Source: an uncultured Bacteroidales bacterium
Lineage (GTDB): Bacteria > Bacteroidota > Bacteroidia > Bacteroidales > FEN-979
Length of the DNA stretch: 64,000 nucleotides
NCBI GenBank assembly: GCA_903945175.1
Contig: CAJAUM010000113.1
Location: 1 to 64,000, forward strand
Direction: 5' to 3'
The position numbers and the translations under genes were made by a program. Below, piece after piece: positions 1 to 64,000 of this stretch. A model generated the notes under the pieces. That model was not told where the DNA came from. It searched no databases and worked only from the letters and a program-made list of their open reading frames with translations. Each line of letters starts with the position of its first letter. The first letter of the stretch is position 1.

Positions 1-408
1 ACCGATGGTGATCCGGGTTGTTGCCAGGTCACACACATCATTGCCAAAGGCATCACGCCCACCGATAGCCCAGTTGATCTTCTGGTCGACCCAACCTATA
101 ATATTGTTTTGGCCCAATTTAAAATCTATGCTTTCTTCATCAGGGTATTGACAACCAGCGCTGATTATGCATCTGCCCAACATGCTACAATCGCTGGCAT
201 GATAAAACGCGGAGAACTGGCTAACACCACAGCCCTTATAGGAACACCTGTCCTTGTAAATGTGGCCGATAACACAGGCGACAATATTACAATTGAAGCC
301 ACTGCCGATACCACCAATGGAGCGTTGAAAGTCACAGCAACGGGTTTGCATGATACGCCCATGCATTGGGTTGCCTATATCGAAATGGTTGAAACATTGT
401 CGTTCTAA
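1..408 (+). CDS. C-terminal part of a phage-like structural/tail protein (5' truncated by window edge)
   Basis: Frame 1 is open from base 1 to the stop at 406-408, and the listed ORF 109..408 is only its 3' part. It lies directly upstream of a lysis-type gene cluster. Confidence 0.5.
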   Translation, partial: TDGDPGCCQVTHIIAKGITPTDSPVDLLVDPTYNIVLAQFKIYAFFIRVLTTSADYASAQHATIAGMIKRGELANTTALIGTPVLVNVADNTGDNITIEATADTTNGALKVTATGLHDTPMHWVAYIEMVETLSF

Positions 409-420
409 ACCCATGGTAAC

Positions 421-705
421 ATGGTCAAGGATTCTAAAATATTGGGTATTCCGGTTGTCCAGGCAATAAGCCTTGCAACATTCATTGCCGGTATTATTTC
501 AGTCTGGGTACACCTCGAAATCCAGATTGCAGCCATCAATGTCGAAATCATTAACCTTAAAAAGAACGTGGAGCAGCATTGTGCTGATAATCGGAAAGAG
601 CTGGATGCACTCAAGGTTGATATCAAATCCGATACCCGTGAAATCCTGAAAAAGATTGATGAGATACAGGTCTATTTAAGAAACCAACCAAACCAAAAAC
701 CGTAA
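421..705 (+). CDS. Small single-TM coiled-coil protein in phage lysis module
   Basis: 94 aa with an N-terminal hydrophobic segment and a charged coiled-coil tail; tightly packed with downstream lysis genes. Confidence 0.5.
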   Translation: MVKDSKILGIPVVQAISLATFIAGIISVWVHLEIQIAAINVEIINLKKNVEQHCADNRKELDALKVDIKSDTREILKKIDEIQVYLRNQPNQKP

Positions 706-708
706 AAT

Positions 709-942
709 ATGAACTCGAATTTTTTTAGTTTGAACTGGATGGACCTTGCAAAGGGTCTGCTGGTTGCCGTTATTGGCGCAATTCTTACAGCGGTTTACCA
801 GGCTATCCAGGCCGGTGCTTTATCCTGGACATGGCTTTTCTGGCAACCCATTGTTTTAACTGGTGTTGGCGCTGGTATTGCTTATCTGATCAAGAATTTC
901 TTTTCTAATTCTGCCGGTGAGCCATTAAAGGGGGAACAATGA
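709..942 (+). CDS. Putative phage holin
   Basis: 77 aa with two hydrophobic segments, overlapping the start of the lysozyme gene. Confidence 0.55.
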   Translation: MNSNFFSLNWMDLAKGLLVAVIGAILTAVYQAIQAGALSWTWLFWQPIVLTGVGAGIAYLIKNFFSNSAGEPLKGEQ

Positions 943-1454
943 CAATTTCCGAAAAAGGGCTGGCGCTGATTGAGCATTATGAAGGATTCCAGCCATGGGC
1001 TTACAAGTGCCCTGCCGGGGTATGGTCTATCGGGATAGGCACAACAATCTATCCAGACGGCTCCCATGTTAAAGAACTTGACAGGATATCCTACAACAAG
1101 GCTAATGACTACCTGTTGCATGATATAAGGCAAACCGAGTACCAAGTCAATTCCATGCTCAAGGTTAAACTGATGCAATGTCAATTCGATGCCCTGGTTT
1201 CCTTTGCTTACAATGCGGGGTGTAGAGCACTTCAGCAATCAACCCTGTTAAAGATCATTAATAGCTACCGTACTGATATTTCAATCGAAGATGCTTTTAT
1301 ACGCTGGAACAAATGCGCCGGGAAGCCTGGTGTGGATGATGATAACGATGGAGAAATTGATGAACCTGGCGAAAAACAGGTTTCAAAAGGATTGAGCAAT
1401 CGCAGAAGGGCAGAGGCTTGGCTATTCCTCAACAACGAGGTGAAATATTTTTAA
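939..1454 (+). CDS. Phage-type lysozyme (GH24 family endolysin)
   Basis: Motifs EKGLALIEHYEGFQPWAYKCPAGVWSIGIGTT, LVSFAYNAGC and GLSNRRRAEAWLF are typical of phage lysozyme. Confidence 0.9.
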   Translation: MTISEKGLALIEHYEGFQPWAYKCPAGVWSIGIGTTIYPDGSHVKELDRISYNKANDYLLHDIRQTEYQVNSMLKVKLMQCQFDALVSFAYNAGCRALQQSTLLKIINSYRTDISIEDAFIRWNKCAGKPGVDDDNDGEIDEPGEKQVSKGLSNRRRAEAWLFLNNEVKYF

Positions 1455-1456
1455 CT

Positions 1457-2089
1457 ATGGCTACTTCATTTGATTCATCAAGCCTGATTTCTGCCATCAA
1501 AAAGCCGTTGGTATGGGTTTCAGTTATCCTTGCGTTGCTGCTCATTATATGCATAGTCATTGAAAGGGTTGTGCATGATTCTCAGCGAAACAAGGTCATA
1601 GACTGCCAAACCTTGATCATTGCAGCCTACAAAAACGCACCCATGAAAATTGACACGGTGCATGATACCATTCATTATCCCGGTGTTACAATCATTAGGC
1701 CTGTTCCTTTTAAAGTTGTTTTGCATGATTCAATTTTAATTCCATACCGGGAAATTTGGTATGATTCTTTGTTCAACCAGGGCAATATCCGGTTTCGCTG
1801 GCAGGCTAAAGGTGATCTTCAATTCATTTCCTTTTCCGACTTTATCTGGCCTAAGGAGATCATCACAATTACCAGTCAGGTCGATACTTGCATTGCCAAA
1901 CCCTTTCCTAAACAACCTATGTTCCGAATTGGACCTTATGTTGGTCTATCACTCAACTCATTCAGCAAGTTTCCTGGCATTGAAGATGGAGCCCAGGTTG
2001 TTGTTAAAGACCAGATCACTATTTCAGTTGGTGGACTCTACCTCAATGGAATTTATGCTAACGTGAGATTGGGGTGGATGGTTAAGTAA
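1457..2089 (+). CDS. Membrane-anchored phage lysis-module protein, possible spanin-like
   Basis: ATG at 1457 (MATSFDSSSL...), N-terminal TM segment, long extracytoplasmic part, directly after the endolysin. Confidence 0.5.
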   Translation: MATSFDSSSLISAIKKPLVWVSVILALLLIICIVIERVVHDSQRNKVIDCQTLIIAAYKNAPMKIDTVHDTIHYPGVTIIRPVPFKVVLHDSILIPYREIWYDSLFNQGNIRFRWQAKGDLQFISFSDFIWPKEIITITSQVDTCIAKPFPKQPMFRIGPYVGLSLNSFSKFPGIEDGAQVVVKDQITISVGGLYLNGIYANVRLGWMVK

Positions 2090-2233
2090 TTTACAAACAT
2101 CATGGTACTCTCGTCTTCTTATTTCTGGGTAGTTAGTTTTGTCCTTTTATTACGTTGAAAGTTGCATCATAAAAAGATGATATATAACCACTAATAAGAT
2201 AGTAGACCAAAGAAATGAATTTCGATTTAGGGG

Positions 2234-3085
2234 TTAAAAATAAACAAGTTGTCTCTCTATGATGTATGTGGCTTTACCAAATTCGTAAATAGTCTCCTTA
2301 ATCCAGTTTGAATTATTGTCACACTCATACGAACAACTATAATCCTCTTGGGTTGAGATTTCTCCATAAATTTTCTCATATTTTGTTAAGTTTCCAAATC
2401 TGTCATATTTATAACGATACTTTCGTATTGATCGATTGTCCATATACTCTATTTGTTCAACCATTTTACCATCAACATTTTGTATTTTAAAATATGTCCC
2501 ATCTTCATAATAACGTTCGATTAAGTTGCCTTGCGAATCGTACTTGTAAAATGTTTTTGTCACAGCACCCGGACCATAATAAGCTGTTTCTTCAGTTACT
2601 TTACCTTGATTATTTCGTATATATGCATATTTACTGATTTGGTCTCCTTTCCCATTATAAGTCGTTTCTTCAATTTTATTTCCGACATTATCATACTTTA
2701 AAATTTCTTTAGATTTTAGGATTCCGTTTGGTTCATAACTATTGATTTCAATCAATTTATCAGATTGATTGTACACAAAAGTGCTTTTATCATTAATCAC
2801 GCCTTGGGAATCAAATGTGATTTTTGTAACCTTATTACCTTTTGTGTTAAATGTCAATGTGTAATCATCTATCTCGTTCCAAATAGGGGGCCATCCTCTG
2901 CCAAATCCCCCTTTTGTTAACTTTCCAAATTTATCAATTGCATGATAGGAATATTCTGTAACGGATTTAATATTTCCCCTCAAGTTCATTTCAGCTCTTG
3001 AGTTGGCATCTATCTGGGAGTAGCATGGAAAATTACAAAAAATGATTCCTAACAGTATTAAATTTTGTTTAATGAGTTTTAGCAT
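2234..3085 (-). CDS. Secreted YD-repeat-like protein
   Basis: Signal-peptide-like N-terminus followed by repeated Y-D-x-x-G-N units (KYDNVGNKIEE, KYDSQGNLIERYYEDG, KYDRFGNLTKYE). Confidence 0.65.
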   Translation of the reverse strand: MLKLIKQNLILLGIIFCNFPCYSQIDANSRAEMNLRGNIKSVTEYSYHAIDKFGKLTKGGFGRGWPPIWNEIDDYTLTFNTKGNKVTKITFDSQGVINDKSTFVYNQSDKLIEINSYEPNGILKSKEILKYDNVGNKIEETTYNGKGDQISKYAYIRNNQGKVTEETAYYGPGAVTKTFYKYDSQGNLIERYYEDGTYFKIQNVDGKMVEQIEYMDNRSIRKYRYKYDRFGNLTKYEKIYGEISTQEDYSCSYECDNNSNWIKETIYEFGKATYIIERQLVYF

Positions 3086-3143
3086 ATCATCTTGTTGTTT
3101 AATTATTAAATGTAACCCTAAATTCCATTATATAGATACCGGC

Positions 3144-3611
3144 TTAATATGGTTCAGCGGTCATACCTTGAGAAAATATTGATTTATCCTTTAGCGGATA
3201 AAATGAGAATACAATCAGATATTCGGTGTCAACTTTAAACGTCTTCATGTACATTTTTGTTCCTTTGAGCAATCCTTCCCAAGAGTTAGTGCCAGTTTTT
3301 GTCCAACGGCTATTAAAATCCTGTTTCATTAAATCAGCACCCTTTTTGTCCGTTACAACATTAATTTGGGTCACGACCCCATCTTGAAAATAATATCCTG
3401 TAGATGCTTCATTACTCTTATAGTTTACCAGAATATATTCCTGTTGGTAACTATCTTTTTTAACCTGATAAGATTTTACATCATAATTCGTCTTAAGCTC
3501 ATTTATGATTTGTGTTTTATTCCATCCTAATGATTGCCCTTGGGCAAGTGCTGTAATTAAACATGCCATTGAGAAGATCAATAACCTACATGTTAACATT
3601 ATGTAATTCAT
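3144..3611 (-). CDS. Hypothetical secreted protein
   Basis: Probable start at an internal Met (MNYIMLTCRLLIFSMACLITALAQGQS), which gives a clear signal peptide; the annotated 3713 start adds an unlikely N-terminal extension. Confidence 0.5.
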   Translation of the reverse strand: MNYIMLTCRLLIFSMACLITALAQGQSLGWNKTQIINELKTNYDVKSYQVKKDSYQQEYILVNYKSNEASTGYYFQDGVVTQINVVTDKKGADLMKQDFNSRWTKTGTNSWEGLLKGTKMYMKTFKVDTEYLIVFSFYPLKDKSIFSQGMTAEPY

Positions 3612-3838
3612 AGCCTTATGTTTTTGTCTGTGCATATTGAACGAACAGGGGGCATTCAGTTTCTGGGATTGCTTTTGTAAATTCGATATGATATCAGATA
3701 TGAATGTGTTCATATTCGTTGTAACGATCAGTCATGCAAGTTATCATTTAATTACCCTCATTTAACAAGTAAACGGAATTATCTAGGGTATTGTCATATC
3801 GCTTTTATTTAGGGTGCCGGTTTATTTCGTGATTGCAA

Positions 3839-4033
3839 TTAATTAAAACAGTCTACCATTGGTTTGCCCCTTGTGTAAGCTTCATAGTGTATGATCTTTT
3901 GGCTTAGGGCTGCAAGCCTTTCCCGCTTTTCTTTGGTTGGATTCTGGATATAATCCTCATCCAATTCCATCTCCTGTATGTATAATATCTGGAAAATACG
4001 GTGACAGTCTACTCTTAAGAATTTATAATCCAT
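3839..4033 (-). CDS. Hypothetical small protein (64 aa)
   Basis: Isolated ORF, no recognised motif. Confidence 0.3.
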   Translation of the reverse strand: MDYKFLRVDCHRIFQILYIQEMELDEDYIQNPTKEKRERLAALSQKIIHYEAYTRGKPMVDCFN

Positions 4034-4290
4034 GGCTGTGTGGCGTTAAAGATATATAGACAAGGAAAAGGCTCTAAAGGTTGCAATGACTTGAAAAATA
4101 ATTTTACTTTAATTGCGACTATTATTAATATTGTAACTTTACCCTGACAAATTTTAACTTACCTTTCGCTTGATATGATAGAGAACGAACATTACTAAGA
4201 CTGTTTTTGTAAAGTTTATTCTTATGAATTCTAATTTCTTTGGAATCCATTAGTGAAAAACAAGTGTTATTAAACATATAAATCACTCTC

Positions 4291-4818
4291 ATGAAAAAAC
4301 AAATTGCAATTTTGTTAATGTTCCTAATGGGACTAAATTTTACCTTCAGTCAAAAAAGTGAAGTATACAACAAGTTGAAAAGCTCGATTGATTATGGAAA
4401 AAAAGCCAAAGAATTCGCAAACTCAACATTGAATTACGTTGAGAAATACTATCATCGAACATCATCTGATGATGTTAAATCTTTCATAAGAAATGCTAAA
4501 ACCGAAATTGATAATGCAAATTCGAAAGCTGCTTCAGCCGAATCAGATGCAGATGACGCTGGAGTCAAAGCAAATAAAGTAAATTGTGGCGATGCTGGTC
4601 GTAAGGCTAATGATGCAGACGGAAATTTTCGAACAGTTAAAAGTAGGTTTGATGACGCATATGCATGGTTTGATCAAGCCCAAAATGAGGAAAATATAGA
4701 TGATTCTGAATACAAGTTACGTAAAGCAAAAAGCTATGTTGAAGATGGAATTCAATATTTAAACTCTGCATTGAGATCTTTGAATGAAGCAATTGCTGAA
4801 CTTAATGATTGTAATTAA
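4291..4818 (+). CDS. Secreted alpha-helical hypothetical protein
   Basis: Signal peptide MKKQIAILLMFLMGLNFTFSQ followed by an Ala/Lys/Asp-rich helical region. Confidence 0.55.
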   Translation: MKKQIAILLMFLMGLNFTFSQKSEVYNKLKSSIDYGKKAKEFANSTLNYVEKYYHRTSSDDVKSFIRNAKTEIDNANSKAASAESDADDAGVKANKVNCGDAGRKANDADGNFRTVKSRFDDAYAWFDQAQNEENIDDSEYKLRKAKSYVEDGIQYLNSALRSLNEAIAELNDCN

Positions 4819-4957
4819 TTGATTAAGATAACATTCTGTGAATTTATTATTTCAACAATTAAATATCGAATCTAAAAATAGAGGGTGTGAATCCTTCTTT
4901 AACATTTTATCAATTAAATTCAGCTTTGCAAAAATTATTACAAAAAATCATTTCTAA

Positions 4958-7918
4958 ATGACTAAAAAATCTGAAGAACGTCAGGATCTAACCGACTATC
5001 GCTTCAAAGACAAAAAGCGCAAATACATCACTCCAGCCGGACTTGCCTCGCAGGGCAAAGTGGAAGATGCCCCCAAACTCCAGTTTGAGTACAATCCGCA
5101 CCTGCCTCCGGTATTAAGGTTCGATGAAACGGGACAAACCGATAAATTACCCGAATTACTCGAAAAGGCATTACGGGGTCCCCTTACTGAAGAAGAAGCC
5201 AATATTCTGTCAGATGCTCTGAAAAAACATGAACCCTGGCTCGAATGGACAGGTAAACGAGAAAAGAAAATCTTTGAGGTTGATCCCATTGCGCTTCATA
5301 TTCATGAACGAGTGAGTACACAGGCCATTTTGAAAGTTGCAAAACGCGAGAATATACAACGTGATCTTTTTGCCGACCCCGAAATGGAATATCGCGAAGC
5401 AATTAAATTCTACCAATATGAAATGGATTGGGCAAACCGCCTTATTCTCGGTGATTCTTTACAGGTAATGGCTTCGCTTGCCTACCGCGAAAACCTTTCA
5501 GGACAGGTGCAAATGATCTATTTCGACCCACCTTATGGCATCCGGTTCTCCAGCAATTTCCAACCATTTGTAGGTAAGCGTGATGTGAAGGATAGTAATG
5601 ATGATTTAACTCGTGAACCTGAGGTTATTAAAGCTTTTCGTGATACATGGACACTTGGCATACATAGCTATTTGAGTTATTTACGAGATCGCTTTATTCT
5701 TGCAAGAACACTTTTAAAAGATTCAGGGTGCATTTTTGTTCAAATTGGTGATCAAAATGTCCATCTGGTAAGAGATGTTTTGGATGAAGTCTTTCATCGA
5801 GAAAATTTTATTTCACTTATTACATTCAGAAAAACTGGAGGAAAATCAGGAAATCTTTTAGATAGTGTAAATGATTATTTGCTTTTTTACTGTAAAAGCA
5901 AAGATGAACTAATAAATTCCGGGAAATACAAACAATTATTTGTTAAGGAAGATTACAATCCGAGGATCCATGATGATTTTAAATGGTTACAACTCAAAGA
6001 TGGATCAATAAGAAAACTTACGCCTAATGAAAAAGAAGGACTAATTCCCATCCCCAATGATGCGTTTCCTTTTCAATCAGTTTCGGTTAATTCACAAGAT
6101 CCAAATGAGAATACCACTATTTCAGTTAATTTAAATGGAAAAAATATCAATTGTCCAAGTACACGACATTGGTCTGTTGATCCTCAATTACTTGAAACAA
6201 GAGTGGCTGATTCTGAACGAATCTTCATTGAAGGTAATTCGCTTAGGAGAAAGGACTTTTTCTATGAACGACCTGGTTCTCCTGTAACAAATATTTGGAT
6301 TGATACGATGGGGGCAACAGATATGTATTATGTTGTCCAAACTTCACCAAAAGTAATTGAAAGATGCATATTGATGTCTACTGATCCTGGCGATCTTGTG
6401 CTTGATCCAACTTGTGGAGGTGGTACAACATCATTTGTTTGTGAATCGCTTGGTAGAAGGTGGATTTCGATTGATACCAGTAGAGTTTCAATTGCCTTGG
6501 CAAAACAAAGAATTTTGACTTCTCGTTTTGCTCATTACTCTTTGAAGGACGACGAACGCCCTCCATCAGAGAATAACTCGTTTAAAAATGAACATGCTAA
6601 ATATTTAAATCTTGAAAAAATCGCACAAAACCAATCAATAGATCCCCTTTTGGTCAAATACGGTCCAATACTCGAAAAACATCTTGAACAAGTCAATTTT
6701 GCATTACAAAAGATTGATCGGGAAGTTAGGACTAAACTCTTGTTTAAATTACATTTCAAACAAAGAAATGAAGGCAAAAAGAGTATTACTGAAGCAGAAG
6801 AAAAGCGTTGGAATTTGCCAGTTGAGAAATTTAAGCATTGGCAAGTGCCATTTGATGTCGACGAACTTTATCCTTTTGAATTTAGAAACGCCGTTGAAGG
6901 TTACCGAAGAATATGGAGGCAAAAGATGGATGATGTTAATGCCTGCATTCAAGCCAATGCGGAACAGATTGAATTGGTTGACAAACCTGAAAAAGTAAAT
7001 GGAGTTGTACGCGTGAGTGGTCCATTTACTGTTGAAGGAGTAATGCCTGTTGAGTTTAACCTCGATGCCGATGGTCCGATCTCAGAATTTGATGAAGTTC
7101 TTGAGACCTTCGACCAGGCTACCAATGCAGTTTCATTCATCGATAATATTCTCCTTTTATTAAAACGAGAAGGAGTTATTTTCCCCGGAAACCGAAAAAT
7201 GAGCTTTACCGAACTTCGAACTTATGACAGCGGTGGAACCATGATCAATTTTGAAGGGGAATGGGTGGCCGCTGAAAATAAAGTCAAAAAAGTTGCAGTC
7301 AGCGTTGGCCCGCAACATGGGCCGGTAACCGGATGGCAGGTGGAGAATGTGATCCGGACTGCCTACAAACACGGGTTCGATGATGTAGTATTCGCCGGTT
7401 TTTCTTTCGATGCCGAAGCGCAAGCAGCCATTGAAGACGATTCCAATCCACAAGTGAAACTGCATCTGGCCCATATCAGCCCCGATATATTGATGGGCGA
7501 CCTGTTGAAAAGCACGGGTAGCGGCCAAGTATTTACCGTCATGGGAAGCCCACGAATAAAGTTGCTTTCGGAAAGTGATGGTTCTTTCCAGATCAAGATG
7601 GATGGCGTAGATATTTATGACCCGATTGGGAATGTGCTGATAGATACCGGCGCCGACAAGGTGGCAGCCTGGTTTATAGACAGCGACTACGACGGTCGCA
7701 CTTTCTGCATCACGCAGGCCTTTTTCCCCGATCGTGATGCTTGGAAAAAACTTGAAAAGGCATTAAAAGGGGTGATTGATCCTGATAAATTTGAAGCCTT
7801 CAGCGGAACTTTGTCGCTCCCTTTCCCGATGGGAGAACATAAAAAAGCAGCGGTGAAAGTCATTGATCCACGCGGAAATGAGGTAATGAAGGTGTTATCA
7901 TTAGAAAAAAACTATTGA
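4958..7918 (+). CDS. Type III restriction-modification methyltransferase subunit (Mod-like, beta-class N6-adenine MTase)
   Basis: DPPYG (motif IV) precedes LDPTCGGGTTSFVCESLGRRW (motif I), the beta-class order; a Res-like gene follows immediately. Confidence 0.9.
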   Translation: MTKKSEERQDLTDYRFKDKKRKYITPAGLASQGKVEDAPKLQFEYNPHLPPVLRFDETGQTDKLPELLEKALRGPLTEEEANILSDALKKHEPWLEWTGKREKKIFEVDPIALHIHERVSTQAILKVAKRENIQRDLFADPEMEYREAIKFYQYEMDWANRLILGDSLQVMASLAYRENLSGQVQMIYFDPPYGIRFSSNFQPFVGKRDVKDSNDDLTREPEVIKAFRDTWTLGIHSYLSYLRDRFILARTLLKDSGCIFVQIGDQNVHLVRDVLDEVFHRENFISLITFRKTGGKSGNLLDSVNDYLLFYCKSKDELINSGKYKQLFVKEDYNPRIHDDFKWLQLKDGSIRKLTPNEKEGLIPIPNDAFPFQSVSVNSQDPNENTTISVNLNGKNINCPSTRHWSVDPQLLETRVADSERIFIEGNSLRRKDFFYERPGSPVTNIWIDTMGATDMYYVVQTSPKVIERCILMSTDPGDLVLDPTCGGGTTSFVCESLGRRWISIDTSRVSIALAKQRILTSRFAHYSLKDDERPPSENNSFKNEHAKYLNLEKIAQNQSIDPLLVKYGPILEKHLEQVNFALQKIDREVRTKLLFKLHFKQRNEGKKSITEAEEKRWNLPVEKFKHWQVPFDVDELYPFEFRNAVEGYRRIWRQKMDDVNACIQANAEQIELVDKPEKVNGVVRVSGPFTVEGVMPVEFNLDADGPISEFDEVLETFDQATNAVSFIDNILLLLKREGVIFPGNRKMSFTELRTYDSGGTMINFEGEWVAAENKVKKVAVSVGPQHGPVTGWQVENVIRTAYKHGFDDVVFAGFSFDAEAQAAIEDDSNPQVKLHLAHISPDILMGDLLKSTGSGQVFTVMGSPRIKLLSESDGSFQIKMDGVDIYDPIGNVLIDTGADKVAAWFIDSDYDGRTFCITQAFFPDRDAWKKLEKALKGVIDPDKFEAFSGTLSLPFPMGEHKKAAVKVIDPRGNEVMKVLSLEKNY

Positions 7919-7920
7919 TC

Positions 7921-10900
7921 ATGACAAAGAGAAATTCGCAAAACGATCTCTTTGAAGATCAACCCCCTGTGATCGTGGTAGATAACCCGATCCTTTGTAA
8001 TCCTTTTGAAGAGCCGGATAAATACTGGTATTATAACGAGAATGGCGAACCGTTGCAAATTCCCACTCGTCGTCCTGCTAGTTATTTCTTTAAAGACAAA
8101 CGTGCTTATACGGGTCAGACAGCACTGTTTGCTGAAGAACATCGTGAAGATCTACAGTTGATCAATCTCCTGCGAAATGATGTTCGCCGATGGAGGAAGT
8201 CGGGGTATGAAATGGCAACACCAATCACAAAGAAACTACTTGATTACTGGTCCAGGCCAAACCGTGATCGCAGGTTGTTTTTCTGTCAGCTTGAGGGTAT
8301 AGAAACCATCATCTATATCAATGAAATTTTATCTTCAAATAGGAAAACAAGATGGAATCCGGAATTAACCAACGAGGATTTTCAGAAACTTAAACAAGGC
8401 GTGAAGCCTTCATTTATTGATGATTCAACTGTTAAAGATGTTTTGCTTCCCCGACTGATCGATATTCCCAATGAGACAGAATATTCCAATCTTCACCGTT
8501 ACGGATGCAAAATGGCCACTGGCAGCGGTAAGACAGTGGTCATGGCCATGCTCATTACGTGGGCTTTCTGCAATCGTGGTTCTCAACCATCGGATGTTCG
8601 TTTTCCGGATGCTGCGATGATAATTTGCCCTAATCTGACAATTCGCGAGCGTTTACAGGTACTTCGTCCTGATATAGCTGAAAATTATTACCGGAAGTTT
8701 GACCTCATCCCATCTTCACTAATTCCATTGCTACAACGAGGAAAGGTAATGATTAGCAACTGGCATCAATTAGGCGAAGAATCGGAAAATGTGGAATCGG
8801 GAGCAAGTTACCGGGTAGTTAATAAAGGGATTGAAAGTGCCGACGCTTTTTCCCGGCGGGTGCTTGGCGAATTATATGACCGATCGCCAATAATGGTACT
8901 GAATGATGAAGGTCATCACGCCTACCGGCCGAAACCTGTTGATATCGATTCAGATTTATCCGAAGAAGAAAAAAAGGAGCGCGAAGAGGCAACAGTATGG
9001 ATTAACGGATTGGATAAGATTAACAAAGCCTGCGGTATTCGTTTTTGTGTGGATATGTCTGCAACACCATTCTATATCAAAGGTAGTGGCTATGTGGAAG
9101 GATCGCCCTTCCCCTGGATTGTCAGTGATTTCGCCCTGGTGGATGCCATTGAATCAGGAATTGTAAAGATTCCCAGGATTCCAGTTAGTGATATAACAGG
9201 TCGCCCTGAACCGCAATATTTCAATTTATGGAAATACATTACAGCCGATCTGAAAGCCGGTCAGAAGATGCAAGGGGGTCGGCCAAAGCCAGGTGTTGTA
9301 TGGGAAAGAGCAAATGGTGCTTTGGTTCAGTTAGCAGGTCAGTATAAAGAAAGGTTTGATTATTTCAAAACCGGAGATGAACGTAATTTAGCCATTCCAC
9401 CTGCTATGATCATTGTTTGTGACAACACAAATATTGCTGAATTGTTTTATCAGAAAATTTCTGGCGAACAAACAGAGGAAATTGAGGAAAAGGTAACTCG
9501 TGGGAGAAAAAAGGGAGAGACTAAGCTAACAAAAATTAAATCCTATGGAAGGGGTGAACTATTCCCCGAAATTTTCAGCAATACTGAAACTGCCTTAAAT
9601 TCTTTTCGCATCGACAACAAAGTGATGCAAGAAACCGACTCGGAAGAGGGCCAATCAAAAGATGAATCCAAGAAAAAAACCAGGCATATCGCCGATACGA
9701 TAGGTCAACACGGGAAACCTGGAGAACAGGTGAAATGTATCGTGTCAGTTCAAATGTTGTCGGAAGGCTGGGACGCAAACAATGTTACCCATATTTTTGG
9801 TCTTCGTGCGTTTGGAAGCCAATTGTTAATTGAACAAGTAGTTGGTCGTGGCTTACGTAGGATGAACTATACGATTGACAAGGAATCTAATATGTTTCCC
9901 CCTGAATACGTTGATGTTTATGGAATTCCATTTTCTATTATTCCATTTAAAGGTAGGCCCACCGGGAAACCGGAACCGGATGATAAACCTGTTTATCACG
10001 TTCGTGCACTTCCAGAGCGGGAAATCCTGAAAATTGAATTTCCCAATGTGGAAGGTTATGTGTTTGACCTTAAAAAAAACCTGATCCATGTTGATTTTGA
10101 AAAACTGGAAAAATTCGATTTAGAACCTCTTAAGGATCCCATCCAAACTTTCATCCAACCACAGGTAGGTATTCGTATGGGCGGGCCTGCAATCAATCCC
10201 GGATTAGAGGTTGTTACCCAGGATCGCAAAGCTTATTATGAAAGCAATCATTTGCAAACCATCAAATTTGAGATAGCACGTCAGATCGTAATTAACCTGA
10301 CTTATGGTAGAAATGATGCGCATTCCGGTTTAAAATATCAATCAAGGGCACAATTGTTTCCCCAGGCATTGAAAATAGTAGATTGGTACCTGAATACAAT
10401 GGTGAATTATATGGGATGTAATCCAAGTGAAATTGGTATAGTAGCATATTCCTCTAAAGTAATATCATTGCTTACGACTGCCATTGAACCGGCTAAACTG
10501 GAAGGAGAACCGCCCTTATTGCCACAATTGAATCGTTTTAAACCAATTGGGAGTACTTCATCAGTTAATTTTACCACTAAGAAAAACCCCAGGATAACAA
10601 TAAAGAGCCATATAAACATGATGGTTGGTGATACTCAAACATGGGAACAATCGGCTGATTTCATCTTAGAAGCAAGTGATAAGGTATTTTCTTATGTTAA
10701 GAATGATCATCTTGAATTCACGATTCCATATGAATATGAGGGAGTCCCACTTCATTATGAGCCCGACTTCATTGTAAAATTAAGAAATGGAGTCAATCTT
10801 ATACTTGAAATCAAGGGCTATGAAGACAATCAAACAAAGGCCAAACACCAAGGAGCACATAAATGGATTAGCGCAGTAAATAATTGGGGGAAATTGGGGA

Positions 10901-10968
10901 AGTGGGAATTTGTAGTTTGCAGGAATCCGGCAATGCTTAAATCTGAACTTGAACAATTCTATAAATGA
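7921..10968 (+). CDS. Type III restriction enzyme subunit (Res-like SF2 helicase with C-terminal nuclease domain)
   Basis: [14 protein letters not shown] (Walker A), [53 protein letters not shown], and a C-terminal [21 protein letters not shown] nuclease-like motif. ATG at 7921. Confidence 0.9.
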   Translation: [1015 protein letters not shown]

Positions 10969-10971
10969 GAA

Positions 10972-11013
10972 ACGCTCCTTGCGGAGCGTCGGACCAAAGA
11001 TGCTATCTTTGGT
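10972..11013. other. Two adjacent inverted repeats between Res-like and NYN genes
   Basis: ACGCTCC-TTGC-GGAGCGT (10972-10989) and ACCAAAGAT-GCT-ATCTTTGGT (10993-11013); neither has a following T-tract. Confidence 0.6.
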
Positions 11014-11045
11014 GATGTTTTAGTAATGCAAATATAATAATAATT

Positions 11046-11681
11046 ATGCCTGAAACAAGTATTCTTAAAAAAAAAGAACGGATTATTGTTTATGTTGATG
11101 GTTTCAATCTATATTTTGGCATTAAGGATGCCGGTTTAGACAACTGTAAGTGGCTTGATCTTAACAAACTTGTAAATAATTTACTCAAACCAACACAGGA
11201 GTTAGTGCTTATAAAATATTTTACTAGTAGGGTAAACAATAATCCGGATAAACAAAAACGGCAAACCACCTATATTGAAGCTATTGAAACAACTGGAATT
11301 AAAGTCTTTTATGGCCATTTTCAATCCGCGTCTATAGATTGCAAGCGTTGTGGAGATATTTGGCCTACTTACAATGAAAAAATGACAGATGTTAATATAG
11401 CCACCCAAATGATCATTGATGCTTACCAGGATAGATATGATATGGCAATGTTGATTTCCGGAGATAGTGATCTGGTGCCCCCGATAAAAGCAATTCATGA
11501 GTGCTTCTCTCGAAAAAGAACATTTGTGGCTTTCCCACCCAAAAGGTACAATTCTTCTGTTGCAATGGTTGCAAAAGGGTCCTTGATAATTGGCCGGAAA
11601 AAACTTATCGATAGCTGTTTCCCTGAAGAAGTTTTTAAGAAAGATGGATTTGTACTGAGAAAACCAAAGGAGTGGTTGTGA
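11046..11681 (+). CDS. NYN domain protein (LabA/DUF88, PIN-like ribonuclease family)
   Basis: IVYVDGFNLYFGIKD N-terminal motif, DVNIATQMIIDAYQDRYDMAMLISGDSDLVPPIKAI, and a CKRCG motif. Confidence 0.85.
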   Translation: MPETSILKKKERIIVYVDGFNLYFGIKDAGLDNCKWLDLNKLVNNLLKPTQELVLIKYFTSRVNNNPDKQKRQTTYIEAIETTGIKVFYGHFQSASIDCKRCGDIWPTYNEKMTDVNIATQMIIDAYQDRYDMAMLISGDSDLVPPIKAIHECFSRKRTFVAFPPKRYNSSVAMVAKGSLIIGRKKLIDSCFPEEVFKKDGFVLRKPKEWL

Positions 11682-11707
11682 TTCAAAAATTATCAAGAGT
11701 TTTATAT

Positions 11708-12796
11708 ATGGATGAGCTTAGAAAAAATGAGTTGCAATTTTCAAGTAAATTACAACGCCTGATATACCATAAAAAAGAAACGCAGGTATTGAAATTACTT
11801 GAAACTGCCATTCAATTTGATGGCGGATTATTCGCGGATGATGATGCGTTTTTTGAATCACGGCGTGTAGCATGGTTGTTAAGGATTAATTTACTGCGAA
11901 AATGGGGCCGTTTCAGTGAAGCACTTGCTTGGACCTGCCTCGAATGTGAATTAAATCCAGGCAATGTGTCTGCAATAGCGCTTAAGGAGCAATTAAAAAA
12001 ACAGTTGAATTTTAATAGGAAGTCAAAAATATTAAAAGAATCAAAGAAATCTGATTCAGGGTGGCCGGGCGTTGCAGGTATGTACGAACTTAAAGCAATG
12101 TTTGAAAGGGATATCATCCTCCCACTTTACGAACCGGAAATTTATCAGAAATATAAGGTTCCTTTGCCAAATGGAGTATTATTATATGGTCCACCAGGTT
12201 GCGGAAAAACCTTTATTGCACGTAAACTTGCTGAAAGACTAAAGTATTCTTTTTATGAAGTTAAACCATCTGATATAGCCAGTATATATATCCACGGCAC
12301 TCAGGGCAAAATTAAGGAGATATTTACTGAAGCAGAAAAATCTGCTCCAAGTATGATCTTTTTTGATGAGCTTGAGGCTTTGGTTCCCAATAGAAGCGGT
12401 GAAAGTCTGAATCACAGCTATAGTTCAGAAGTCAATGAATTCCTTGTACAGCTAAATGAATGTGCAAAAAAGAAAATTCTTGTTGTCGGGGCAACAAATT
12501 TACCTGAAAAGATCGATCCGGCAATTCTTCGACCCGGTCGCATCGATAAAAAAATATTGGTCAGTCCACCTGATTTTGAAGCACGTGCAGAAGCATTCAA
12601 ACTATTCTTAAAAGACAGGCCACTCGATACGATTGATTATACACTCCTTGTTGAAGAGTCTGAAAACAAGACATATGCGGAAATTGAATTTATCGTTAAT
12701 GAAGCTGCCAGAAGCGCTCTTCATGATAAGGTTAAAATCTCCACAGCATGTTTATACAAAGCAATTCACGATAATCCATTTTCCTCCAAGAGGTAA
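11708..12796 (+). CDS. AAA+ ATPase (FtsH/Cdc48-like AAA domain) with N-terminal helical region
   Basis: GVLLYGPPGCGKTF (Walker A), MIFFDELEAL (Walker B), VVGATNLPEKIDPAILRPGRIDK (sensor/SRH). First ATG is at 11708; the ORF track starts at a GTG at 11672. Confidence 0.85.
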   Translation: MDELRKNELQFSSKLQRLIYHKKETQVLKLLETAIQFDGGLFADDDAFFESRRVAWLLRINLLRKWGRFSEALAWTCLECELNPGNVSAIALKEQLKKQLNFNRKSKILKESKKSDSGWPGVAGMYELKAMFERDIILPLYEPEIYQKYKVPLPNGVLLYGPPGCGKTFIARKLAERLKYSFYEVKPSDIASIYIHGTQGKIKEIFTEAEKSAPSMIFFDELEALVPNRSGESLNHSYSSEVNEFLVQLNECAKKKILVVGATNLPEKIDPAILRPGRIDKKILVSPPDFEARAEAFKLFLKDRPLDTIDYTLLVEESENKTYAEIEFIVNEAARSALHDKVKISTACLYKAIHDNPFSSKR

Positions 12797-12945
12797 AATC
12801 ATCTTCATCATCTTTTGTTGGGATTCAACTTTCCGAAGAAAATAAAAATTGGCAAATCAGGGGTTTGTTTTCTGATTTTTTTCTTTTTCCATAAGTTCAA
12901 TTGTAATTATTTTTGTAGGCGTATTTGTAGGCGTATTCATAAAAA

Positions 12946-12972
12946 AAGGCCTCCATGATTTATGGAAGCCTT
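12946..12972 (-). terminator. Rho-independent terminator downstream of tRNA-Arg
   Basis: On the minus strand: AAGGCTTCCAT-AAATC-ATGGAGGCCTT followed by a T-run. The 11-bp stem has one G-T pair. Confidence 0.8.
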
Positions 12973-12983
12973 AATTTTACTGG

Positions 12984-13057
12984 TGATCCCGGCGCGATTC
13001 GAACGCGCGACCCACAGCTTAGAAGGCTGTTGCTCTATCCAACTGAGCTACGGGACC
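12984..13057 (-). tRNA. tRNA-Arg(TCT)
   Basis: Reverse complement GGTCCCGTAGCTCAGTTGGATAGAGCAACAGCCTTCTAAGCTGTGGGTCGCGCGTTCGAATCGCGCCGGGATCA folds as a cloverleaf with anticodon TCT. Confidence 0.95.
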
Positions 13058-13166
13058 CCAATTGGACTGCAAAAGTAACAAATATTAAGTTTTGAACAAA
13101 TGATCCGGGCTTTCAGGAGAAATCTTAATTTTGTAAAACACTTTTTTGCTTTAAAAACGCTCACCT

Positions 13167-13709
13167 ATGCGGATATTACATGACAATGTCATCGGTCTTG
13201 TCATCGATTTTCAGGAACGAATTTTTCCCGCAATCTGGGAACATGAAAAGCTGACCAGAAATGTTCCTTTGCTAATTGAAGGATTAAAGGCGCTTGGAGT
13301 CCCGTTCATGGTGACAGAACAATATGTCAAGGGCCTTGGTCCGACCATTCCTGCAATAGCTGATACACTCAAGGGAATTGAACGGATTGAAAAGGCCTCC
13401 TTTAGCTGTTGTGACGAACCCAGGTTCATGATGGAACTGGCCTCTTCAGGACGGGATCATGTGATCATTGCCGGCATCGAAAGCCATGTGTGTGTTCTTC
13501 AAACGGTGATCGATCTGCAGCACAACGGATACCATCCCATCGTGGTTGAGGATTGCATATCCTCCCGCAGGGAAAATGATAAAAAGATTGCAATTGAACG
13601 CATGCAACACGAAGGAGTGATAATCACAACCTATGAAGCGATACTGTTCGAACTGCTCAGGTTCTCCGGTGGTGATACCTTTAAAGCCATTTCAAGGCTG
13701 GTGAAGTAA
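13167..13709 (+). CDS. Isochorismatase-family cysteine hydrolase
   Basis: VIDFQERIFPAI, VTEQYVKGLGPT, VIIAGIESHVCVLQTVIDL: catalytic Asp and Cys motifs of the family. Confidence 0.85.
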   Translation: MRILHDNVIGLVIDFQERIFPAIWEHEKLTRNVPLLIEGLKALGVPFMVTEQYVKGLGPTIPAIADTLKGIERIEKASFSCCDEPRFMMELASSGRDHVIIAGIESHVCVLQTVIDLQHNGYHPIVVEDCISSRRENDKKIAIERMQHEGVIITTYEAILFELLRFSGGDTFKAISRLVK

Positions 13710-13717
13710 AGCTTTGG

Positions 13718-13794
13718 CGAGTGACGAATGACGAGTGACGAGTGACGAATGACGAGTGACGAGTGACGAATGACGAATGACAAGTGACGAATGA
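13718..13794 (+). repeat. Heptamer tandem array, 11 units (CGAGTGA/CGAATGA)
   Basis: Direct reading: CGAGTGA CGAATGA CGAGTGA CGAGTGA CGAATGA CGAGTGA CGAGTGA CGAATGA CGAATGA CAAGTGA CGAATGA. Confidence 0.98.
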
Positions 13795-13817
13795 GAATAA
13801 TTGTATTGGAGTTTTAA

Positions 13818-16424
13818 ATGACCACAGAAATACTACCTGATAGCAACGGAGATAACCCCGAACTCGAATCGGGAACATTACAGGAAACTGTTCATCTCTC
13901 TGAGATGTACCAGAATTGGTTCCTTGATTATGCTTCGTATGTCATCCTTGAACGGGCCGTGCCTGAGATTACCGATGGGTTAAAACCTGTGCAGCGGCGT
14001 ATCCTTCACGCCATGAAGGAGTTGGATGACGGCCGTTACAACAAGGTCGCCAACATCATCGGCCATACCATGAAGTATCATCCCCACGGGGATGCCTCTA
14101 TTGGTGATGCACTGGTACAATTGGGACAAAAGGATCTGCTGATCGATTGCCAGGGTAACTGGGGGAACATTCTCACGGGCGACAGTGCAGCGGCTCCCCG
14201 TTACATTGAGGCGCGTCCTTCGAAATTTGCCCATGAGGTTTTATTCAATACCAAAACGACTACGTGGCAGGCCTCCTACGATGGCCGAAACAAAGAGCCA
14301 ATTGCATTGCCTGCGAAATTTCCCCTCTTACTTGCCCAGGGCGTGGAGGGCATTGCCGTGGGTCTGGCCTCGAAAATCCTGCCTCATAATTTCAATGAAC
14401 TGATTGACGCTTCGATAAAAATTTTGCAGCAAAAGGAATTTGAACTCTTTCCCGATTTCCTCACGGGTGGAATGGTCGATGTGTCGCGCTACAACGACGG
14501 TTTGAGGGGCGGGAAGATCCGCCTTCGTGCAAAAATAATCCTGGAAGATAAAAAGACACTGGTCATCCGTGAAATACCATACGGCACCAACACCGGATCC
14601 ATCATCGATTCCATCCTCACGGCCAATGATAAAGGCAAGATTAAGATCCGAAAGATTGACGACAATACCTCTGCCGATGTCGAAATACTCATCCACCTTG
14701 CACCGGGTGTTTCACCTGATACCACGATGGACGCGCTCTATGCCTTCACGGAATGCGAAGTGTCCATTTCTCCCAACGCCTGTGTGATTGAAAACGGAAA
14801 GCCGCGTTTCATGGGAGTCTCCGAAATTCTGAAGGTGAATACACAACGCACCCTCGATCTGCTGAAACTGGAACTCGATATCCGCAGACAGGAGCTATTG
14901 GATCAGCTTCATTATAATTCCTTAGAGAAGATATTCATCGAAAATGAGGTGTATGAAGGGATCAAAAAGTGCAAGACGACCGAGGAGATTGATGCAGCCA
15001 TTTTCAGGGGTTTGAAACCCTTTGCAAAGCAGATCATCCGGCCTTTATCAGATGAGGATGTTCACCGGTTGCGCAAAATACCCATTGAACGGATTTCCCG
15101 ATACAATGCATCCAGAGCAGATGAGGTGATGGACACCATCAGGGTGGAGATGGAAGAGGTGGATAATCATCTGGCTCATCTCATCGAGTATGCCATCGAA
15201 TATTTCAGACAGATCCGGAAAAAATTTGGCAAGAACCGCGACCGGCGAACCGAAATGAGGAGCTTTGATAACATCGAAGCAGCCAAGGTGGCAGCAGCCA
15301 ACGAAAAGCTTTTTGTGAACCGCGAAGAGGGCTTTGCAGGAACCAGTCTGAAAAAGGATGAGTTCGTTTGCGATTGTTCCGATATTGACGACATCATCGT
15401 ATTTCGTGATGACGGTACATTCATCGTGGTGAAGGTAGCCGATAAAATGTTCGTTGGCCAGAACATCATCCATATCGCCGTCTTTAATAAGAATGACAAC
15501 AGGACGGTTTATAACCTGATCTACCGTGACGGGAAAAACGGGAAGATTATGGTAAAACGGTTCAGCGTGCTCGGGGTAACCCGCGATAAAGAGTATGCTG
15601 TTACAAAGGGAACACCGGGTTCCAAGGTGTTATATTTCACGGCCAATCCGAATGGGGAGGCCGAAGTGGTGCGGGTTGAACTCAAGCCAAAACCGCGTCT
15701 CAAGAAGAATTCATTTGATTTTAATTTTGCTGAAATCGCCATCAAAGGACGCAGTTCCATGGGCAACACACTCTCCAAATTTGCGGTCAGGAAAATTGAA
15801 CAGCGTCAGGAGGGAATCTCCACACTGGGTTCGCTCAACATCTGGTATGATGAAACCGTACAGCGGCTGAATACCGATGACCGGGGCATGTTACTGGGAG
15901 CTTTTTCAGGGGCCGACCGGATAATAACATTCATGCAGTCAGGTTATTATCGTATTACATCCTTCGATCTGTCCACACATTTTGATGAGGAGATGATGCG
16001 TATTGAGAAGTATGACCCTGACAGGGTGTATACAGCGGTTTATCAGGAAAATCAAACGAAGCAATACTATATCAAGCGATTTAAAGCTGACCTGACAGAA
16101 AAAAAGGTTGAATTTGTGGAAAACCAGGATCGGCTTATTCTTTTTTCCTCTGATATCTATCCAAGGATGGTGCTTTTCTTTGATATGAAATTAAAGTTCA
16201 AAGGAGAGGATCAGGAGGAGATTGCCGTTCATGAGTTTATCGGTGTCAAGGGATATAAAGCGAAAGGGAAACGACTGTCGGTTCACACGCTGAAAAAACT
16301 TACCTGGCTTGAGCCCATGGTTATTGAACCTATCCCATCCCAGGATGAAGTTTTGCCATCCATGGAGACACCGAAGGAGGGGACGGAACCCGGTGGTATT
16401 ATTCAGATGAAACTGCCTTTGTAG
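13818..16424 (+). CDS. parC: DNA topoisomerase IV subunit A-like (ParC type)
   Basis: YASYVILERAVPEITDGLKPVQRRILHAM, HPHGDASIGDALVQLGQ, GNWGNILTGDSAAAPRYIEARPS; no GyrA-box seen in the C-terminal domain. Confidence 0.88.
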   Translation: MTTEILPDSNGDNPELESGTLQETVHLSEMYQNWFLDYASYVILERAVPEITDGLKPVQRRILHAMKELDDGRYNKVANIIGHTMKYHPHGDASIGDALVQLGQKDLLIDCQGNWGNILTGDSAAAPRYIEARPSKFAHEVLFNTKTTTWQASYDGRNKEPIALPAKFPLLLAQGVEGIAVGLASKILPHNFNELIDASIKILQQKEFELFPDFLTGGMVDVSRYNDGLRGGKIRLRAKIILEDKKTLVIREIPYGTNTGSIIDSILTANDKGKIKIRKIDDNTSADVEILIHLAPGVSPDTTMDALYAFTECEVSISPNACVIENGKPRFMGVSEILKVNTQRTLDLLKLELDIRRQELLDQLHYNSLEKIFIENEVYEGIKKCKTTEEIDAAIFRGLKPFAKQIIRPLSDEDVHRLRKIPIERISRYNASRADEVMDTIRVEMEEVDNHLAHLIEYAIEYFRQIRKKFGKNRDRRTEMRSFDNIEAAKVAAANEKLFVNREEGFAGTSLKKDEFVCDCSDIDDIIVFRDDGTFIVVKVADKMFVGQNIIHIAVFNKNDNRTVYNLIYRDGKNGKIMVKRFSVLGVTRDKEYAVTKGTPGSKVLYFTANPNGEAEVVRVELKPKPRLKKNSFDFNFAEIAIKGRSSMGNTLSKFAVRKIEQRQEGISTLGSLNIWYDETVQRLNTDDRGMLLGAFSGADRIITFMQSGYYRITSFDLSTHFDEEMMRIEKYDPDRVYTAVYQENQTKQYYIKRFKADLTEKKVEFVENQDRLILFSSDIYPRMVLFFDMKLKFKGEDQEEIAVHEFIGVKGYKAKGKRLSVHTLKKLTWLEPMVIEPIPSQDEVLPSMETPKEGTEPGGIIQMKLPL

Positions 16425-16509
16425 TGTAGCAATACATCCATTGAAGGGCAACCCTGAAAAAGTGAAATTTTTGATAATAAATTACGCGCATATCAGATTG
16501 GAGGAATAA

Positions 16510-17715
16510 ATGAAGGACGAAAAGGTTCTGAAAATTTCGGAAGAGGTCAGCTGGATTGGGGTGTTTGATTGGGATATCGTAACTTTTGATGTGGTGATGG
16601 AAACGAAATATGGCACCACCTACAACTCCTATTTCATCAATGCCGAAAAAAAGACGGTGGTTGAAACCGTAAAAGAAAAATTCTGGGACACCTATTTTGC
16701 AAAACTCAAAACGCTGACGGACCCTGCTGAGATTGAATATATCATCGTAAATCACACGGAACCAGACCACTCAGGTTGTGTGGCCCGGTTGCTTGAGGTT
16801 GCACCCCGCGCCAAGGTAGTCGGAAGCGGCAATGCAATCAGGTATCTCAAAGACCTTCTGGGATTCGATTTTCCGCACATGGTTGTCAAGGATGGGCAAA
16901 CACTCGATCTGGGCAATAAAACACTTCAGTTTATTGCGGCTGCAAATCTTCACTGGCCCGATTCGATCATGACCTACCTTAGGGAAGATAAGATATTGTT
17001 TACGTGTGATATTTTTGGTGCACACTATTGCAACGAGGGAGTTTTCGATGATGCAGTCGGTGATTTTGATGATGCCTTCCGTTACTATTTCAATGTGATC
17101 ATGAAGCCATACAGCAAGTTTATGCTGCAGGCCATCGAGCGTATCCGGCCACTGGATATTGCCGTCATTTGTACCGGACATGGTGCAGTGCTCAGGAAAA
17201 ACTGGAAAAAATATGTCGATCTTTCTGAACAGTATGCCCTTGACACACTGAAGGATCAAAAGCCTAACCGTGTTTTTATGGGTTATGTGTCTGCCTACAG
17301 GAATACCGGGATCATTGCCGGTATGATCGCAGATGGGATAAAAACGGCGGGCGATGTTGAAGTTGATCTGTGTGATATTGAGCATATGGATTTGGAAACG
17401 ATCGAGCAAAAACTTATCCATGCATCCGCCATCGTGTTGGGATGTCCTACATTCAGCCAAAATATACTGCTTCCGATTTACCAGGTTTTTGCACTTATAA
17501 ATCCGATTCGTGACCGCAATAAACTGGCTGCAGCCTTCGGCTCGTATGGATGGAGTGGGGAGGGAGGAAAGATCATGGTCTCCGCCATGCGCAATTTGAA
17601 ACTGAATGTAATGGATGAGGGATTGATGATTAAATTTACTCCCCACAGCAAGGTGAAGGATAAATGCATCGAATACGGTCATCAGTTTGGGATGAAACTT
17701 TTGAAGGGTAGCTGA
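16510..17715 (+). CDS. FprA-family A-type flavoprotein (flavodiiron protein)
   Basis: [13 protein letters not shown] diiron-site motif in a metallo-beta-lactamase domain, followed by a flavodoxin domain ([24 protein letters not shown]). Confidence 0.9.
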
Positions 17716-17784
17716 AGTGAATGATAACAATACTAAATTTGTTATTTCAAAGTTATTATTGAGACCAAAAATTTAGACCCCATC

Positions 17785-18633
17785 GTGAGATTCAGAGTTC
17801 AACCATTTCTCTTTGTTCTGGTCGCTTTTTTAGCCTTTTCTGGCTTGCAATCCTGCCTGCCAGAACGTAAAATTGCCGATAATTTTATTCAAACTAAAAA
17901 TGTCCTGAATCTGCTGGTAAATCCCCCTGATTTAGTCTATAAATATAACCACAAAGGTGAACTGATCGAAGGATTCGACTCTTTATCCGAAACCCGGCAG
18001 GATTCTGCGCTGTGGGCTACCAGCAAATATGTTCAGCACCTGAACGACAGTATTTTGCTGGAGTCTTATATGAACAGATTCATTGGGGAACTCCGTGAAC
18101 TGGGGTTTAATGTGTATCTCTCCAATGCCATCGATTCGTTTTTGACCCGGGGCCCCCAGTCTTATGTATTGGATATTTCTCAGATTCAGGTTGATGAATA
18201 TTTGTATCCACTGCTCGACGAGGAGGATTACATGGATTCAACTTTTTACAAAAAATTCAACCTCAATGCCGTTGATTTCAGCTGCTGGTTTGAGCTCAGC
18301 AAGGCCAACACGGAGAATGCAAAAAAAATGTTGCTGTATTCGTCGAGTACCTCCTACGATTCGTTCGATGGCCGGTTTTTCAATGATCCGTTTACAGGTG
18401 CAGTACGCTATAAATATACCATCGACTCCCTCTACACCAAGGATGTATATGAAATGGCCATCTATCTTGGTAAAAAGCATGCAGGCTATTTGTATGATTA
18501 CTTTATGAATCAGTACATCGCCAAACATCTTCCTGAAGGTATGAAAATGATGGATTATTATCACTACAACCGCAACAGAAAATCCTTCTCACCTGCATAC
18601 GATGACCGATTCGACTTCCTTGGAACGAAGTGA
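17785..18633 (+). CDS. Hypothetical lipoprotein
   Basis: Lipobox-like LAFSGLQSC after a hydrophobic N-terminus. Confidence 0.6.
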   Translation: MRFRVQPFLFVLVAFLAFSGLQSCLPERKIADNFIQTKNVLNLLVNPPDLVYKYNHKGELIEGFDSLSETRQDSALWATSKYVQHLNDSILLESYMNRFIGELRELGFNVYLSNAIDSFLTRGPQSYVLDISQIQVDEYLYPLLDEEDYMDSTFYKKFNLNAVDFSCWFELSKANTENAKKMLLYSSSTSYDSFDGRFFNDPFTGAVRYKYTIDSLYTKDVYEMAIYLGKKHAGYLYDYFMNQYIAKHLPEGMKMMDYYHYNRNRKSFSPAYDDRFDFLGTK

Positions 18634-18662
18634 CATCGTGACACGTGACGCGTGACGCGTGA
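18634..18662 (+). repeat. Short heptamer array (CACGTGA/CGCGTGA)
   Basis: CATCGTGA CACGTGA CGCGTGA CGCGTGA between convergent genes. Confidence 0.85.
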
Positions 18663-18682
18663 CAAAAATCGTAAATCCTTGG

Positions 18683-19729
18683 TCACTTTGTAACTTGTTG
18701 CCTTGCATAGGGTATCGCCGATTGGCTTGCAAAATCTCCCTTCAGAAATTTGAAATATCCGGCAATGGCAATCATGGCGGCATTGTCTGTTGAATATTGC
18801 ATCGGTGGAATAAAGATGTTCCATCCCAGCGTGTCGCGTGCATTTTCAAGGGCTCTTCGCAGGCCGGAATTGGCCGAAACGCCCCCCGCAATGGCAACAT
18901 CGGGCCACGCGGATGCCTTACCGGCCAGGCGGGTCTGGTCCATGGCCATCTTCAGTTTCAACATAAGCATGTCGACAATGGTAGCCTGGATTGATGCACA
19001 GAGGTCATTTTTATTTTTCTCGATGAATTCAGGATCTTTTTTTAATTCATCGCGAAGAAAGTACAGAAAGGAAGTTTTTAATCCGCTGAAGCTGAAATCA
19101 AGCCCGGGAATCCGGGGCTTGGAAAAGATAAATCGTTTTGGATCGCCGGATTGTGCAAATTTATCGATCAGCGGGCCGCCGGGATAGGGGATGCCCATGA
19201 TCTTGGCTGCCTTATCAAAGGTTTCACCGGCAGCATCATCAATGGTCTGACCAATGACCTCCATGTCAAAATGGTCGCGGATCATGACAAATTGTGTATG
19301 TCCGCCTGAAACCGTCAAACAGAGAAAGGGAAACCTGGGAATGGGATTCGACCTGTCATTATTCCTGATAAAATGGCTCAGGATATGCGCTTGCAGATGG
19401 TCCACTTCAATGAGAGGGATGTTTAGCCCGAGCGAAAAGGCCTTGGCAAACGATATTCCGACAAGCAGCGATCCAAGCAGCCCCGGACCCCGTGTAAAAG
19501 CGATGGCAGAAAGCTGATTTTTGCCTATATTTGCCTTTTGTATGGCGGTTTCAATTACCGGGATTATGTTTTGCTGATGTGCACGCGAAGCCAGTTCAGG
19601 GACAACCCCCCCGAAGTTTTTATGAACATCCTGGCCGGCAGTGACATTTGAGAGGATAACGTCATCCATGATAACTGCCGCTGACGTATCATCACAGGAG
19701 GATTCAATACCGAGGATATAGGTTTGCAT
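18683..19729 (-). CDS. tsaD: tRNA N6-adenosine threonylcarbamoyltransferase
   Basis: MQTYILGIESSCDDTSAAV, VPELASRAHQQNI, TRGPGLLGSLLVG, AGGVSANSGLRRAL. Start placed at the Met before ILGIESSCDDTS. Confidence 0.95.
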   Translation of the reverse strand: MQTYILGIESSCDDTSAAVIMDDVILSNVTAGQDVHKNFGGVVPELASRAHQQNIIPVIETAIQKANIGKNQLSAIAFTRGPGLLGSLLVGISFAKAFSLGLNIPLIEVDHLQAHILSHFIRNNDRSNPIPRFPFLCLTVSGGHTQFVMIRDHFDMEVIGQTIDDAAGETFDKAAKIMGIPYPGGPLIDKFAQSGDPKRFIFSKPRIPGLDFSFSGLKTSFLYFLRDELKKDPEFIEKNKNDLCASIQATIVDMLMLKLKMAMDQTRLAGKASAWPDVAIAGGVSANSGLRRALENARDTLGWNIFIPPMQYSTDNAAMIAIAGYFKFLKGDFASQSAIPYARQQVTK

Positions 19730-19787
19730 AATTAAACGCGAAATTACCATAAAAACAGGCTCGAAAATACTGCTTTATTTTGTCACG

Positions 19788-22700
19788 GTGATTTTTTCGC
19801 TGTTGATAACCATTTACCTGATTTTCAGAAGTGATGTAGTGCAAACCCTGGCTGTGCACCTCGCTGCTGACTATTTTTCCAAAGCATTAAAAACCGAAAT
19901 CAGAATCAGTGGATTTGGACTTTCATTCAAGAATGGACTGTTAATTGAAGGGATATCAGTCCGTGATCTTCAACACGAAATACTTTTTTCAGCCAACACC
20001 CTGGGGGTCAGGCCTGGTCAAATATCCTTGAAAAACCATCATGTTAATATTAACCAGGTCTTTATTGAGAAGGGAAATATTCAATTAATTACTCATCGCG
20101 GAGACAGCGTACTCAACCTGCAGTTTATCCTGGATTATTTCTCTTCAACAGATACGATAACAATAGCCGATACTACCGCCTCCTCTCCATGGGAAATATC
20201 AATCTCAGCCATCAGCCTCCTCGATACGAAGTTTCATTTCCAGGATAAGAATGAACCGCCTGCTCCTGAAGGGATGGATTATTCAAACATAGATGTTTCC
20301 GGAATAAACCTTGAAATGACTGACATCGCTTTCGATGCAGATACCATTAATTGCAATATCAGGCGTCTTTCCGCCACAGAGCGTTGCGGCATCGCGCTGC
20401 ACAACCTGAGCGGGGAGTTTCAGGTCAGTTCCAGGTTTTTAAAAGCCCATGACCTGAAGATTATCACGGATCACTCAGATCTTGCCCTGACGTTTGATTT
20501 TTTGTATGACCGCTGGAATGCATACAACGATTTTCTGACTGAGGTCACCATCCAGACTAAGATTGAGCCTTCTTACCTCGATCTGCAGGATATCGGCTTT
20601 TTTGCACCCGAATTGTTGGTGATGAAAGACCGTATTCGCCTTTCGGGCGACATCAAAGGAACAGTAAGCAATTTCAAGGCCAGGGATCTGAGGTTTGCCT
20701 ACGGGAAGAACACATTTTTTTACGGAAATGTAAGCGCCCTGGGATTGCCCGATGTGGAAGAGACATTCATCGACATGCATATCAAGGCCATGAATACCAA
20801 CAAAACCGATTTGGAATCAATCCTGATTCCGGGTGATCTGCGTCATCTTGAACTGCCGGGAATACTTGCGAATATTGGTGTTGTAAATCTGAAAGGCGCT
20901 TTTACCGGATTTTACAACGATTTCGTTGCCAAGGTAAACGTAATTACCAACCTGGGCAGTGTCGGTGCCGATCTTTCACTGAAGAAACAAAAAGGCGACC
21001 CATTGATAGGTTATACCGGCCAGTTGAATGTCAATTCGTTTGATATCGGTAAACTTACCGGGAGCAGCAAATACCTGGGCATAGTTACCCTGAAGTCGGA
21101 AATAAACGGGAAGGGACTTAATCTATCCGAAGCCGATCTGAAAATGAATGTCCGCATTGATTCAGCCTTTCTGTATAATTACAATTATAAAAACCTGGAT
21201 GTTTCCGGTTCGCTGGTTGATAAGAAATTCACGGGATTGCTCAGCGTTAAAGATCCGAATCTGAATCTGGATTTCAACGGGTTCATCGATATGGGAGATA
21301 CAATACCGGATTTTGATTTCAAGGCGCAGATCCATCATGCACAATTGTTTGCACTGCATCTGCTTGCACGCGATTCTGTGGAAAAAATTGCTGCCAGCCT
21401 GAAGGTGAATTTTAAAGGAACCAACCTTGATAACATTGATGGGTCGATCATAATTGACAGCACGGTGTATGCCGAAGGTAAAAAGCTGATCACCATGGAT
21501 CATCTTTCGTTGCTGACCAGACAGGATACGGCTACGGGGAAAAGCTACCATCTTCAGTCCGATTTCGTGGATGCCGACATAACCGGCGACTTTTCCTTCA
21601 AAGCCCTGGTTCCGTCACTCAGCTCCTTCATTCAGAACTACCTGGCCTCTTTTACCATGAACGATTCGCTGATTGCCCTGAGTGAGATACAATCGAACCA
21701 AAAGATGAACTATGAGGTGCGTTTTAAGAAATCGGATGAGGTCACCGGTCTCTTTCTTCCTTTTTTGCGGATTGCTCCGAATTCTTCAATCGAGGGATAT
21801 TACAACGAGGAAAGTGGCTCCCTGGTGATGAAAGGAAAATCACCTGCAATTTTTATCAATAACATTGAATTGAGTGGTTGGTATCTTGATACGGAAACTA
21901 AAATGAATGATATGTCCGTTAAAACAGGTGCTGCCAGGGTGTATTTCAAAAAGGCCAGCAAGGGTGATTCACTTGAAGTAAAACTGGATTCCTTTCAGGT
22001 GGTTTCCAATTTGCGACATGACAGCATTCTGTATCGGATGACCTGGACTGGTGAGGAAAAACACAGTGAGCTGGATGGATTTGTCAGTTTCTATGATAGT
22101 CCGATAATCAAGTTGAAATTGTTGAATTGCAATGTGTATCTGGATCAGAGGAACTGGACCGTTGATCCGGAAAACTATACCATCATTGACACCTCATCGG
22201 TCATGTTGTCAAAAGTCGGATTTCATTCAGGAGATCAGTTTCTCAAGGCTGATGGGAAACTTTCCATCTCCAAATCAGATACAATGAACATTTATTTCAA
22301 TAAAGTGGATGTCTCCAGGCTTGATAAGCTGATCGGCAGTGATCAGGTAAATGTGGATGGAATTTTGAGCGGGCAGGTCAGGTTGTCAAATCCCTATACC
22401 AATATCATGGTATTGTCTGATCTTCGCATCGATAAGTTCAAATTCAACAGAGAGGAATTGGGAGATGCTACCTTTGAAATATTGTATGATGCAAATGGGC
22501 CCAGGTTTGATGTCAATTCTAAAATCTACTACACGGGTAATGTTGGTACAAATATTCCATTTTCACTGACAGGCAGTTATTTTTTTGAGAAGAAAAATCC
22601 CCACTTTGATTTTGATTTGAATTTAAAAAATCTGAATTTACGCATGCTGGGGCCATTTGTCTCTGATTTCATGTCGGGTTTAAATGGATTGGCTTCCGGA

Positions 22701-24185
22701 CAGGTGAAGTTGAAAGGAACTTTTGAAAAACCGGCCATCACGGGACAATTGAAATTGATGCGGACTGAGTTTAAAATTAATTATCTGAATGTTCCCTATT
22801 CGTTTGCTGATATAGTGACCATTGATACAAATGGTTTCTTTTTTAAAGATATCACGGTGTTTGATTCTCTGGGGCATAAGGCAATTTTAAATGGCAAGAT
22901 CACACACAAGTACTTTCGCGATCTGAGGCTGGGGCTGCAACTTGAAATGAATGACTTTGCCGCATTTAACAATACCCGTGCACAAAACAGCGTTTTTTAC
23001 GGAAATGCACGCGCTTCAGGAAGTGCAACTGTTTCCGGGCCATTTGATAATATCCATATTGATGTGAAGGCTACAAATGGTGCAAAAACCCATGTGGTAA
23101 TTCCGATCGACCTGACGCAATCTGTTGGTGAAAACGATTATATTATTTTTGTCAATCCCAATGAAGACTCACTCAGCCTGATACGGGAGAAGCCGAGGGT
23201 AAATACAAGCGGATTATCCATAGACCTTGGTTTGCGGGTGAATCAGGAGGCAGAAGTCGAGGTCTATTTTCCAAACCAATTGGGGAATTTGAAGGCAACC
23301 GGAACCGGAGAATTCTTGTTGGGGATGACCCCGACAACACCCTTTACTTTATCCGGGACCTATAAATTAGCCAAAGGTTTTTTCCTTTTCCAGTTTAGAA
23401 GCCTTCTCCGGTTGCCGATGTCGATCAAGGAGGGAAGCATGATCAGCTGGAGTGGAGATCCTACCGATGCCAATATTTCCATCAGCGCAGTATACAAAAC
23501 CAAGGCTCCGTTGAAAGGGCTTACAACAGACCCGGAGGAGGAGGGTATCCGGATCCCGGTCGAATGTATTGTCAGGCTGGGCGGCAAGCTGTTGAATCCT
23601 GAAATGACCTTTGCCATTAATCTTCCAAACGTGGAAGAGAGTATCAGGAACCTGGTTTATACAAGTATTGATACAAACAATCAGATCACCATGACTGAGC
23701 AGGTTTTCTATCTTATGGTTCTGAATCAGTTTAATCCGGTAGTAGCCACCTCCAGTACCATTGATGTGGGGGCGACCTCCATGTCGCTCGTTACGAATCA
23801 GATCAATAGCATGATTTCCCAGGTTTCATCGAATGTAAATGTGAATGTGAACTACAAACCGGGCTCCAGCACCACTTCGCAGGAGTTTGATGTGGGGATC
23901 TCCACCCAGCTCTTCGATGACCGGCTGTTGATTGACGGGACTTTTGGTATGAATTCCTACAAGAATTCATCGATGCAGCAGTCAAGCACCATCGTGGGTG
24001 ATATCAACATTGAATATGTGCTGACCAAAAACCGGCGATGGCGGGTACGTGCCTTTAACAGAACCAATACCTTGAATATTCTTAACAACAATGCTCCCTA
24101 TACGCAGGGAGTCGGGATCAAGTTTCAGCGTGACTTTACGAATGTAAAGGAATTATTCTCCGGGTTTAAAAAGAAAAAGGAGTAG
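19788..24185 (+). CDS. tamB: TamB-like translocation/assembly module protein (DUF490)
   Basis: 1465-aa, N-terminal TM, long beta-repeat body, C-terminal TamB-like region (PFTLSGTYKLAKGFFLFQF... VECIVRLGGKLLNPEMTFAINLPN). The start is uncertain (see findings). Confidence 0.8.
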   Translation: MIFSLLITIYLIFRSDVVQTLAVHLAADYFSKALKTEIRISGFGLSFKNGLLIEGISVRDLQHEILFSANTLGVRPGQISLKNHHVNINQVFIEKGNIQLITHRGDSVLNLQFILDYFSSTDTITIADTTASSPWEISISAISLLDTKFHFQDKNEPPAPEGMDYSNIDVSGINLEMTDIAFDADTINCNIRRLSATERCGIALHNLSGEFQVSSRFLKAHDLKIITDHSDLALTFDFLYDRWNAYNDFLTEVTIQTKIEPSYLDLQDIGFFAPELLVMKDRIRLSGDIKGTVSNFKARDLRFAYGKNTFFYGNVSALGLPDVEETFIDMHIKAMNTNKTDLESILIPGDLRHLELPGILANIGVVNLKGAFTGFYNDFVAKVNVITNLGSVGADLSLKKQKGDPLIGYTGQLNVNSFDIGKLTGSSKYLGIVTLKSEINGKGLNLSEADLKMNVRIDSAFLYNYNYKNLDVSGSLVDKKFTGLLSVKDPNLNLDFNGFIDMGDTIPDFDFKAQIHHAQLFALHLLARDSVEKIAASLKVNFKGTNLDNIDGSIIIDSTVYAEGKKLITMDHLSLLTRQDTATGKSYHLQSDFVDADITGDFSFKALVPSLSSFIQNYLASFTMNDSLIALSEIQSNQKMNYEVRFKKSDEVTGLFLPFLRIAPNSSIEGYYNEESGSLVMKGKSPAIFINNIELSGWYLDTETKMNDMSVKTGAARVYFKKASKGDSLEVKLDSFQVVSNLRHDSILYRMTWTGEEKHSELDGFVSFYDSPIIKLKLLNCNVYLDQRNWTVDPENYTIIDTSSVMLSKVGFHSGDQFLKADGKLSISKSDTMNIYFNKVDVSRLDKLIGSDQVNVDGILSGQVRLSNPYTNIMVLSDLRIDKFKFNREELGDATFEILYDANGPRFDVNSKIYYTGNVGTNIPFSLTGSYFFEKKNPHFDFDLNLKNLNLRMLGPFVSDFMSGLNGLASGQVKLKGTFEKPAITGQLKLMRTEFKINYLNVPYSFADIVTIDTNGFFFKDITVFDSLGHKAILNGKITHKYFRDLRLGLQLEMNDFAAFNNTRAQNSVFYGNARASGSATVSGPFDNIHIDVKATNGAKTHVVIPIDLTQSVGENDYIIFVNPNEDSLSLIREKPRVNTSGLSIDLGLRVNQEAEVEVYFPNQLGNLKATGTGEFLLGMTPTTPFTLSGTYKLAKGFFLFQFRSLLRLPMSIKEGSMISWSGDPTDANISISAVYKTKAPLKGLTTDPEEEGIRIPVECIVRLGGKLLNPEMTFAINLPNVEESIRNLVYTSIDTNNQITMTEQVFYLMVLNQFNPVVATSSTIDVGATSMSLVTNQINSMISQVSSNVNVNVNYKPGSSTTSQEFDVGISTQLFDDRLLIDGTFGMNSYKNSSMQQSSTIVGDINIEYVLTKNRRWRVRAFNRTNTLNILNNNAPYTQGVGIKFQRDFTNVKELFSGFKKKKE

Positions 24186-24187
24186 CC

Positions 24188-25474
24188 ATGAAAAAAATAT
24201 GGATAATTATACTGGCGGTTTTTTGGCTGGGAGTCTCCGTGTATTCGCAGGTAGTCATCAGTCAGTCCGACATGCCATCGCCCGGCGATACGCTGAGGGT
24301 AAGCATTTCTAATATTGTACTTGCCGGATTTTCAAAAACAGCCATGGACACGACCTGGGATTTTTCAGCATTGGAGGCTTTAAGCCAGCGGGTTGATACG
24401 TTTGTGGCGGCTACGGCTACACCTCCGACCTATCAGTTGTTTTTTGTTTTGCTTGGTGGCGCCAATCTGGCCTCCCCGAGAAACGGCAGCCTTATCCCGG
24501 GTTTGCCGTTGTCGCAGGGTTTTTCCTTTTTTAAAAATAGCACAACCTCTTACAATGATCTGGGTTCAGCATACACCATACAGGGAATCCCCTTCCCGGC
24601 AAAGTATAATAATCCCGACAAATATTATGAGTTCCCTTTATCCCCTGGCAAAACATGGTCATCCGACGCGTACTTTGCCATCACGGTGCCCAATGTTGTT
24701 ACATACACCACGCAGCGTATCCGTTCAAACACGGTAGATGGATGGGGGAGACTCATTACCCCCTTTGGAACGTTCGAAACGGTTCGTGTGAAATCCATTC
24801 TCAATATCCACGACAGCATTTACATTGATTCACTCGGCATCGGTTTTCCATTTAACAGGAACATCATCGAATACAAATGGATGGGGAAAGAGCAGGGCAT
24901 TCCGTTGCTTCAGATCAATGAGGAGGGGGCGCTTGTCACCGCCAATTACCGGGATATTTTTCGCCTGCCAGCCAATCTGCTAACTGTTTCTCTTGGTCCC
25001 GACACGGCGGTGGTTAAAGGTACCACGCTGACCCTTCATGCCACAATTGCCCATGGCACGCCTCCCTACCAGATATTCTGGAATACATTGGAAACAGGAG
25101 AATCACTGACAATCACTGTTCAGGATACCAAAACCTATAGTGTGATAGTCGCAGATGCATTGCAGAATATCGGTACTGCACAAAAGGTGGTTTCTGTAAA
25201 ATATGCGCCAGGGATGGATGAACCTCAGAAACTGATGTTGCAGGTATTTCCGAATCCTTCCAGGGGCTGGGTATCAATCCAGGTGCCTGAAGTATCAAAA
25301 AAGGCAACCTTACAGATCCTGACAATACAAGGAAGAATGATACGGGAATCTATGGTGGATTTATCCTCAGGCAAAATCAATGCGGATCTCTCTGGCTTAT
25401 CCCAAGGATATTTTTTTATCCGCGTGATAGCAGAAAGCAAGGTTTATTCCGGAAAAGTTGAAATTATCAAGTGA
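24188..25474 (+). CDS. Secreted protein with T9SS type A sorting domain
   Basis: Signal peptide and C-terminal LQVFPNPSRGWVSIQV...GYFFIRVIAESKVYSGKVEIIK domain. Confidence 0.85.
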   Translation: MKKIWIIILAVFWLGVSVYSQVVISQSDMPSPGDTLRVSISNIVLAGFSKTAMDTTWDFSALEALSQRVDTFVAATATPPTYQLFFVLLGGANLASPRNGSLIPGLPLSQGFSFFKNSTTSYNDLGSAYTIQGIPFPAKYNNPDKYYEFPLSPGKTWSSDAYFAITVPNVVTYTTQRIRSNTVDGWGRLITPFGTFETVRVKSILNIHDSIYIDSLGIGFPFNRNIIEYKWMGKEQGIPLLQINEEGALVTANYRDIFRLPANLLTVSLGPDTAVVKGTTLTLHATIAHGTPPYQIFWNTLETGESLTITVQDTKTYSVIVADALQNIGTAQKVVSVKYAPGMDEPQKLMLQVFPNPSRGWVSIQVPEVSKKATLQILTIQGRMIRESMVDLSSGKINADLSGLSQGYFFIRVIAESKVYSGKVEIIK

Positions 25475-25480
25475 CACCCT

Positions 25481-28400
25481 ATGTCCTTTACCGTTTATCG
25501 CTCTTCTGCCGGTTCCGGAAAAACCTTTACCCTGGTAAAAGAGTATTTGAAAATTATTTTACTTGAACCCGCCGATTTCAGGCATATCCTGGCCATCACC
25601 TTCACCAACAAGGCGGCCAATGAGATGAAGGAGCGGGTATTGAAATCATTGACGGTACTGGCACAGGGGGATCATGCCAGGGATAAGGCAATTCACGGAA
25701 CGCTCTTGCCCATGCTGGTTAGCGAAACAGGGATGTCCACCGTTGAGATTGCCCAAACAGCCTCACGGGCCCTTGAAATGATCCTGCACAATTATGCTGA
25801 CTTTTCCATCGGAACCATCGACAGTTTTTCTCATAAACTGATCCGCACCTTTGCCCACGATTTCGGTCTGCCGGTTAACTTCAATGTGGAGTTGGATGGT
25901 GACGAAATCCTTTCCACATCGGTTGATCTGCTGTTGGATAGGGTTGGAGATGATAAGGAACTTACGAAGCTCCTGGTTAAATTTCTTGAAACCCGCATGG
26001 ATGATGACCTGGGTTGGAATATTGATGAAATCCTGTCGAACTTCGCCCATCTGCTGCTTGAGGAGGAGGGGCAAACAAGGATGGTCAGACTGAAGCATTT
26101 GACACTGGAAAAATTCCATTCTATCTCCATGGCGCTGCAGGTTAAGATTAAGGAATTCGAGCAATCCACGCAGGCGATCGCAAAAAAAGCATTGAAATTG
26201 ATCGAGGGTCAGGCGATTCCTCCCGAGGCCTTCTTTCATGGTACGAGTGGGATTGGTAAATATTTCGAAAATTTTGCTGCCGGTAAATTGGAGAGACTCG
26301 AACCCAACTCGTACGTCTTAACCACCGTAGAAGAAGATAAATGGTGTTCTGCCAAAGCTTCACTACAGGCCCGGGCTGGCATTGAAACCATAAAGCAAGG
26401 TTTGCTCGGTATTTATGAAGCGTTGCAGGGTGAGTTAACAAAGCATAAATCGGATTACATCCTGCGCAGGCTGCTGGCAAAAACGATCTATCCTATTTCT
26501 GTACTGAATGAAATTGAAAAGGTGCTGCATGATTTCAAACGACAGAATAACCTGGTCCATATTTCAGAATTCAATTCCAGGATTGCCGGCATTGTGCTGA
26601 ACGAACCTGTTCCATTTATCTTTGAGAGACTGGGTGAAAAATATCAGCACATTCTTATTGATGAATTCCAGGATACTTCGGTACTTCAGTGGATGAATTT
26701 TATACCCTTGATTGAAAATGCACTCGCAGGGGGATTTTTTAACCTGGTGGTGGGTGATGGCAAGCAGGCCATCTACCGATGGAGAGGCGGTGATGTGGAA
26801 CAGTTCAATACGTTGCCTTCCATTCCGGGAAGCAATACCAACCATGTGCTGCGTCAGCGGGAAGAGGCGCTTACCCGAAATTATCAGAGGATCGACCTTG
26901 GGGAGAATTACCGGTCGAAGACAGAGATCGTGGAATTCAATAACCGGTTTTTCAGGATAATTGCTGACCGGGTCCTCACCGGTGGGAAGAAGAACATATT
27001 TGAAGGTCTGGAACAGCGGTCAGATTCAGGAAAGACAGGTGGATACATCCGCCTCGAATTTCTCAAAGGGGATGAGGAGGAAGAGGTGAATTATGAAGAG
27101 GTCACCCGCGCAGGAATACTTTCGATCATCAGGGATTCGTTGAAGGAAAAATTCAGTTTGCGCGACATGGCCGTCTTGTGCCGGAGCAACCAGAATGCCA
27201 GTACCATCGCAAGGTTCTTACTTGAACAAGGGGTGGATGTTATATCTTCCGAGTCACTTCTTATAGCCAACTCGCCAAAAGTACGGTTCATCATCGCTTT
27301 TTTGCGTTTCCTCTTTGAAACGCGAAATGATGTTGTAATGGCGGAGATTCGCATGTATTTGAATCAAGACCATGTGAGGGATGCTGTAGATTGGAAGTCG
27401 AACCACCACGAACTCGCCAGGCTGCCGGTTTACGATTTGTGCGAAGAGCTGATCAGAAAATTCAATCTCAGTCTGCAACCTGATATCTATCTGCAGTTTT
27501 TCCTTGATGCGGTTCTCGCCTTTTCCATAAAAAATTCTACCGGCGTCGTAGAATTTCTCGAATGGTGGGGTAAAAACAGGAAAAAATTGTCGATCATTGT
27601 TTCTGAAGGGGTCGATGCGGTTAGGGTCATGACAATCCACAAAGCCAAAGGGCTGCAATTCCCGGTTGTGATCCTTCCCTTTGCACATGAATCGCGGAAA
27701 AACACAAAAAAGTACATTTGGGTCGACCTCGATAAATCGGTAGCGCCCGGACTTGATACGGCCATCCTGCGCAGTGACAAAGAGATGGAATCAACAGTGT
27801 TTAATCCGTTATTCATGGATGAACAGCAAAAATCCATGCTCGACCTGGTCAACGTATTATATGTCGCCATGACCCGCCCCGAGGAACGACTCTATATTTT
27901 GACCAAATTTCCCCCGGCGAAAAAAGAGGAACCCGATTCACTGCCAACTTTTTTTGAGTTTTATCTTAAACATGCACAAATTTGGATTGAAGATCAATCA
28001 CTGTATGAATTTGGAACGAAGGGGATGCATGTTGAAAAGGTATCAATTAAGGAGATGGCAACAGTCCATCCCGGGGAGATGATCAGCAGTGACTGGCACA
28101 ATAAAATTGAAATCAGGCTGCGCGCACCGCAAATGTGGGATATCGATCAGCCGGCAGGAAAGTCGCAGTATGGAAACAGGATTCATACATTGCTCTCCTG
28201 GGTCAGAACCGGAAAGGATGTGCCGGGGGCATTGGAAAAGGGGATCCTGATGGGGTTGGTCGGGCAGGGAGACCGGGATACCATGGAGAACATGCTGTGG
28301 TCTGTGATCCGGCATCCTCAGCTTGAGCGGTTTTTTTGTGATGAGGTTAAGGTGAAAACTGAAGCCGAAATACTGACCCCGGAAGGTTCGTTTTATCGCC

Positions 28401-28582
28401 CTGACCGGGTTGTGTTCGACGGGGACTGCGTCACCATCCTGGATTATAAAAGCGGCAAGCCGAAGAAAAGTCATGCAGACCAGTTAATTACATATGCCAG
28501 TTACATTCAGGAGATGGGCTATCGTCAGATAAAACGCTCCCTCGTTTACCTGGAGCCAGAGATTGAGATCGTAAACGTGTAA
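25481..28582 (+). CDS. UvrD/RecB-like helicase-nuclease (AddA-like)
   Basis: VYRSSAGSGKTFTLVKEYLKI, ILAITFTNKAANEMKERV, ILIDEFQDTS, DAVRVMTIHKAKGLQFPVVILPF, C-terminal nuclease motif VTILDYKSGK. Confidence 0.9.
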   Translation: MSFTVYRSSAGSGKTFTLVKEYLKIILLEPADFRHILAITFTNKAANEMKERVLKSLTVLAQGDHARDKAIHGTLLPMLVSETGMSTVEIAQTASRALEMILHNYADFSIGTIDSFSHKLIRTFAHDFGLPVNFNVELDGDEILSTSVDLLLDRVGDDKELTKLLVKFLETRMDDDLGWNIDEILSNFAHLLLEEEGQTRMVRLKHLTLEKFHSISMALQVKIKEFEQSTQAIAKKALKLIEGQAIPPEAFFHGTSGIGKYFENFAAGKLERLEPNSYVLTTVEEDKWCSAKASLQARAGIETIKQGLLGIYEALQGELTKHKSDYILRRLLAKTIYPISVLNEIEKVLHDFKRQNNLVHISEFNSRIAGIVLNEPVPFIFERLGEKYQHILIDEFQDTSVLQWMNFIPLIENALAGGFFNLVVGDGKQAIYRWRGGDVEQFNTLPSIPGSNTNHVLRQREEALTRNYQRIDLGENYRSKTEIVEFNNRFFRIIADRVLTGGKKNIFEGLEQRSDSGKTGGYIRLEFLKGDEEEEVNYEEVTRAGILSIIRDSLKEKFSLRDMAVLCRSNQNASTIARFLLEQGVDVISSESLLIANSPKVRFIIAFLRFLFETRNDVVMAEIRMYLNQDHVRDAVDWKSNHHELARLPVYDLCEELIRKFNLSLQPDIYLQFFLDAVLAFSIKNSTGVVEFLEWWGKNRKKLSIIVSEGVDAVRVMTIHKAKGLQFPVVILPFAHESRKNTKKYIWVDLDKSVAPGLDTAILRSDKEMESTVFNPLFMDEQQKSMLDLVNVLYVAMTRPEERLYILTKFPPAKKEEPDSLPTFFEFYLKHAQIWIEDQSLYEFGTKGMHVEKVSIKEMATVHPGEMISSDWHNKIEIRLRAPQMWDIDQPAGKSQYGNRIHTLLSWVRTGKDVPGALEKGILMGLVGQGDRDTMENMLWSVIRHPQLERFFCDEVKVKTEAEILTPEGSFYRPDRVVFDGDCVTILDYKSGKPKKSHADQLITYASYIQEMGYRQIKRSLVYLEPEIEIVNV

Positions 28583-28585
28583 TCT

Positions 28586-30091
28586 ATGATGAACATCGAA
28601 GAAAAAATATCGGAGCTGTATAAAATTTGGAGCGGAAAATGGCCGGTTTCAGTCACAAAAATGGCCGGATCGGGATCCTACAGGAGTTATTACAGGATGC
28701 AGGGAGAATCGGGGTCGGTCATCGGAGCGCACAATGAGGATGCACGCGAGAACACTGCCTTTTCTTCATTTACTGAACATTTCCGTAAGATGGGTTTGCC
28801 TGTGCCTGAAATGCTCGCCGATGATCCCGATAACCGGATATACCTTATTTCTGATTTGGGCGACACGACCCTTTACGCGTTGTTGACCTTGCAGCGTTCT
28901 GCCTCTTCTGAAGATATTTTCCCTGAAGAAATTCTTGAAATCTATAAAAAGGCACTGACCTGGTTGCCGGTATTCCAGGTAAAGGCCTCGAAAAACCTTG
29001 ATTATTCAGTTTGTTATCCCAGGGCCGCCTTCGACCGTCAGTCGATGATGTGGGATTTGAACTATTTCAAATACTACTTCCTTAAACTGGCAAAAATTCC
29101 ATTTGATGAGCAGGCGCTGGAAGATGATTTTTCATCCCTTTGTGACCTGCTGCTGGAAGCGGATTCGGATTTTTTCCTGTTTCGTGATTTCCAGTCCCGC
29201 AATATCATGGTGGTGAATGATGAGCCCTGGTTTATTGATTACCAGGGAGGCAGGAAAGGGGCCTTGCAATATGATGTCGCTTCGTTGCTTACCGACGGAA
29301 AGGCTGATTTGCCTCATCAGGTTCGCGAGACATTGCTACAATACTACCTGGAAAAACTGGGTCAGATTTATCCTGTAAACAAGGAAGAATTTCTGAAAAC
29401 CTATTACGGATTTTCGTTGATCCGCATTTTGCAGGCTTTGGGAGCGTATGGTTTCAGAGGTTATTATGAAAATAAGTCACATTTTCTGCTAAGCATTCCT
29501 TATGCGCTTCATAACCTGCGTTATCTCCGGTCGAACAACAAAATTGATTTCGGTCTCAATACACTGATGGCGGTTGTCGACAGCATGGTCGACACGCAGG
29601 CTTTATACCATCAGCAATCAGTTGAGGTTGAAAATCAGGCGAACCCGGCTACCCGTGCGCTGAAAGATAACCCGGTTCCAAATCTTCAGGAATACATGCT
29701 GACTGTCAAGGTCCAAAGCTTTTCTTATAAAATGACGATTCCTCAGGATGAAAGCGGGAACGGGGGAGGTTTCGTCTTCGACTGCCGCGCACTTCCAAAT
29801 CCGGGAAGGTATGATGAATTCAAACAACTGAATGGTAAAGATCAACCGGTGATCGATTTTCTCAGTAAGGAAACTTCCGTTGATGAATTTCTCCGGAACA
29901 CATTTTCACTGGTCGATCAAAGTGTTAGAACCTATATCAACAGGGGGTTTGAACATCTCATGGTCTCCTATGGATGTACGGGTGGCCAACACAGATCAGT
30001 GTACTGTGCTGAAAAACTGGCTGCATATCTGAAAACAAAATCCAAAATCAATGTCAAACTTATTCATACAGTGTCAAATTATGGATCATAG
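28586..30091 (+). CDS. AmgK-like amino-sugar kinase fused to RapZ C-terminal domain
   Basis: Kinase part GSGSYRSYYRM... FLFRDFQSRNIMVVNDEPWFIDYQGGRKG; C-terminal VFDCRALPNPGRY...GCTGGQHRSVYCAEKLAAYL matches the RapZ C-terminal signature. Confidence 0.85.
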   Translation: MMNIEEKISELYKIWSGKWPVSVTKMAGSGSYRSYYRMQGESGSVIGAHNEDARENTAFSSFTEHFRKMGLPVPEMLADDPDNRIYLISDLGDTTLYALLTLQRSASSEDIFPEEILEIYKKALTWLPVFQVKASKNLDYSVCYPRAAFDRQSMMWDLNYFKYYFLKLAKIPFDEQALEDDFSSLCDLLLEADSDFFLFRDFQSRNIMVVNDEPWFIDYQGGRKGALQYDVASLLTDGKADLPHQVRETLLQYYLEKLGQIYPVNKEEFLKTYYGFSLIRILQALGAYGFRGYYENKSHFLLSIPYALHNLRYLRSNNKIDFGLNTLMAVVDSMVDTQALYHQQSVEVENQANPATRALKDNPVPNLQEYMLTVKVQSFSYKMTIPQDESGNGGGFVFDCRALPNPGRYDEFKQLNGKDQPVIDFLSKETSVDEFLRNTFSLVDQSVRTYINRGFEHLMVSYGCTGGQHRSVYCAEKLAAYLKTKSKINVKLIHTVSNYGS

Positions 30092-30147
30092 TCACGCGTC
30101 ATTCGTCACGCGTCATTCGTCACTCGTCACGCGTCATTCGTCATTTG
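30092..30147 (-). repeat. Heptamer tandem array, 8 units, antisense to flanking genes
   Basis: + strand TCACGCG TCATTCG TCACGCG TCATTCG TCACTCG TCACGCG TCATTCG TCATTTG. Confidence 0.97.
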
Positions 30148-30157
30148 TCCCCTGCCT

Positions 30158-30901
30158 ATGAAAGCCATGATCCTCGCTGCCGGACTTGGCACGCGGCTTA
30201 AGCCATTTACCGATGCGCACCCCAAGGCCCTTTTTGTTCATCAGGGCCAGACTTTGCTTGAGCACGCCATTGATCACCTTAAGTCTGCGGGAATCCGTGA
30301 GGTGATCATCAATGTCCATCATTTTGCAGATCAGATCATCGATTTTCTGAAACAACATGCGTACTTCGGAATGCAGGTCACGATTTCTGATGAGACCGGT
30401 GAATTACTTGAAACAGGCGGAGGGGTGAAAAAGGCAGCCTGGTTTTTTCAAAATTGCGATGGGGTCATTGTCAGAAATGTGGATATCATCTCGGATCTTG
30501 ACTTGTTGGAAATGGTCATTCATCATAAATCATCCGGAGCGTTGGCCACCCTTGCCATCCGTAATCGGGAAACCACACGTTATTTTCTTTTCAATGAGGA
30601 GATGCAACTTTGCGGCTGGGAAAACCGCAAAACAGGGGAACATCTCCTGGTCCGGGAATCATCGCCTGCATTACAACCCAAATCGGCCATTGAACATAAT
30701 TCCGATCAGGTTCCTTTATCGCCATTTGCCTTCAGTGGCATACAGGTTTTAAATCCGGAAATATTTCCGCTGATTTGCGAAGAGGGCAAATTTTCCCTGA
30801 CCAGTTTATACCTGCGCCTGGCAAGGGAAGAGAAGATCAACGGGTATCTGGAAAAGAACATAGTGTGGCAAGACGTAGGACGCGTGACGCGTGACGCGTG
30901 A
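30158..30901 (+). CDS. Nucleotidyltransferase, MurU-like
   Basis: MKAMILAAGLGTRLKPFTDAHPKALF nucleotidyltransferase signature; follows the AmgK-like gene. Confidence 0.85.
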   Translation: MKAMILAAGLGTRLKPFTDAHPKALFVHQGQTLLEHAIDHLKSAGIREVIINVHHFADQIIDFLKQHAYFGMQVTISDETGELLETGGGVKKAAWFFQNCDGVIVRNVDIISDLDLLEMVIHHKSSGALATLAIRNRETTRYFLFNEEMQLCGWENRKTGEHLLVRESSPALQPKSAIEHNSDQVPLSPFAFSGIQVLNPEIFPLICEEGKFSLTSLYLRLAREEKINGYLEKNIVWQDVGRVTRDA

Positions 30902-30915
30902 CGAATGACAAATGA
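30881..30915 (+). repeat. Heptamer tandem array, 5 units, overlapping the 3' end of the MurU-like gene
   Basis: CGCGTGA CGCGTGA CGCGTGA CGAATGA CAAATGA, then a degenerate CGAATAC. Confidence 0.95.
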
Positions 30916-30960
30916 CGAATACAATATTCTATACTTTTAACAAAGATTTTATTCCAGTCT

Positions 30961-33822
30961 ATGGTTCCATTTCTTAAGCACGTAGCGCATTATCTGATTA
31001 GCGGATACAAAGATGAACTTTTTGATTTGTGCATCGTGCTGCCGAACCGCCGTGGTGGGTTGTTCCTTAGGAAATACCTCGCCGAAGAGATTGGCAAGGT
31101 GACCTGGGCGCCGACTATTTTTTCGATCGAGGACTTTATCTCGGAGATCGGCGGATTACAGGAGGTTGAAAATCTGCACCTGCTTTTTGAACTCTTTGCA
31201 GTTCACCGCGAAATTGAAGAAAATAGGGCGCAGTCCTTTGAGGAGTTTTTGCGATGGGGCCCGCAGTTACTCAGCGATTTCAATGAGATCGACCGTTATA
31301 TGGCCGATGCGCAGGAGCTGTTCACCACCCTCACCGAAGCGCGTGCCATTGCTCTTTGGAATTTGGATAATCAACCACTTACCGAATTTGAAACAAAGTA
31401 TCTGCACTTTTATCAATCGCTTTATCCCTATTATGATAAACTTACCCGGCGATTGCTTGCAAAAAATCAATCATATCAGGGGCTCAGTTTTCGCCAGGCA
31501 GCTGAAAATATTGAGAAATTTAAAGATAAACTGCCCTGGAAACATGTTTTATTTGCCGGATTCAATGCGTTAACCAAGGCTGAGGAGCATATCATCGGCA
31601 CATTGCATAAAAATGGGTATGCAACGTTGCTTTGGGATGCAGATCATTACTATCTTGACAACACCCAGCAGGAGGCGGGTGATTTTTTGCGTGACTGGGT
31701 GCGTAGGTGGCCTGTCAAGGATAGTGGCTGGATCTCTGATGATTTTGCAACCTCAGAAAAAAAGATAGAAATCATAGGCTCCCCCGATCCGCTGGGCCAG
31801 GTTAAATACTGCGGGAATATCCTGAAGGAAATTGCAAAAAATGGATTGGCCAACGAGAAAACAGCGGTGGTGTTGCTTGATGAAGGATTGCTGATTCCTT
31901 TGCTTAATTCGATCCCTGCTGAGGTGGATGCACTGAACATAACAGCGGGTCTCCCGCTTAAACAAACACCCCTTGCAGGTCTCTTCGAAGCGCTCTTCCA
32001 CCTTCATATGAATAGGGCCCGTTTCACCTATCTGGCTGACAAGGAAAAGGGGAAATACTACTACAAGGATGTGCTGAAACTATTGCAGCATCCCTATCTC
32101 CGGATGATGGCTGCCGGTTTGACGGAGGCCAACCTGTTCGCCTTGGATGAAATAATCGAGAACATTCGCAAGGGGCACAAGATTTTTGTTGGGATTGAAG
32201 AACTTCCAGCCGAAAAATCCGGTTTTTTCGGAATGCAGGTGACTTTCCTTGATTCAATCTTCGCTGCATGGAATGAACCTGCCGATGCCTTGAAATGCTT
32301 CAAGACCCTGATCGGGAACCTGAGAGGTGCTTCGATCGGACGAATGGATATGGAGTACCTTTTTGCCTTTTCCAAAATTGTCCATCAACTCAGTAATTTA
32401 CTTGAAGAGTTTGCCTCTGATCTTAAAATACCTGCATTTTACCAACTGTATCAACAGGTGATTGCCTCCACGAGTCTGCCGTTTTACGGGGAGCCGCTCA
32501 AAGGTGTTCAGCTGATGGGGATGCTCGAAACACGGACACTCGATTTTGAAAATCTTATCATTTTATCGTGCAATGAAGATTTGCTGCCGAGTGGCAAGAT
32601 CAATACCTCATTCATCCCGTTTGATATTAAAAAGAGTTTTGGCTTGCCAACCTATCGCCATAAGGATTCGGTGTATGCCTACCATTTTTACCGCCTCATC
32701 CAGCGTTCCGGCCATATCAGGATCCTCTACAGCACTGAGCCTGATCAGTTGGGAGGCGGCGATCGGAGCCGGTTCCTTCGGCAGATTTCCCGTGAACTTC
32801 CATTGTACAATCCGGGGATTGAAATCAGAGAGATGATCCTGAACACACCACCAGTCAGGGGCGAAGCATATCCCGTAATTGAAATTCAAAAAACCGGTGA
32901 AACATGGGCCGCATTGGAAGAGAAAGCCTCCGGGGGATTTTCTGCAACTTCTTTGAACGCCTACCGTAACTGTCCGCTGAAATTCTATTTCTCCGATATT
33001 GCCGGTATCAGAGAGCCAGATGATGTGGATGATACGATCGACGCGGCTGTGCTGGGCAATGCCGTGCATGAAGCGCTCTGTAACCTGTACAAACCATTGA
33101 TTGATAAGCCGATCTCAACTGCGATCCTAACTGATATCGAACAACAATCGGATGAGGCGGTTCTTAAGGCTTTCGGGAAAAAATTCAAGGGCTCAGATAT
33201 TGCTTACGGAAAAAACCTGTTGCTCGTCAATGTAGCAAAATTGATGGTGAAACGGTTTCTTCAGTTTGAAACCAACAATGTAAGGGAAATGGCCCGATCG
33301 GGAAATGGTTTTTCGGTGGCATTTCTTGAACAGTATCTCGAAACGCAAATCCAAATACACCATGGTTCTGCAGATAAAAGCATTCGCCTGAAAGGGCTGG
33401 TCGACCGTGTGGACAAGATGGATGGCTGGTGGAAAATCATCGATTACAAAACAGGGATCACCCAAGCTAAACAGCTAAAGGTGAAGGAATGGGATGCGTT
33501 GGCCGACCATGCTGAACTGAATATCGGGTTTCAGCTTTTATTTTATGGTTTCCTGTTGAGCAAGAGGTTTGACAACCCCATCAGTTCAAGTGCAGGTATT
33601 ATTTCGCTCAAGAAAATCAACGCTGGATTTACACCCGTATCGGTCCCTTCAGGCGAGCCTGGCAAGATGACGACCATGCTGGAGAATTCATCCCTGGCTC
33701 AATTCGAACACGTTATCCATAACCTTTTGCAGGATATCTATGATCTTTCAAAACCATTCAGCCAAACAAGGGACATTAAAATATGTGAACGTTGCCCCTA
33801 CATCAATCTTTGCGGACGTTAA
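30961..33822 (+). CDS. PD-(D/E)XK nuclease family protein (AddB-like)
   Basis: LCIVLPNRRGGLFLRKYL N-terminus, ILSCNEDLLPSGK, FSATSLNAYRNCPLKFYFSDIAGI, C-terminal DYKTG and CPYINLCGR Fe-S-type tail. Confidence 0.85.
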   Translation: MVPFLKHVAHYLISGYKDELFDLCIVLPNRRGGLFLRKYLAEEIGKVTWAPTIFSIEDFISEIGGLQEVENLHLLFELFAVHREIEENRAQSFEEFLRWGPQLLSDFNEIDRYMADAQELFTTLTEARAIALWNLDNQPLTEFETKYLHFYQSLYPYYDKLTRRLLAKNQSYQGLSFRQAAENIEKFKDKLPWKHVLFAGFNALTKAEEHIIGTLHKNGYATLLWDADHYYLDNTQQEAGDFLRDWVRRWPVKDSGWISDDFATSEKKIEIIGSPDPLGQVKYCGNILKEIAKNGLANEKTAVVLLDEGLLIPLLNSIPAEVDALNITAGLPLKQTPLAGLFEALFHLHMNRARFTYLADKEKGKYYYKDVLKLLQHPYLRMMAAGLTEANLFALDEIIENIRKGHKIFVGIEELPAEKSGFFGMQVTFLDSIFAAWNEPADALKCFKTLIGNLRGASIGRMDMEYLFAFSKIVHQLSNLLEEFASDLKIPAFYQLYQQVIASTSLPFYGEPLKGVQLMGMLETRTLDFENLIILSCNEDLLPSGKINTSFIPFDIKKSFGLPTYRHKDSVYAYHFYRLIQRSGHIRILYSTEPDQLGGGDRSRFLRQISRELPLYNPGIEIREMILNTPPVRGEAYPVIEIQKTGETWAALEEKASGGFSATSLNAYRNCPLKFYFSDIAGIREPDDVDDTIDAAVLGNAVHEALCNLYKPLIDKPISTAILTDIEQQSDEAVLKAFGKKFKGSDIAYGKNLLLVNVAKLMVKRFLQFETNNVREMARSGNGFSVAFLEQYLETQIQIHHGSADKSIRLKGLVDRVDKMDGWWKIIDYKTGITQAKQLKVKEWDALADHAELNIGFQLLFYGFLLSKRFDNPISSSAGIISLKKINAGFTPVSVPSGEPGKMTTMLENSSLAQFEHVIHNLLQDIYDLSKPFSQTRDIKICERCPYINLCGR

Positions 33823-35365
33823 GCGCCTCCTCAGAAAACACACAGGCTTCATAGGTATACAGGTCGGCCTGCTTCCATCCATCCCAGCCAATTCCAGCCT
33901 TGTCACGGGCGCAATGGCCCAGAAATTCATCTTTGGTCCATCCGGTTTCAGTGGCCACCTGAGGCAGGAACGTTCCGGAATAAAACCCTTTTTTGATATA
34001 TATTCCATGTTTCCCAAGTATGATCTCATTTGGAGACTGGATCTTTTTAAGCGGGGATAACACGGATATTTCGATATCGATTTGACCCAGTTCCCTCTCC
34101 TTCACAGGTTCAAACCGGTTATCTTCTGTTGAAGATGCCACTGCCATTTGCCTGATCAGTTTATAAAGAGGCATATCAGCTGAGAATCTGCCGATACAGC
34201 CCCGTAGCTCACCCTCTTTTTTAAGGGTGACAAAGGCGCCAGCCTTCATTTTCAGATTGTCGCTGTACAACGTTCCATCGTCTTCAGGAATCCTCCTTTC
34301 CCTGAGATAGGTTAGAATGGTGTTTCTGGCAATGTCAAGCAAAATGATTTTTTCTTCACGCGTGAAATCAAAACCAGTCGGATTGATGGCGCCTGGGGAG
34401 GTGCTGGCACCCGGCTTGGCTGCCTCACCGGATGTTGGATTGGTAACCGCAAGTGACCAATATCCCACCACCTGCTTTTTATCACCATACCCCGAATCAC
34501 CCGAATTCATGTACTGTACCGGCGAAATTTTCAGTCGGTCATTTCCTGAAGTCAAATACAGCATGGTCAGGATGGATGTCCATCCGCAGAGGTTGGTGGA
34601 GAGGTTCGGCACCCGTTTTTCTTCATATTTCTCAAGCAACTTCATCAATTCTTCCGGGGAGCCGGCAACGATGGCATCGCAGGTAGCCTTATCGGCCGAA
34701 TAGGCATCATCATAAGAGGGATAATGTGAAAAATCGGTGCTGAATACAAAAAGATTACGCTCGTTGAACCATGGTTTAAGCGCATCAGCAATTTTTTTGC
34801 ATGTCTGTGCTGATTGTGTACCGATGATGATAGGCACCAGATTAAAATCGTTCTTCAAATGGTACTGCAAAAAAGGTATTTGAACCTCCAGGCTGTGTTC
34901 AGTCCGGTCAGCCTCGCTATTGAAATTGAAAACCGTATGCTCACCGATCAGTTTGTCAGCCAGATCAATATTGACCTTCACCTTCCCAAGAGGGGTGATA
35001 TAATCCCCTTTGTTGTATACAGAGGCTCCATCGAATGAGATCTGGTGGCTTGATGCGATAACGAATACATTGTCATACAGGGCATTGGGGTCTACCTGGT
35101 TGTAGCCGCTTGCCGCCACCAGGCCCGAATAGATGTATCCGGCATGCGGGCATACGATACCCAGTACATGGTTCAACTCTTTTGGCTTGGCCCTTGCAAA
35201 CAGATTTGCAAGGGTCGACGAGAGTTCCTGGGCATTCGCGGGATAAAATCGTCCGGCTGCCGCTGTTTTCCGATCGATCTGATTTGGTTTGTTCTGGCCC
35301 GAACATCCCTGGCTGAAATTAAAAAATAGTCCCATAAGGATAAGACTCTTGAGGATGATGCGCAT
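33803..35365 (-). CDS. AmmeMemoRadiSam proteins B and A fusion (Memo-like + AMMECR1) with lipoprotein signal
   Basis: Memo part AAAGRFYPANAQELSSTL, CPHAGYIYSGLVAA, FVFSTDFSHYPSYDDA; AMMECR1 part GAFVTLKKEGELRGCIGRF and FLPQVATETGWTKDEFLGHCARDKAG; N-terminal lipobox-like FFNFSQGC. Confidence 0.9.
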   Translation of the reverse strand: MRIILKSLILMGLFFNFSQGCSGQNKPNQIDRKTAAAGRFYPANAQELSSTLANLFARAKPKELNHVLGIVCPHAGYIYSGLVAASGYNQVDPNALYDNVFVIASSHQISFDGASVYNKGDYITPLGKVKVNIDLADKLIGEHTVFNFNSEADRTEHSLEVQIPFLQYHLKNDFNLVPIIIGTQSAQTCKKIADALKPWFNERNLFVFSTDFSHYPSYDDAYSADKATCDAIVAGSPEELMKLLEKYEEKRVPNLSTNLCGWTSILTMLYLTSGNDRLKISPVQYMNSGDSGYGDKKQVVGYWSLAVTNPTSGEAAKPGASTSPGAINPTGFDFTREEKIILLDIARNTILTYLRERRIPEDDGTLYSDNLKMKAGAFVTLKKEGELRGCIGRFSADMPLYKLIRQMAVASSTEDNRFEPVKERELGQIDIEISVLSPLKKIQSPNEIILGKHGIYIKKGFYSGTFLPQVATETGWTKDEFLGHCARDKAGIGWDGWKQADLYTYEACVFSEEALNVRKD

Positions 35366-35407
35366 TGTTTCGTTAACTTTGAGCTAAATTCATTGTAAAG
35401 ATACGAC

Positions 35408-37564
35408 ATGCAGGCAAAAAATGCAATCCGTTTGATGCTGTTTGGCCTGGGTTTTTTGGCCATTGGAACCCAGATATACCTGATGCGGGAATTTCTGATC
35501 GTTTTTAGTGGCAATGAACTGATATTCGGGATCGTACTTGCATTGTGGATGCTCTTTACCGGAGCAGGCGCCTACCTGGGACGCCTCAGCCATTATCTCA
35601 GGGTGAAACTTGGATTTGCAGTGGTACTCCTGTTTCTAACCGGGCTATTCCCAACGCTGTTGCTCATTTCCCTTGATTTGATGAAGGTTTTGATGGTACC
35701 TGCCGGGAGTACAGCCAGCCTGTGGATGATCATCACCGCTGCTGCTGCTGTTCAGTTGCCGTTTTGCATTCTGAATGGATTTCTGTTCTCATTCCTCAGC
35801 GCATGGTCTTCCGGCAACCCACTGGCCGAAGCCTATTCATGGGAGTCCCTGGGAAGCATGGCTTCAGGAGCGCTCGTGAATTTCGTATTTCTATGGATAT
35901 TCGATCAATATCAAAGCCTGTTGTTGTTGACCACAGTCTATTTTATTCTGTTGTTGATATTCACCTGGCTGATGGCGCCCCGAAGCTGGTTTTACCTGGC
36001 GCTTGTCCCATCTCTTTCCCTCATTGGATTATTGCTGCTGGTCGATTTTAAAGCGTTTTCTGAAAAGTTCCTGTTCAGGGATCAGCACGTCATCTCAAAT
36101 ATGGGAACGCCCTATGGTCAGGTGGTTGTAACAAGAAATCAGGAACAGTATAATTTTTATGAAAACGGGTTGCTTCTGTTTTCCTCAGGAAATGAAATGG
36201 CCAATGAGGCAAATGTTCATTTGGCCATGGCGCAGCGTGAACGACCAGGCAGGGTTCTCTTGATTTCGGGCGGATATGCTGGAACGCTGGATGAGATTCT
36301 TAAATATAAACCCGTAGTTGTTGATTATTTGGAAATGAATCCTTCGCTCATCGGGATCGGTTCAAAATACACAAAACAATTGGATCATCCCTCCATCAGG
36401 GTGCATGAAATGGATGCGCGGAAATATATCCGGTTATCCCGGCAATTGTACGATGTGGTGCTTGTCAACCTGCCCCCTCCATCCACATTGCAGCTGAACC
36501 GTTACTACACGTTGGATTTTCTGAGTGAAATCAAAAAAGTATTAAAGCCCGGAGGGGTTATCTCGTATTCGCTTCCTACCGGCAGTGACTATATCAGCAA
36601 TGAGGCAGGCCGGCTCAACGCGTTACTCTTCCATACATTGAAACAACGTTTTAACCAGGCCTTGGTGATTCCCCTGGAACGGAACCATTTCCTGGCATCA
36701 GATTCATCGCTGAACATGGATATCCCCGCCCTGATCCTGAAAAAGGGAATCAAGACAGTATATGTCAATCAATTTTACCTTGATGTCGGACAACTTCGTG
36801 AACGGTCAGACTATCTTACCTCCCATATCACCCACATGCTGTCAGGGCATACCATCTTGTCAGGGTTTACCAACCGTGATTTTTATCCTTTGGCAACCTT
36901 TTACCAGAATTTATGGTGGTTAAGCTACTTTTCAGTCCATCCTGTGGCGATCATCACCGTTTTTATAATCATCCTCCTTTTGTTGCTGGCAAGTCTGAAT
37001 TCGGTCAGCGCCGGATTGTTTGCAGGTGGCTTCACCCTTGCTTCCACTGAGATCATCCTGATTTTTGGATTACAGGTATTGTATGGCTATGTTTTCCAGA
37101 TGATGGGATTGATATTCATGATTTTTATGGGCGGATTGGCGTTGGGAGCCGGAGTTGGGATAAAAATCTTCCGGATAAAGCCATCTACCTCCTACATGTT
37201 GTTGCAGGTTGGGCTGGGGTTATATTCCATATTGCTTCCTTTTCTTTTACTGTGGATGGGTGCCGGAAATATCAGTGGGATATATGTGCAGGTGACACTT
37301 TTTATATTTGCATTTCTGGTTTCATGGATAGTAGGTATTGAATACCGGCTCGCAGCCATGCTGACAAAATGTTCATCATGGAATGCAGTTTCCAGAAACT
37401 ACTCGGCCGACCTGTTTGGCTCAGGAATGGGGGCTTTTTTTGTAACGATGCTCCTTTTGCCCTATGCCGGGATTCTGGTGACCGGTATTTTTTTGGCGAT
37501 TCTGAACATTTTCAGTGCATTGATTCTTTTAATCAGAAGACCTAAATCCGTATCTTTGCGATAA
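35408..37564 (+). CDS. Multi-TM protein with spermidine synthase-like domain
   Basis: TM helices flank a SpeE-like Rossmann segment (RVLLISGGYAGTLDEILKYKPVVVDYLEMNPSLIGIG..., DVVLVNLPPPSTLQLNRYYTLDFLSEIKKVLKPGGVISYS). Confidence 0.8.
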   Translation: MQAKNAIRLMLFGLGFLAIGTQIYLMREFLIVFSGNELIFGIVLALWMLFTGAGAYLGRLSHYLRVKLGFAVVLLFLTGLFPTLLLISLDLMKVLMVPAGSTASLWMIITAAAAVQLPFCILNGFLFSFLSAWSSGNPLAEAYSWESLGSMASGALVNFVFLWIFDQYQSLLLLTTVYFILLLIFTWLMAPRSWFYLALVPSLSLIGLLLLVDFKAFSEKFLFRDQHVISNMGTPYGQVVVTRNQEQYNFYENGLLLFSSGNEMANEANVHLAMAQRERPGRVLLISGGYAGTLDEILKYKPVVVDYLEMNPSLIGIGSKYTKQLDHPSIRVHEMDARKYIRLSRQLYDVVLVNLPPPSTLQLNRYYTLDFLSEIKKVLKPGGVISYSLPTGSDYISNEAGRLNALLFHTLKQRFNQALVIPLERNHFLASDSSLNMDIPALILKKGIKTVYVNQFYLDVGQLRERSDYLTSHITHMLSGHTILSGFTNRDFYPLATFYQNLWWLSYFSVHPVAIITVFIIILLLLLASLNSVSAGLFAGGFTLASTEIILIFGLQVLYGYVFQMMGLIFMIFMGGLALGAGVGIKIFRIKPSTSYMLLQVGLGLYSILLPFLLLWMGAGNISGIYVQVTLFIFAFLVSWIVGIEYRLAAMLTKCSSWNAVSRNYSADLFGSGMGAFFVTMLLLPYAGILVTGIFLAILNIFSALILLIRRPKSVSLR

Positions 37565-37602
37565 TCCAATGTGAATCGGACGCTCTTAAAAACTACAGAT
37601 TC

Positions 37603-38760
37603 GTGACACAAAATTCCAAACGCCGATTTTTTAAATATAGCCTGGCTGGTATCAGTAGCGCCTTAACCGGATTGAACCCGTTGGATGTGATGGCTAAAAA
37701 ACTGACGCATATGGAGCACTCTAACATAGCCCCGGTTACCGGGCTTGGAAAATTCAGCAAAGAATCACCCTATGCAGTCGTCACGCCAAAGGGAGTAAAG
37801 TGCCAGATTTGTCCCAACAATTGTATCCTGAAAGAGGGATTGGAAAGCATTTGCAGGACCCACGTTGTAAAAGATAATACGCTCTATACCATTGCCTATG
37901 GCAATCCCTGCTCAGTTCATGTGGATCCGATTGAAAAAAAACCGCTTTTTCATTTTCTTCCATCCACACCGAGTTTCTCCATTGCCACGGCAGGCTGTAA
38001 CTTTGCATGTTTGAATTGCCAAAACTGGGAGATTTCACAGCAAAGCCCCCGAGACACCGACAACATCGAACTTTTCCCGGCAAAGGTTGTAGCGCAGGCA
38101 ATATCAAAAGGCTGTAAATCAATTGCCTATACCTACTCTGAGCCGATCGCATTTTATGAATATATGTTTGATACAGCCAGGCTGGCCAAAGCACAGGGAA
38201 TTAAAAACCTGCTCATTTCCAATGGCTTCATCAATGAAAAACCGCTCCTCGACTTAACCAAATATATTGATGCAGCCAACATCAATTTAAAATCTTTCAG
38301 CGATGAAATTTATGAGAAGCTCAACGGGGGCAGTCTTCAGCCAATCCTGAATACACTGAAGATTTTAAAGGCCGAAGGTGTCTGGCTGGAAATCACCACC
38401 CTCATCGTACCCGGCTGGACGGATGATCTTGCCATGATCAAAGAGATGTGCGACTGGCTGGTTAAAAATGGATTTACGGATACTCCGCTTCACTTCAGCA
38501 GGTTTCATCCACTCTATAAGTTAACCAGTCTCCCTTTTACCCCATTGGCCACACTCGAAAAAGCACGCGAAATCGCGTTAAAAACAGGGATCCAATATGT
38601 TTACATCGGGAATGTTCCGGGTACGACGGCAGAAAACACCTATTGTCCAAAATGTAAGAAGATCGTGATGGAGCGCCGTGGTTTTTCCATTTTGAATAAT
38701 AACCTGAAAAATGGTTCATGCAAATTTTGCGATACCAAAATTTCAGGGGTATGGGCATGA
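37603..38760 (+). CDS. AmmeMemoRadiSam system radical SAM enzyme, with twin-arginine-like N-terminus
   Basis: CNFACLNCQNW (CX3CX2C), N-terminal CQICPNNC, C-terminal CPKCKK...CKFC; N-terminus MTQNSKRRFFKYSLAGISSALTGL. Confidence 0.88.
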   Translation: MTQNSKRRFFKYSLAGISSALTGLNPLDVMAKKLTHMEHSNIAPVTGLGKFSKESPYAVVTPKGVKCQICPNNCILKEGLESICRTHVVKDNTLYTIAYGNPCSVHVDPIEKKPLFHFLPSTPSFSIATAGCNFACLNCQNWEISQQSPRDTDNIELFPAKVVAQAISKGCKSIAYTYSEPIAFYEYMFDTARLAKAQGIKNLLISNGFINEKPLLDLTKYIDAANINLKSFSDEIYEKLNGGSLQPILNTLKILKAEGVWLEITTLIVPGWTDDLAMIKEMCDWLVKNGFTDTPLHFSRFHPLYKLTSLPFTPLATLEKAREIALKTGIQYVYIGNVPGTTAENTYCPKCKKIVMERRGFSILNNNLKNGSCKFCDTKISGVWA

Positions 38761-38798
38761 GCGAAATGACTTTCAATAGTACCCTGCATAACCATTGA

Positions 38799-39911
38799 TC
38801 AATTTGAAGGTTTGCAAATGGGAACTTTGGAAATTCTCAGCCGGATTGGCAGATGGTCACTGAATCCGCCGTGATAGCGCGGTCCGACAAATGTTCTGTT
38901 TAACTTCTCACCAAAATAGGTTTGGTCCTCTTCAAGAAGAAATTTGGAGCTGAAAATCCTCACATCCCGGGTCCCGGCTTTCAAACCGGAAGTGCCGCCG
39001 ATGAGCGCTCCGGTTACCAAAAACTGATCAAAGGTGCTCCATTGATCCCGATACTTCAGGGTTCCCTCCATGCGGATTTTATTTCTGACACCCATGAGAT
39101 TGAAGAGTGTATCAGAAGGTATCGCATTTATCTCTGTTTTTGCACCGAGTACAACTTTCAGGCTCTCATTTTCAGGCTCATCATTAAAGTCTCCCATCAC
39201 CACAATGTTCGATGCAGGATGACTGCGCAGTACCGAATCAATAAGCACTTTCAAAACAGATGCCACCCAGTTCCTGCGAGGTTGCGATCCAAGATATCCG
39301 CCGCGACGCGAAGGCCAGTGATTGACAAAGAGGTGAATGGTATCCATTCCAAACAGGATCCCCTTCACCATCAATATTTCCCTGGTTTGAGCCAGCGTAT
39401 CAAAAGGAAAACGGATGCTGATGCTTTTGCTTCCCAGGACATTAAAAACAGAAGGCCTGTAAATCAATGCCACGTCTATCCCACGCAGATCAGGTGATTC
39501 ATGATGAATGCATTTATACTGCCAGGGTTTAAGGGGCGTTTCATAAATAAGCTTGTTCAGGACATACCTGTTCTCCACTTCGCATAAACCTGCAATGGCA
39601 GGGGCTTCCCATTCCCCGATGGCTATCAAAGTCTTCGCCACATGATTCAGCTTCAGGTTGAATTTTGACCATGTCCAGTGCTTGGCGCCAGCCGATGTGA
39701 ATTCATCATCCAGTTTGGTTGTGTCATCATATGGATCGTACAAATTTTCCACATTCCAAAAAACCACACTGACATTGTGACTTTTTATTTTTATCGAATC
39801 TAAATTGGCATGATTTTGGTTGTTTTTTTTAACTTTTGTCGTGGTTGTAAAGTTGAAGGCAAGACACTGGTTTGTAATTGTTAAGAAGGTGAACAAGAAT
39901 ATTTTTTTCAT
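38799..39911 (-). CDS. Endonuclease/exonuclease/phosphatase family protein, secreted
   Basis: VVFWNVENLYDPYDD, GLCEVENRYVLNKL, FVNHWPSRRGG, VVMGDFNDEPENES, GGFSDHLPIRL: EEP family motifs; signal peptide. Confidence 0.9.
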   Translation of the reverse strand: MKKIFLFTFLTITNQCLAFNFTTTTKVKKNNQNHANLDSIKIKSHNVSVVFWNVENLYDPYDDTTKLDDEFTSAGAKHWTWSKFNLKLNHVAKTLIAIGEWEAPAIAGLCEVENRYVLNKLIYETPLKPWQYKCIHHESPDLRGIDVALIYRPSVFNVLGSKSISIRFPFDTLAQTREILMVKGILFGMDTIHLFVNHWPSRRGGYLGSQPRRNWVASVLKVLIDSVLRSHPASNIVVMGDFNDEPENESLKVVLGAKTEINAIPSDTLFNLMGVRNKIRMEGTLKYRDQWSTFDQFLVTGALIGGTSGLKAGTRDVRIFSSKFLLEEDQTYFGEKLNRTFVGPRYHGGFSDHLPIRLRISKVPICKPSN

Positions 39912-40121
39912 AATTTATCAATTTAGATGCAACGAATGAAAAAATCTTTTGTCTGTTAATCAGGGAAAGGCATAAAAGGTGAAATGAAAACCTCGATTTT
40001 CTTTAACGATTTTTTAACATGAGATTAACAGAATTTAACAACCCGTGTGAAAATATCAGGTCTCTCGTACCGTTTTTAATTGGAATGTTTATTAAACAAT
40101 GGTTAAAACAGAAAAATAGTT

Positions 40122-41558
40122 ATGAAAAGAATTGCAGGAATTTTGTTAATCGCAATGATTGGAGGAGCTGTTTCCCTTGGGCTTTATAAAGCATTTGAAA
40201 AGAAACAGGTTTCTTTTAATTCCCGACCGGATGGAATTCCGATCAGGCAGGTGAATTATAATCCGAGTGCAGCCTTTAATCAGCCTGATTTTGAGGCAGC
40301 GGCAGCTATTTCAGTTCACGCTGTGGTGCATATCAAATCTGAGTTTCAGAAAAAAAGCATGGTGTATGATGATTTCTTTGGCTTTTTCAATTTTGGCGGT
40401 CCCCAGCATCCGAAAGAGTATATTTCTCCTTATACAGCAATGGGATCAGGCGTAATTGTTTCTACAGATGGCTATATCGTTACCAACAACCATGTAGTGC
40501 AGGAAGCTACCAGCATCGTGGTCACCCTGAATGACAAGCGGGTATACAAGGGCACCGTCGTGGGCACTGATCCCAGCTCAGACCTTGCGCTGATAAAAAT
40601 TGATGAACAGGGGCTTCCGTTTCTGACCTACGGGAATTCAGATGAGGTTAAAATCGGAGAATGGGTACTGGCTGTCGGGAACCCATTCAACCTGACTTCA
40701 ACGGTTACCGCGGGGATCGTCAGCGCGAAAGCACGTAATATCAATATTCTTGGATCACAGGGAGCCATTGAATCATTTATTCAAACCGATGCTGCAGTTA
40801 ACTCGGGGAACAGTGGCGGTGCACTTGTGAATACCCGCGGAGAACTGATTGGCATCAATGCAGCCATTGCTTCCGGAAATGGCTATTATACAGGTTATTC
40901 TTTTGCTATACCTGTGAACATTGTGAAGAAGGTAGTTGGAGATCTGATGAAATTCGGGAAGATCCACCGTGCCTATCTTGGGATATTTTATCGTGAAATA
41001 GATGATCAGTTTGCCAAAGAGAAGGGTTTTACCGATCTCAGGGGGATTTATGTGGATGACGTGGTGGCGGGAGGCCCGGCAGTCGCAGCAGGGGTGAAAA
41101 GCGGGGATGTAATTATCAGAATTGACAACCTGCCTGTGAATGGGAAGGCTGAATTGATGGAGTTGATAGGCCAAAAGAATCCCGGTGATAAGGTGGTTTT
41201 GATTATCAGCCGTTCGGGAAAAGAATATGAAATGGCGCTGACCATGCAGAACGAAGAGGCCAGGACAGCTAACATGAAAGATGATAAGATCATTTTGCAG
41301 GGCGCCGCATTCCAGCCTCTTTCAGATGAAGAGAAGGCTAAATTCAATATTGATTATGGCTTTAGGATCGCATCGATTGGAAATGGAAAGCTTAAAAGTG
41401 CAGGTATCAGCACCGGATTTATCGTCCTTTATGTTGATCGCAAACCATTGCGGACAATCCAGGATTTAAAGGAATCGCTTGCGAATCACCAGGGAGGTGT
41501 GCTGATTGAAGGCGTTTATCCCAATGGGTTGCGGGCCTATTATGGAATAGGATTATGA
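40122..41558 (+). CDS. HtrA/Do-like serine protease with PDZ domains
   Basis: [28 protein letters not shown] catalytic motifs, then a PDZ region. Confidence 0.93.
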
Positions 41559-42418
41559 GACAGTTAAAAATTTCGAAATCAATTACCAACCGCGAAACTG
41601 CTTCGCTTGACAGGTATCTTGCTGATATCGGCAGGGAAGACCTGATCACGGCAGAGGAGGAGGTTTTGCTTGCCCAACGGATCAAGCTGGGCGATCAGGA
41701 GGCGCTGGAAAAAATTTGCAAAGCCAATCTGCGTTTTGTCGTTTCTGTTGCAAAGCAGTACCAGAACCAGGGGCTTGGTTTGCCCGATCTCATCAATGAA
41801 GGCAATGTGGGACTGATTAAAGCGGCGCATCGTTTTGATGAGACCAGGGGTTTTAAGTTTATCTCTTACGCGGTATGGTGGATCCGTCAATCGATTCTGC
41901 TGGCCCTGGCAGAACAATCGCGGATTGTACGACTTCCGCTGAACCAGGTCGGAGCGCTGAGTAAAATGTCGAAAGCCACCATTAAATTGGAACAGCGCTT
42001 TGAGCGTCCCCCGTCGAACAGTGAACTGGCTATCGAAATGGAAATTCCAGAATCCAAGGTCCTTGAAGCCCAGCGGATGTCGAGCCGCATCGTGTCGATG
42101 GATGCGCCCATTGACCAGGATGAAGAGACCAAACTGGTGGATGTCTTTGTGAATGAAGATTCACCAGGAACTGACGAAAACTTGATCAGGGAATCACTTG
42201 CGAAGGAGGTACAACGCTCTTTATCAACACTTGCGGAAAAAGAACGTGAAATCATCAACATGTTTTACGGAATAGGGGTGCCCCACAGTTATACACTTGA
42301 TGAAATTGGTTCCATTTTTGACCTGACCCGTGAAAGGGTCCGGCAGATCAAAGAAAAAGCGCTGCGCAGGCTGAAACACTCTTCACGGAGCAAGTTATTA
42401 AAAGCCTATCTGGGATGA
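41555..42418 (+). CDS. rpoD: RNA polymerase primary sigma factor (RpoD/SigA family)
   Basis: [39 protein letters not shown] (region 2) and [30 protein letters not shown] (region 4). Confidence 0.93.
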
Positions 42419-42905
42419 CCTGTTGTTAACAGCTTGTTGATAAAAGAAATAAAAATAATGGCGCCAAACATTTCAGGTTGATTTTTTTTGTATTTTTGCA
42501 TCTGTTAAAAATTTATCAATACGTGATCCTCCGCCGCCGAAATAATGTAATTCTTTTACTCTGCTTTCAGGCCATGGCCGTTGCAATTATCTGCTTCGGA
42601 TCACTGATTAATTTTCACCAGTATAAAATTTGGGGTAAGCCATTGATCCCCAATTTTATTGGGTATAAGCGGGATGTGGAAAAAATTTCCAAGACATTGT
42701 CCTTCTCGAAATTTTCTTGTGATAACCAGTGTATTATCAAGGATTTTCAGGGTGGTGATTTCGATTTTCCAATCGACATGCCACGCCTGCAATACAGACC
42801 TGGGTCTGTTATTTTACTTGCCCTCTTCGAATCAAAACCGGTATCAAACCGGGTTTCCCCTGTTGGCCTTCGCGGTCCTCCGATTTCCTGAAAATCTACC
42901 GGTAA

Positions 42906-42971
42906 ACTGTGAAACACAGTATGGGTGAATTTATAAATTCACTAGTACCGCTGTTATCAAATTATTGATAA
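42906..42971. promoter_or_regulatory. Cluster of three inverted repeats upstream of HmuY/TonB-receptor operon
   Basis: ACTGTG-AAA-CACAGT (42906-42920), GTGAATTTATAAATTCAC perfect 18-bp palindrome (42925-42942), TTATCAA-ATTA-TTGATAA (42954-42971). Confidence 0.5.
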
Positions 42972-43031
42972 AACGTTAACAGTTCGTTTGATTACCCTGT
43001 ACCAAACAAAATCCAAAAAAAAAATAGTATC

Positions 43032-44312
43032 ATGAAAAGCGTATTTACAACTTTTTCAATCAGTCTTTTAGTTTTCATTCTCTTGCAATTCTCACAAACT
43101 GCAGATGCTCAGGGAACCATGGTTTCAGATTCGATTGTTATGTCAGCCGGTTACGCAAATGAGGTTTATTACAATCTGGATGGGGGAGAAATCCAGACAT
43201 CACCCCGCAACCAATGGGATATTGCCTTCAGGACAAAAAAATTGAGCTCCTCAATTCTCACCAATGACGGTTCCGGCGTTGTTTTGTATACTTATCCGAA
43301 AGCAGATACGACTGGCTGGTCAACGATTGATACAAGTGGATTGTCGGCATGGACACCCATGTTCAACGATCCAACTGATTGGGAAAACGGCGCTTTTTCT
43401 CGCAATGCCACCGGACATCCCGATTATGGCTGGGGAAAATACAATGATGTAACCCACAACCTGGTCGGAGATTCTGTTTTTATAATCAAGCTGCGTGATG
43501 GGAGTTTCAAGAAACTCTGGATAGTCAGAAAATATTCTTCTCTGGATACCTATTTTTTTCGGTATGCAAACATTGACGGAACAAATGAACTCTCCTTATC
43601 CTGTAACCTGGACGGTTTAACAGATAAGGATTTTATTGGTTTTTCATTTGAAACCAATCTGCTGGTAACCTATGAACCAGCTTCCCTTTCGTGGGATATC
43701 GTATTTACAAAATATATCTCCATCCAGCCAAATGGAACTCCCTACCCAGTGATTGGCATTCTGAGCAACCAAGGGGTCTCAACCAAGAAATTTCATCCTG
43801 TCCCTCTCTCATATAATGACTTTGGCGTGGGGAGCTGGGATTCGACACGATCATCCATCGGCTGGGACTGGAAGGTGTTTGATAACAATACCTTTGCCTA
43901 TAAGATTGCCGATTCAACAGTCTATTTCGTGAAAACCACAAGTGGAGATATTTATAAACTCTGCTTTACTGCCTTTTCCGGCAGCACCAAGGGCATCGTG
44001 AAATTTGACCGTATAAAGGCCGCAGGCGCCGGGATGGAAGAACCAAACCCAAATGATATTCAATTGAATGTTTATCCGAATCCTGCCATCGACAGGATCA
44101 ATATACATGTGACCGGTGTTACCGGTAAAGACCTTACGTTTACGCTTACAGATCTGACAGGCCGACAACTCCGTGCAGATCGTCCGGGACGCAAGGCTGA
44201 TGGGCTTAATGCTTATTCAATGGATGTAACCGGGGTGCAACCCGGGGTTTATTTTGTGACCGTTTCCAACGCAGCAACGAAAACGGTAACCAAAGTAATA
44301 ATCACCCGTTAG
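43032..44312 (+). CDS. HmuY-like protein with T9SS sorting domain
   Basis: VYYNLDGGEIQTSPRNQWDIAFRTKKLSSSILTNDGSGVVLY is HmuY-like; C-terminal LNVYPNPAIDRINI...GVYFVTVSNAATKTVTKVIITR sorting domain. Confidence 0.82.
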   Translation: MKSVFTTFSISLLVFILLQFSQTADAQGTMVSDSIVMSAGYANEVYYNLDGGEIQTSPRNQWDIAFRTKKLSSSILTNDGSGVVLYTYPKADTTGWSTIDTSGLSAWTPMFNDPTDWENGAFSRNATGHPDYGWGKYNDVTHNLVGDSVFIIKLRDGSFKKLWIVRKYSSLDTYFFRYANIDGTNELSLSCNLDGLTDKDFIGFSFETNLLVTYEPASLSWDIVFTKYISIQPNGTPYPVIGILSNQGVSTKKFHPVPLSYNDFGVGSWDSTRSSIGWDWKVFDNNTFAYKIADSTVYFVKTTSGDIYKLCFTAFSGSTKGIVKFDRIKAAGAGMEEPNPNDIQLNVYPNPAIDRINIHVTGVTGKDLTFTLTDLTGRQLRADRPGRKADGLNAYSMDVTGVQPGVYFVTVSNAATKTVTKVIITR

Positions 44313-44314
44313 GC

Positions 44315-46543
44315 ATGATTAAAGGCCCATTCAGCCTCCTTATCGGACTATTAAGTCTTTTGGCCGTGGCCCCTGGTTACGGCCAAAAGGCTTTTATAAA
44401 GGTTATTGATCAGAAAAGCCATGAACCGGTCGCCTTCGCGCATGTCTGCTTTGAAGGGCTGACCTCAGGTTCTGCAAAATACAGCCTCACCTCCATCGAA
44501 GGCACCGTGGCGAACGAGGTGAAGGAAATTTCAAAAATGGCCATCAGCTATATGGGTTTTGCAACCTATGCCGATACCATCCGCCCCGGGCAATCCATTG
44601 AAATCCAGCTGCGCCCGAAGGTGCTGAGCATGGATGAAGTGGTTGTTACCGCACAATACACCCCTGAGCGGGCCGACAAATCAATCTACAAGGTTGAGGT
44701 GATCAATGCCCGGCAGATCGACCAGAAGGCGGCTACCAACATGGCCGATCTGCTCAAGGACCAGACGACCATGCGGGTAACCCAGGACGGGGTGCTGGGC
44801 ACAAGCCTTCGCATCCAGGGCATGTCGGGTGAAAATGTCAAATTCCTGCAGGACGGGGTTCCCCTGATCGGCCGGATGAACGGCAATTTCGACCTGAACC
44901 AGATCAACCTGTTCAATGTTGACCATGTCGAGGTGATCGAAGGCCCCATGTCCGTTATCTATGGCAGCAATGCACTGGCAGGTGTCATCAATATCATCAC
45001 GAAGGAGAACAAGTCCTCACTGCTGAATGCAACTGCCAATGCCTATACCGAATCGGTCGGGGTTTACAACTTCGACGCTGCGGTGTCTGTCAATCATAAA
45101 AAACACGGTTTTTCGCTCGATGGCGGTCGGAATTTTTTCGGGGGGTATTCACCGGTGGATACCAGCCGGATCCAGACCTTCAAGCCACGCCGCCAGTATT
45201 TCTTTGATGGTTACTATGTTTTTACATCCAATGTGTTGAAATTCAAGGTGAGTGGTGACTATTTCAATGAACTGCTGATTGACAAGGGTCCGTTTGTTGA
45301 CCGCTACAATGAGACAGCCTTTGATAATAATTTCACAACAATCAGGTATTCTGGGCGTGCCGATGCCTCCATCAAACTGCCGAAGAGCCATTTTATTAAC
45401 CTGCTAGGTTCATGGTCGGGCTATACCCGTGTACGCGAGACTGTTTTCAAGAACCTGACCACCCTTTCTGAAAATATTGTTCCGCAGTCGTGGGCGCAGG
45501 ATACAACCACCATCAATAACCTGATTGCGCGCGGCACATTCGCCCGGAGCAATCCAGACCGGAAATTAAATTACCAGGCGGGATTCGACATCAGCATAGA
45601 GCGGGGTAAAGGGAAGAAAATTGAGGGTTATTCACAGGAAATCGGCGACTATGCTGCCTTTGTGAGTGTGAAGTGGGATCCTGTAACAAACCTGTCGATA
45701 CAGCCTGGACTGAGACTCATCTACAACACCAATTACAATGCACCGCTTGTTTATGCCCTGAGCGCCAAGTGGAATATCATTGAACCTCTGAATCTGCGGT
45801 TTTCCTATTCCCGCGGATTCCGGGCACCTTCGATCAAGGAACTTTACCTTGTTTTCATTGATGTCAACCATAATGTATTAGGCAACCCTGATCTCAAAGC
45901 CGAAAAATCAAATAATTTCAACCTCAACCTGAACTGGACGGTTGAAAAGGCAAAGGTGGCCTGGTCGATGGATGTGAGCGGCTTCTATAATTTCATTGAG
46001 AATGTCATCATGCTGGCGCAAACCGGAGGCAGTCTTGAATATAGCTATGAAAATGTCAGCCGGTACAAGAGCTCCGGTGTTCAGATAGGTTGTTCCTATT
46101 CTGTGTATCCTGCATTCAAGATGCAGGTTGGAATAGCGGAAACAGGCATCACGGGCAGTCCCGATGTTGATCTTCCCTATGATACCTTTAAATGGTCAAC
46201 GGAGGTAACGGTCAGTCCTTCCTATCGGTTCATAAAGCCCGATGTGACGCTGTCTCTTTATTATAAATACTCAGGATCTGCACCTCAGCTGATGTTCGAT
46301 GAACAGGTATTGACCTGGGGTTGGGTAGATCCCTACAACACCTTGGATTTTACAGCAAGCAAGGGTTTTTGGAACGGGCGGATACGATTGTCGGGCGGGG
46401 TCAAGAATATTTTCAACACCACCACGGTGCCTTCAACCGGGGGAAACGGGGGTGCGCACAGCGGCGGCAGCGGGAACACGAATGTGGGGTGGGGACGTAC
46501 GGCTTTTCTGAAATTGTCGGTTCAATTTAACAAATACAAGTGA
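44315..46543 (+). CDS. TonB-dependent receptor (HmuR-like position)
   Basis: MDEVVVTAQ, plug domain VKFLQDGVPL...VEVIEGPMSVIYGSNALAGVINIITK, beta-barrel RFSYSRGFRAPSIKELY. Confidence 0.93.
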   Translation: MIKGPFSLLIGLLSLLAVAPGYGQKAFIKVIDQKSHEPVAFAHVCFEGLTSGSAKYSLTSIEGTVANEVKEISKMAISYMGFATYADTIRPGQSIEIQLRPKVLSMDEVVVTAQYTPERADKSIYKVEVINARQIDQKAATNMADLLKDQTTMRVTQDGVLGTSLRIQGMSGENVKFLQDGVPLIGRMNGNFDLNQINLFNVDHVEVIEGPMSVIYGSNALAGVINIITKENKSSLLNATANAYTESVGVYNFDAAVSVNHKKHGFSLDGGRNFFGGYSPVDTSRIQTFKPRRQYFFDGYYVFTSNVLKFKVSGDYFNELLIDKGPFVDRYNETAFDNNFTTIRYSGRADASIKLPKSHFINLLGSWSGYTRVRETVFKNLTTLSENIVPQSWAQDTTTINNLIARGTFARSNPDRKLNYQAGFDISIERGKGKKIEGYSQEIGDYAAFVSVKWDPVTNLSIQPGLRLIYNTNYNAPLVYALSAKWNIIEPLNLRFSYSRGFRAPSIKELYLVFIDVNHNVLGNPDLKAEKSNNFNLNLNWTVEKAKVAWSMDVSGFYNFIENVIMLAQTGGSLEYSYENVSRYKSSGVQIGCSYSVYPAFKMQVGIAETGITGSPDVDLPYDTFKWSTEVTVSPSYRFIKPDVTLSLYYKYSGSAPQLMFDEQVLTWGWVDPYNTLDFTASKGFWNGRIRLSGGVKNIFNTTTVPSTGGNGGAHSGGSGNTNVGWGRTAFLKLSVQFNKYK

Positions 46544-47544
46544 TGCGCAGAACGTTGTTCTTTTTCCTTTTACTCCTGGCTGTTTCACTTTCGTCCTGTT
46601 TCAAGGAGGATGAAATGGTCACGCCACATCCGGTCGGGGATTTGCAGACCGATACCATTTCGCTGACTGAAAATTACCTTTACCAGGTATATTTCAGCCT
46701 GGATTCGGGTAAAACGGTAAGTTCAAATGTGAGGACGCAGATTGACCTGGGTTTCGACTGCAGTCCGGGTGGCTGGCAGGTGATCCTCAATACCAGTGAT
46801 TTTATGAAAGTCGCTGACCTGGGGGAGGTTGTTTTTGGCCAGACTTATGATACGGCCGGGCTGAAACTCAGCTTTGACAAGTCGGACGGAAACCCCGATT
46901 CCAATGCTGTTGGCAGGTGGTTTACCGTTTCGGGCAGCGACACTGTTTCGAATCATCACGTGTATGCCGTCAGCCGTGGTCTCGATGAGTTGGGGAACCC
47001 GCTGGGTCTGTACCAGGTGATTTTCGACAGCCTCAGTCATGGAAAGTATTTCTTCCGGTATGCCCCGCTGAGCGGAGGTTCCGGATCAGCCGGAGTTGTT
47101 GCAAAGTTACCGGGGACCCATTTCGTCTACTTCAGCCTAAAAACAGGGACGGTCGTCACGGCTGAACCTCCATTTCAGACGTATGATCTTTTGTTCACCC
47201 AGTACACCACCCTGCTGTTTACGGATGAAGGCATTCCATATCCTTACCTGGTCACGGGCGTGCTGTTGAACAGGAAACTGGTCCAGGTTGCCATGGATTC
47301 GGTTACTGATTTCTCCGCCATCACGCGCGATCAGGCCAGGCTGATGACCTATTCATCCGCCCTCGATGCCATTGGCTGGGAATGGAAATTGTACAATTTC
47401 ACCACCGGGGTATATACGATCAGGCCAAATCTGAATTATGTCATCCGGGGGATCTCCGGCTTTTATTTTAAACTGAGGTTCTCCGGCTTTTACAACAAGG
47501 ACGGGCTGAAGGGCTATCCCGTGATTGAATATCAGCAGTTATAG
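46540..47544 (+). CDS. HmuY-like lipoprotein
   Basis: Lipobox LAVSLSSCFKED; HmuY-like YLYQVYFSLDSGKTVSSNVRTQIDLGFDC. Confidence 0.75.
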   Translation: MMRRTLFFFLLLLAVSLSSCFKEDEMVTPHPVGDLQTDTISLTENYLYQVYFSLDSGKTVSSNVRTQIDLGFDCSPGGWQVILNTSDFMKVADLGEVVFGQTYDTAGLKLSFDKSDGNPDSNAVGRWFTVSGSDTVSNHHVYAVSRGLDELGNPLGLYQVIFDSLSHGKYFFRYAPLSGGSGSAGVVAKLPGTHFVYFSLKTGTVVTAEPPFQTYDLLFTQYTTLLFTDEGIPYPYLVTGVLLNRKLVQVAMDSVTDFSAITRDQARLMTYSSALDAIGWEWKLYNFTTGVYTIRPNLNYVIRGISGFYFKLRFSGFYNKDGLKGYPVIEYQQL

Positions 47545-47548
47545 CAGT

Positions 47549-49885
47549 TTACAGTTTCTTTTCATAGATATCAAAGGGAACCAGCAGTCCGAACGTTACA
47601 TTCCATCCGGGATTATACACCCCAACCTCCTTCAGCCTGCTCAGGTGATCGAAATACTGCGTGTTGGTCAGGTTGCTGCCCGAGATGAACAGGGTGCACC
47701 ATTGCTTTCCGATGCGAAGTTTTGTGCCTGCCGAAGCATCAAGCAGGAAATACCCTGGTGTTGCGGTTTCAAAGTTGTCGATACGGTTTTGTGAAGCATG
47801 GAATTGTCCGCCGATTTCCAGGTACGGGGCTGACATGATGCTGGTTTTCGCGGTGCTGAAAGTCCACCTTAACTTATGAACGGTATGCAGGGCCGGAATG
47901 AACGGAAGCGGTGTCGCCGTTGATTCATTGGTGCCCAGCACAAAATCGATGCTGTTTTCGAAGTGCAGCGGATCAATCAGGTGGAAGTCGGCTTCAAGCT
48001 CGAAGCCCCTGAGCGAAGAGTTGCCCTGGACAAAGCGGTATACCTGGCAGGTTTTCCCTTCAATGACCCTGGTTTCCCCATTGATGTTGCGCTGATAGAT
48101 ATAATTGAAAATGTAGTTGTAATATCCGCTGAAGGTAATGCTGAGCCAGCGCCAGCCGGCTGAGATCTCCCCGTCGACCTGGATGCTGTTCTCTGATTTG
48201 AGGAGGGGATTCCCGATTTCATACCTGAAGGTCCCGGGATGAACACCATTGGATCCAAGTTCTGCAATATTGGGGGCACGAAAGCCCGATCCCAGGTTAA
48301 ACTTGAAATTAAAAACGTCTGATGCCGCATAGGTGAAACCCGAAGAGCCGCTGAAAGCAGAGAAGGTGCTGCTGAAACCCGGAAAGACCGTATCACCGGC
48401 CGGCGCCGGGTGACCCAGCGTGTCGAGGTAAAGCGATCTTCCATTCAACCACCGTATATCATGGCGAAGGCCGGCATTCAGGGTCCATTTTTTCCACGAC
48501 TTCTTTGCATAGATGAAAAGGCCGAAATCCTGCAGATTGTAGGCAGGAACCAGGTATTCCTCCCCTAGGTTTGTGTTTGACTGTGTCATCCCCGATGCAC
48601 CTGCAACCATTTCAATCTCGCCGGGAAACAACCGGGTGTACTTGCCGTCGTAAGTCCAGGTGTCGAGGTGCATGAACAGCGAAGGGGATTCGCGGCTGTC
48701 TTCAAATTCCCGCCGGTCATTATCCTGGTAGCCAAGGTTTACCCGCAACTGGTTGTCCCCGAAAATAAAGTTCGAAACAGAGGTGACCTTGTTGTGCCGC
48801 ACGTTCTGGAAAGGCAGTTCAGGAATGCGGCTCCGGGCTTCGGAGGATGAAACTATTTCCCCGTTCATGTTGATAAATTCCTCCGAAATGCTGTCCCTTG
48901 CACCGTCAACCATCCCAATATTGGCATCGTACCGGCTGTAGTGCAGGTGTGAATAACCCCATTTTTTGTTTAATCCAAGCATGGCGCTGTAATTCAGTTC
49001 GTTAAAACACGAATTGTATACATATTCCGGCGGCGATCTGTAGGAGGCGGCATTCTTGTAACTGCCGCGGGCCCTCCAGGTGAAGCCGTTGTGATTTCCT
49101 TCAAGCATCAGGGTGCTGTTCGTCATCATGTTGTTGGTGGCGAACTGGCTTGCCAGCTCCCCGCGGATGGTGTTCATGGGGGCATGGATGGGCTCGAGGA
49201 TGTTGATCACGCCGCCCATGGCATCGGAGCCGTAAAAGAGGCTGGCGGGGCCCTTCAGCACTTCGATGCGGTCGGCAGAGTACTGGTCGATTTCGATGCC
49301 ATGTTCATCTCCCCATTGCTGACCTTCCTGCCTTACTCCTTCGTTGAGGGTAACCACGTGGTTATAGCTGAGTCCGCGGATGACCGGCTTTGAAACATCT
49401 CCGCCGGTGGTGATTTCCGAGAGACCAGGCACAGAAGAAATTGCATCGATGATGTTGGTCGAAGGAGTGGTGAGAAGCTGCGCTTTTCCGATGGGAGTGA
49501 TCGAGATGCTGCTTCGGTTGTTATCGGTGGAGATACCGCTGCCTGTAATGACCACCTCTCTGGATTCAATGGCTTTCTCGGAAAGCTGAAAATCGACGTT
49601 TTTCATGCTTTTCAAATCGACAAGGTTGGTTGCAGCCCCATAACCGATATAACTCGCCTGGATGATCAGGGTGCTTTTCGGAAGGTTGGTGAAGCGGTAC
49701 ACCCCGTCCTTATCGGCCGCCACACCTGTTTTCAGGTCGGGGATAAAGAGGGTGGCACCCGGCAGGGGACCGCCGGTAGCGGCATCGGTTACTTTACCGG
49801 TGAGGATGACCTGGCAAAACCCTTTTGTTGAGGTAAGTAACAGGAGAATTACAATGAGTGAAAATGGAAATGCTTTTCCCATCAT
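47549..49885 (-). CDS. TonB-dependent receptor
   Basis: Carboxypeptidase-like N-terminus GKVTDAATGGPLPGATLFI, plug KPVIRGLSYNHVVTLNEGVRQEGQQWGDEHGIEID, YGSDAMGGVINI. Confidence 0.93.
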   Translation of the reverse strand: MMGKAFPFSLIVILLLLTSTKGFCQVILTGKVTDAATGGPLPGATLFIPDLKTGVAADKDGVYRFTNLPKSTLIIQASYIGYGAATNLVDLKSMKNVDFQLSEKAIESREVVITGSGISTDNNRSSISITPIGKAQLLTTPSTNIIDAISSVPGLSEITTGGDVSKPVIRGLSYNHVVTLNEGVRQEGQQWGDEHGIEIDQYSADRIEVLKGPASLFYGSDAMGGVINILEPIHAPMNTIRGELASQFATNNMMTNSTLMLEGNHNGFTWRARGSYKNAASYRSPPEYVYNSCFNELNYSAMLGLNKKWGYSHLHYSRYDANIGMVDGARDSISEEFINMNGEIVSSSEARSRIPELPFQNVRHNKVTSVSNFIFGDNQLRVNLGYQDNDRREFEDSRESPSLFMHLDTWTYDGKYTRLFPGEIEMVAGASGMTQSNTNLGEEYLVPAYNLQDFGLFIYAKKSWKKWTLNAGLRHDIRWLNGRSLYLDTLGHPAPAGDTVFPGFSSTFSAFSGSSGFTYAASDVFNFKFNLGSGFRAPNIAELGSNGVHPGTFRYEIGNPLLKSENSIQVDGEISAGWRWLSITFSGYYNYIFNYIYQRNINGETRVIEGKTCQVYRFVQGNSSLRGFELEADFHLIDPLHFENSIDFVLGTNESTATPLPFIPALHTVHKLRWTFSTAKTSIMSAPYLEIGGQFHASQNRIDNFETATPGYFLLDASAGTKLRIGKQWCTLFISGSNLTNTQYFDHLSRLKEVGVYNPGWNVTFGLLVPFDIYEKKL

Positions 49886-50017
49886 GATGAATTTTTATAA
49901 TTCAGAAATTGGATGATAAGTCTGGTGTGGCGCATGATGGCCATGAAACCTGAAGAATACCGTTATACACGATGAATCGTGAAGCGTTAAGCTAACGAAG
50001 CGGTATCGGGGAGGTGA

Positions 50018-50341
50018 CTATGAAATTTGTTCTTCCGGCGGAGCCCTCAGATCAGTGTAAAGGATTCTTGCAAGGGCCGGACTTTCAGGAGGCAGTATCC
50101 ACCTCGGAAATCGCTCCCCCTCAATGACAGCCAGCTCCACAGGGTCCTGTGATGTATATACTTTTCCTTCAATCTGCAGCATTTTACAATGGACATGCCG
50201 TGGTCCAACCGAAGCGCTGTTGTGATGGATGCAGTTTGTATCCTCATGTCCATGGAACTCATGGATCAGTGCAGATGGTGTGATGATGTAACCAAAAATG
50301 GCTATGAGTATCCGGGAAGCGTATTTTTTCATCTTCGACAT
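50018..50341 (-). CDS. Small His-rich membrane/exported protein
   Basis: Hydrophobic N-terminus then HEFHGHEDTNCIHHNSASVGPRHVHCKM; directly upstream of a TonB receptor gene on the same strand. Confidence 0.6.
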   Translation of the reverse strand: MSKMKKYASRILIAIFGYIITPSALIHEFHGHEDTNCIHHNSASVGPRHVHCKMLQIEGKVYTSQDPVELAVIEGERFPRWILPPESPALARILYTDLRAPPEEQIS

Positions 50342-50433
50342 CGCTGCAAAGATAGTGAAGCAAATTAATATACAGGATTACGGTATCATGAATACCGGCA
50401 TTGCCCATTCAATCTCATGGAAAATATGAATAA

Positions 50434-50667
50434 AACGCTAAACAATCTGATCCGGGGAGGTTTCACAGGAGCAGTCAGGCGGAGGAGTCGCTGCGGTTAA
50501 GCAGCCAGAAATGGGAAGCTGTCATTTCCACTTCGCCGGATGGAATCGGAATGGTTTCTATCGACGGAATGATGGCCTATGATGCAGGTTGCAGCGATTA
50601 TATTGCCAAGCCGACCAGCCAGGAGGAGATGCTGGACAAACTCAGGAAATACGGGGTCGGGAAATGA
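50434..50667 (+). pseudogene. Remnant of a PAS/REC sensor protein (hybrid kinase) with internal deletion
   Basis: Open frame reads SSQAEESLRLSSQKWEAVISTSPDGIGMVSIDGM (PAS start-like) joined to MAYDAGCSDYIAKPTSQEEMLDKLRKYGVGK* (receiver-domain end-like). Absent from the ORF track. Confidence 0.65.
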
Positions 50668-50702
50668 ACCTCATCCCCGGCACATTTTCAACATGATCAC
50701 TG

Positions 50703-51113
50703 TTACAGGTATACCAGGGTAACGGTTTGCTTTACATCAGGGTGGAGGCTCAAGGCAACGGGACAGGTTTTCACCACATATTCAAGGATTTTCTTCTCCT
50801 TTTCCGAAAAATTTCCAGCCGGAAATGTAAGTTCAATAATGATTTCTGCAATTCGCCGGGGTGGTTCCGGAGTCATTATCTTTGTGATCACAAGTTTTGT
50901 CCCGTCAATATTGAACTTGTGGGTTTGGGCTGCCATTCCCATTACGGTTACCATGCAACTTCCCAACGCTGTGGCAACTAGGTCGGTAGGAGAGAAGTAC
51001 TCCCCCCTCCCCTGGTTGTCGGTGGGAGCATCGGTGATGAGTTTATTTCCCGAGCGGATGTGTGTCGCCTCCGTGCGGAGGTCGCCGATATAGATTGTTT
51101 CGATTGTTGCCAT
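50703..51113 (-). CDS. OsmC family protein
   Basis: YFSPTDLVATALGSCMVTVMGMAAQ and VVKTCPVALSLHPDVK, conserved OsmC Cys regions. Confidence 0.88.
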   Translation of the reverse strand: MATIETIYIGDLRTEATHIRSGNKLITDAPTDNQGRGEYFSPTDLVATALGSCMVTVMGMAAQTHKFNIDGTKLVITKIMTPEPPRRIAEIIIELTFPAGNFSEKEKKILEYVVKTCPVALSLHPDVKQTVTLVYL

Positions 51114-51130
51114 TTTTCGATTTCCGGTAA

Positions 51131-52216
51131 TTATTTATATCCGATTGCCGCATAACCAACCCAATGGTGCATATTGGCGTTGCCTGTCCTTCCCATTTTC
51201 AGATCTTCAACAGGAATTGCAGGCTGCATAATTGAATTGCTGTATCCCAACAGCATCCCTTTCAAGGGATTTGATCGCAGGTTTTGTTCCATGTAAAGCG
51301 CAGTGAGTAATCCGAAAGGCACTGCATAACGACCGCACCAGCTCCAGCGATAGGTTCGGTAATTGGTGTCCTGCACAGTGTATTCGGAAAACTGTCTGAG
51401 TTTAGGCTTTGAAATATTCCCCAGGAGACAATTGTTGATGATCTCATATTCATGGGCCAGCGCCTTGTTGTATCCGCCGCTATCGCAGCCGTAAGGTGCA
51501 TAATTCTGCCCGCCCCAATCTTCGTCTCCATAATGCACCGCATCGTTAGAAATGACGATGGCAACATCCTTGTTCCATCCGAGATTCATCTCCTGAATCA
51601 CTTTGGTAATGGCCAGAGACAGCGAAGCCGCAAGTGACTCCATTCTGCTGGACGACATGTATGGAACCAGAATCGGAACGATCTCCACTTTGCGGTTATA
51701 GTATTGCAATACCGGGATGATCGCTTCGATGGAATGTTCGGCTTGCTGAAGTGAATCGTGGATGATATAGGTCGAACGGGGCAGCTGGTTCAGGAGCTTT
51801 TCTCTGAGGATGGAGACCTTCACCGGTCCATAGGGCTCAGCCCATTGGTCAAAACTGTCAAAGACCATTTTGTCCTCCAGGCCAAACTTCCTGGCTTTAT
51901 GGGCAACCCCGATGAGGATCACCGTTGAAGCCTTCACGTTGCGTAAAACAACAGGATAGAGCCATCCTGCATAAGTATAATCATCGTGCGGACAAATCGC
52001 CACTTTCCATGGCGTGAATTTTTTTATGTCGTATTTCTTCCAGGAATCAAGGATTTTTTGACCCTGAATATTAAAAATGCGGTTCATCACTGAATCCATT
52101 TGCCATGACTGCGTTGGGAAACCAATCAAATCAACTGGTTTACGCACCTTTTCAGCCGGTTTGCTCCCAACGAGGAACATCAGGAAGATCATGAAAAACC
52201 AATTCCGGAATACCAT
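51131..52216 (-). CDS. Memo-like protein (AmmeMemoRadiSam protein B), with N-terminal signal/anchor
   Basis: VAICPHDDYTYAGWLYPVVLRNVKASTVILIGVAHKARKFG, AEHSIEAIIPVLQYY, ISNDAVHYGDEDWGGQ. ATG at 52216 gives a hydrophobic N-terminus; the track start is a GTG at 52240. Confidence 0.82.
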   Translation of the reverse strand: MVFRNWFFMIFLMFLVGSKPAEKVRKPVDLIGFPTQSWQMDSVMNRIFNIQGQKILDSWKKYDIKKFTPWKVAICPHDDYTYAGWLYPVVLRNVKASTVILIGVAHKARKFGLEDKMVFDSFDQWAEPYGPVKVSILREKLLNQLPRSTYIIHDSLQQAEHSIEAIIPVLQYYNRKVEIVPILVPYMSSSRMESLAASLSLAITKVIQEMNLGWNKDVAIVISNDAVHYGDEDWGGQNYAPYGCDSGGYNKALAHEYEIINNCLLGNISKPKLRQFSEYTVQDTNYRTYRWSWCGRYAVPFGLLTALYMEQNLRSNPLKGMLLGYSNSIMQPAIPVEDLKMGRTGNANMHHWVGYAAIGYK

Positions 52217-52236
52217 TGCGATATATGATTTTTTTG

Positions 52237-52250
52237 TCACGCGTCACGTT
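52237..52250 (-). repeat. Possible degenerate 2-unit heptamer site
   Basis: TCACGCG TCACGTT. Confidence 0.4.
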
Positions 52251-52321
52251 TTTCACTCCATCACTCACCGCAAACCTAAGTAAAATTTTGGTATTTTTGC
52301 AAAACATTTCATTCCAATCCG

Positions 52322-53059
52322 TTGCAGTCAATTTTATCGTCACAGTTGAATTTCCGCGATCTTGGCGGAATACAAACCATGAATGGCCGAAAGATCAAGC
52401 CGGGACTCTTGTTCCGTAGCGGAGATTTTTTCTCTCTGTCTCCTGAGGATATTGGGAAACTGGAAGATATGAATCTTGCAGCTATCATTGATTTGCGTGC
52501 CCGCCGCGAAATTGTAAAACGACCGGATAAGCCGGTAGGAACGGTAAGGGAGATCATTCACATTGATATTCATGACGCAGCGCGTGATAAGGCAGAAAAA
52601 TTACTGGTAGAACATGATGCTGAAGGATTGGAAAATGTCTTGACCGGGGATTACGTGCGTATGATCACCGAGCATCAGCATGATTTCAGGAGGTTCCTGG
52701 ATATATTGGCGACGACAGATCATTTGCCACTGGTTTACCATTGCGCTGCGGGGAAAGACCGTACAGGACTATCCACCGTATTCCTGTTGTCGGCACTCGG
52801 GGTGGAAATGCAGGATATCTGGGATGATTACATGGCCACAAACAAGTTTGCCGAACCATACATAAACAGCGTCATACATAAAGTCACAAAATCAGGGCTG
52901 AACGGCGAAATCCTGCGGCCTTTGCTCGAAGTGAGAAAAGAATATCTTGAAGCTGCGTTGACTGAAATTGAAAGAAAATACAGCGATTTGCAGCGTTTTG
53001 TGATCGAAGTATTGAAAGCGGATTGTGAAAAATTACAAAAGAAATATCTGGCTGTCTGA
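52322..53059 (+). CDS. Tyrosine/dual-specificity protein phosphatase
   Basis: NFRDLGGIQTMNGRKIKPGLLFRSG and VYHCAAGKDRTGLSTVFLL (CX5R). Confidence 0.88.
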   Translation: MQSILSSQLNFRDLGGIQTMNGRKIKPGLLFRSGDFFSLSPEDIGKLEDMNLAAIIDLRARREIVKRPDKPVGTVREIIHIDIHDAARDKAEKLLVEHDAEGLENVLTGDYVRMITEHQHDFRRFLDILATTDHLPLVYHCAAGKDRTGLSTVFLLSALGVEMQDIWDDYMATNKFAEPYINSVIHKVTKSGLNGEILRPLLEVRKEYLEAALTEIERKYSDLQRFVIEVLKADCEKLQKKYLAV

Positions 53060-53060
53060 A

Positions 53061-53123
53061 CTCGTCATTCGTCACTCGCCATTCGTCACTCGTCACTCGT
53101 CATTCGTCATTCGTCACTCGTCA
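53061..53123 (-). repeat. Heptamer tandem array, 9 units, overlapping the 3' end of the PEP-synthase-like gene
   Basis: + strand CTCGTCA TTCGTCA CTCGCCA TTCGTCA CTCGTCA CTCGTCA TTCGTCA TTCGTCA CTCGTCA. Confidence 0.97.
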
Positions 53124-55506
53124 TTCTTTCTATGATTCCCCTGTTTCCGTCGAGTCTCACCAATTCACCATCCTGAAGAAACCGTTTTGCACCTTTGGCT
53201 CCAACCACGGCAGGAATGCCATATTCACGGGCCACTACAGCCCCGTGTGAAAGCGGACTGCCTATTTCGGTGATCAGCCCGGCTATGATGCTGAAATAGG
53301 GGGTCCATCCGATGTCGGTAAAGGATGCCACCATAATTTCCCCCTCAAGCAATTGTTCGGCATCGGCAAGGGTATGGATGATCCTGGCCCGTCCTTCAAC
53401 GATACCGCTGCTTACAGGAGTTCCCATTAACTGTCCCTCGGTGATTTCAATTTTCACCTCCTGCTCAAGCGGCTCCGGTATGCCAAAACTGACCTCTTCG
53501 AACACAAGTTTATCCAATTCAGGTAAAATCAGGCGACGTTTGCCGGCTTTTACTTTCCATGATGGATCGTGGTCAATCAATAGATGACCGATCTCTTCAT
53601 GGGTGAGGAAATAGATCTGATCAGGGTCATCGATCAAACCCGCAGCTGACATATGTTCAGCCAGTTTCCTATATCCTTTTCGAATGGTACTTACCATTTT
53701 GATTGACAATGCTTTGGTGATTTCCCTGCGCGCTACTGCCTTGCGCGCTGTAGGAATCATGGTACGAAGGATACTTCGTTTGACAAACGACAGGTGACTG
53801 AGCGCCTCCCTGATTTCAGTGGGGACATTGTGCGACACGTGTTTTATTTCACCAATCCGAACGCGGGTTTGAAGGGTCCGTATAAGTTGCTGAGGATTCT
53901 CCTCCCATGTTTTCTCCCTGAGCTCCGATTCACGCACACACCGGTGGCCGTGTCGTTCGATGAAGGCTAAGAATTGCCTGGCTATTTCGTGAGGTGCATC
54001 AAGCCTGAGCATGGATAACGCTTCAGAAGGGGAGGAGGCGATAAACTTTGCTGAAAATTGATCATCCTTGCGGATCAGCGATGCAAAACGCTCCAGAGAT
54101 TTTACCGCATCGGCGCTTTCGATTTCCGGAATATCCATGAGGAGCATGGTGGCGATGTGGTGGTCCTCTGCCGTTGGAAAACGCTTGTCGCCGGTCATGA
54201 TGCGCATGAAGGCTGAATAAAGGGTTCCTGACTGGGCGGAGGTGCCCAAATGATGCCCGAAACCAATCCCAAGCTGGAATCGCGCTTTTTCCAGCTTTGC
54301 ATGCATCTGTTGCATGGTGCAGTTGGTATCAATCCTGAAACCGGACTCCAGTTTCTTCAGGCGCTCAAGGTGCTTAACCGCGCTCGCCGTATTGATGAGC
54401 TGGCGAAAGAAGTTCATCACCCTCACCGGCCACATCACCTCCGCTTTGGCTTCAATTCCGGGAAATACTTTGCCGCTGAGGGCAAACTGCACATCAGAGG
54501 CTTTATTGAGCCACACATTTTTAGGATAATCCATCATGTGACTCATGTTGATAAACAGCCGGTTATAAAACATCTGGATGTAACGGGGAGCAGTGCGGTC
54601 TTTCAGTTTAAAGGCACCTGCCCGCTGGGCCAATATGGTCATGCCATAGTCGATGGCTTCGGCGGTGACTGACCAGGTGAGGGGAGTAGCAACCCCTGGC
54701 ATCATCTCTCCGATATTCCCGAGTGTCCAGATATTATCACACTGCCCTTTGACAGTATCCAGTTCGTTGTAATGCACCTCATCGAGCGTAGTGACCGGCC
54801 TTACCTGGAGCCAGTGTAAAATGCCTTGATGATCGATGACCCATTCAAGATCGATTGGTTGTTTGATGTGGTTTTCAGCATAGAGCGTCCCATCCAGGAT
54901 CTCCTTCAGGTGTGTTTCATCAAGCAGCCGGCCATTTTTGCTGACCTCTGTTCCAAGATTCGAACCGCTCCGGTAAATTTCGTAGTGATGTGCATCCTTC
55001 ATGCCGCTCACCAATTCTTCTCCTTTTCCGGTGACGGCATTGACCATGATCTTATCACGGCGATTGTTAACAGGGTTTACTGAAAATACAACCCCGGCCA
55101 CGCGTGCATCCACCATGTTCTGAAGGATTACGGAAATGCGCAGGTCAGCATCCGATAGCAGGTTTCCTGAGTAGGACCTTACCCGCCTGGCTCCGGCGGC
55201 AGTAATGCATTTATGGATGGCATCTTTGATCTCTTCGAATGAATTCAGATCGAGAAAAGTTTCGAATTGACCGGCGAAGGAAGCGGCGTTCCCATCTTCG
55301 CTTACCGCTGATGAACGAACGGCTTTGGGCCCATCGCCCAACCTGGTAAGGCATGCCCGGAGAAGTTCATTGTCAATCTTTTGATTCTCAGGATGTATCA
55401 GCACAAATGCTTCAGGAACTCTGAAACCCAGGTTCTTGAGCAACTGCAATCCTTTCGCTTTCCCCCCAACCGGTTCGTCTTGTATATCTTGAATAAACTT
55501 GATCAA
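53107..55506 (-). CDS. PEP/pyruvate-binding domain protein (PEP synthase / rifampin phosphotransferase-like)
   Basis: N-terminal GGKAKGLQLLKNLGFRVPEAFVL, VRSSAVSEDGNAASFAGQFETFLDL; C-terminal phospho-His domain GSPLSHGAVVAREYGIPAVVGAKGA. Confidence 0.85.
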   Translation of the reverse strand: MIKFIQDIQDEPVGGKAKGLQLLKNLGFRVPEAFVLIHPENQKIDNELLRACLTRLGDGPKAVRSSAVSEDGNAASFAGQFETFLDLNSFEEIKDAIHKCITAAGARRVRSYSGNLLSDADLRISVILQNMVDARVAGVVFSVNPVNNRRDKIMVNAVTGKGEELVSGMKDAHHYEIYRSGSNLGTEVSKNGRLLDETHLKEILDGTLYAENHIKQPIDLEWVIDHQGILHWLQVRPVTTLDEVHYNELDTVKGQCDNIWTLGNIGEMMPGVATPLTWSVTAEAIDYGMTILAQRAGAFKLKDRTAPRYIQMFYNRLFINMSHMMDYPKNVWLNKASDVQFALSGKVFPGIEAKAEVMWPVRVMNFFRQLINTASAVKHLERLKKLESGFRIDTNCTMQQMHAKLEKARFQLGIGFGHHLGTSAQSGTLYSAFMRIMTGDKRFPTAEDHHIATMLLMDIPEIESADAVKSLERFASLIRKDDQFSAKFIASSPSEALSMLRLDAPHEIARQFLAFIERHGHRCVRESELREKTWEENPQQLIRTLQTRVRIGEIKHVSHNVPTEIREALSHLSFVKRSILRTMIPTARKAVARREITKALSIKMVSTIRKGYRKLAEHMSAAGLIDDPDQIYFLTHEEIGHLLIDHDPSWKVKAGKRRLILPELDKLVFEEVSFGIPEPLEQEVKIEITEGQLMGTPVSSGIVEGRARIIHTLADAEQLLEGEIMVASFTDIGWTPYFSIIAGLITEIGSPLSHGAVVAREYGIPAVVGAKGAKRFLQDGELVRLDGNRGIIERMTSDE

Positions 55507-55555
55507 CCTTTCGAATTATGCCGTCAAACATTAATTTTTATTGATTCCCCGCATT

Positions 55556-56566
55556 TCAGATCTGATATTTGTCGGCATGAAAACCGAACTCAACCATGCC
55601 AACTCCATCAATGCCATCGAATTTGTAGGTGCCGATGCCTTCACGCATCATGTATTTGCCATCATGCAGGTAGGGGAACTCTCCATGACGCTGGAATTCA
55701 AGCTGATGAATTTTTCCGCTTCGGGTTTTAATTTCAATGATTCCATGATCGGGAAGAAGCTTCTCTCTCGAAACGGTCTCCAGATCAGTACATTCAACTA
55801 TCGCATCGGTAGTGCCATCAGCAGCCGTAATAAAACCGGCCGTAAGCCTTCCGAGGAACTGCCACTTGATGGTGGTCACGGTCCAATGAATGCCAGCGTC
55901 AGAGACCCCGGTAATCCAGTAATGCCGGTCCCAGGTAATCCAGTTCCGCGAACCAAAAGAGTGGTCGCGTGAAGCCATCATGTTCAGATTAAATATTTTG
56001 TCATCCAATGTGATGGTCCCTTTGAATCTTCCGGTTTGTTCATAATGTACCTGGTGGGTGTCTTTCATGTGGAAGAAAAATTCCCTGGTCCATTTTTCAG
56101 AGGCAATGGCTTTTGCAATGGCAGTATGATCTGAGCTTTTGGCAAAATCATAAATGGGGTGGTCGCCGGTAAACACCATATTCGCTTTACATGCATGGGC
56201 TATGCCGGCACGGTCGTAAACGACGCCTTCGAAAGTGACCCTCCAGATTTTACCGGTTTCGATCGGTTCCCATTTTAGTGAGCCTTGCTGAAATCCGACG
56301 CCTTCATCGCCTGGCGAATTCCTGATTCCGAAATATCCGTGGTCTTTTAAAAAGAAATCAAACCAAAATTCATTGGCTCGTTTCGGTTTGCGAAAGGCCA
56401 TGCGCGTGATAAAGGCATTTCCCTGCTTGTCACCACCATAAAAATATGAACTGTCGTTGGGGTAAGGTTGGTTGTTGTCGACATGTTTCTCTTCAAGGTA
56501 GTCGACCGGGAACTGCCGGCTTTTGGTTCGTTTGACCATGAGCCTGGCAATGAATTGTTTGAGCAT
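55556..56566 (-). CDS. Lipocalin/AttH-like hypothetical protein
   Basis: YFYGGDKQGNAFITRMAFRKPKRANEFWFDF, EQTGRFKGTITLDDKIFNLNMMASRDHSFGSRNW; precedes the PEP-synthase-like gene on the same strand. Confidence 0.55.
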   Translation of the reverse strand: MLKQFIARLMVKRTKSRQFPVDYLEEKHVDNNQPYPNDSSYFYGGDKQGNAFITRMAFRKPKRANEFWFDFFLKDHGYFGIRNSPGDEGVGFQQGSLKWEPIETGKIWRVTFEGVVYDRAGIAHACKANMVFTGDHPIYDFAKSSDHTAIAKAIASEKWTREFFFHMKDTHQVHYEQTGRFKGTITLDDKIFNLNMMASRDHSFGSRNWITWDRHYWITGVSDAGIHWTVTTIKWQFLGRLTAGFITAADGTTDAIVECTDLETVSREKLLPDHGIIEIKTRSGKIHQLEFQRHGEFPYLHDGKYMMREGIGTYKFDGIDGVGMVEFGFHADKYQI

Positions 56567-56614
56567 TATTTAGTTTGATTTGGGGGTGCAAATTTAATAA
56601 TTAATCAGATGGAT

Positions 56615-58549
56615 TTAGGGCCTTTTTTTTGATTTTGGTTTGCGATCTTTTGCAGGGTATGACCGGTCTTCGCGCCCTTTTAACATCTCATCTTCCCATG
56701 GTTTGCGTTTCTTTTCCGGATCTGTACTCTCCTGTTTTTCTTTTGTCTTGTATGTTTTTTCTGAGCTTTTGGATTCTTTTGAGCCACGGTACTCCTTCCC
56801 CTCTCTGAAATCCTTACCGCCTTTGAACTCTTTTTTGCCTTTAAAGTTATCCTTCTTGCCAAAGGTTCTTTTTTCGTTCGCAATTACCTGAGCCTGACCA
56901 GAGGCTATGTCAACAGAGAGATTTGAACCTTTGAATTCGGCTTCACTAAGCGACTGGGCAAGAAATTTGGCATATTCGGTATCCACTTCAAAAATCCCGT
57001 CGTTTTTCCCAAGGCTGATATCTCCGATGCGGATTCTTTTCCCCGGGCTGCTTGCATTGATCAGTTCAATGAGGGTATTTGGATAGAGGCCGTCGGCTTT
57101 ACCCACGTTGATCGCAAGGCGTGTAAATGCAGTTACCTCCTTACGGGAATCACTGCGGCCTCCTTTGTCACGGAAGGATTCCTTACCACCTTTATCCCTG
57201 AAGGCTTCACGGCCCTTTTCTTCATAAACATTGATGTCCTTCGCATGTCGGTAGTATTCAAGGAAACGGTTGAACTCAAGCGCCACAAAACGCTTTATGA
57301 CATCCTCTTTTTCAAGCCATTCCAACTTTTTGTAGATGGCAGGGAGGAACGGATCAATTTCGGCATGTTCGATTTCTACATTTTCCATTTTATTGATCAG
57401 GTTGAATAGCTGCTTTTCACAGATTTCACGCCCGCCAGGAACTTTTGCCGCAATAAATGGCTTATTGATCAGTTTTTCGATTTGCCTGATATAATGTTTT
57501 TCTTTCAGGTTGATGATGGCTATGGATGTTCCCGCTTTTCCGGCACGCCCGGTCCTTCCGCTGCGGTGTGTGTATGCCGAAAGGTCGTCCGGAAGCGCAT
57601 AATTGATGATGTGGGTGAGGTCGTTCACATCCAGTCCGCGGGCTGCGACGTCTGTTGCAACCAGCAGTTGCACGTGCCTGATCCTGAATTTTTGCATAAC
57701 GCTGTCGCGCTGTACCTGCGACAAATCGCCGTGAAGTGCTTCCGCATTGTAGCCATCGCCAATCAGTTTGTCAGCAATTTCCTGGGTATCGATGCGGGTG
57801 CGGCAAAATACAATACCGTAGATGGAGGGATAAAAGTCAACAATACGTTTCAATGCGGTGTATTTATCCCTGGCATGCACCGTATAGTATAGATGCTTAA
57901 TATTTTCAGCGCCTGCGTTGCGATCACCAATGGTTATCTCAACTGGATTTTTCATGTAATTTTTAGCAATGGCAGCTACCTCCCTGGGCATGGTGGCCGA
58001 AAACAGGAGTGTGTTCCGGTTTTCCGGTACTTCGGCAAGAATTTCGTTGATGCTTTCCTGAAAACCCATATTGAGCATTTCATCTGCTTCATCAAGGACT
58101 ACGGAATGAACATCACGCAGTTTGATTGCTTTCCGATGCATCAGGTCGATCAATCGCCCCGGAGTGGCTACAACGATCTGAACTCCTCTTTTCAAGGCTT
58201 TTATCTGAACGTCGTAGCTGCTGCCGCCGTAAACCGGAAGCACGTGAAGATCGTCAATGTATTTTGCAAAATCGTTGAGGTCGCCGGCGATCTGTACGCA
58301 TAATTCCCTGGTAGGAGAAAGGATGAGCACCTGCGGAAGTGCATTGTCCGTATCAATTTGCTGGATCAGGGGCAGTCCATAGGCTGCAGTTTTTCCAGTG
58401 CCCGTCTGTGCCAGGGCAACAATATCAGTTTTTTCGCCCAAAAGCAATGGGATTACTTTCTGCTGCACAGGCATTGGAACTTCAAAACCCAGATCAACCA
58501 GGGCCAGCACGATTTCTTTGCTTATGCCCAATTCTTCAAATGTAACCAT
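56615..58549 (-). CDS. DEAD-box RNA helicase with DbpA-like C-terminal RNA-binding domain and basic tail
   Basis: AQTGTGKTAAYGLPL, VVLDEADEMLNMGF, LLFSATMP, ATDVAARGLDV, HRSGRTGRAG; C-terminal Lys/Gly/Arg-rich repeats. Confidence 0.93.
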   Translation of the reverse strand: MVTFEELGISKEIVLALVDLGFEVPMPVQQKVIPLLLGEKTDIVALAQTGTGKTAAYGLPLIQQIDTDNALPQVLILSPTRELCVQIAGDLNDFAKYIDDLHVLPVYGGSSYDVQIKALKRGVQIVVATPGRLIDLMHRKAIKLRDVHSVVLDEADEMLNMGFQESINEILAEVPENRNTLLFSATMPREVAAIAKNYMKNPVEITIGDRNAGAENIKHLYYTVHARDKYTALKRIVDFYPSIYGIVFCRTRIDTQEIADKLIGDGYNAEALHGDLSQVQRDSVMQKFRIRHVQLLVATDVAARGLDVNDLTHIINYALPDDLSAYTHRSGRTGRAGKAGTSIAIINLKEKHYIRQIEKLINKPFIAAKVPGGREICEKQLFNLINKMENVEIEHAEIDPFLPAIYKKLEWLEKEDVIKRFVALEFNRFLEYYRHAKDINVYEEKGREAFRDKGGKESFRDKGGRSDSRKEVTAFTRLAINVGKADGLYPNTLIELINASSPGKRIRIGDISLGKNDGIFEVDTEYAKFLAQSLSEAEFKGSNLSVDIASGQAQVIANEKRTFGKKDNFKGKKEFKGGKDFREGKEYRGSKESKSSEKTYKTKEKQESTDPEKKRKPWEDEMLKGREDRSYPAKDRKPKSKKRP

Positions 58550-58572
58550 GTAATTTTTTTATTAGTAATCGT

Positions 58573-60000
58573 TTACTCTTTTCTTAATACTACATATTTG
58601 ATTTCGCGGCCATCATCCCAGGCTGAAAAATTGATCTCACGCACCAACCCGGGAGTTTTTAGCAACGCGTCAAGTGCGATGTTGGTCTCCACAACAGCAA
58701 ACCAGTTATCCCAAACCACCTGATCGCCAGGCTGCAACAAAGCGAGGTTTTGCCAGGTAAGGTCCTGACGACGCCCGACATCGAAATGGTCAAGATTTAG
58801 TGCTTCGCTGAGATAGGGATCCGTATATAAAAACGTATGCCGTTCGTAAAGGGGATTTGTTTTCACGTGTGCAGCAACGGCACCGGCCATGGTCTGTTTC
58901 ATGGTCAGCTTCATCTCTTTTTCAAAGTTGATCGCTGCCGGGTTGCCTGTAAAGGGAAATATTACAACATAGGCCAAAAGGAGTCCTCCTGCAATGTAAT
59001 TGACGATTTTCTTCCCTGATAAAAATTCGAACGTAAGCAAGTTGTATCCTCTTAAGGCCATAAGGCTGATCAATGGGGCAACTCCAAGAAGGACACGTTT
59101 TAATCCCATGGAGTTGAAAATTCCTAAATTCCAGAACAATGAATGGGCAATAAAAAAAAGAAAAAAACCGATGAAAACCAGGATTGTTTCGTTTTGTGAC
59201 AATTTAATGTTTTTTTTGATCCAGTGCCATGGATAACTGAAAATTCCGGCAGCCAGCAACAGATAAAGTGGAATTCCAATCACATAATTAAGCTGAATGG
59301 CGAAATGCATCAGCGGACCGCTTCCATATTTCGGTTCCAGGCTTGAATAGGGGATCTTGCTGAAAACCCAAAAAAAGTCATGGTGAACAAAGTATCCTGC
59401 GATTGCATAAACCAGATGTCCGCTCAGCAGCAAGGGAATATACTTCCATTGTTTATTTAACAGCAACCAGGTCCCAAAGACCACCAGGATGAGTAAACCT
59501 TCGGAGCGGACAAAGGGCATAAGCGAAGCCACCACCGATGCAGCAATGTATTGCTTGCGAATCGCAAGGAAAATAGCACCGATGAGGAAAAGGGCAAAAA
59601 GTGGTTCCGTGAGCCCTGAAAATGTCAGGATATAATTCAGCGGCATACAGATCAGGAATACGATAACAAGCCATGGGTTCGGTATGTGCAGTGCCCGTGC
59701 AGTCAGGTAAGTCAGGTGCATTGACAGCAGGGAGACAGAAAGATTGAACAATTTCATTCCAACAAATCCGAACTGGGCGAATGGCGAACTGATCAGCACG
59801 AACATGGGTTTGGCCCAGTGATCAAAGTAAAGTTCAGGATGAATGGGGGCATAACGGGCAAAAAGGTAATGCATGATGCTGTCACCATGATCACCGGTGC
59901 CATTAAAAAACACGATGGTCGTGATACCTGCCAATGCATATACTAAAAGCAGCAGGTAAATTGCATGCTGTTGAAAATATTGTAAAAGCTTGTCTCTCAT
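58573..60000 (-). CDS. Polytopic membrane protein, GT-C mannosyltransferase-like
   Basis: About 10 hydrophobic segments; early loop acidic motif NGTGDHGDSIMHYLFARYAPIHPELYFDHWAKP. Confidence 0.6.
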   Translation of the reverse strand: MRDKLLQYFQQHAIYLLLLVYALAGITTIVFFNGTGDHGDSIMHYLFARYAPIHPELYFDHWAKPMFVLISSPFAQFGFVGMKLFNLSVSLLSMHLTYLTARALHIPNPWLVIVFLICMPLNYILTFSGLTEPLFALFLIGAIFLAIRKQYIAASVVASLMPFVRSEGLLILVVFGTWLLLNKQWKYIPLLLSGHLVYAIAGYFVHHDFFWVFSKIPYSSLEPKYGSGPLMHFAIQLNYVIGIPLYLLLAAGIFSYPWHWIKKNIKLSQNETILVFIGFFLFFIAHSLFWNLGIFNSMGLKRVLLGVAPLISLMALRGYNLLTFEFLSGKKIVNYIAGGLLLAYVVIFPFTGNPAAINFEKEMKLTMKQTMAGAVAAHVKTNPLYERHTFLYTDPYLSEALNLDHFDVGRRQDLTWQNLALLQPGDQVVWDNWFAVVETNIALDALLKTPGLVREINFSAWDDGREIKYVVLRKE

Positions 60001-61259
60001 CCATTCGGTATCGTAAAGAAAAATGATGCACCGTGTCCAACTTCTCCGGTCGCATAAATCTTGCCACCGTGCTTCTCAACGATCCTGCGCACTGTTGAAA
60101 GTCCGACACCTGTCCCGGGAAATTCATCCTGGGTGTGAAGCCTGACAAAAGGAGTGAAGAGATTATCGGCCTGATTTGGATTAAAACCAGCGCCGTTATC
60201 TTTTACACAAACGATGGTATGATCATCATTTTTCTGAGATTCAACATGCACCTCCGGATCAGGAGTATGCGAAGTGTACTTCCAGGCATTGCCAAGCAGG
60301 TTTTTCATTACAACCATCAAAAGACTGGCATCACCAGAGACAACCATCCCTTCTTCCACTACGAATTTGATCTTCCTGTCAGGATTGTCCTGACGGGTCC
60401 ATTCAATCACTTTTTTGGTCAGATCTGTGAGATCAACTTCCTGAAGGTCAACTTTGATATTGCCAGATCGCGAAAATTTGAGAAGGTCACTGATCATATC
60501 TGTCATTGAACGCACAGTTGAAAGAATGGTACTCAGATAGGAGTTGTCCTCTTCATTAAAATCCGTTTCGTGTTTTTGTTTAATCAGTTGTGTGCTGACG
60601 CTGATGTAGTTGAGTGGTGTGCGCAAGTCGTGGGAAATGGTATAGGAGAAAGATTCCAGGTCGCGGTTGGCGATGGCCAGGTTCTCGTTTGCCTGCTGGA
60701 GTTGTTTCTGAGCCTCAATCAATGCCCTGTTTTGTTCAATGGATGTTTCATAAACAGACAACAGCAAATCAAGGATCTGTTTACGTTCTGAATTTATGGC
60801 ATATCTGCTTCCCTTGAACATGATTTCAAGCATCATGTCCGTATTACCTGCATTGCGCAGCTCTCGGTTGGCTAATAGATAATTGACACGTGAAAGAAGA
60901 TATTTTGACTCAAACGGTTTGGTAATGAAATTATCAGCGCCAGACTGCAAGCCATGGATAATGTCCATCGGATCCTGCAGGGAGGTGAGCAGAATGACCG
61001 GTACCTCCATCAGCCCGGGTGTTGATTTAACCTTTTCACAAAATTCGTATCCATCCATTACAGGCATGACAACATCAGAAATGATGAGCATCGGGAATTC
61101 GTTCCCGGCAGCCTGAAAAGCTTCGGCTCCGTCATGGAAAACCTTAACCTTGTAATCATGCTGTTTTAATAAAGTCTTCACCATGGTGGCTTCCAACTGG
61201 GAATCTTCCACCACCATGATGTAACCTTCAATGTCCCCATGCCTGAAGCGATGGCTCAT
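59997..61259 (-). CDS. Response regulator-histidine kinase (REC-HK)
   Basis: IMVVEDSQLEATMVKTLL...ISDVVMPVMDGYEF receiver; SYTISHDLRTPLNYI H-box; CVKDNGAGFNPNQADNLF, GTGVGLSTVRRIVEKHGG. Confidence 0.92.
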   Translation of the reverse strand: MSHRFRHGDIEGYIMVVEDSQLEATMVKTLLKQHDYKVKVFHDGAEAFQAAGNEFPMLIISDVVMPVMDGYEFCEKVKSTPGLMEVPVILLTSLQDPMDIIHGLQSGADNFITKPFESKYLLSRVNYLLANRELRNAGNTDMMLEIMFKGSRYAINSERKQILDLLLSVYETSIEQNRALIEAQKQLQQANENLAIANRDLESFSYTISHDLRTPLNYISVSTQLIKQKHETDFNEEDNSYLSTILSTVRSMTDMISDLLKFSRSGNIKVDLQEVDLTDLTKKVIEWTRQDNPDRKIKFVVEEGMVVSGDASLLMVVMKNLLGNAWKYTSHTPDPEVHVESQKNDDHTIVCVKDNGAGFNPNQADNLFTPFVRLHTQDEFPGTGVGLSTVRRIVEKHGGKIYATGEVGHGASFFFTIPNG

Positions 61260-61260
61260 A

Positions 61261-62271
<1,011 letters not shown>

Positions 62272-62403
62272 TCATTGTTAATTTAGAGAATAAATAAATC
62301 ATAAAAATGCAAAATTAAGGATTTAAATGATAGCAAAAAAACGTGTTAATAATTTTGCCCAAAGGGATAAAAGTGTTAGCTTTATCAACTTCAATTGTGG
62401 TAA

Positions 62404-63201
62404 ATGAATAAAGTTTTTATCGTTTCCGATGGCACCGGACGTACAGCGGAACAGACCCTGATGGCTGCATTGACTCAATTTCCTGGAAATGAAGTTGAAA
62501 TCATTCAAAAAGGAGATATCCGCACCGAAATGCAGATTGAAGAGATCGTTTCCGAAGCTGTCAGTGAAAAGGGATTTATCGTTCATACCCTGGTCTCAGA
62601 AACCCTGCGCGAAGATATGCTGCGCATCAGCCGCATTCACAATATTGATGCGATTGACCTGATGGGGCCGCTGTTATCCCGGCTCGCACATCACTTCGCA
62701 GATTCACCAACAGGGGAGCCGGGCCTTTTTTTCTCGTTAAACAAAGAGTATTTCAAGCGCATTGATTCAATGCAGTTTGCATTTAATCATGATGATGGTC
62801 AGCGCGCTGAGGATTACGAAAAGGCCGAGATCGTACTGGTGGGTGTGTCGCGAACCTTTAAGACACCCCTCAGCATTTACCTTGCGTTCAAGGGATGGTT
62901 TGTAGCCAATTACCCCATCGTTATAGGTGTCGATTTGCCAGATTCACTCTCCAAAATGCCCTATGGGAGCGTGTTTGGTTTAATGACACAGGCCCACGAC
63001 CTGTCCAGCCTGCGAATTGTAAGGCAACAATACCTGGGCGGAGAAACCGGCGAATATTCATCTGTTAACTTTGTCCGAAAAGAGTTGAATTACGCGCAGA
63101 ATATTTTCAACCGCTTTGAATGGCCGGTGATCCAGGTGACGAACAAACCCATTGAAGAGATCGCTTCGGAAATTCTGGCTGTTAAACGGCGGATAGGCTA
63201 A
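62404..63201 (+). CDS. Kinase/pyrophosphorylase (PpsR/PDRP-type, DUF299)
   Basis: VFIVSDGTGRTAEQTLMAAL, VGVSRTFKTPLSIYLAFKGWFVANYPIV. Confidence 0.9.
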   Translation: MNKVFIVSDGTGRTAEQTLMAALTQFPGNEVEIIQKGDIRTEMQIEEIVSEAVSEKGFIVHTLVSETLREDMLRISRIHNIDAIDLMGPLLSRLAHHFADSPTGEPGLFFSLNKEYFKRIDSMQFAFNHDDGQRAEDYEKAEIVLVGVSRTFKTPLSIYLAFKGWFVANYPIVIGVDLPDSLSKMPYGSVFGLMTQAHDLSSLRIVRQQYLGGETGEYSSVNFVRKELNYAQNIFNRFEWPVIQVTNKPIEEIASEILAVKRRIG

Positions 63202-63302
63202 TTGATCCCGGAAGGAAAAAATAGCTCCGCAAGCCTGGGAAGGCATCCAAATCTTAAAAATTTAGCGTAATTTTGCAGGGATACTGACCTCAAATTATTT
63301 TC

Positions 63303-64000
63303 ATGTCCAAAACCAAATACATATTCGTCACCGGCGGAGTAACCTCCTCATTGGGGAAAGGGATTATCTCCTCGTCGATTGCAAAATTATTGGTCGCACG
63401 CGGTTTTACTGTAACAATTCAAAAACTCGATCCATATATCAACATCGATCCGGGAACCCTGAATCCCTATGAACACGGAGAGTGTTTTGTAACAGAAGAT
63501 GGGGCGGAGACAGATCTTGATCTTGGCCACTATGAACGATTTTCGAATGTGCCGACCTCCCAGGCCAACAACGTTACAACCGGTGTCATTTATCAATCGG
63601 TGATCACAAAGGAACGCCAGGGCCAGTATCTTGGCGAAACAGTTCAGGTAATCCCACACATCACAGATGAAATAAAATATCGTATCAAAATGCTCGCAAA
63701 CCGTGGTGATTATGATTTTATCATTACTGAGATTGGGGGTACGGTCGGTGATATCGAATCATTGCCTTTTATTGAAGCGGTTCGTCAGCTGCGGTGGGAA
63801 CTGGGTCACGACTGTGTCGTGGTTCATCTTACCCTGGTACCCTATCTTGCTGCTGCCGGTGAATTAAAAACAAAACCAACCCAGCATTCCGTAAAAACGT
63901 TGCTTGAATCAGGGGTTCAGCCTGATATCATCGTATGCCGCACCGAAAAACATCTCTCTGAAGGCATACGAAATAAGATTGCACTGTTCTGCAATGTCAG
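63303..64000 (+). CDS. pyrG: CTP synthase (3' truncated by window edge)
   Basis: ATG at 63303; [80 protein letters not shown]. Not in the ORF track because it runs off the window. Confidence 0.97.

Follow-up and report, generated by a model that had tools for sequence, protein, structure and literature searches.

A predicted extracytoplasmic AmmeMemoRadiSam set with a co-inherited SpeE-like membrane partner in a Bacteroidales bacterium

Can an AmmeMemoRadiSam gene set act outside the cytoplasm? Since SAM and low-potential electrons are located in the cytoplasm, radical SAM catalysis is held to take place there. In the window, the whole stretch of 64,000 nucleotides analysed here from an uncultured Bacteroidales bacterium, both the Memo-AMMECR1 fusion and the radical SAM enzyme (rSAM) of such a set begin with putative export signals. 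The relevant features are as follows.

33803-35365, minus strand: Memo-AMMECR1 fusion, 520 aa, predicted to be exported (Sec type); TIGR04336 and TIGR04335 above cut-off, PF01875 and PF01871
33836-34345, minus strand: AMMECR1 domain with the LRGCIG motif
34445-35272, minus strand: Memo domain, from a profile alignment to 7kq8
35303-35365, minus strand: Memo-AMMECR1 signal MRIILKSLILMGLFFNFSQGC, lipoprotein-type or signal peptidase I type, from its sequence and the signals in relatives
35408-37564, plus strand: 14-helix membrane protein with an inserted spermidine-synthase-like domain (SpeE-like), 718 aa, from an AlphaFold model; conserved partner
37603-38760, plus strand: AmmeMemoRadiSam rSAM, 385 aa, GTG start; TIGR04337
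37615-37701, plus strand: twin-arginine-like signal SKRRFFKYSLAGISSALTGLNPLDVMAKK of rSAM, with conserved residues and a third-position excess
37996-38019, plus strand: radical SAM motif CNFACLNC (CX3CX2C), invariant in relatives
51131-52240, minus strand: second Memo-family protein with an N-terminal hydrophobic signal and without an AMMECR1 domain; PF01875 at 83 bits, cut-off 27

The genes belong to the known AmmeMemoRadiSam system (TIGR04335, TIGR04336, TIGR04337). They are adjacent, and all three families score above the curated NCBIfam cut-offs: rSAM against TIGR04337 (AmmeMemoSam_rS; 356.7 bits, cut-off 220), the Memo part against TIGR04336 (AmmeMemoSam_B; 233.5 bits, cut-off 26) and the AMMECR1 part against TIGR04335 (AmmeMemoSam_A; 168.2 bits, cut-off 99). 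The Pfam domains across the three genes are Memo, AMMECR1, Spermine_synth and Radical_SAM. The original prediction, a Memo+AMMECR1 fusion, a SpeE-like gene and an rSAM gene between 33803 and 38760, held in full. It was silent on orientation; the SpeE-like gene sits in the middle, diverging from the Memo gene and pointing the same way as the rSAM gene. What distinguishes this set from the known system, as inferred from sequence, is the pair of predicted export signals and the co-inherited 14-helix SpeE-like partner. Unsignalled AmmeMemoRadiSam sets have neither, and they coexist with a separate exported set in several genomes (e.g. G260, G268, G338 and G120). No further AMMECR1 copy was found in the window's genome. 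This genome encodes just two Memo proteins, both inside the window and both starting with hydrophobic signals. The second Memo-family protein is also close to the cassette in L053-L055 and L088, and its link to the cassette is uncertain.

The signal of rSAM is in frame and precedes the conserved domain. Its motif, SKRRFFK, can be read as KR or as RR and is followed by a moderately hydrophobic stretch. R7 and F9 are near-invariant in 34 relatives. Codon third positions in the signal region change at twice the rate of positions 1+2, with the excess present in all 15 pairs, showing that the signal codons evolve as translated sequence. The conserved residues and the third-position excess therefore mean that the start is not misassigned. 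A true start downstream of the twin-arginine segment, which would have refuted the original prediction, was thus tested for and did not occur.

The Tat-like motif in rSAMs of the exported clade is more than chance. A strict form was found in 76 of 88 of these proteins (KR in 52, RR in 13 and RK in 11), 0 of 43 rSAMs outside the clade and 4 of the 1,432 other ORFs in the loci retrieved. The main caveat for export, which the original prediction missed, is that most Bacteroidota copies carry KR instead of RR. TtrB has been described as the only known native Tat cargo with KR (PMC6708511). Signals of Desulfobacterota rSAMs are mostly canonical RR. TatC is present in the window's own genome and in 35 of the 40 genomes tested overall, including all 9 near-complete ones. 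Two Omnitrophota genomes without detected TatC encode an rSAM with a Sec-type anchor instead. Tat-exported Fe-S proteins, including TtrB, resemble the window rSAM in being folded Fe-S proteins with signals of the (S/T)-(R/K)-R-x-F-L-K type, and TtrB shares the KR variant with the window family (PMC6708511). However, these proteins are respiratory electron carriers, and no radical SAM enzyme was found among them in the open-access literature searched.

In the enzyme itself, all cluster ligands checked are kept. PF04055 is present, and the cluster cysteines C132, C136 and C139 are kept in 34 of 34 relatives. Eight further cysteines are also invariant in 34/34 (11 in all), and the barrel motifs show little or no variation. 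By sequence, the nearest radical SAM relatives of solved structure belong to the pyruvate formate-lyase activating enzyme family (3c8f, E 6.6e-11), which is cytoplasmic, in contrast to the proposed location of the window rSAM. The match spans only rSAM residues 129-277 and leaves out the additional cysteine groups at the N- and C-termini. CXXCH was considered as a sign of c-type haem. It lies near the N-terminus in L032 and L033, but a C-terminal CXXCH is also seen in unsignalled rSAMs, and the motif was not counted.

An automated rule detected a hydrophobic signal on Memo in 61 of the 67 relatives that could be tested, and inspection by eye added 3 more. The signal of the fusion, first proposed as lipoprotein-type, is predicted to direct export. 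Its lipobox (FSQG-C) is weak, but many relatives have a cysteine at the same place, and others have signal peptidase I type signals. The Memo domain shares its fold family with human MEMO1, which binds iron through H49, H81 and C244 (PMC11081632). The corresponding ligands H74, H107 and C260, identified by the profile alignment to 7kq8, are invariant among the relatives compared. The window protein differs from MEMO1 in its fusion to AMMECR1 and in its export signal.

The SpeE-like protein was modelled with AlphaFold (pLDDT 89.7, pTM 0.90) and is divided into three parts.

35411-36040, plus strand: first membrane half, helices 1-7, of which 1-6 are homologous to 9-14, from the model and the internal repeat
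36047-36847, plus strand: SpeE-like domain, predicted extracytoplasmic, with the catalytic DxxDP replaced by NLPPP, from Foldseek, the 1uir alignment and K+R topology
36941-37534, plus strand: second membrane half, from the model, K+R topology and the internal repeat

The repeat between the two six-helix halves is supported by HHalign (probability 98.3%, E 2.6e-14), and the best Foldseek matches of the inserted domain are spermidine synthases (1uir, E 1.2e-10). The model and positive-inside counts predict that this domain faces outward between the homologous halves: K+R is 18.5 inside vs 2.4 outside, favouring this orientation in 36 of 36 sequences. As a topology control showed, the orientation is not unique, and single-half membrane SpeE proteins (504-544 aa) also place the domain outside by their K+R pattern. 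In the alignment to 1uir, the catalytic Asp pair of DxxDP is not kept in the window (N354 and P357). The first position is Asn in 24 of 36 relatives; the second is D in 12/36 and E in 15/36. Residues at the nucleoside end are retained (E309 and H271 in 36/36, D336 in 35/36). The changed aspartates make a spermidine synthase role unlikely, and we conclude from sequence alone that the protein is probably not a polyamine synthase. Neither the outward orientation nor the changed aspartates had been noticed in the original prediction. The membrane polyamine aminopropyltransferase PRK03612 / NF002956 and the fused MFS/spermidine synthase NF037959 likewise join a spermidine-synthase domain to a homologous helical membrane unit. 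The window protein differs in its two flanking membrane halves and lost DxxDP, and it scores below both cut-offs (120 bits against 472 and 28.1 against 40, respectively). At 12 loci, SpeE has an extra domain of 3-4 helices with a conserved His-X13-His pair. This could be a b-type cytochrome, on weak evidence: the model is of low confidence (pLDDT 74), Pfam matches were below cut-off, and no PDB match was found by fold or profile.

The SpeE-like protein is co-inherited with the signal. Of 82 signal-bearing relatives, 77 have a SpeE partner, either at the locus itself or at another place in the genome, and none of the 43 unsignalled ones has it; five relatives have the signal only, and none has SpeE only. 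Among 396 genomes of the window's phylum, 8 encode a full-length SpeE-like protein, and these are precisely the genomes whose rSAM bears a signal. The link recurs in a second phylum, the Desulfobacterota (69/74; 198 genomes). Some SpeE paralogues there are apart from rSAM genes or beside unsignalled ones, which counts against the extracytoplasmic reading. An exclusive association of SpeE with the cassette is accordingly claimed only for the 396 genomes. An independent-pairs test rested on just 3 pairs, each of them concordant or undecided (p 0.25). The three-part cassette is conserved across different gene orders, and one of its carriers, Mangrovibacterium marinum DSM 28823 (locus L093), is culturable. 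Clustering of all neighbouring genes revealed no further conserved neighbour, since only the three cassette families recur in many loci; close relatives alone share the flanking genes for a nuclease, a sigma factor and a DegP-like protein. Loss of the signals among homologues, a further possible refutation, did not occur, and they are kept across phyla. The expected conservation of the SpeE-like gene in homologous loci held, and co-inheritance supports its suggested link to the set.

The genes, signals, SpeE orientation, retained metal and cluster ligands and co-inheritance are predictions from sequence with good support. We read the set, by a modest margin, as an extracytoplasmic AmmeMemoRadiSam, as originally proposed; export itself and the chemistry are inferred, without localisation data. 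In this reading, rSAM would gain its Fe-S clusters in the cytoplasm and then be exported folded by Tat, and Sec would export Memo-AMMECR1, either as a lipoprotein or as a periplasmic protein. The two would work on the outer side of the cytoplasmic membrane together with the 14-helix transporter-like SpeE-like protein, whose nucleoside-binding-type domain would lie on the same side. The most likely role of this protein is to give SAM to the exported rSAM or to take back the nucleoside by-product, which is an inference with no direct evidence of SAM transport. SAM-dependent radical chemistry outside the cell membrane is likewise inferred, and the substrate, product and electron donor were not identified. 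No paper on periplasmic SAM, an exported radical SAM enzyme or a membrane SpeE was found in the open-access literature searched. A bolder reading, against which we lean slightly, is a complete extracytoplasmic radical SAM machine: a Tat-exported rSAM and an exported iron protein, for which a transporter-like protein bearing an outward-facing nucleoside-binding domain would bring SAM through the membrane and, in some lineages, a fused b-type cytochrome would supply electrons.

Among the alternatives, an unlikely one places the Memo-AMMECR1 and SpeE-like domains outside and keeps rSAM in the cytoplasm or at the inner membrane face. The weak Tat-like segment would then be a membrane-targeting device, and the product would be passed across the membrane, perhaps by the SpeE protein. 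In its favour, KR motifs are unusual for Tat (PMC6708511), L038, L062 and L102 combine an exported-type Memo with an unsignalled rSAM, and the SpeE halves look transporter-like. SAM and low-potential electrons are also cytoplasmic. However, the RR signals of Desulfobacterota members are textbook ones, a Sec-type segment takes the place of the Tat-like one in Omnitrophota, and unsignalled rSAMs of the clade lack any SpeE. It is also unlikely that rSAM is exported but no longer cleaves SAM and instead partners the iron protein Memo in Fe-S redox reactions or metal delivery. The iron binding of human Memo (PMC11081632) and the absence of a periplasmic SAM or low-potential reductant from the open-access literature searched favour this. 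Against it, the (nearly) invariant CX3CX2C, eight further cysteines and barrel motifs, with TIGR04337 well above cut-off, suggest from sequence that catalysis is retained. We regard as very unlikely that the SpeE-like protein is an outward-facing aminopropyltransferase making or attaching a polyamine group in the pathway. It has the spermidine synthase fold and the nucleoside-end residues, and the second catalytic position is often acidic (D or E as above), but the first is mostly Asn, both are lost in the window, and scores fall far below aminopropyltransferase cut-offs. An ordinary cytoplasmic set with misassigned starts or chance signals, to which the GTG start and downstream in-frame ATGs might point, is all but excluded by the motif conservation, the third-position excess in all 15 pairs and the co-inheritance of the signal with SpeE and with Memo signals.

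If the favoured extracytoplasmic reading is true, an exported set exists in at least two phyla. Either SAM or an equivalent would be available outside the membrane, or the chemistry of AmmeMemoRadiSam would not be as assumed. The system is widespread but unexplained, and Memo and AMMECR1 are conserved to humans with unknown primary biochemical function. Genomes with both unsignalled and exported sets permit direct comparison, and the predicted export and the SpeE-like partner may offer a handle on this long-standing orphan system.

The genes concerned are as follows:
33803-35365, minus strand: Memo-AMMECR1 fusion, matching TIGR04336 and TIGR04335 well over the cut-offs
35408-37564, plus strand: polytopic protein of 718 residues with a spermidine-synthase-like domain (SpeE-like protein)
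37603-38760, plus strand: radical SAM protein (rSAM) of 385 residues, matching TIGR04337 well over the cut-off
51131-52240, minus strand: second protein of the Memo family; its N-terminus is a hydrophobic signal, and it lacks an AMMECR1 domain

The single AMMECR1 and the two Memo proteins of this genome all lie inside the window, and each carries an N-terminal hydrophobic signal. The genome encodes TatC; a further AmmeMemoRadiSam rSAM scoring above the cut-off was not found. In L053, L054, L055, and L088 (L-numbers denote fetched homologous loci), relatives of the second Memo-family protein are separated from the cassette by a few kb.

Using the rSAM profile, 80 relatives were fetched; whether a segment is a signal was decided from its motif, hydropathy, and conservation. 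R7 and F9, the sole near-invariant residues of the signal segment in the exported clade, belong to its motif, [S/T/N]-[K/R]-[R/K]-x-F-[L/I]. Of 88 exported-clade members, 76 have the strict motif (KR 52, RR 13, RK 11). It is absent from all 43 rSAMs outside the clade, and among 1,432 other ORFs four carry it, each in the RR form. SKRRFFK, the window's version, allows an RR reading. The conservation of export signals across homologous loci, a point raised by the original prediction, thus held. Its caveat that the rSAM start might be misassigned past the twin-arginine segment was not borne out: in 15 close pairs, signal codons differ by 0.54 per site at third positions versus 0.27 at positions 1 and 2, and the segment is therefore translated. 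The rSAM N-termini of L052-L131 form a large natural collection of non-RR Tat-like signals, in which K replaces the first R in most Bacteroidota and the second R in a delta-proteobacterial group. An extra CXXCH at residue 71, between the signal and the conserved domain, occurs only in the rSAMs of L032 and L033.

The cassette is found repeatedly, with varying gene orders and strands. Among 396 genomes of the window's phylum, exactly eight encode a SpeE-like protein that scores at least 430 bits (the next match is at 138 bits), and the same eight genomes, and no others, have a signal-bearing rSAM; the other rSAM N-termini inspected in this phylum, about 83 copies, lack the signal. Of 14 signal-bearing loci without a nearby SpeE-like gene, nine have it elsewhere in the genome, and it is absent from four genomes carrying an unsignalled rSAM of the clade. 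Overall, signal and SpeE-like gene occur together in 77 cases, neither in 43, the signal only in five (several being small or draft genomes), and the SpeE-like gene only in none, so that the suspected linkage of this gene held as co-occurrence. In the tree, exported rSAMs are separate from unsignalled clades, with nested signal losses. Phylogenetically independent contrasts numbered only three, too few for that test to reach significance, and the relatives are mostly metagenome assemblies.

A second, independent sample comprised 198 genomes of Desulfobacterota, the phylum of the genome containing L127. The SpeE-like protein is present in 74. Of these, 69 also encode an rSAM whose score falls in the exported band (best E ≤1e-131, a cut chosen by us), versus 2 of the 124 genomes that lack the SpeE-like protein. 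RR signals, most of them canonical, were seen in 17 of 20 exported-band rSAMs inspected, and none among 15 lower-scoring control proteins. Some Desulfobacterota SpeE paralogues are located outside the cassette or close to rSAM genes that lack the signal. L193-L196 encode second-type paralogues of about 770 residues near an unsignalled AmmeMemoRadiSam rSAM and near genes that, judged by their motifs, resemble RsmI and MazG.

The partner proteins carry signals as well. A fixed rule detects Sec-type signals in 61 of 67 testable Memo/AMMECR1 proteins encoded in the same loci, and three more are evident by eye; all four Memo proteins inspected from unsignalled sets lack one. Memo retains the three residues known to bind iron in human MEMO1 (PMC11081632), and AMMECR1 retains LRGCIG. 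In L038, L062, and L102, an exported-type Memo accompanies an unsignalled rSAM, and rSAM export is therefore not strictly needed for Memo export. Between the Memo-AMMECR1 gene and the rSAM gene in L102 lies a gene (7019-7936) with its own RR signal and a lipobox-like Cys. In delta-proteobacterial cassettes L104, L112, L113, L115-L117, L119, and L123, AMMECR1 is a stand-alone protein that itself bears a signal, and a Memo protein was not seen within these loci.

Export of the rSAM is inferred from signals and conservation, and passage of the folded protein through Tat is the likely route. The CX3CX2C motif and two flanking cysteine groups are kept, and Tat export of a folded Fe-S rSAM is plausible because eleven cysteines are invariant. 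Of 40 genomes tested, 35 have TatC, among them all nine near-complete ones. Against this route, KR motifs prevail in Bacteroidota, a variant whose sole known native Tat cargo, as described in PMC6708511, is TtrB. In two Omnitrophota rSAMs (L125:7923-9026 and L129:146-1249), a Sec-type hydrophobic N-terminus replaces the Tat-like signal; TatC was undetectable in both genomes, which are small assemblies.

The AlphaFold model of the SpeE-like protein is confident (pLDDT 89.7, pTM 0.90) and shows seven helices, the spermidine-synthase domain (Foldseek top match 1uir, E 1.2e-10), and approximately seven further helices. Helices 1-6 are homologous to helices 9-14 (HHalign 98.3%, E 2.6e-14), and two such halves are predicted to form a transporter-like plan. 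One loop set has a mean lysine plus arginine of 18.5 and the opposite set 2.4; the bias runs the same way in 36/36 sequences and places the SpeE-like domain outside. The charge pattern is the same in single-half relatives. These seven-helix membrane spermidine-synthase proteins (L136-L149), whose charges also put the enzyme domain outside the cytoplasm, keep the catalytic DLPDP in several cases. The SpeE-like family retains the residues at the nucleoside end (E309 36/36, D336 35/36, H271 36/36). In place of the catalytic DxxDP it usually has N-x-P-E/D-P, and the window's protein has NLPPP. Binding of a SAM-like nucleoside is therefore possible, as inferred from residue conservation, and a spermidine synthase role is unlikely.

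In 12 loci (L059, L072, L081, L083, L091, L093, L094, L096-L099, and L107), an extra helical domain of about 110 residues with a conserved His-X13-His is fused ahead of the SpeE-like protein; a free-standing version is encoded at L073:4343-4684. It weakly resembles cytochrome b561 and ferric reductase models and may be cytochrome-like, a faint hint at electron supply.

In the literature searched, five open-access papers name AmmeMemoRadiSam, each a single time, and no experiments on any member were found. In the working that we propose, the rSAM would mature in the cytoplasm, leave via Tat, and encounter Memo-AMMECR1, itself exported, together with the SpeE-like domain that faces outward. By inference, the SpeE-like protein would most simply serve to bring SAM out or to take the by-product back, because it is transporter-like, has an outward domain of nucleoside-binding type, and stands beside a SAM-using enzyme.
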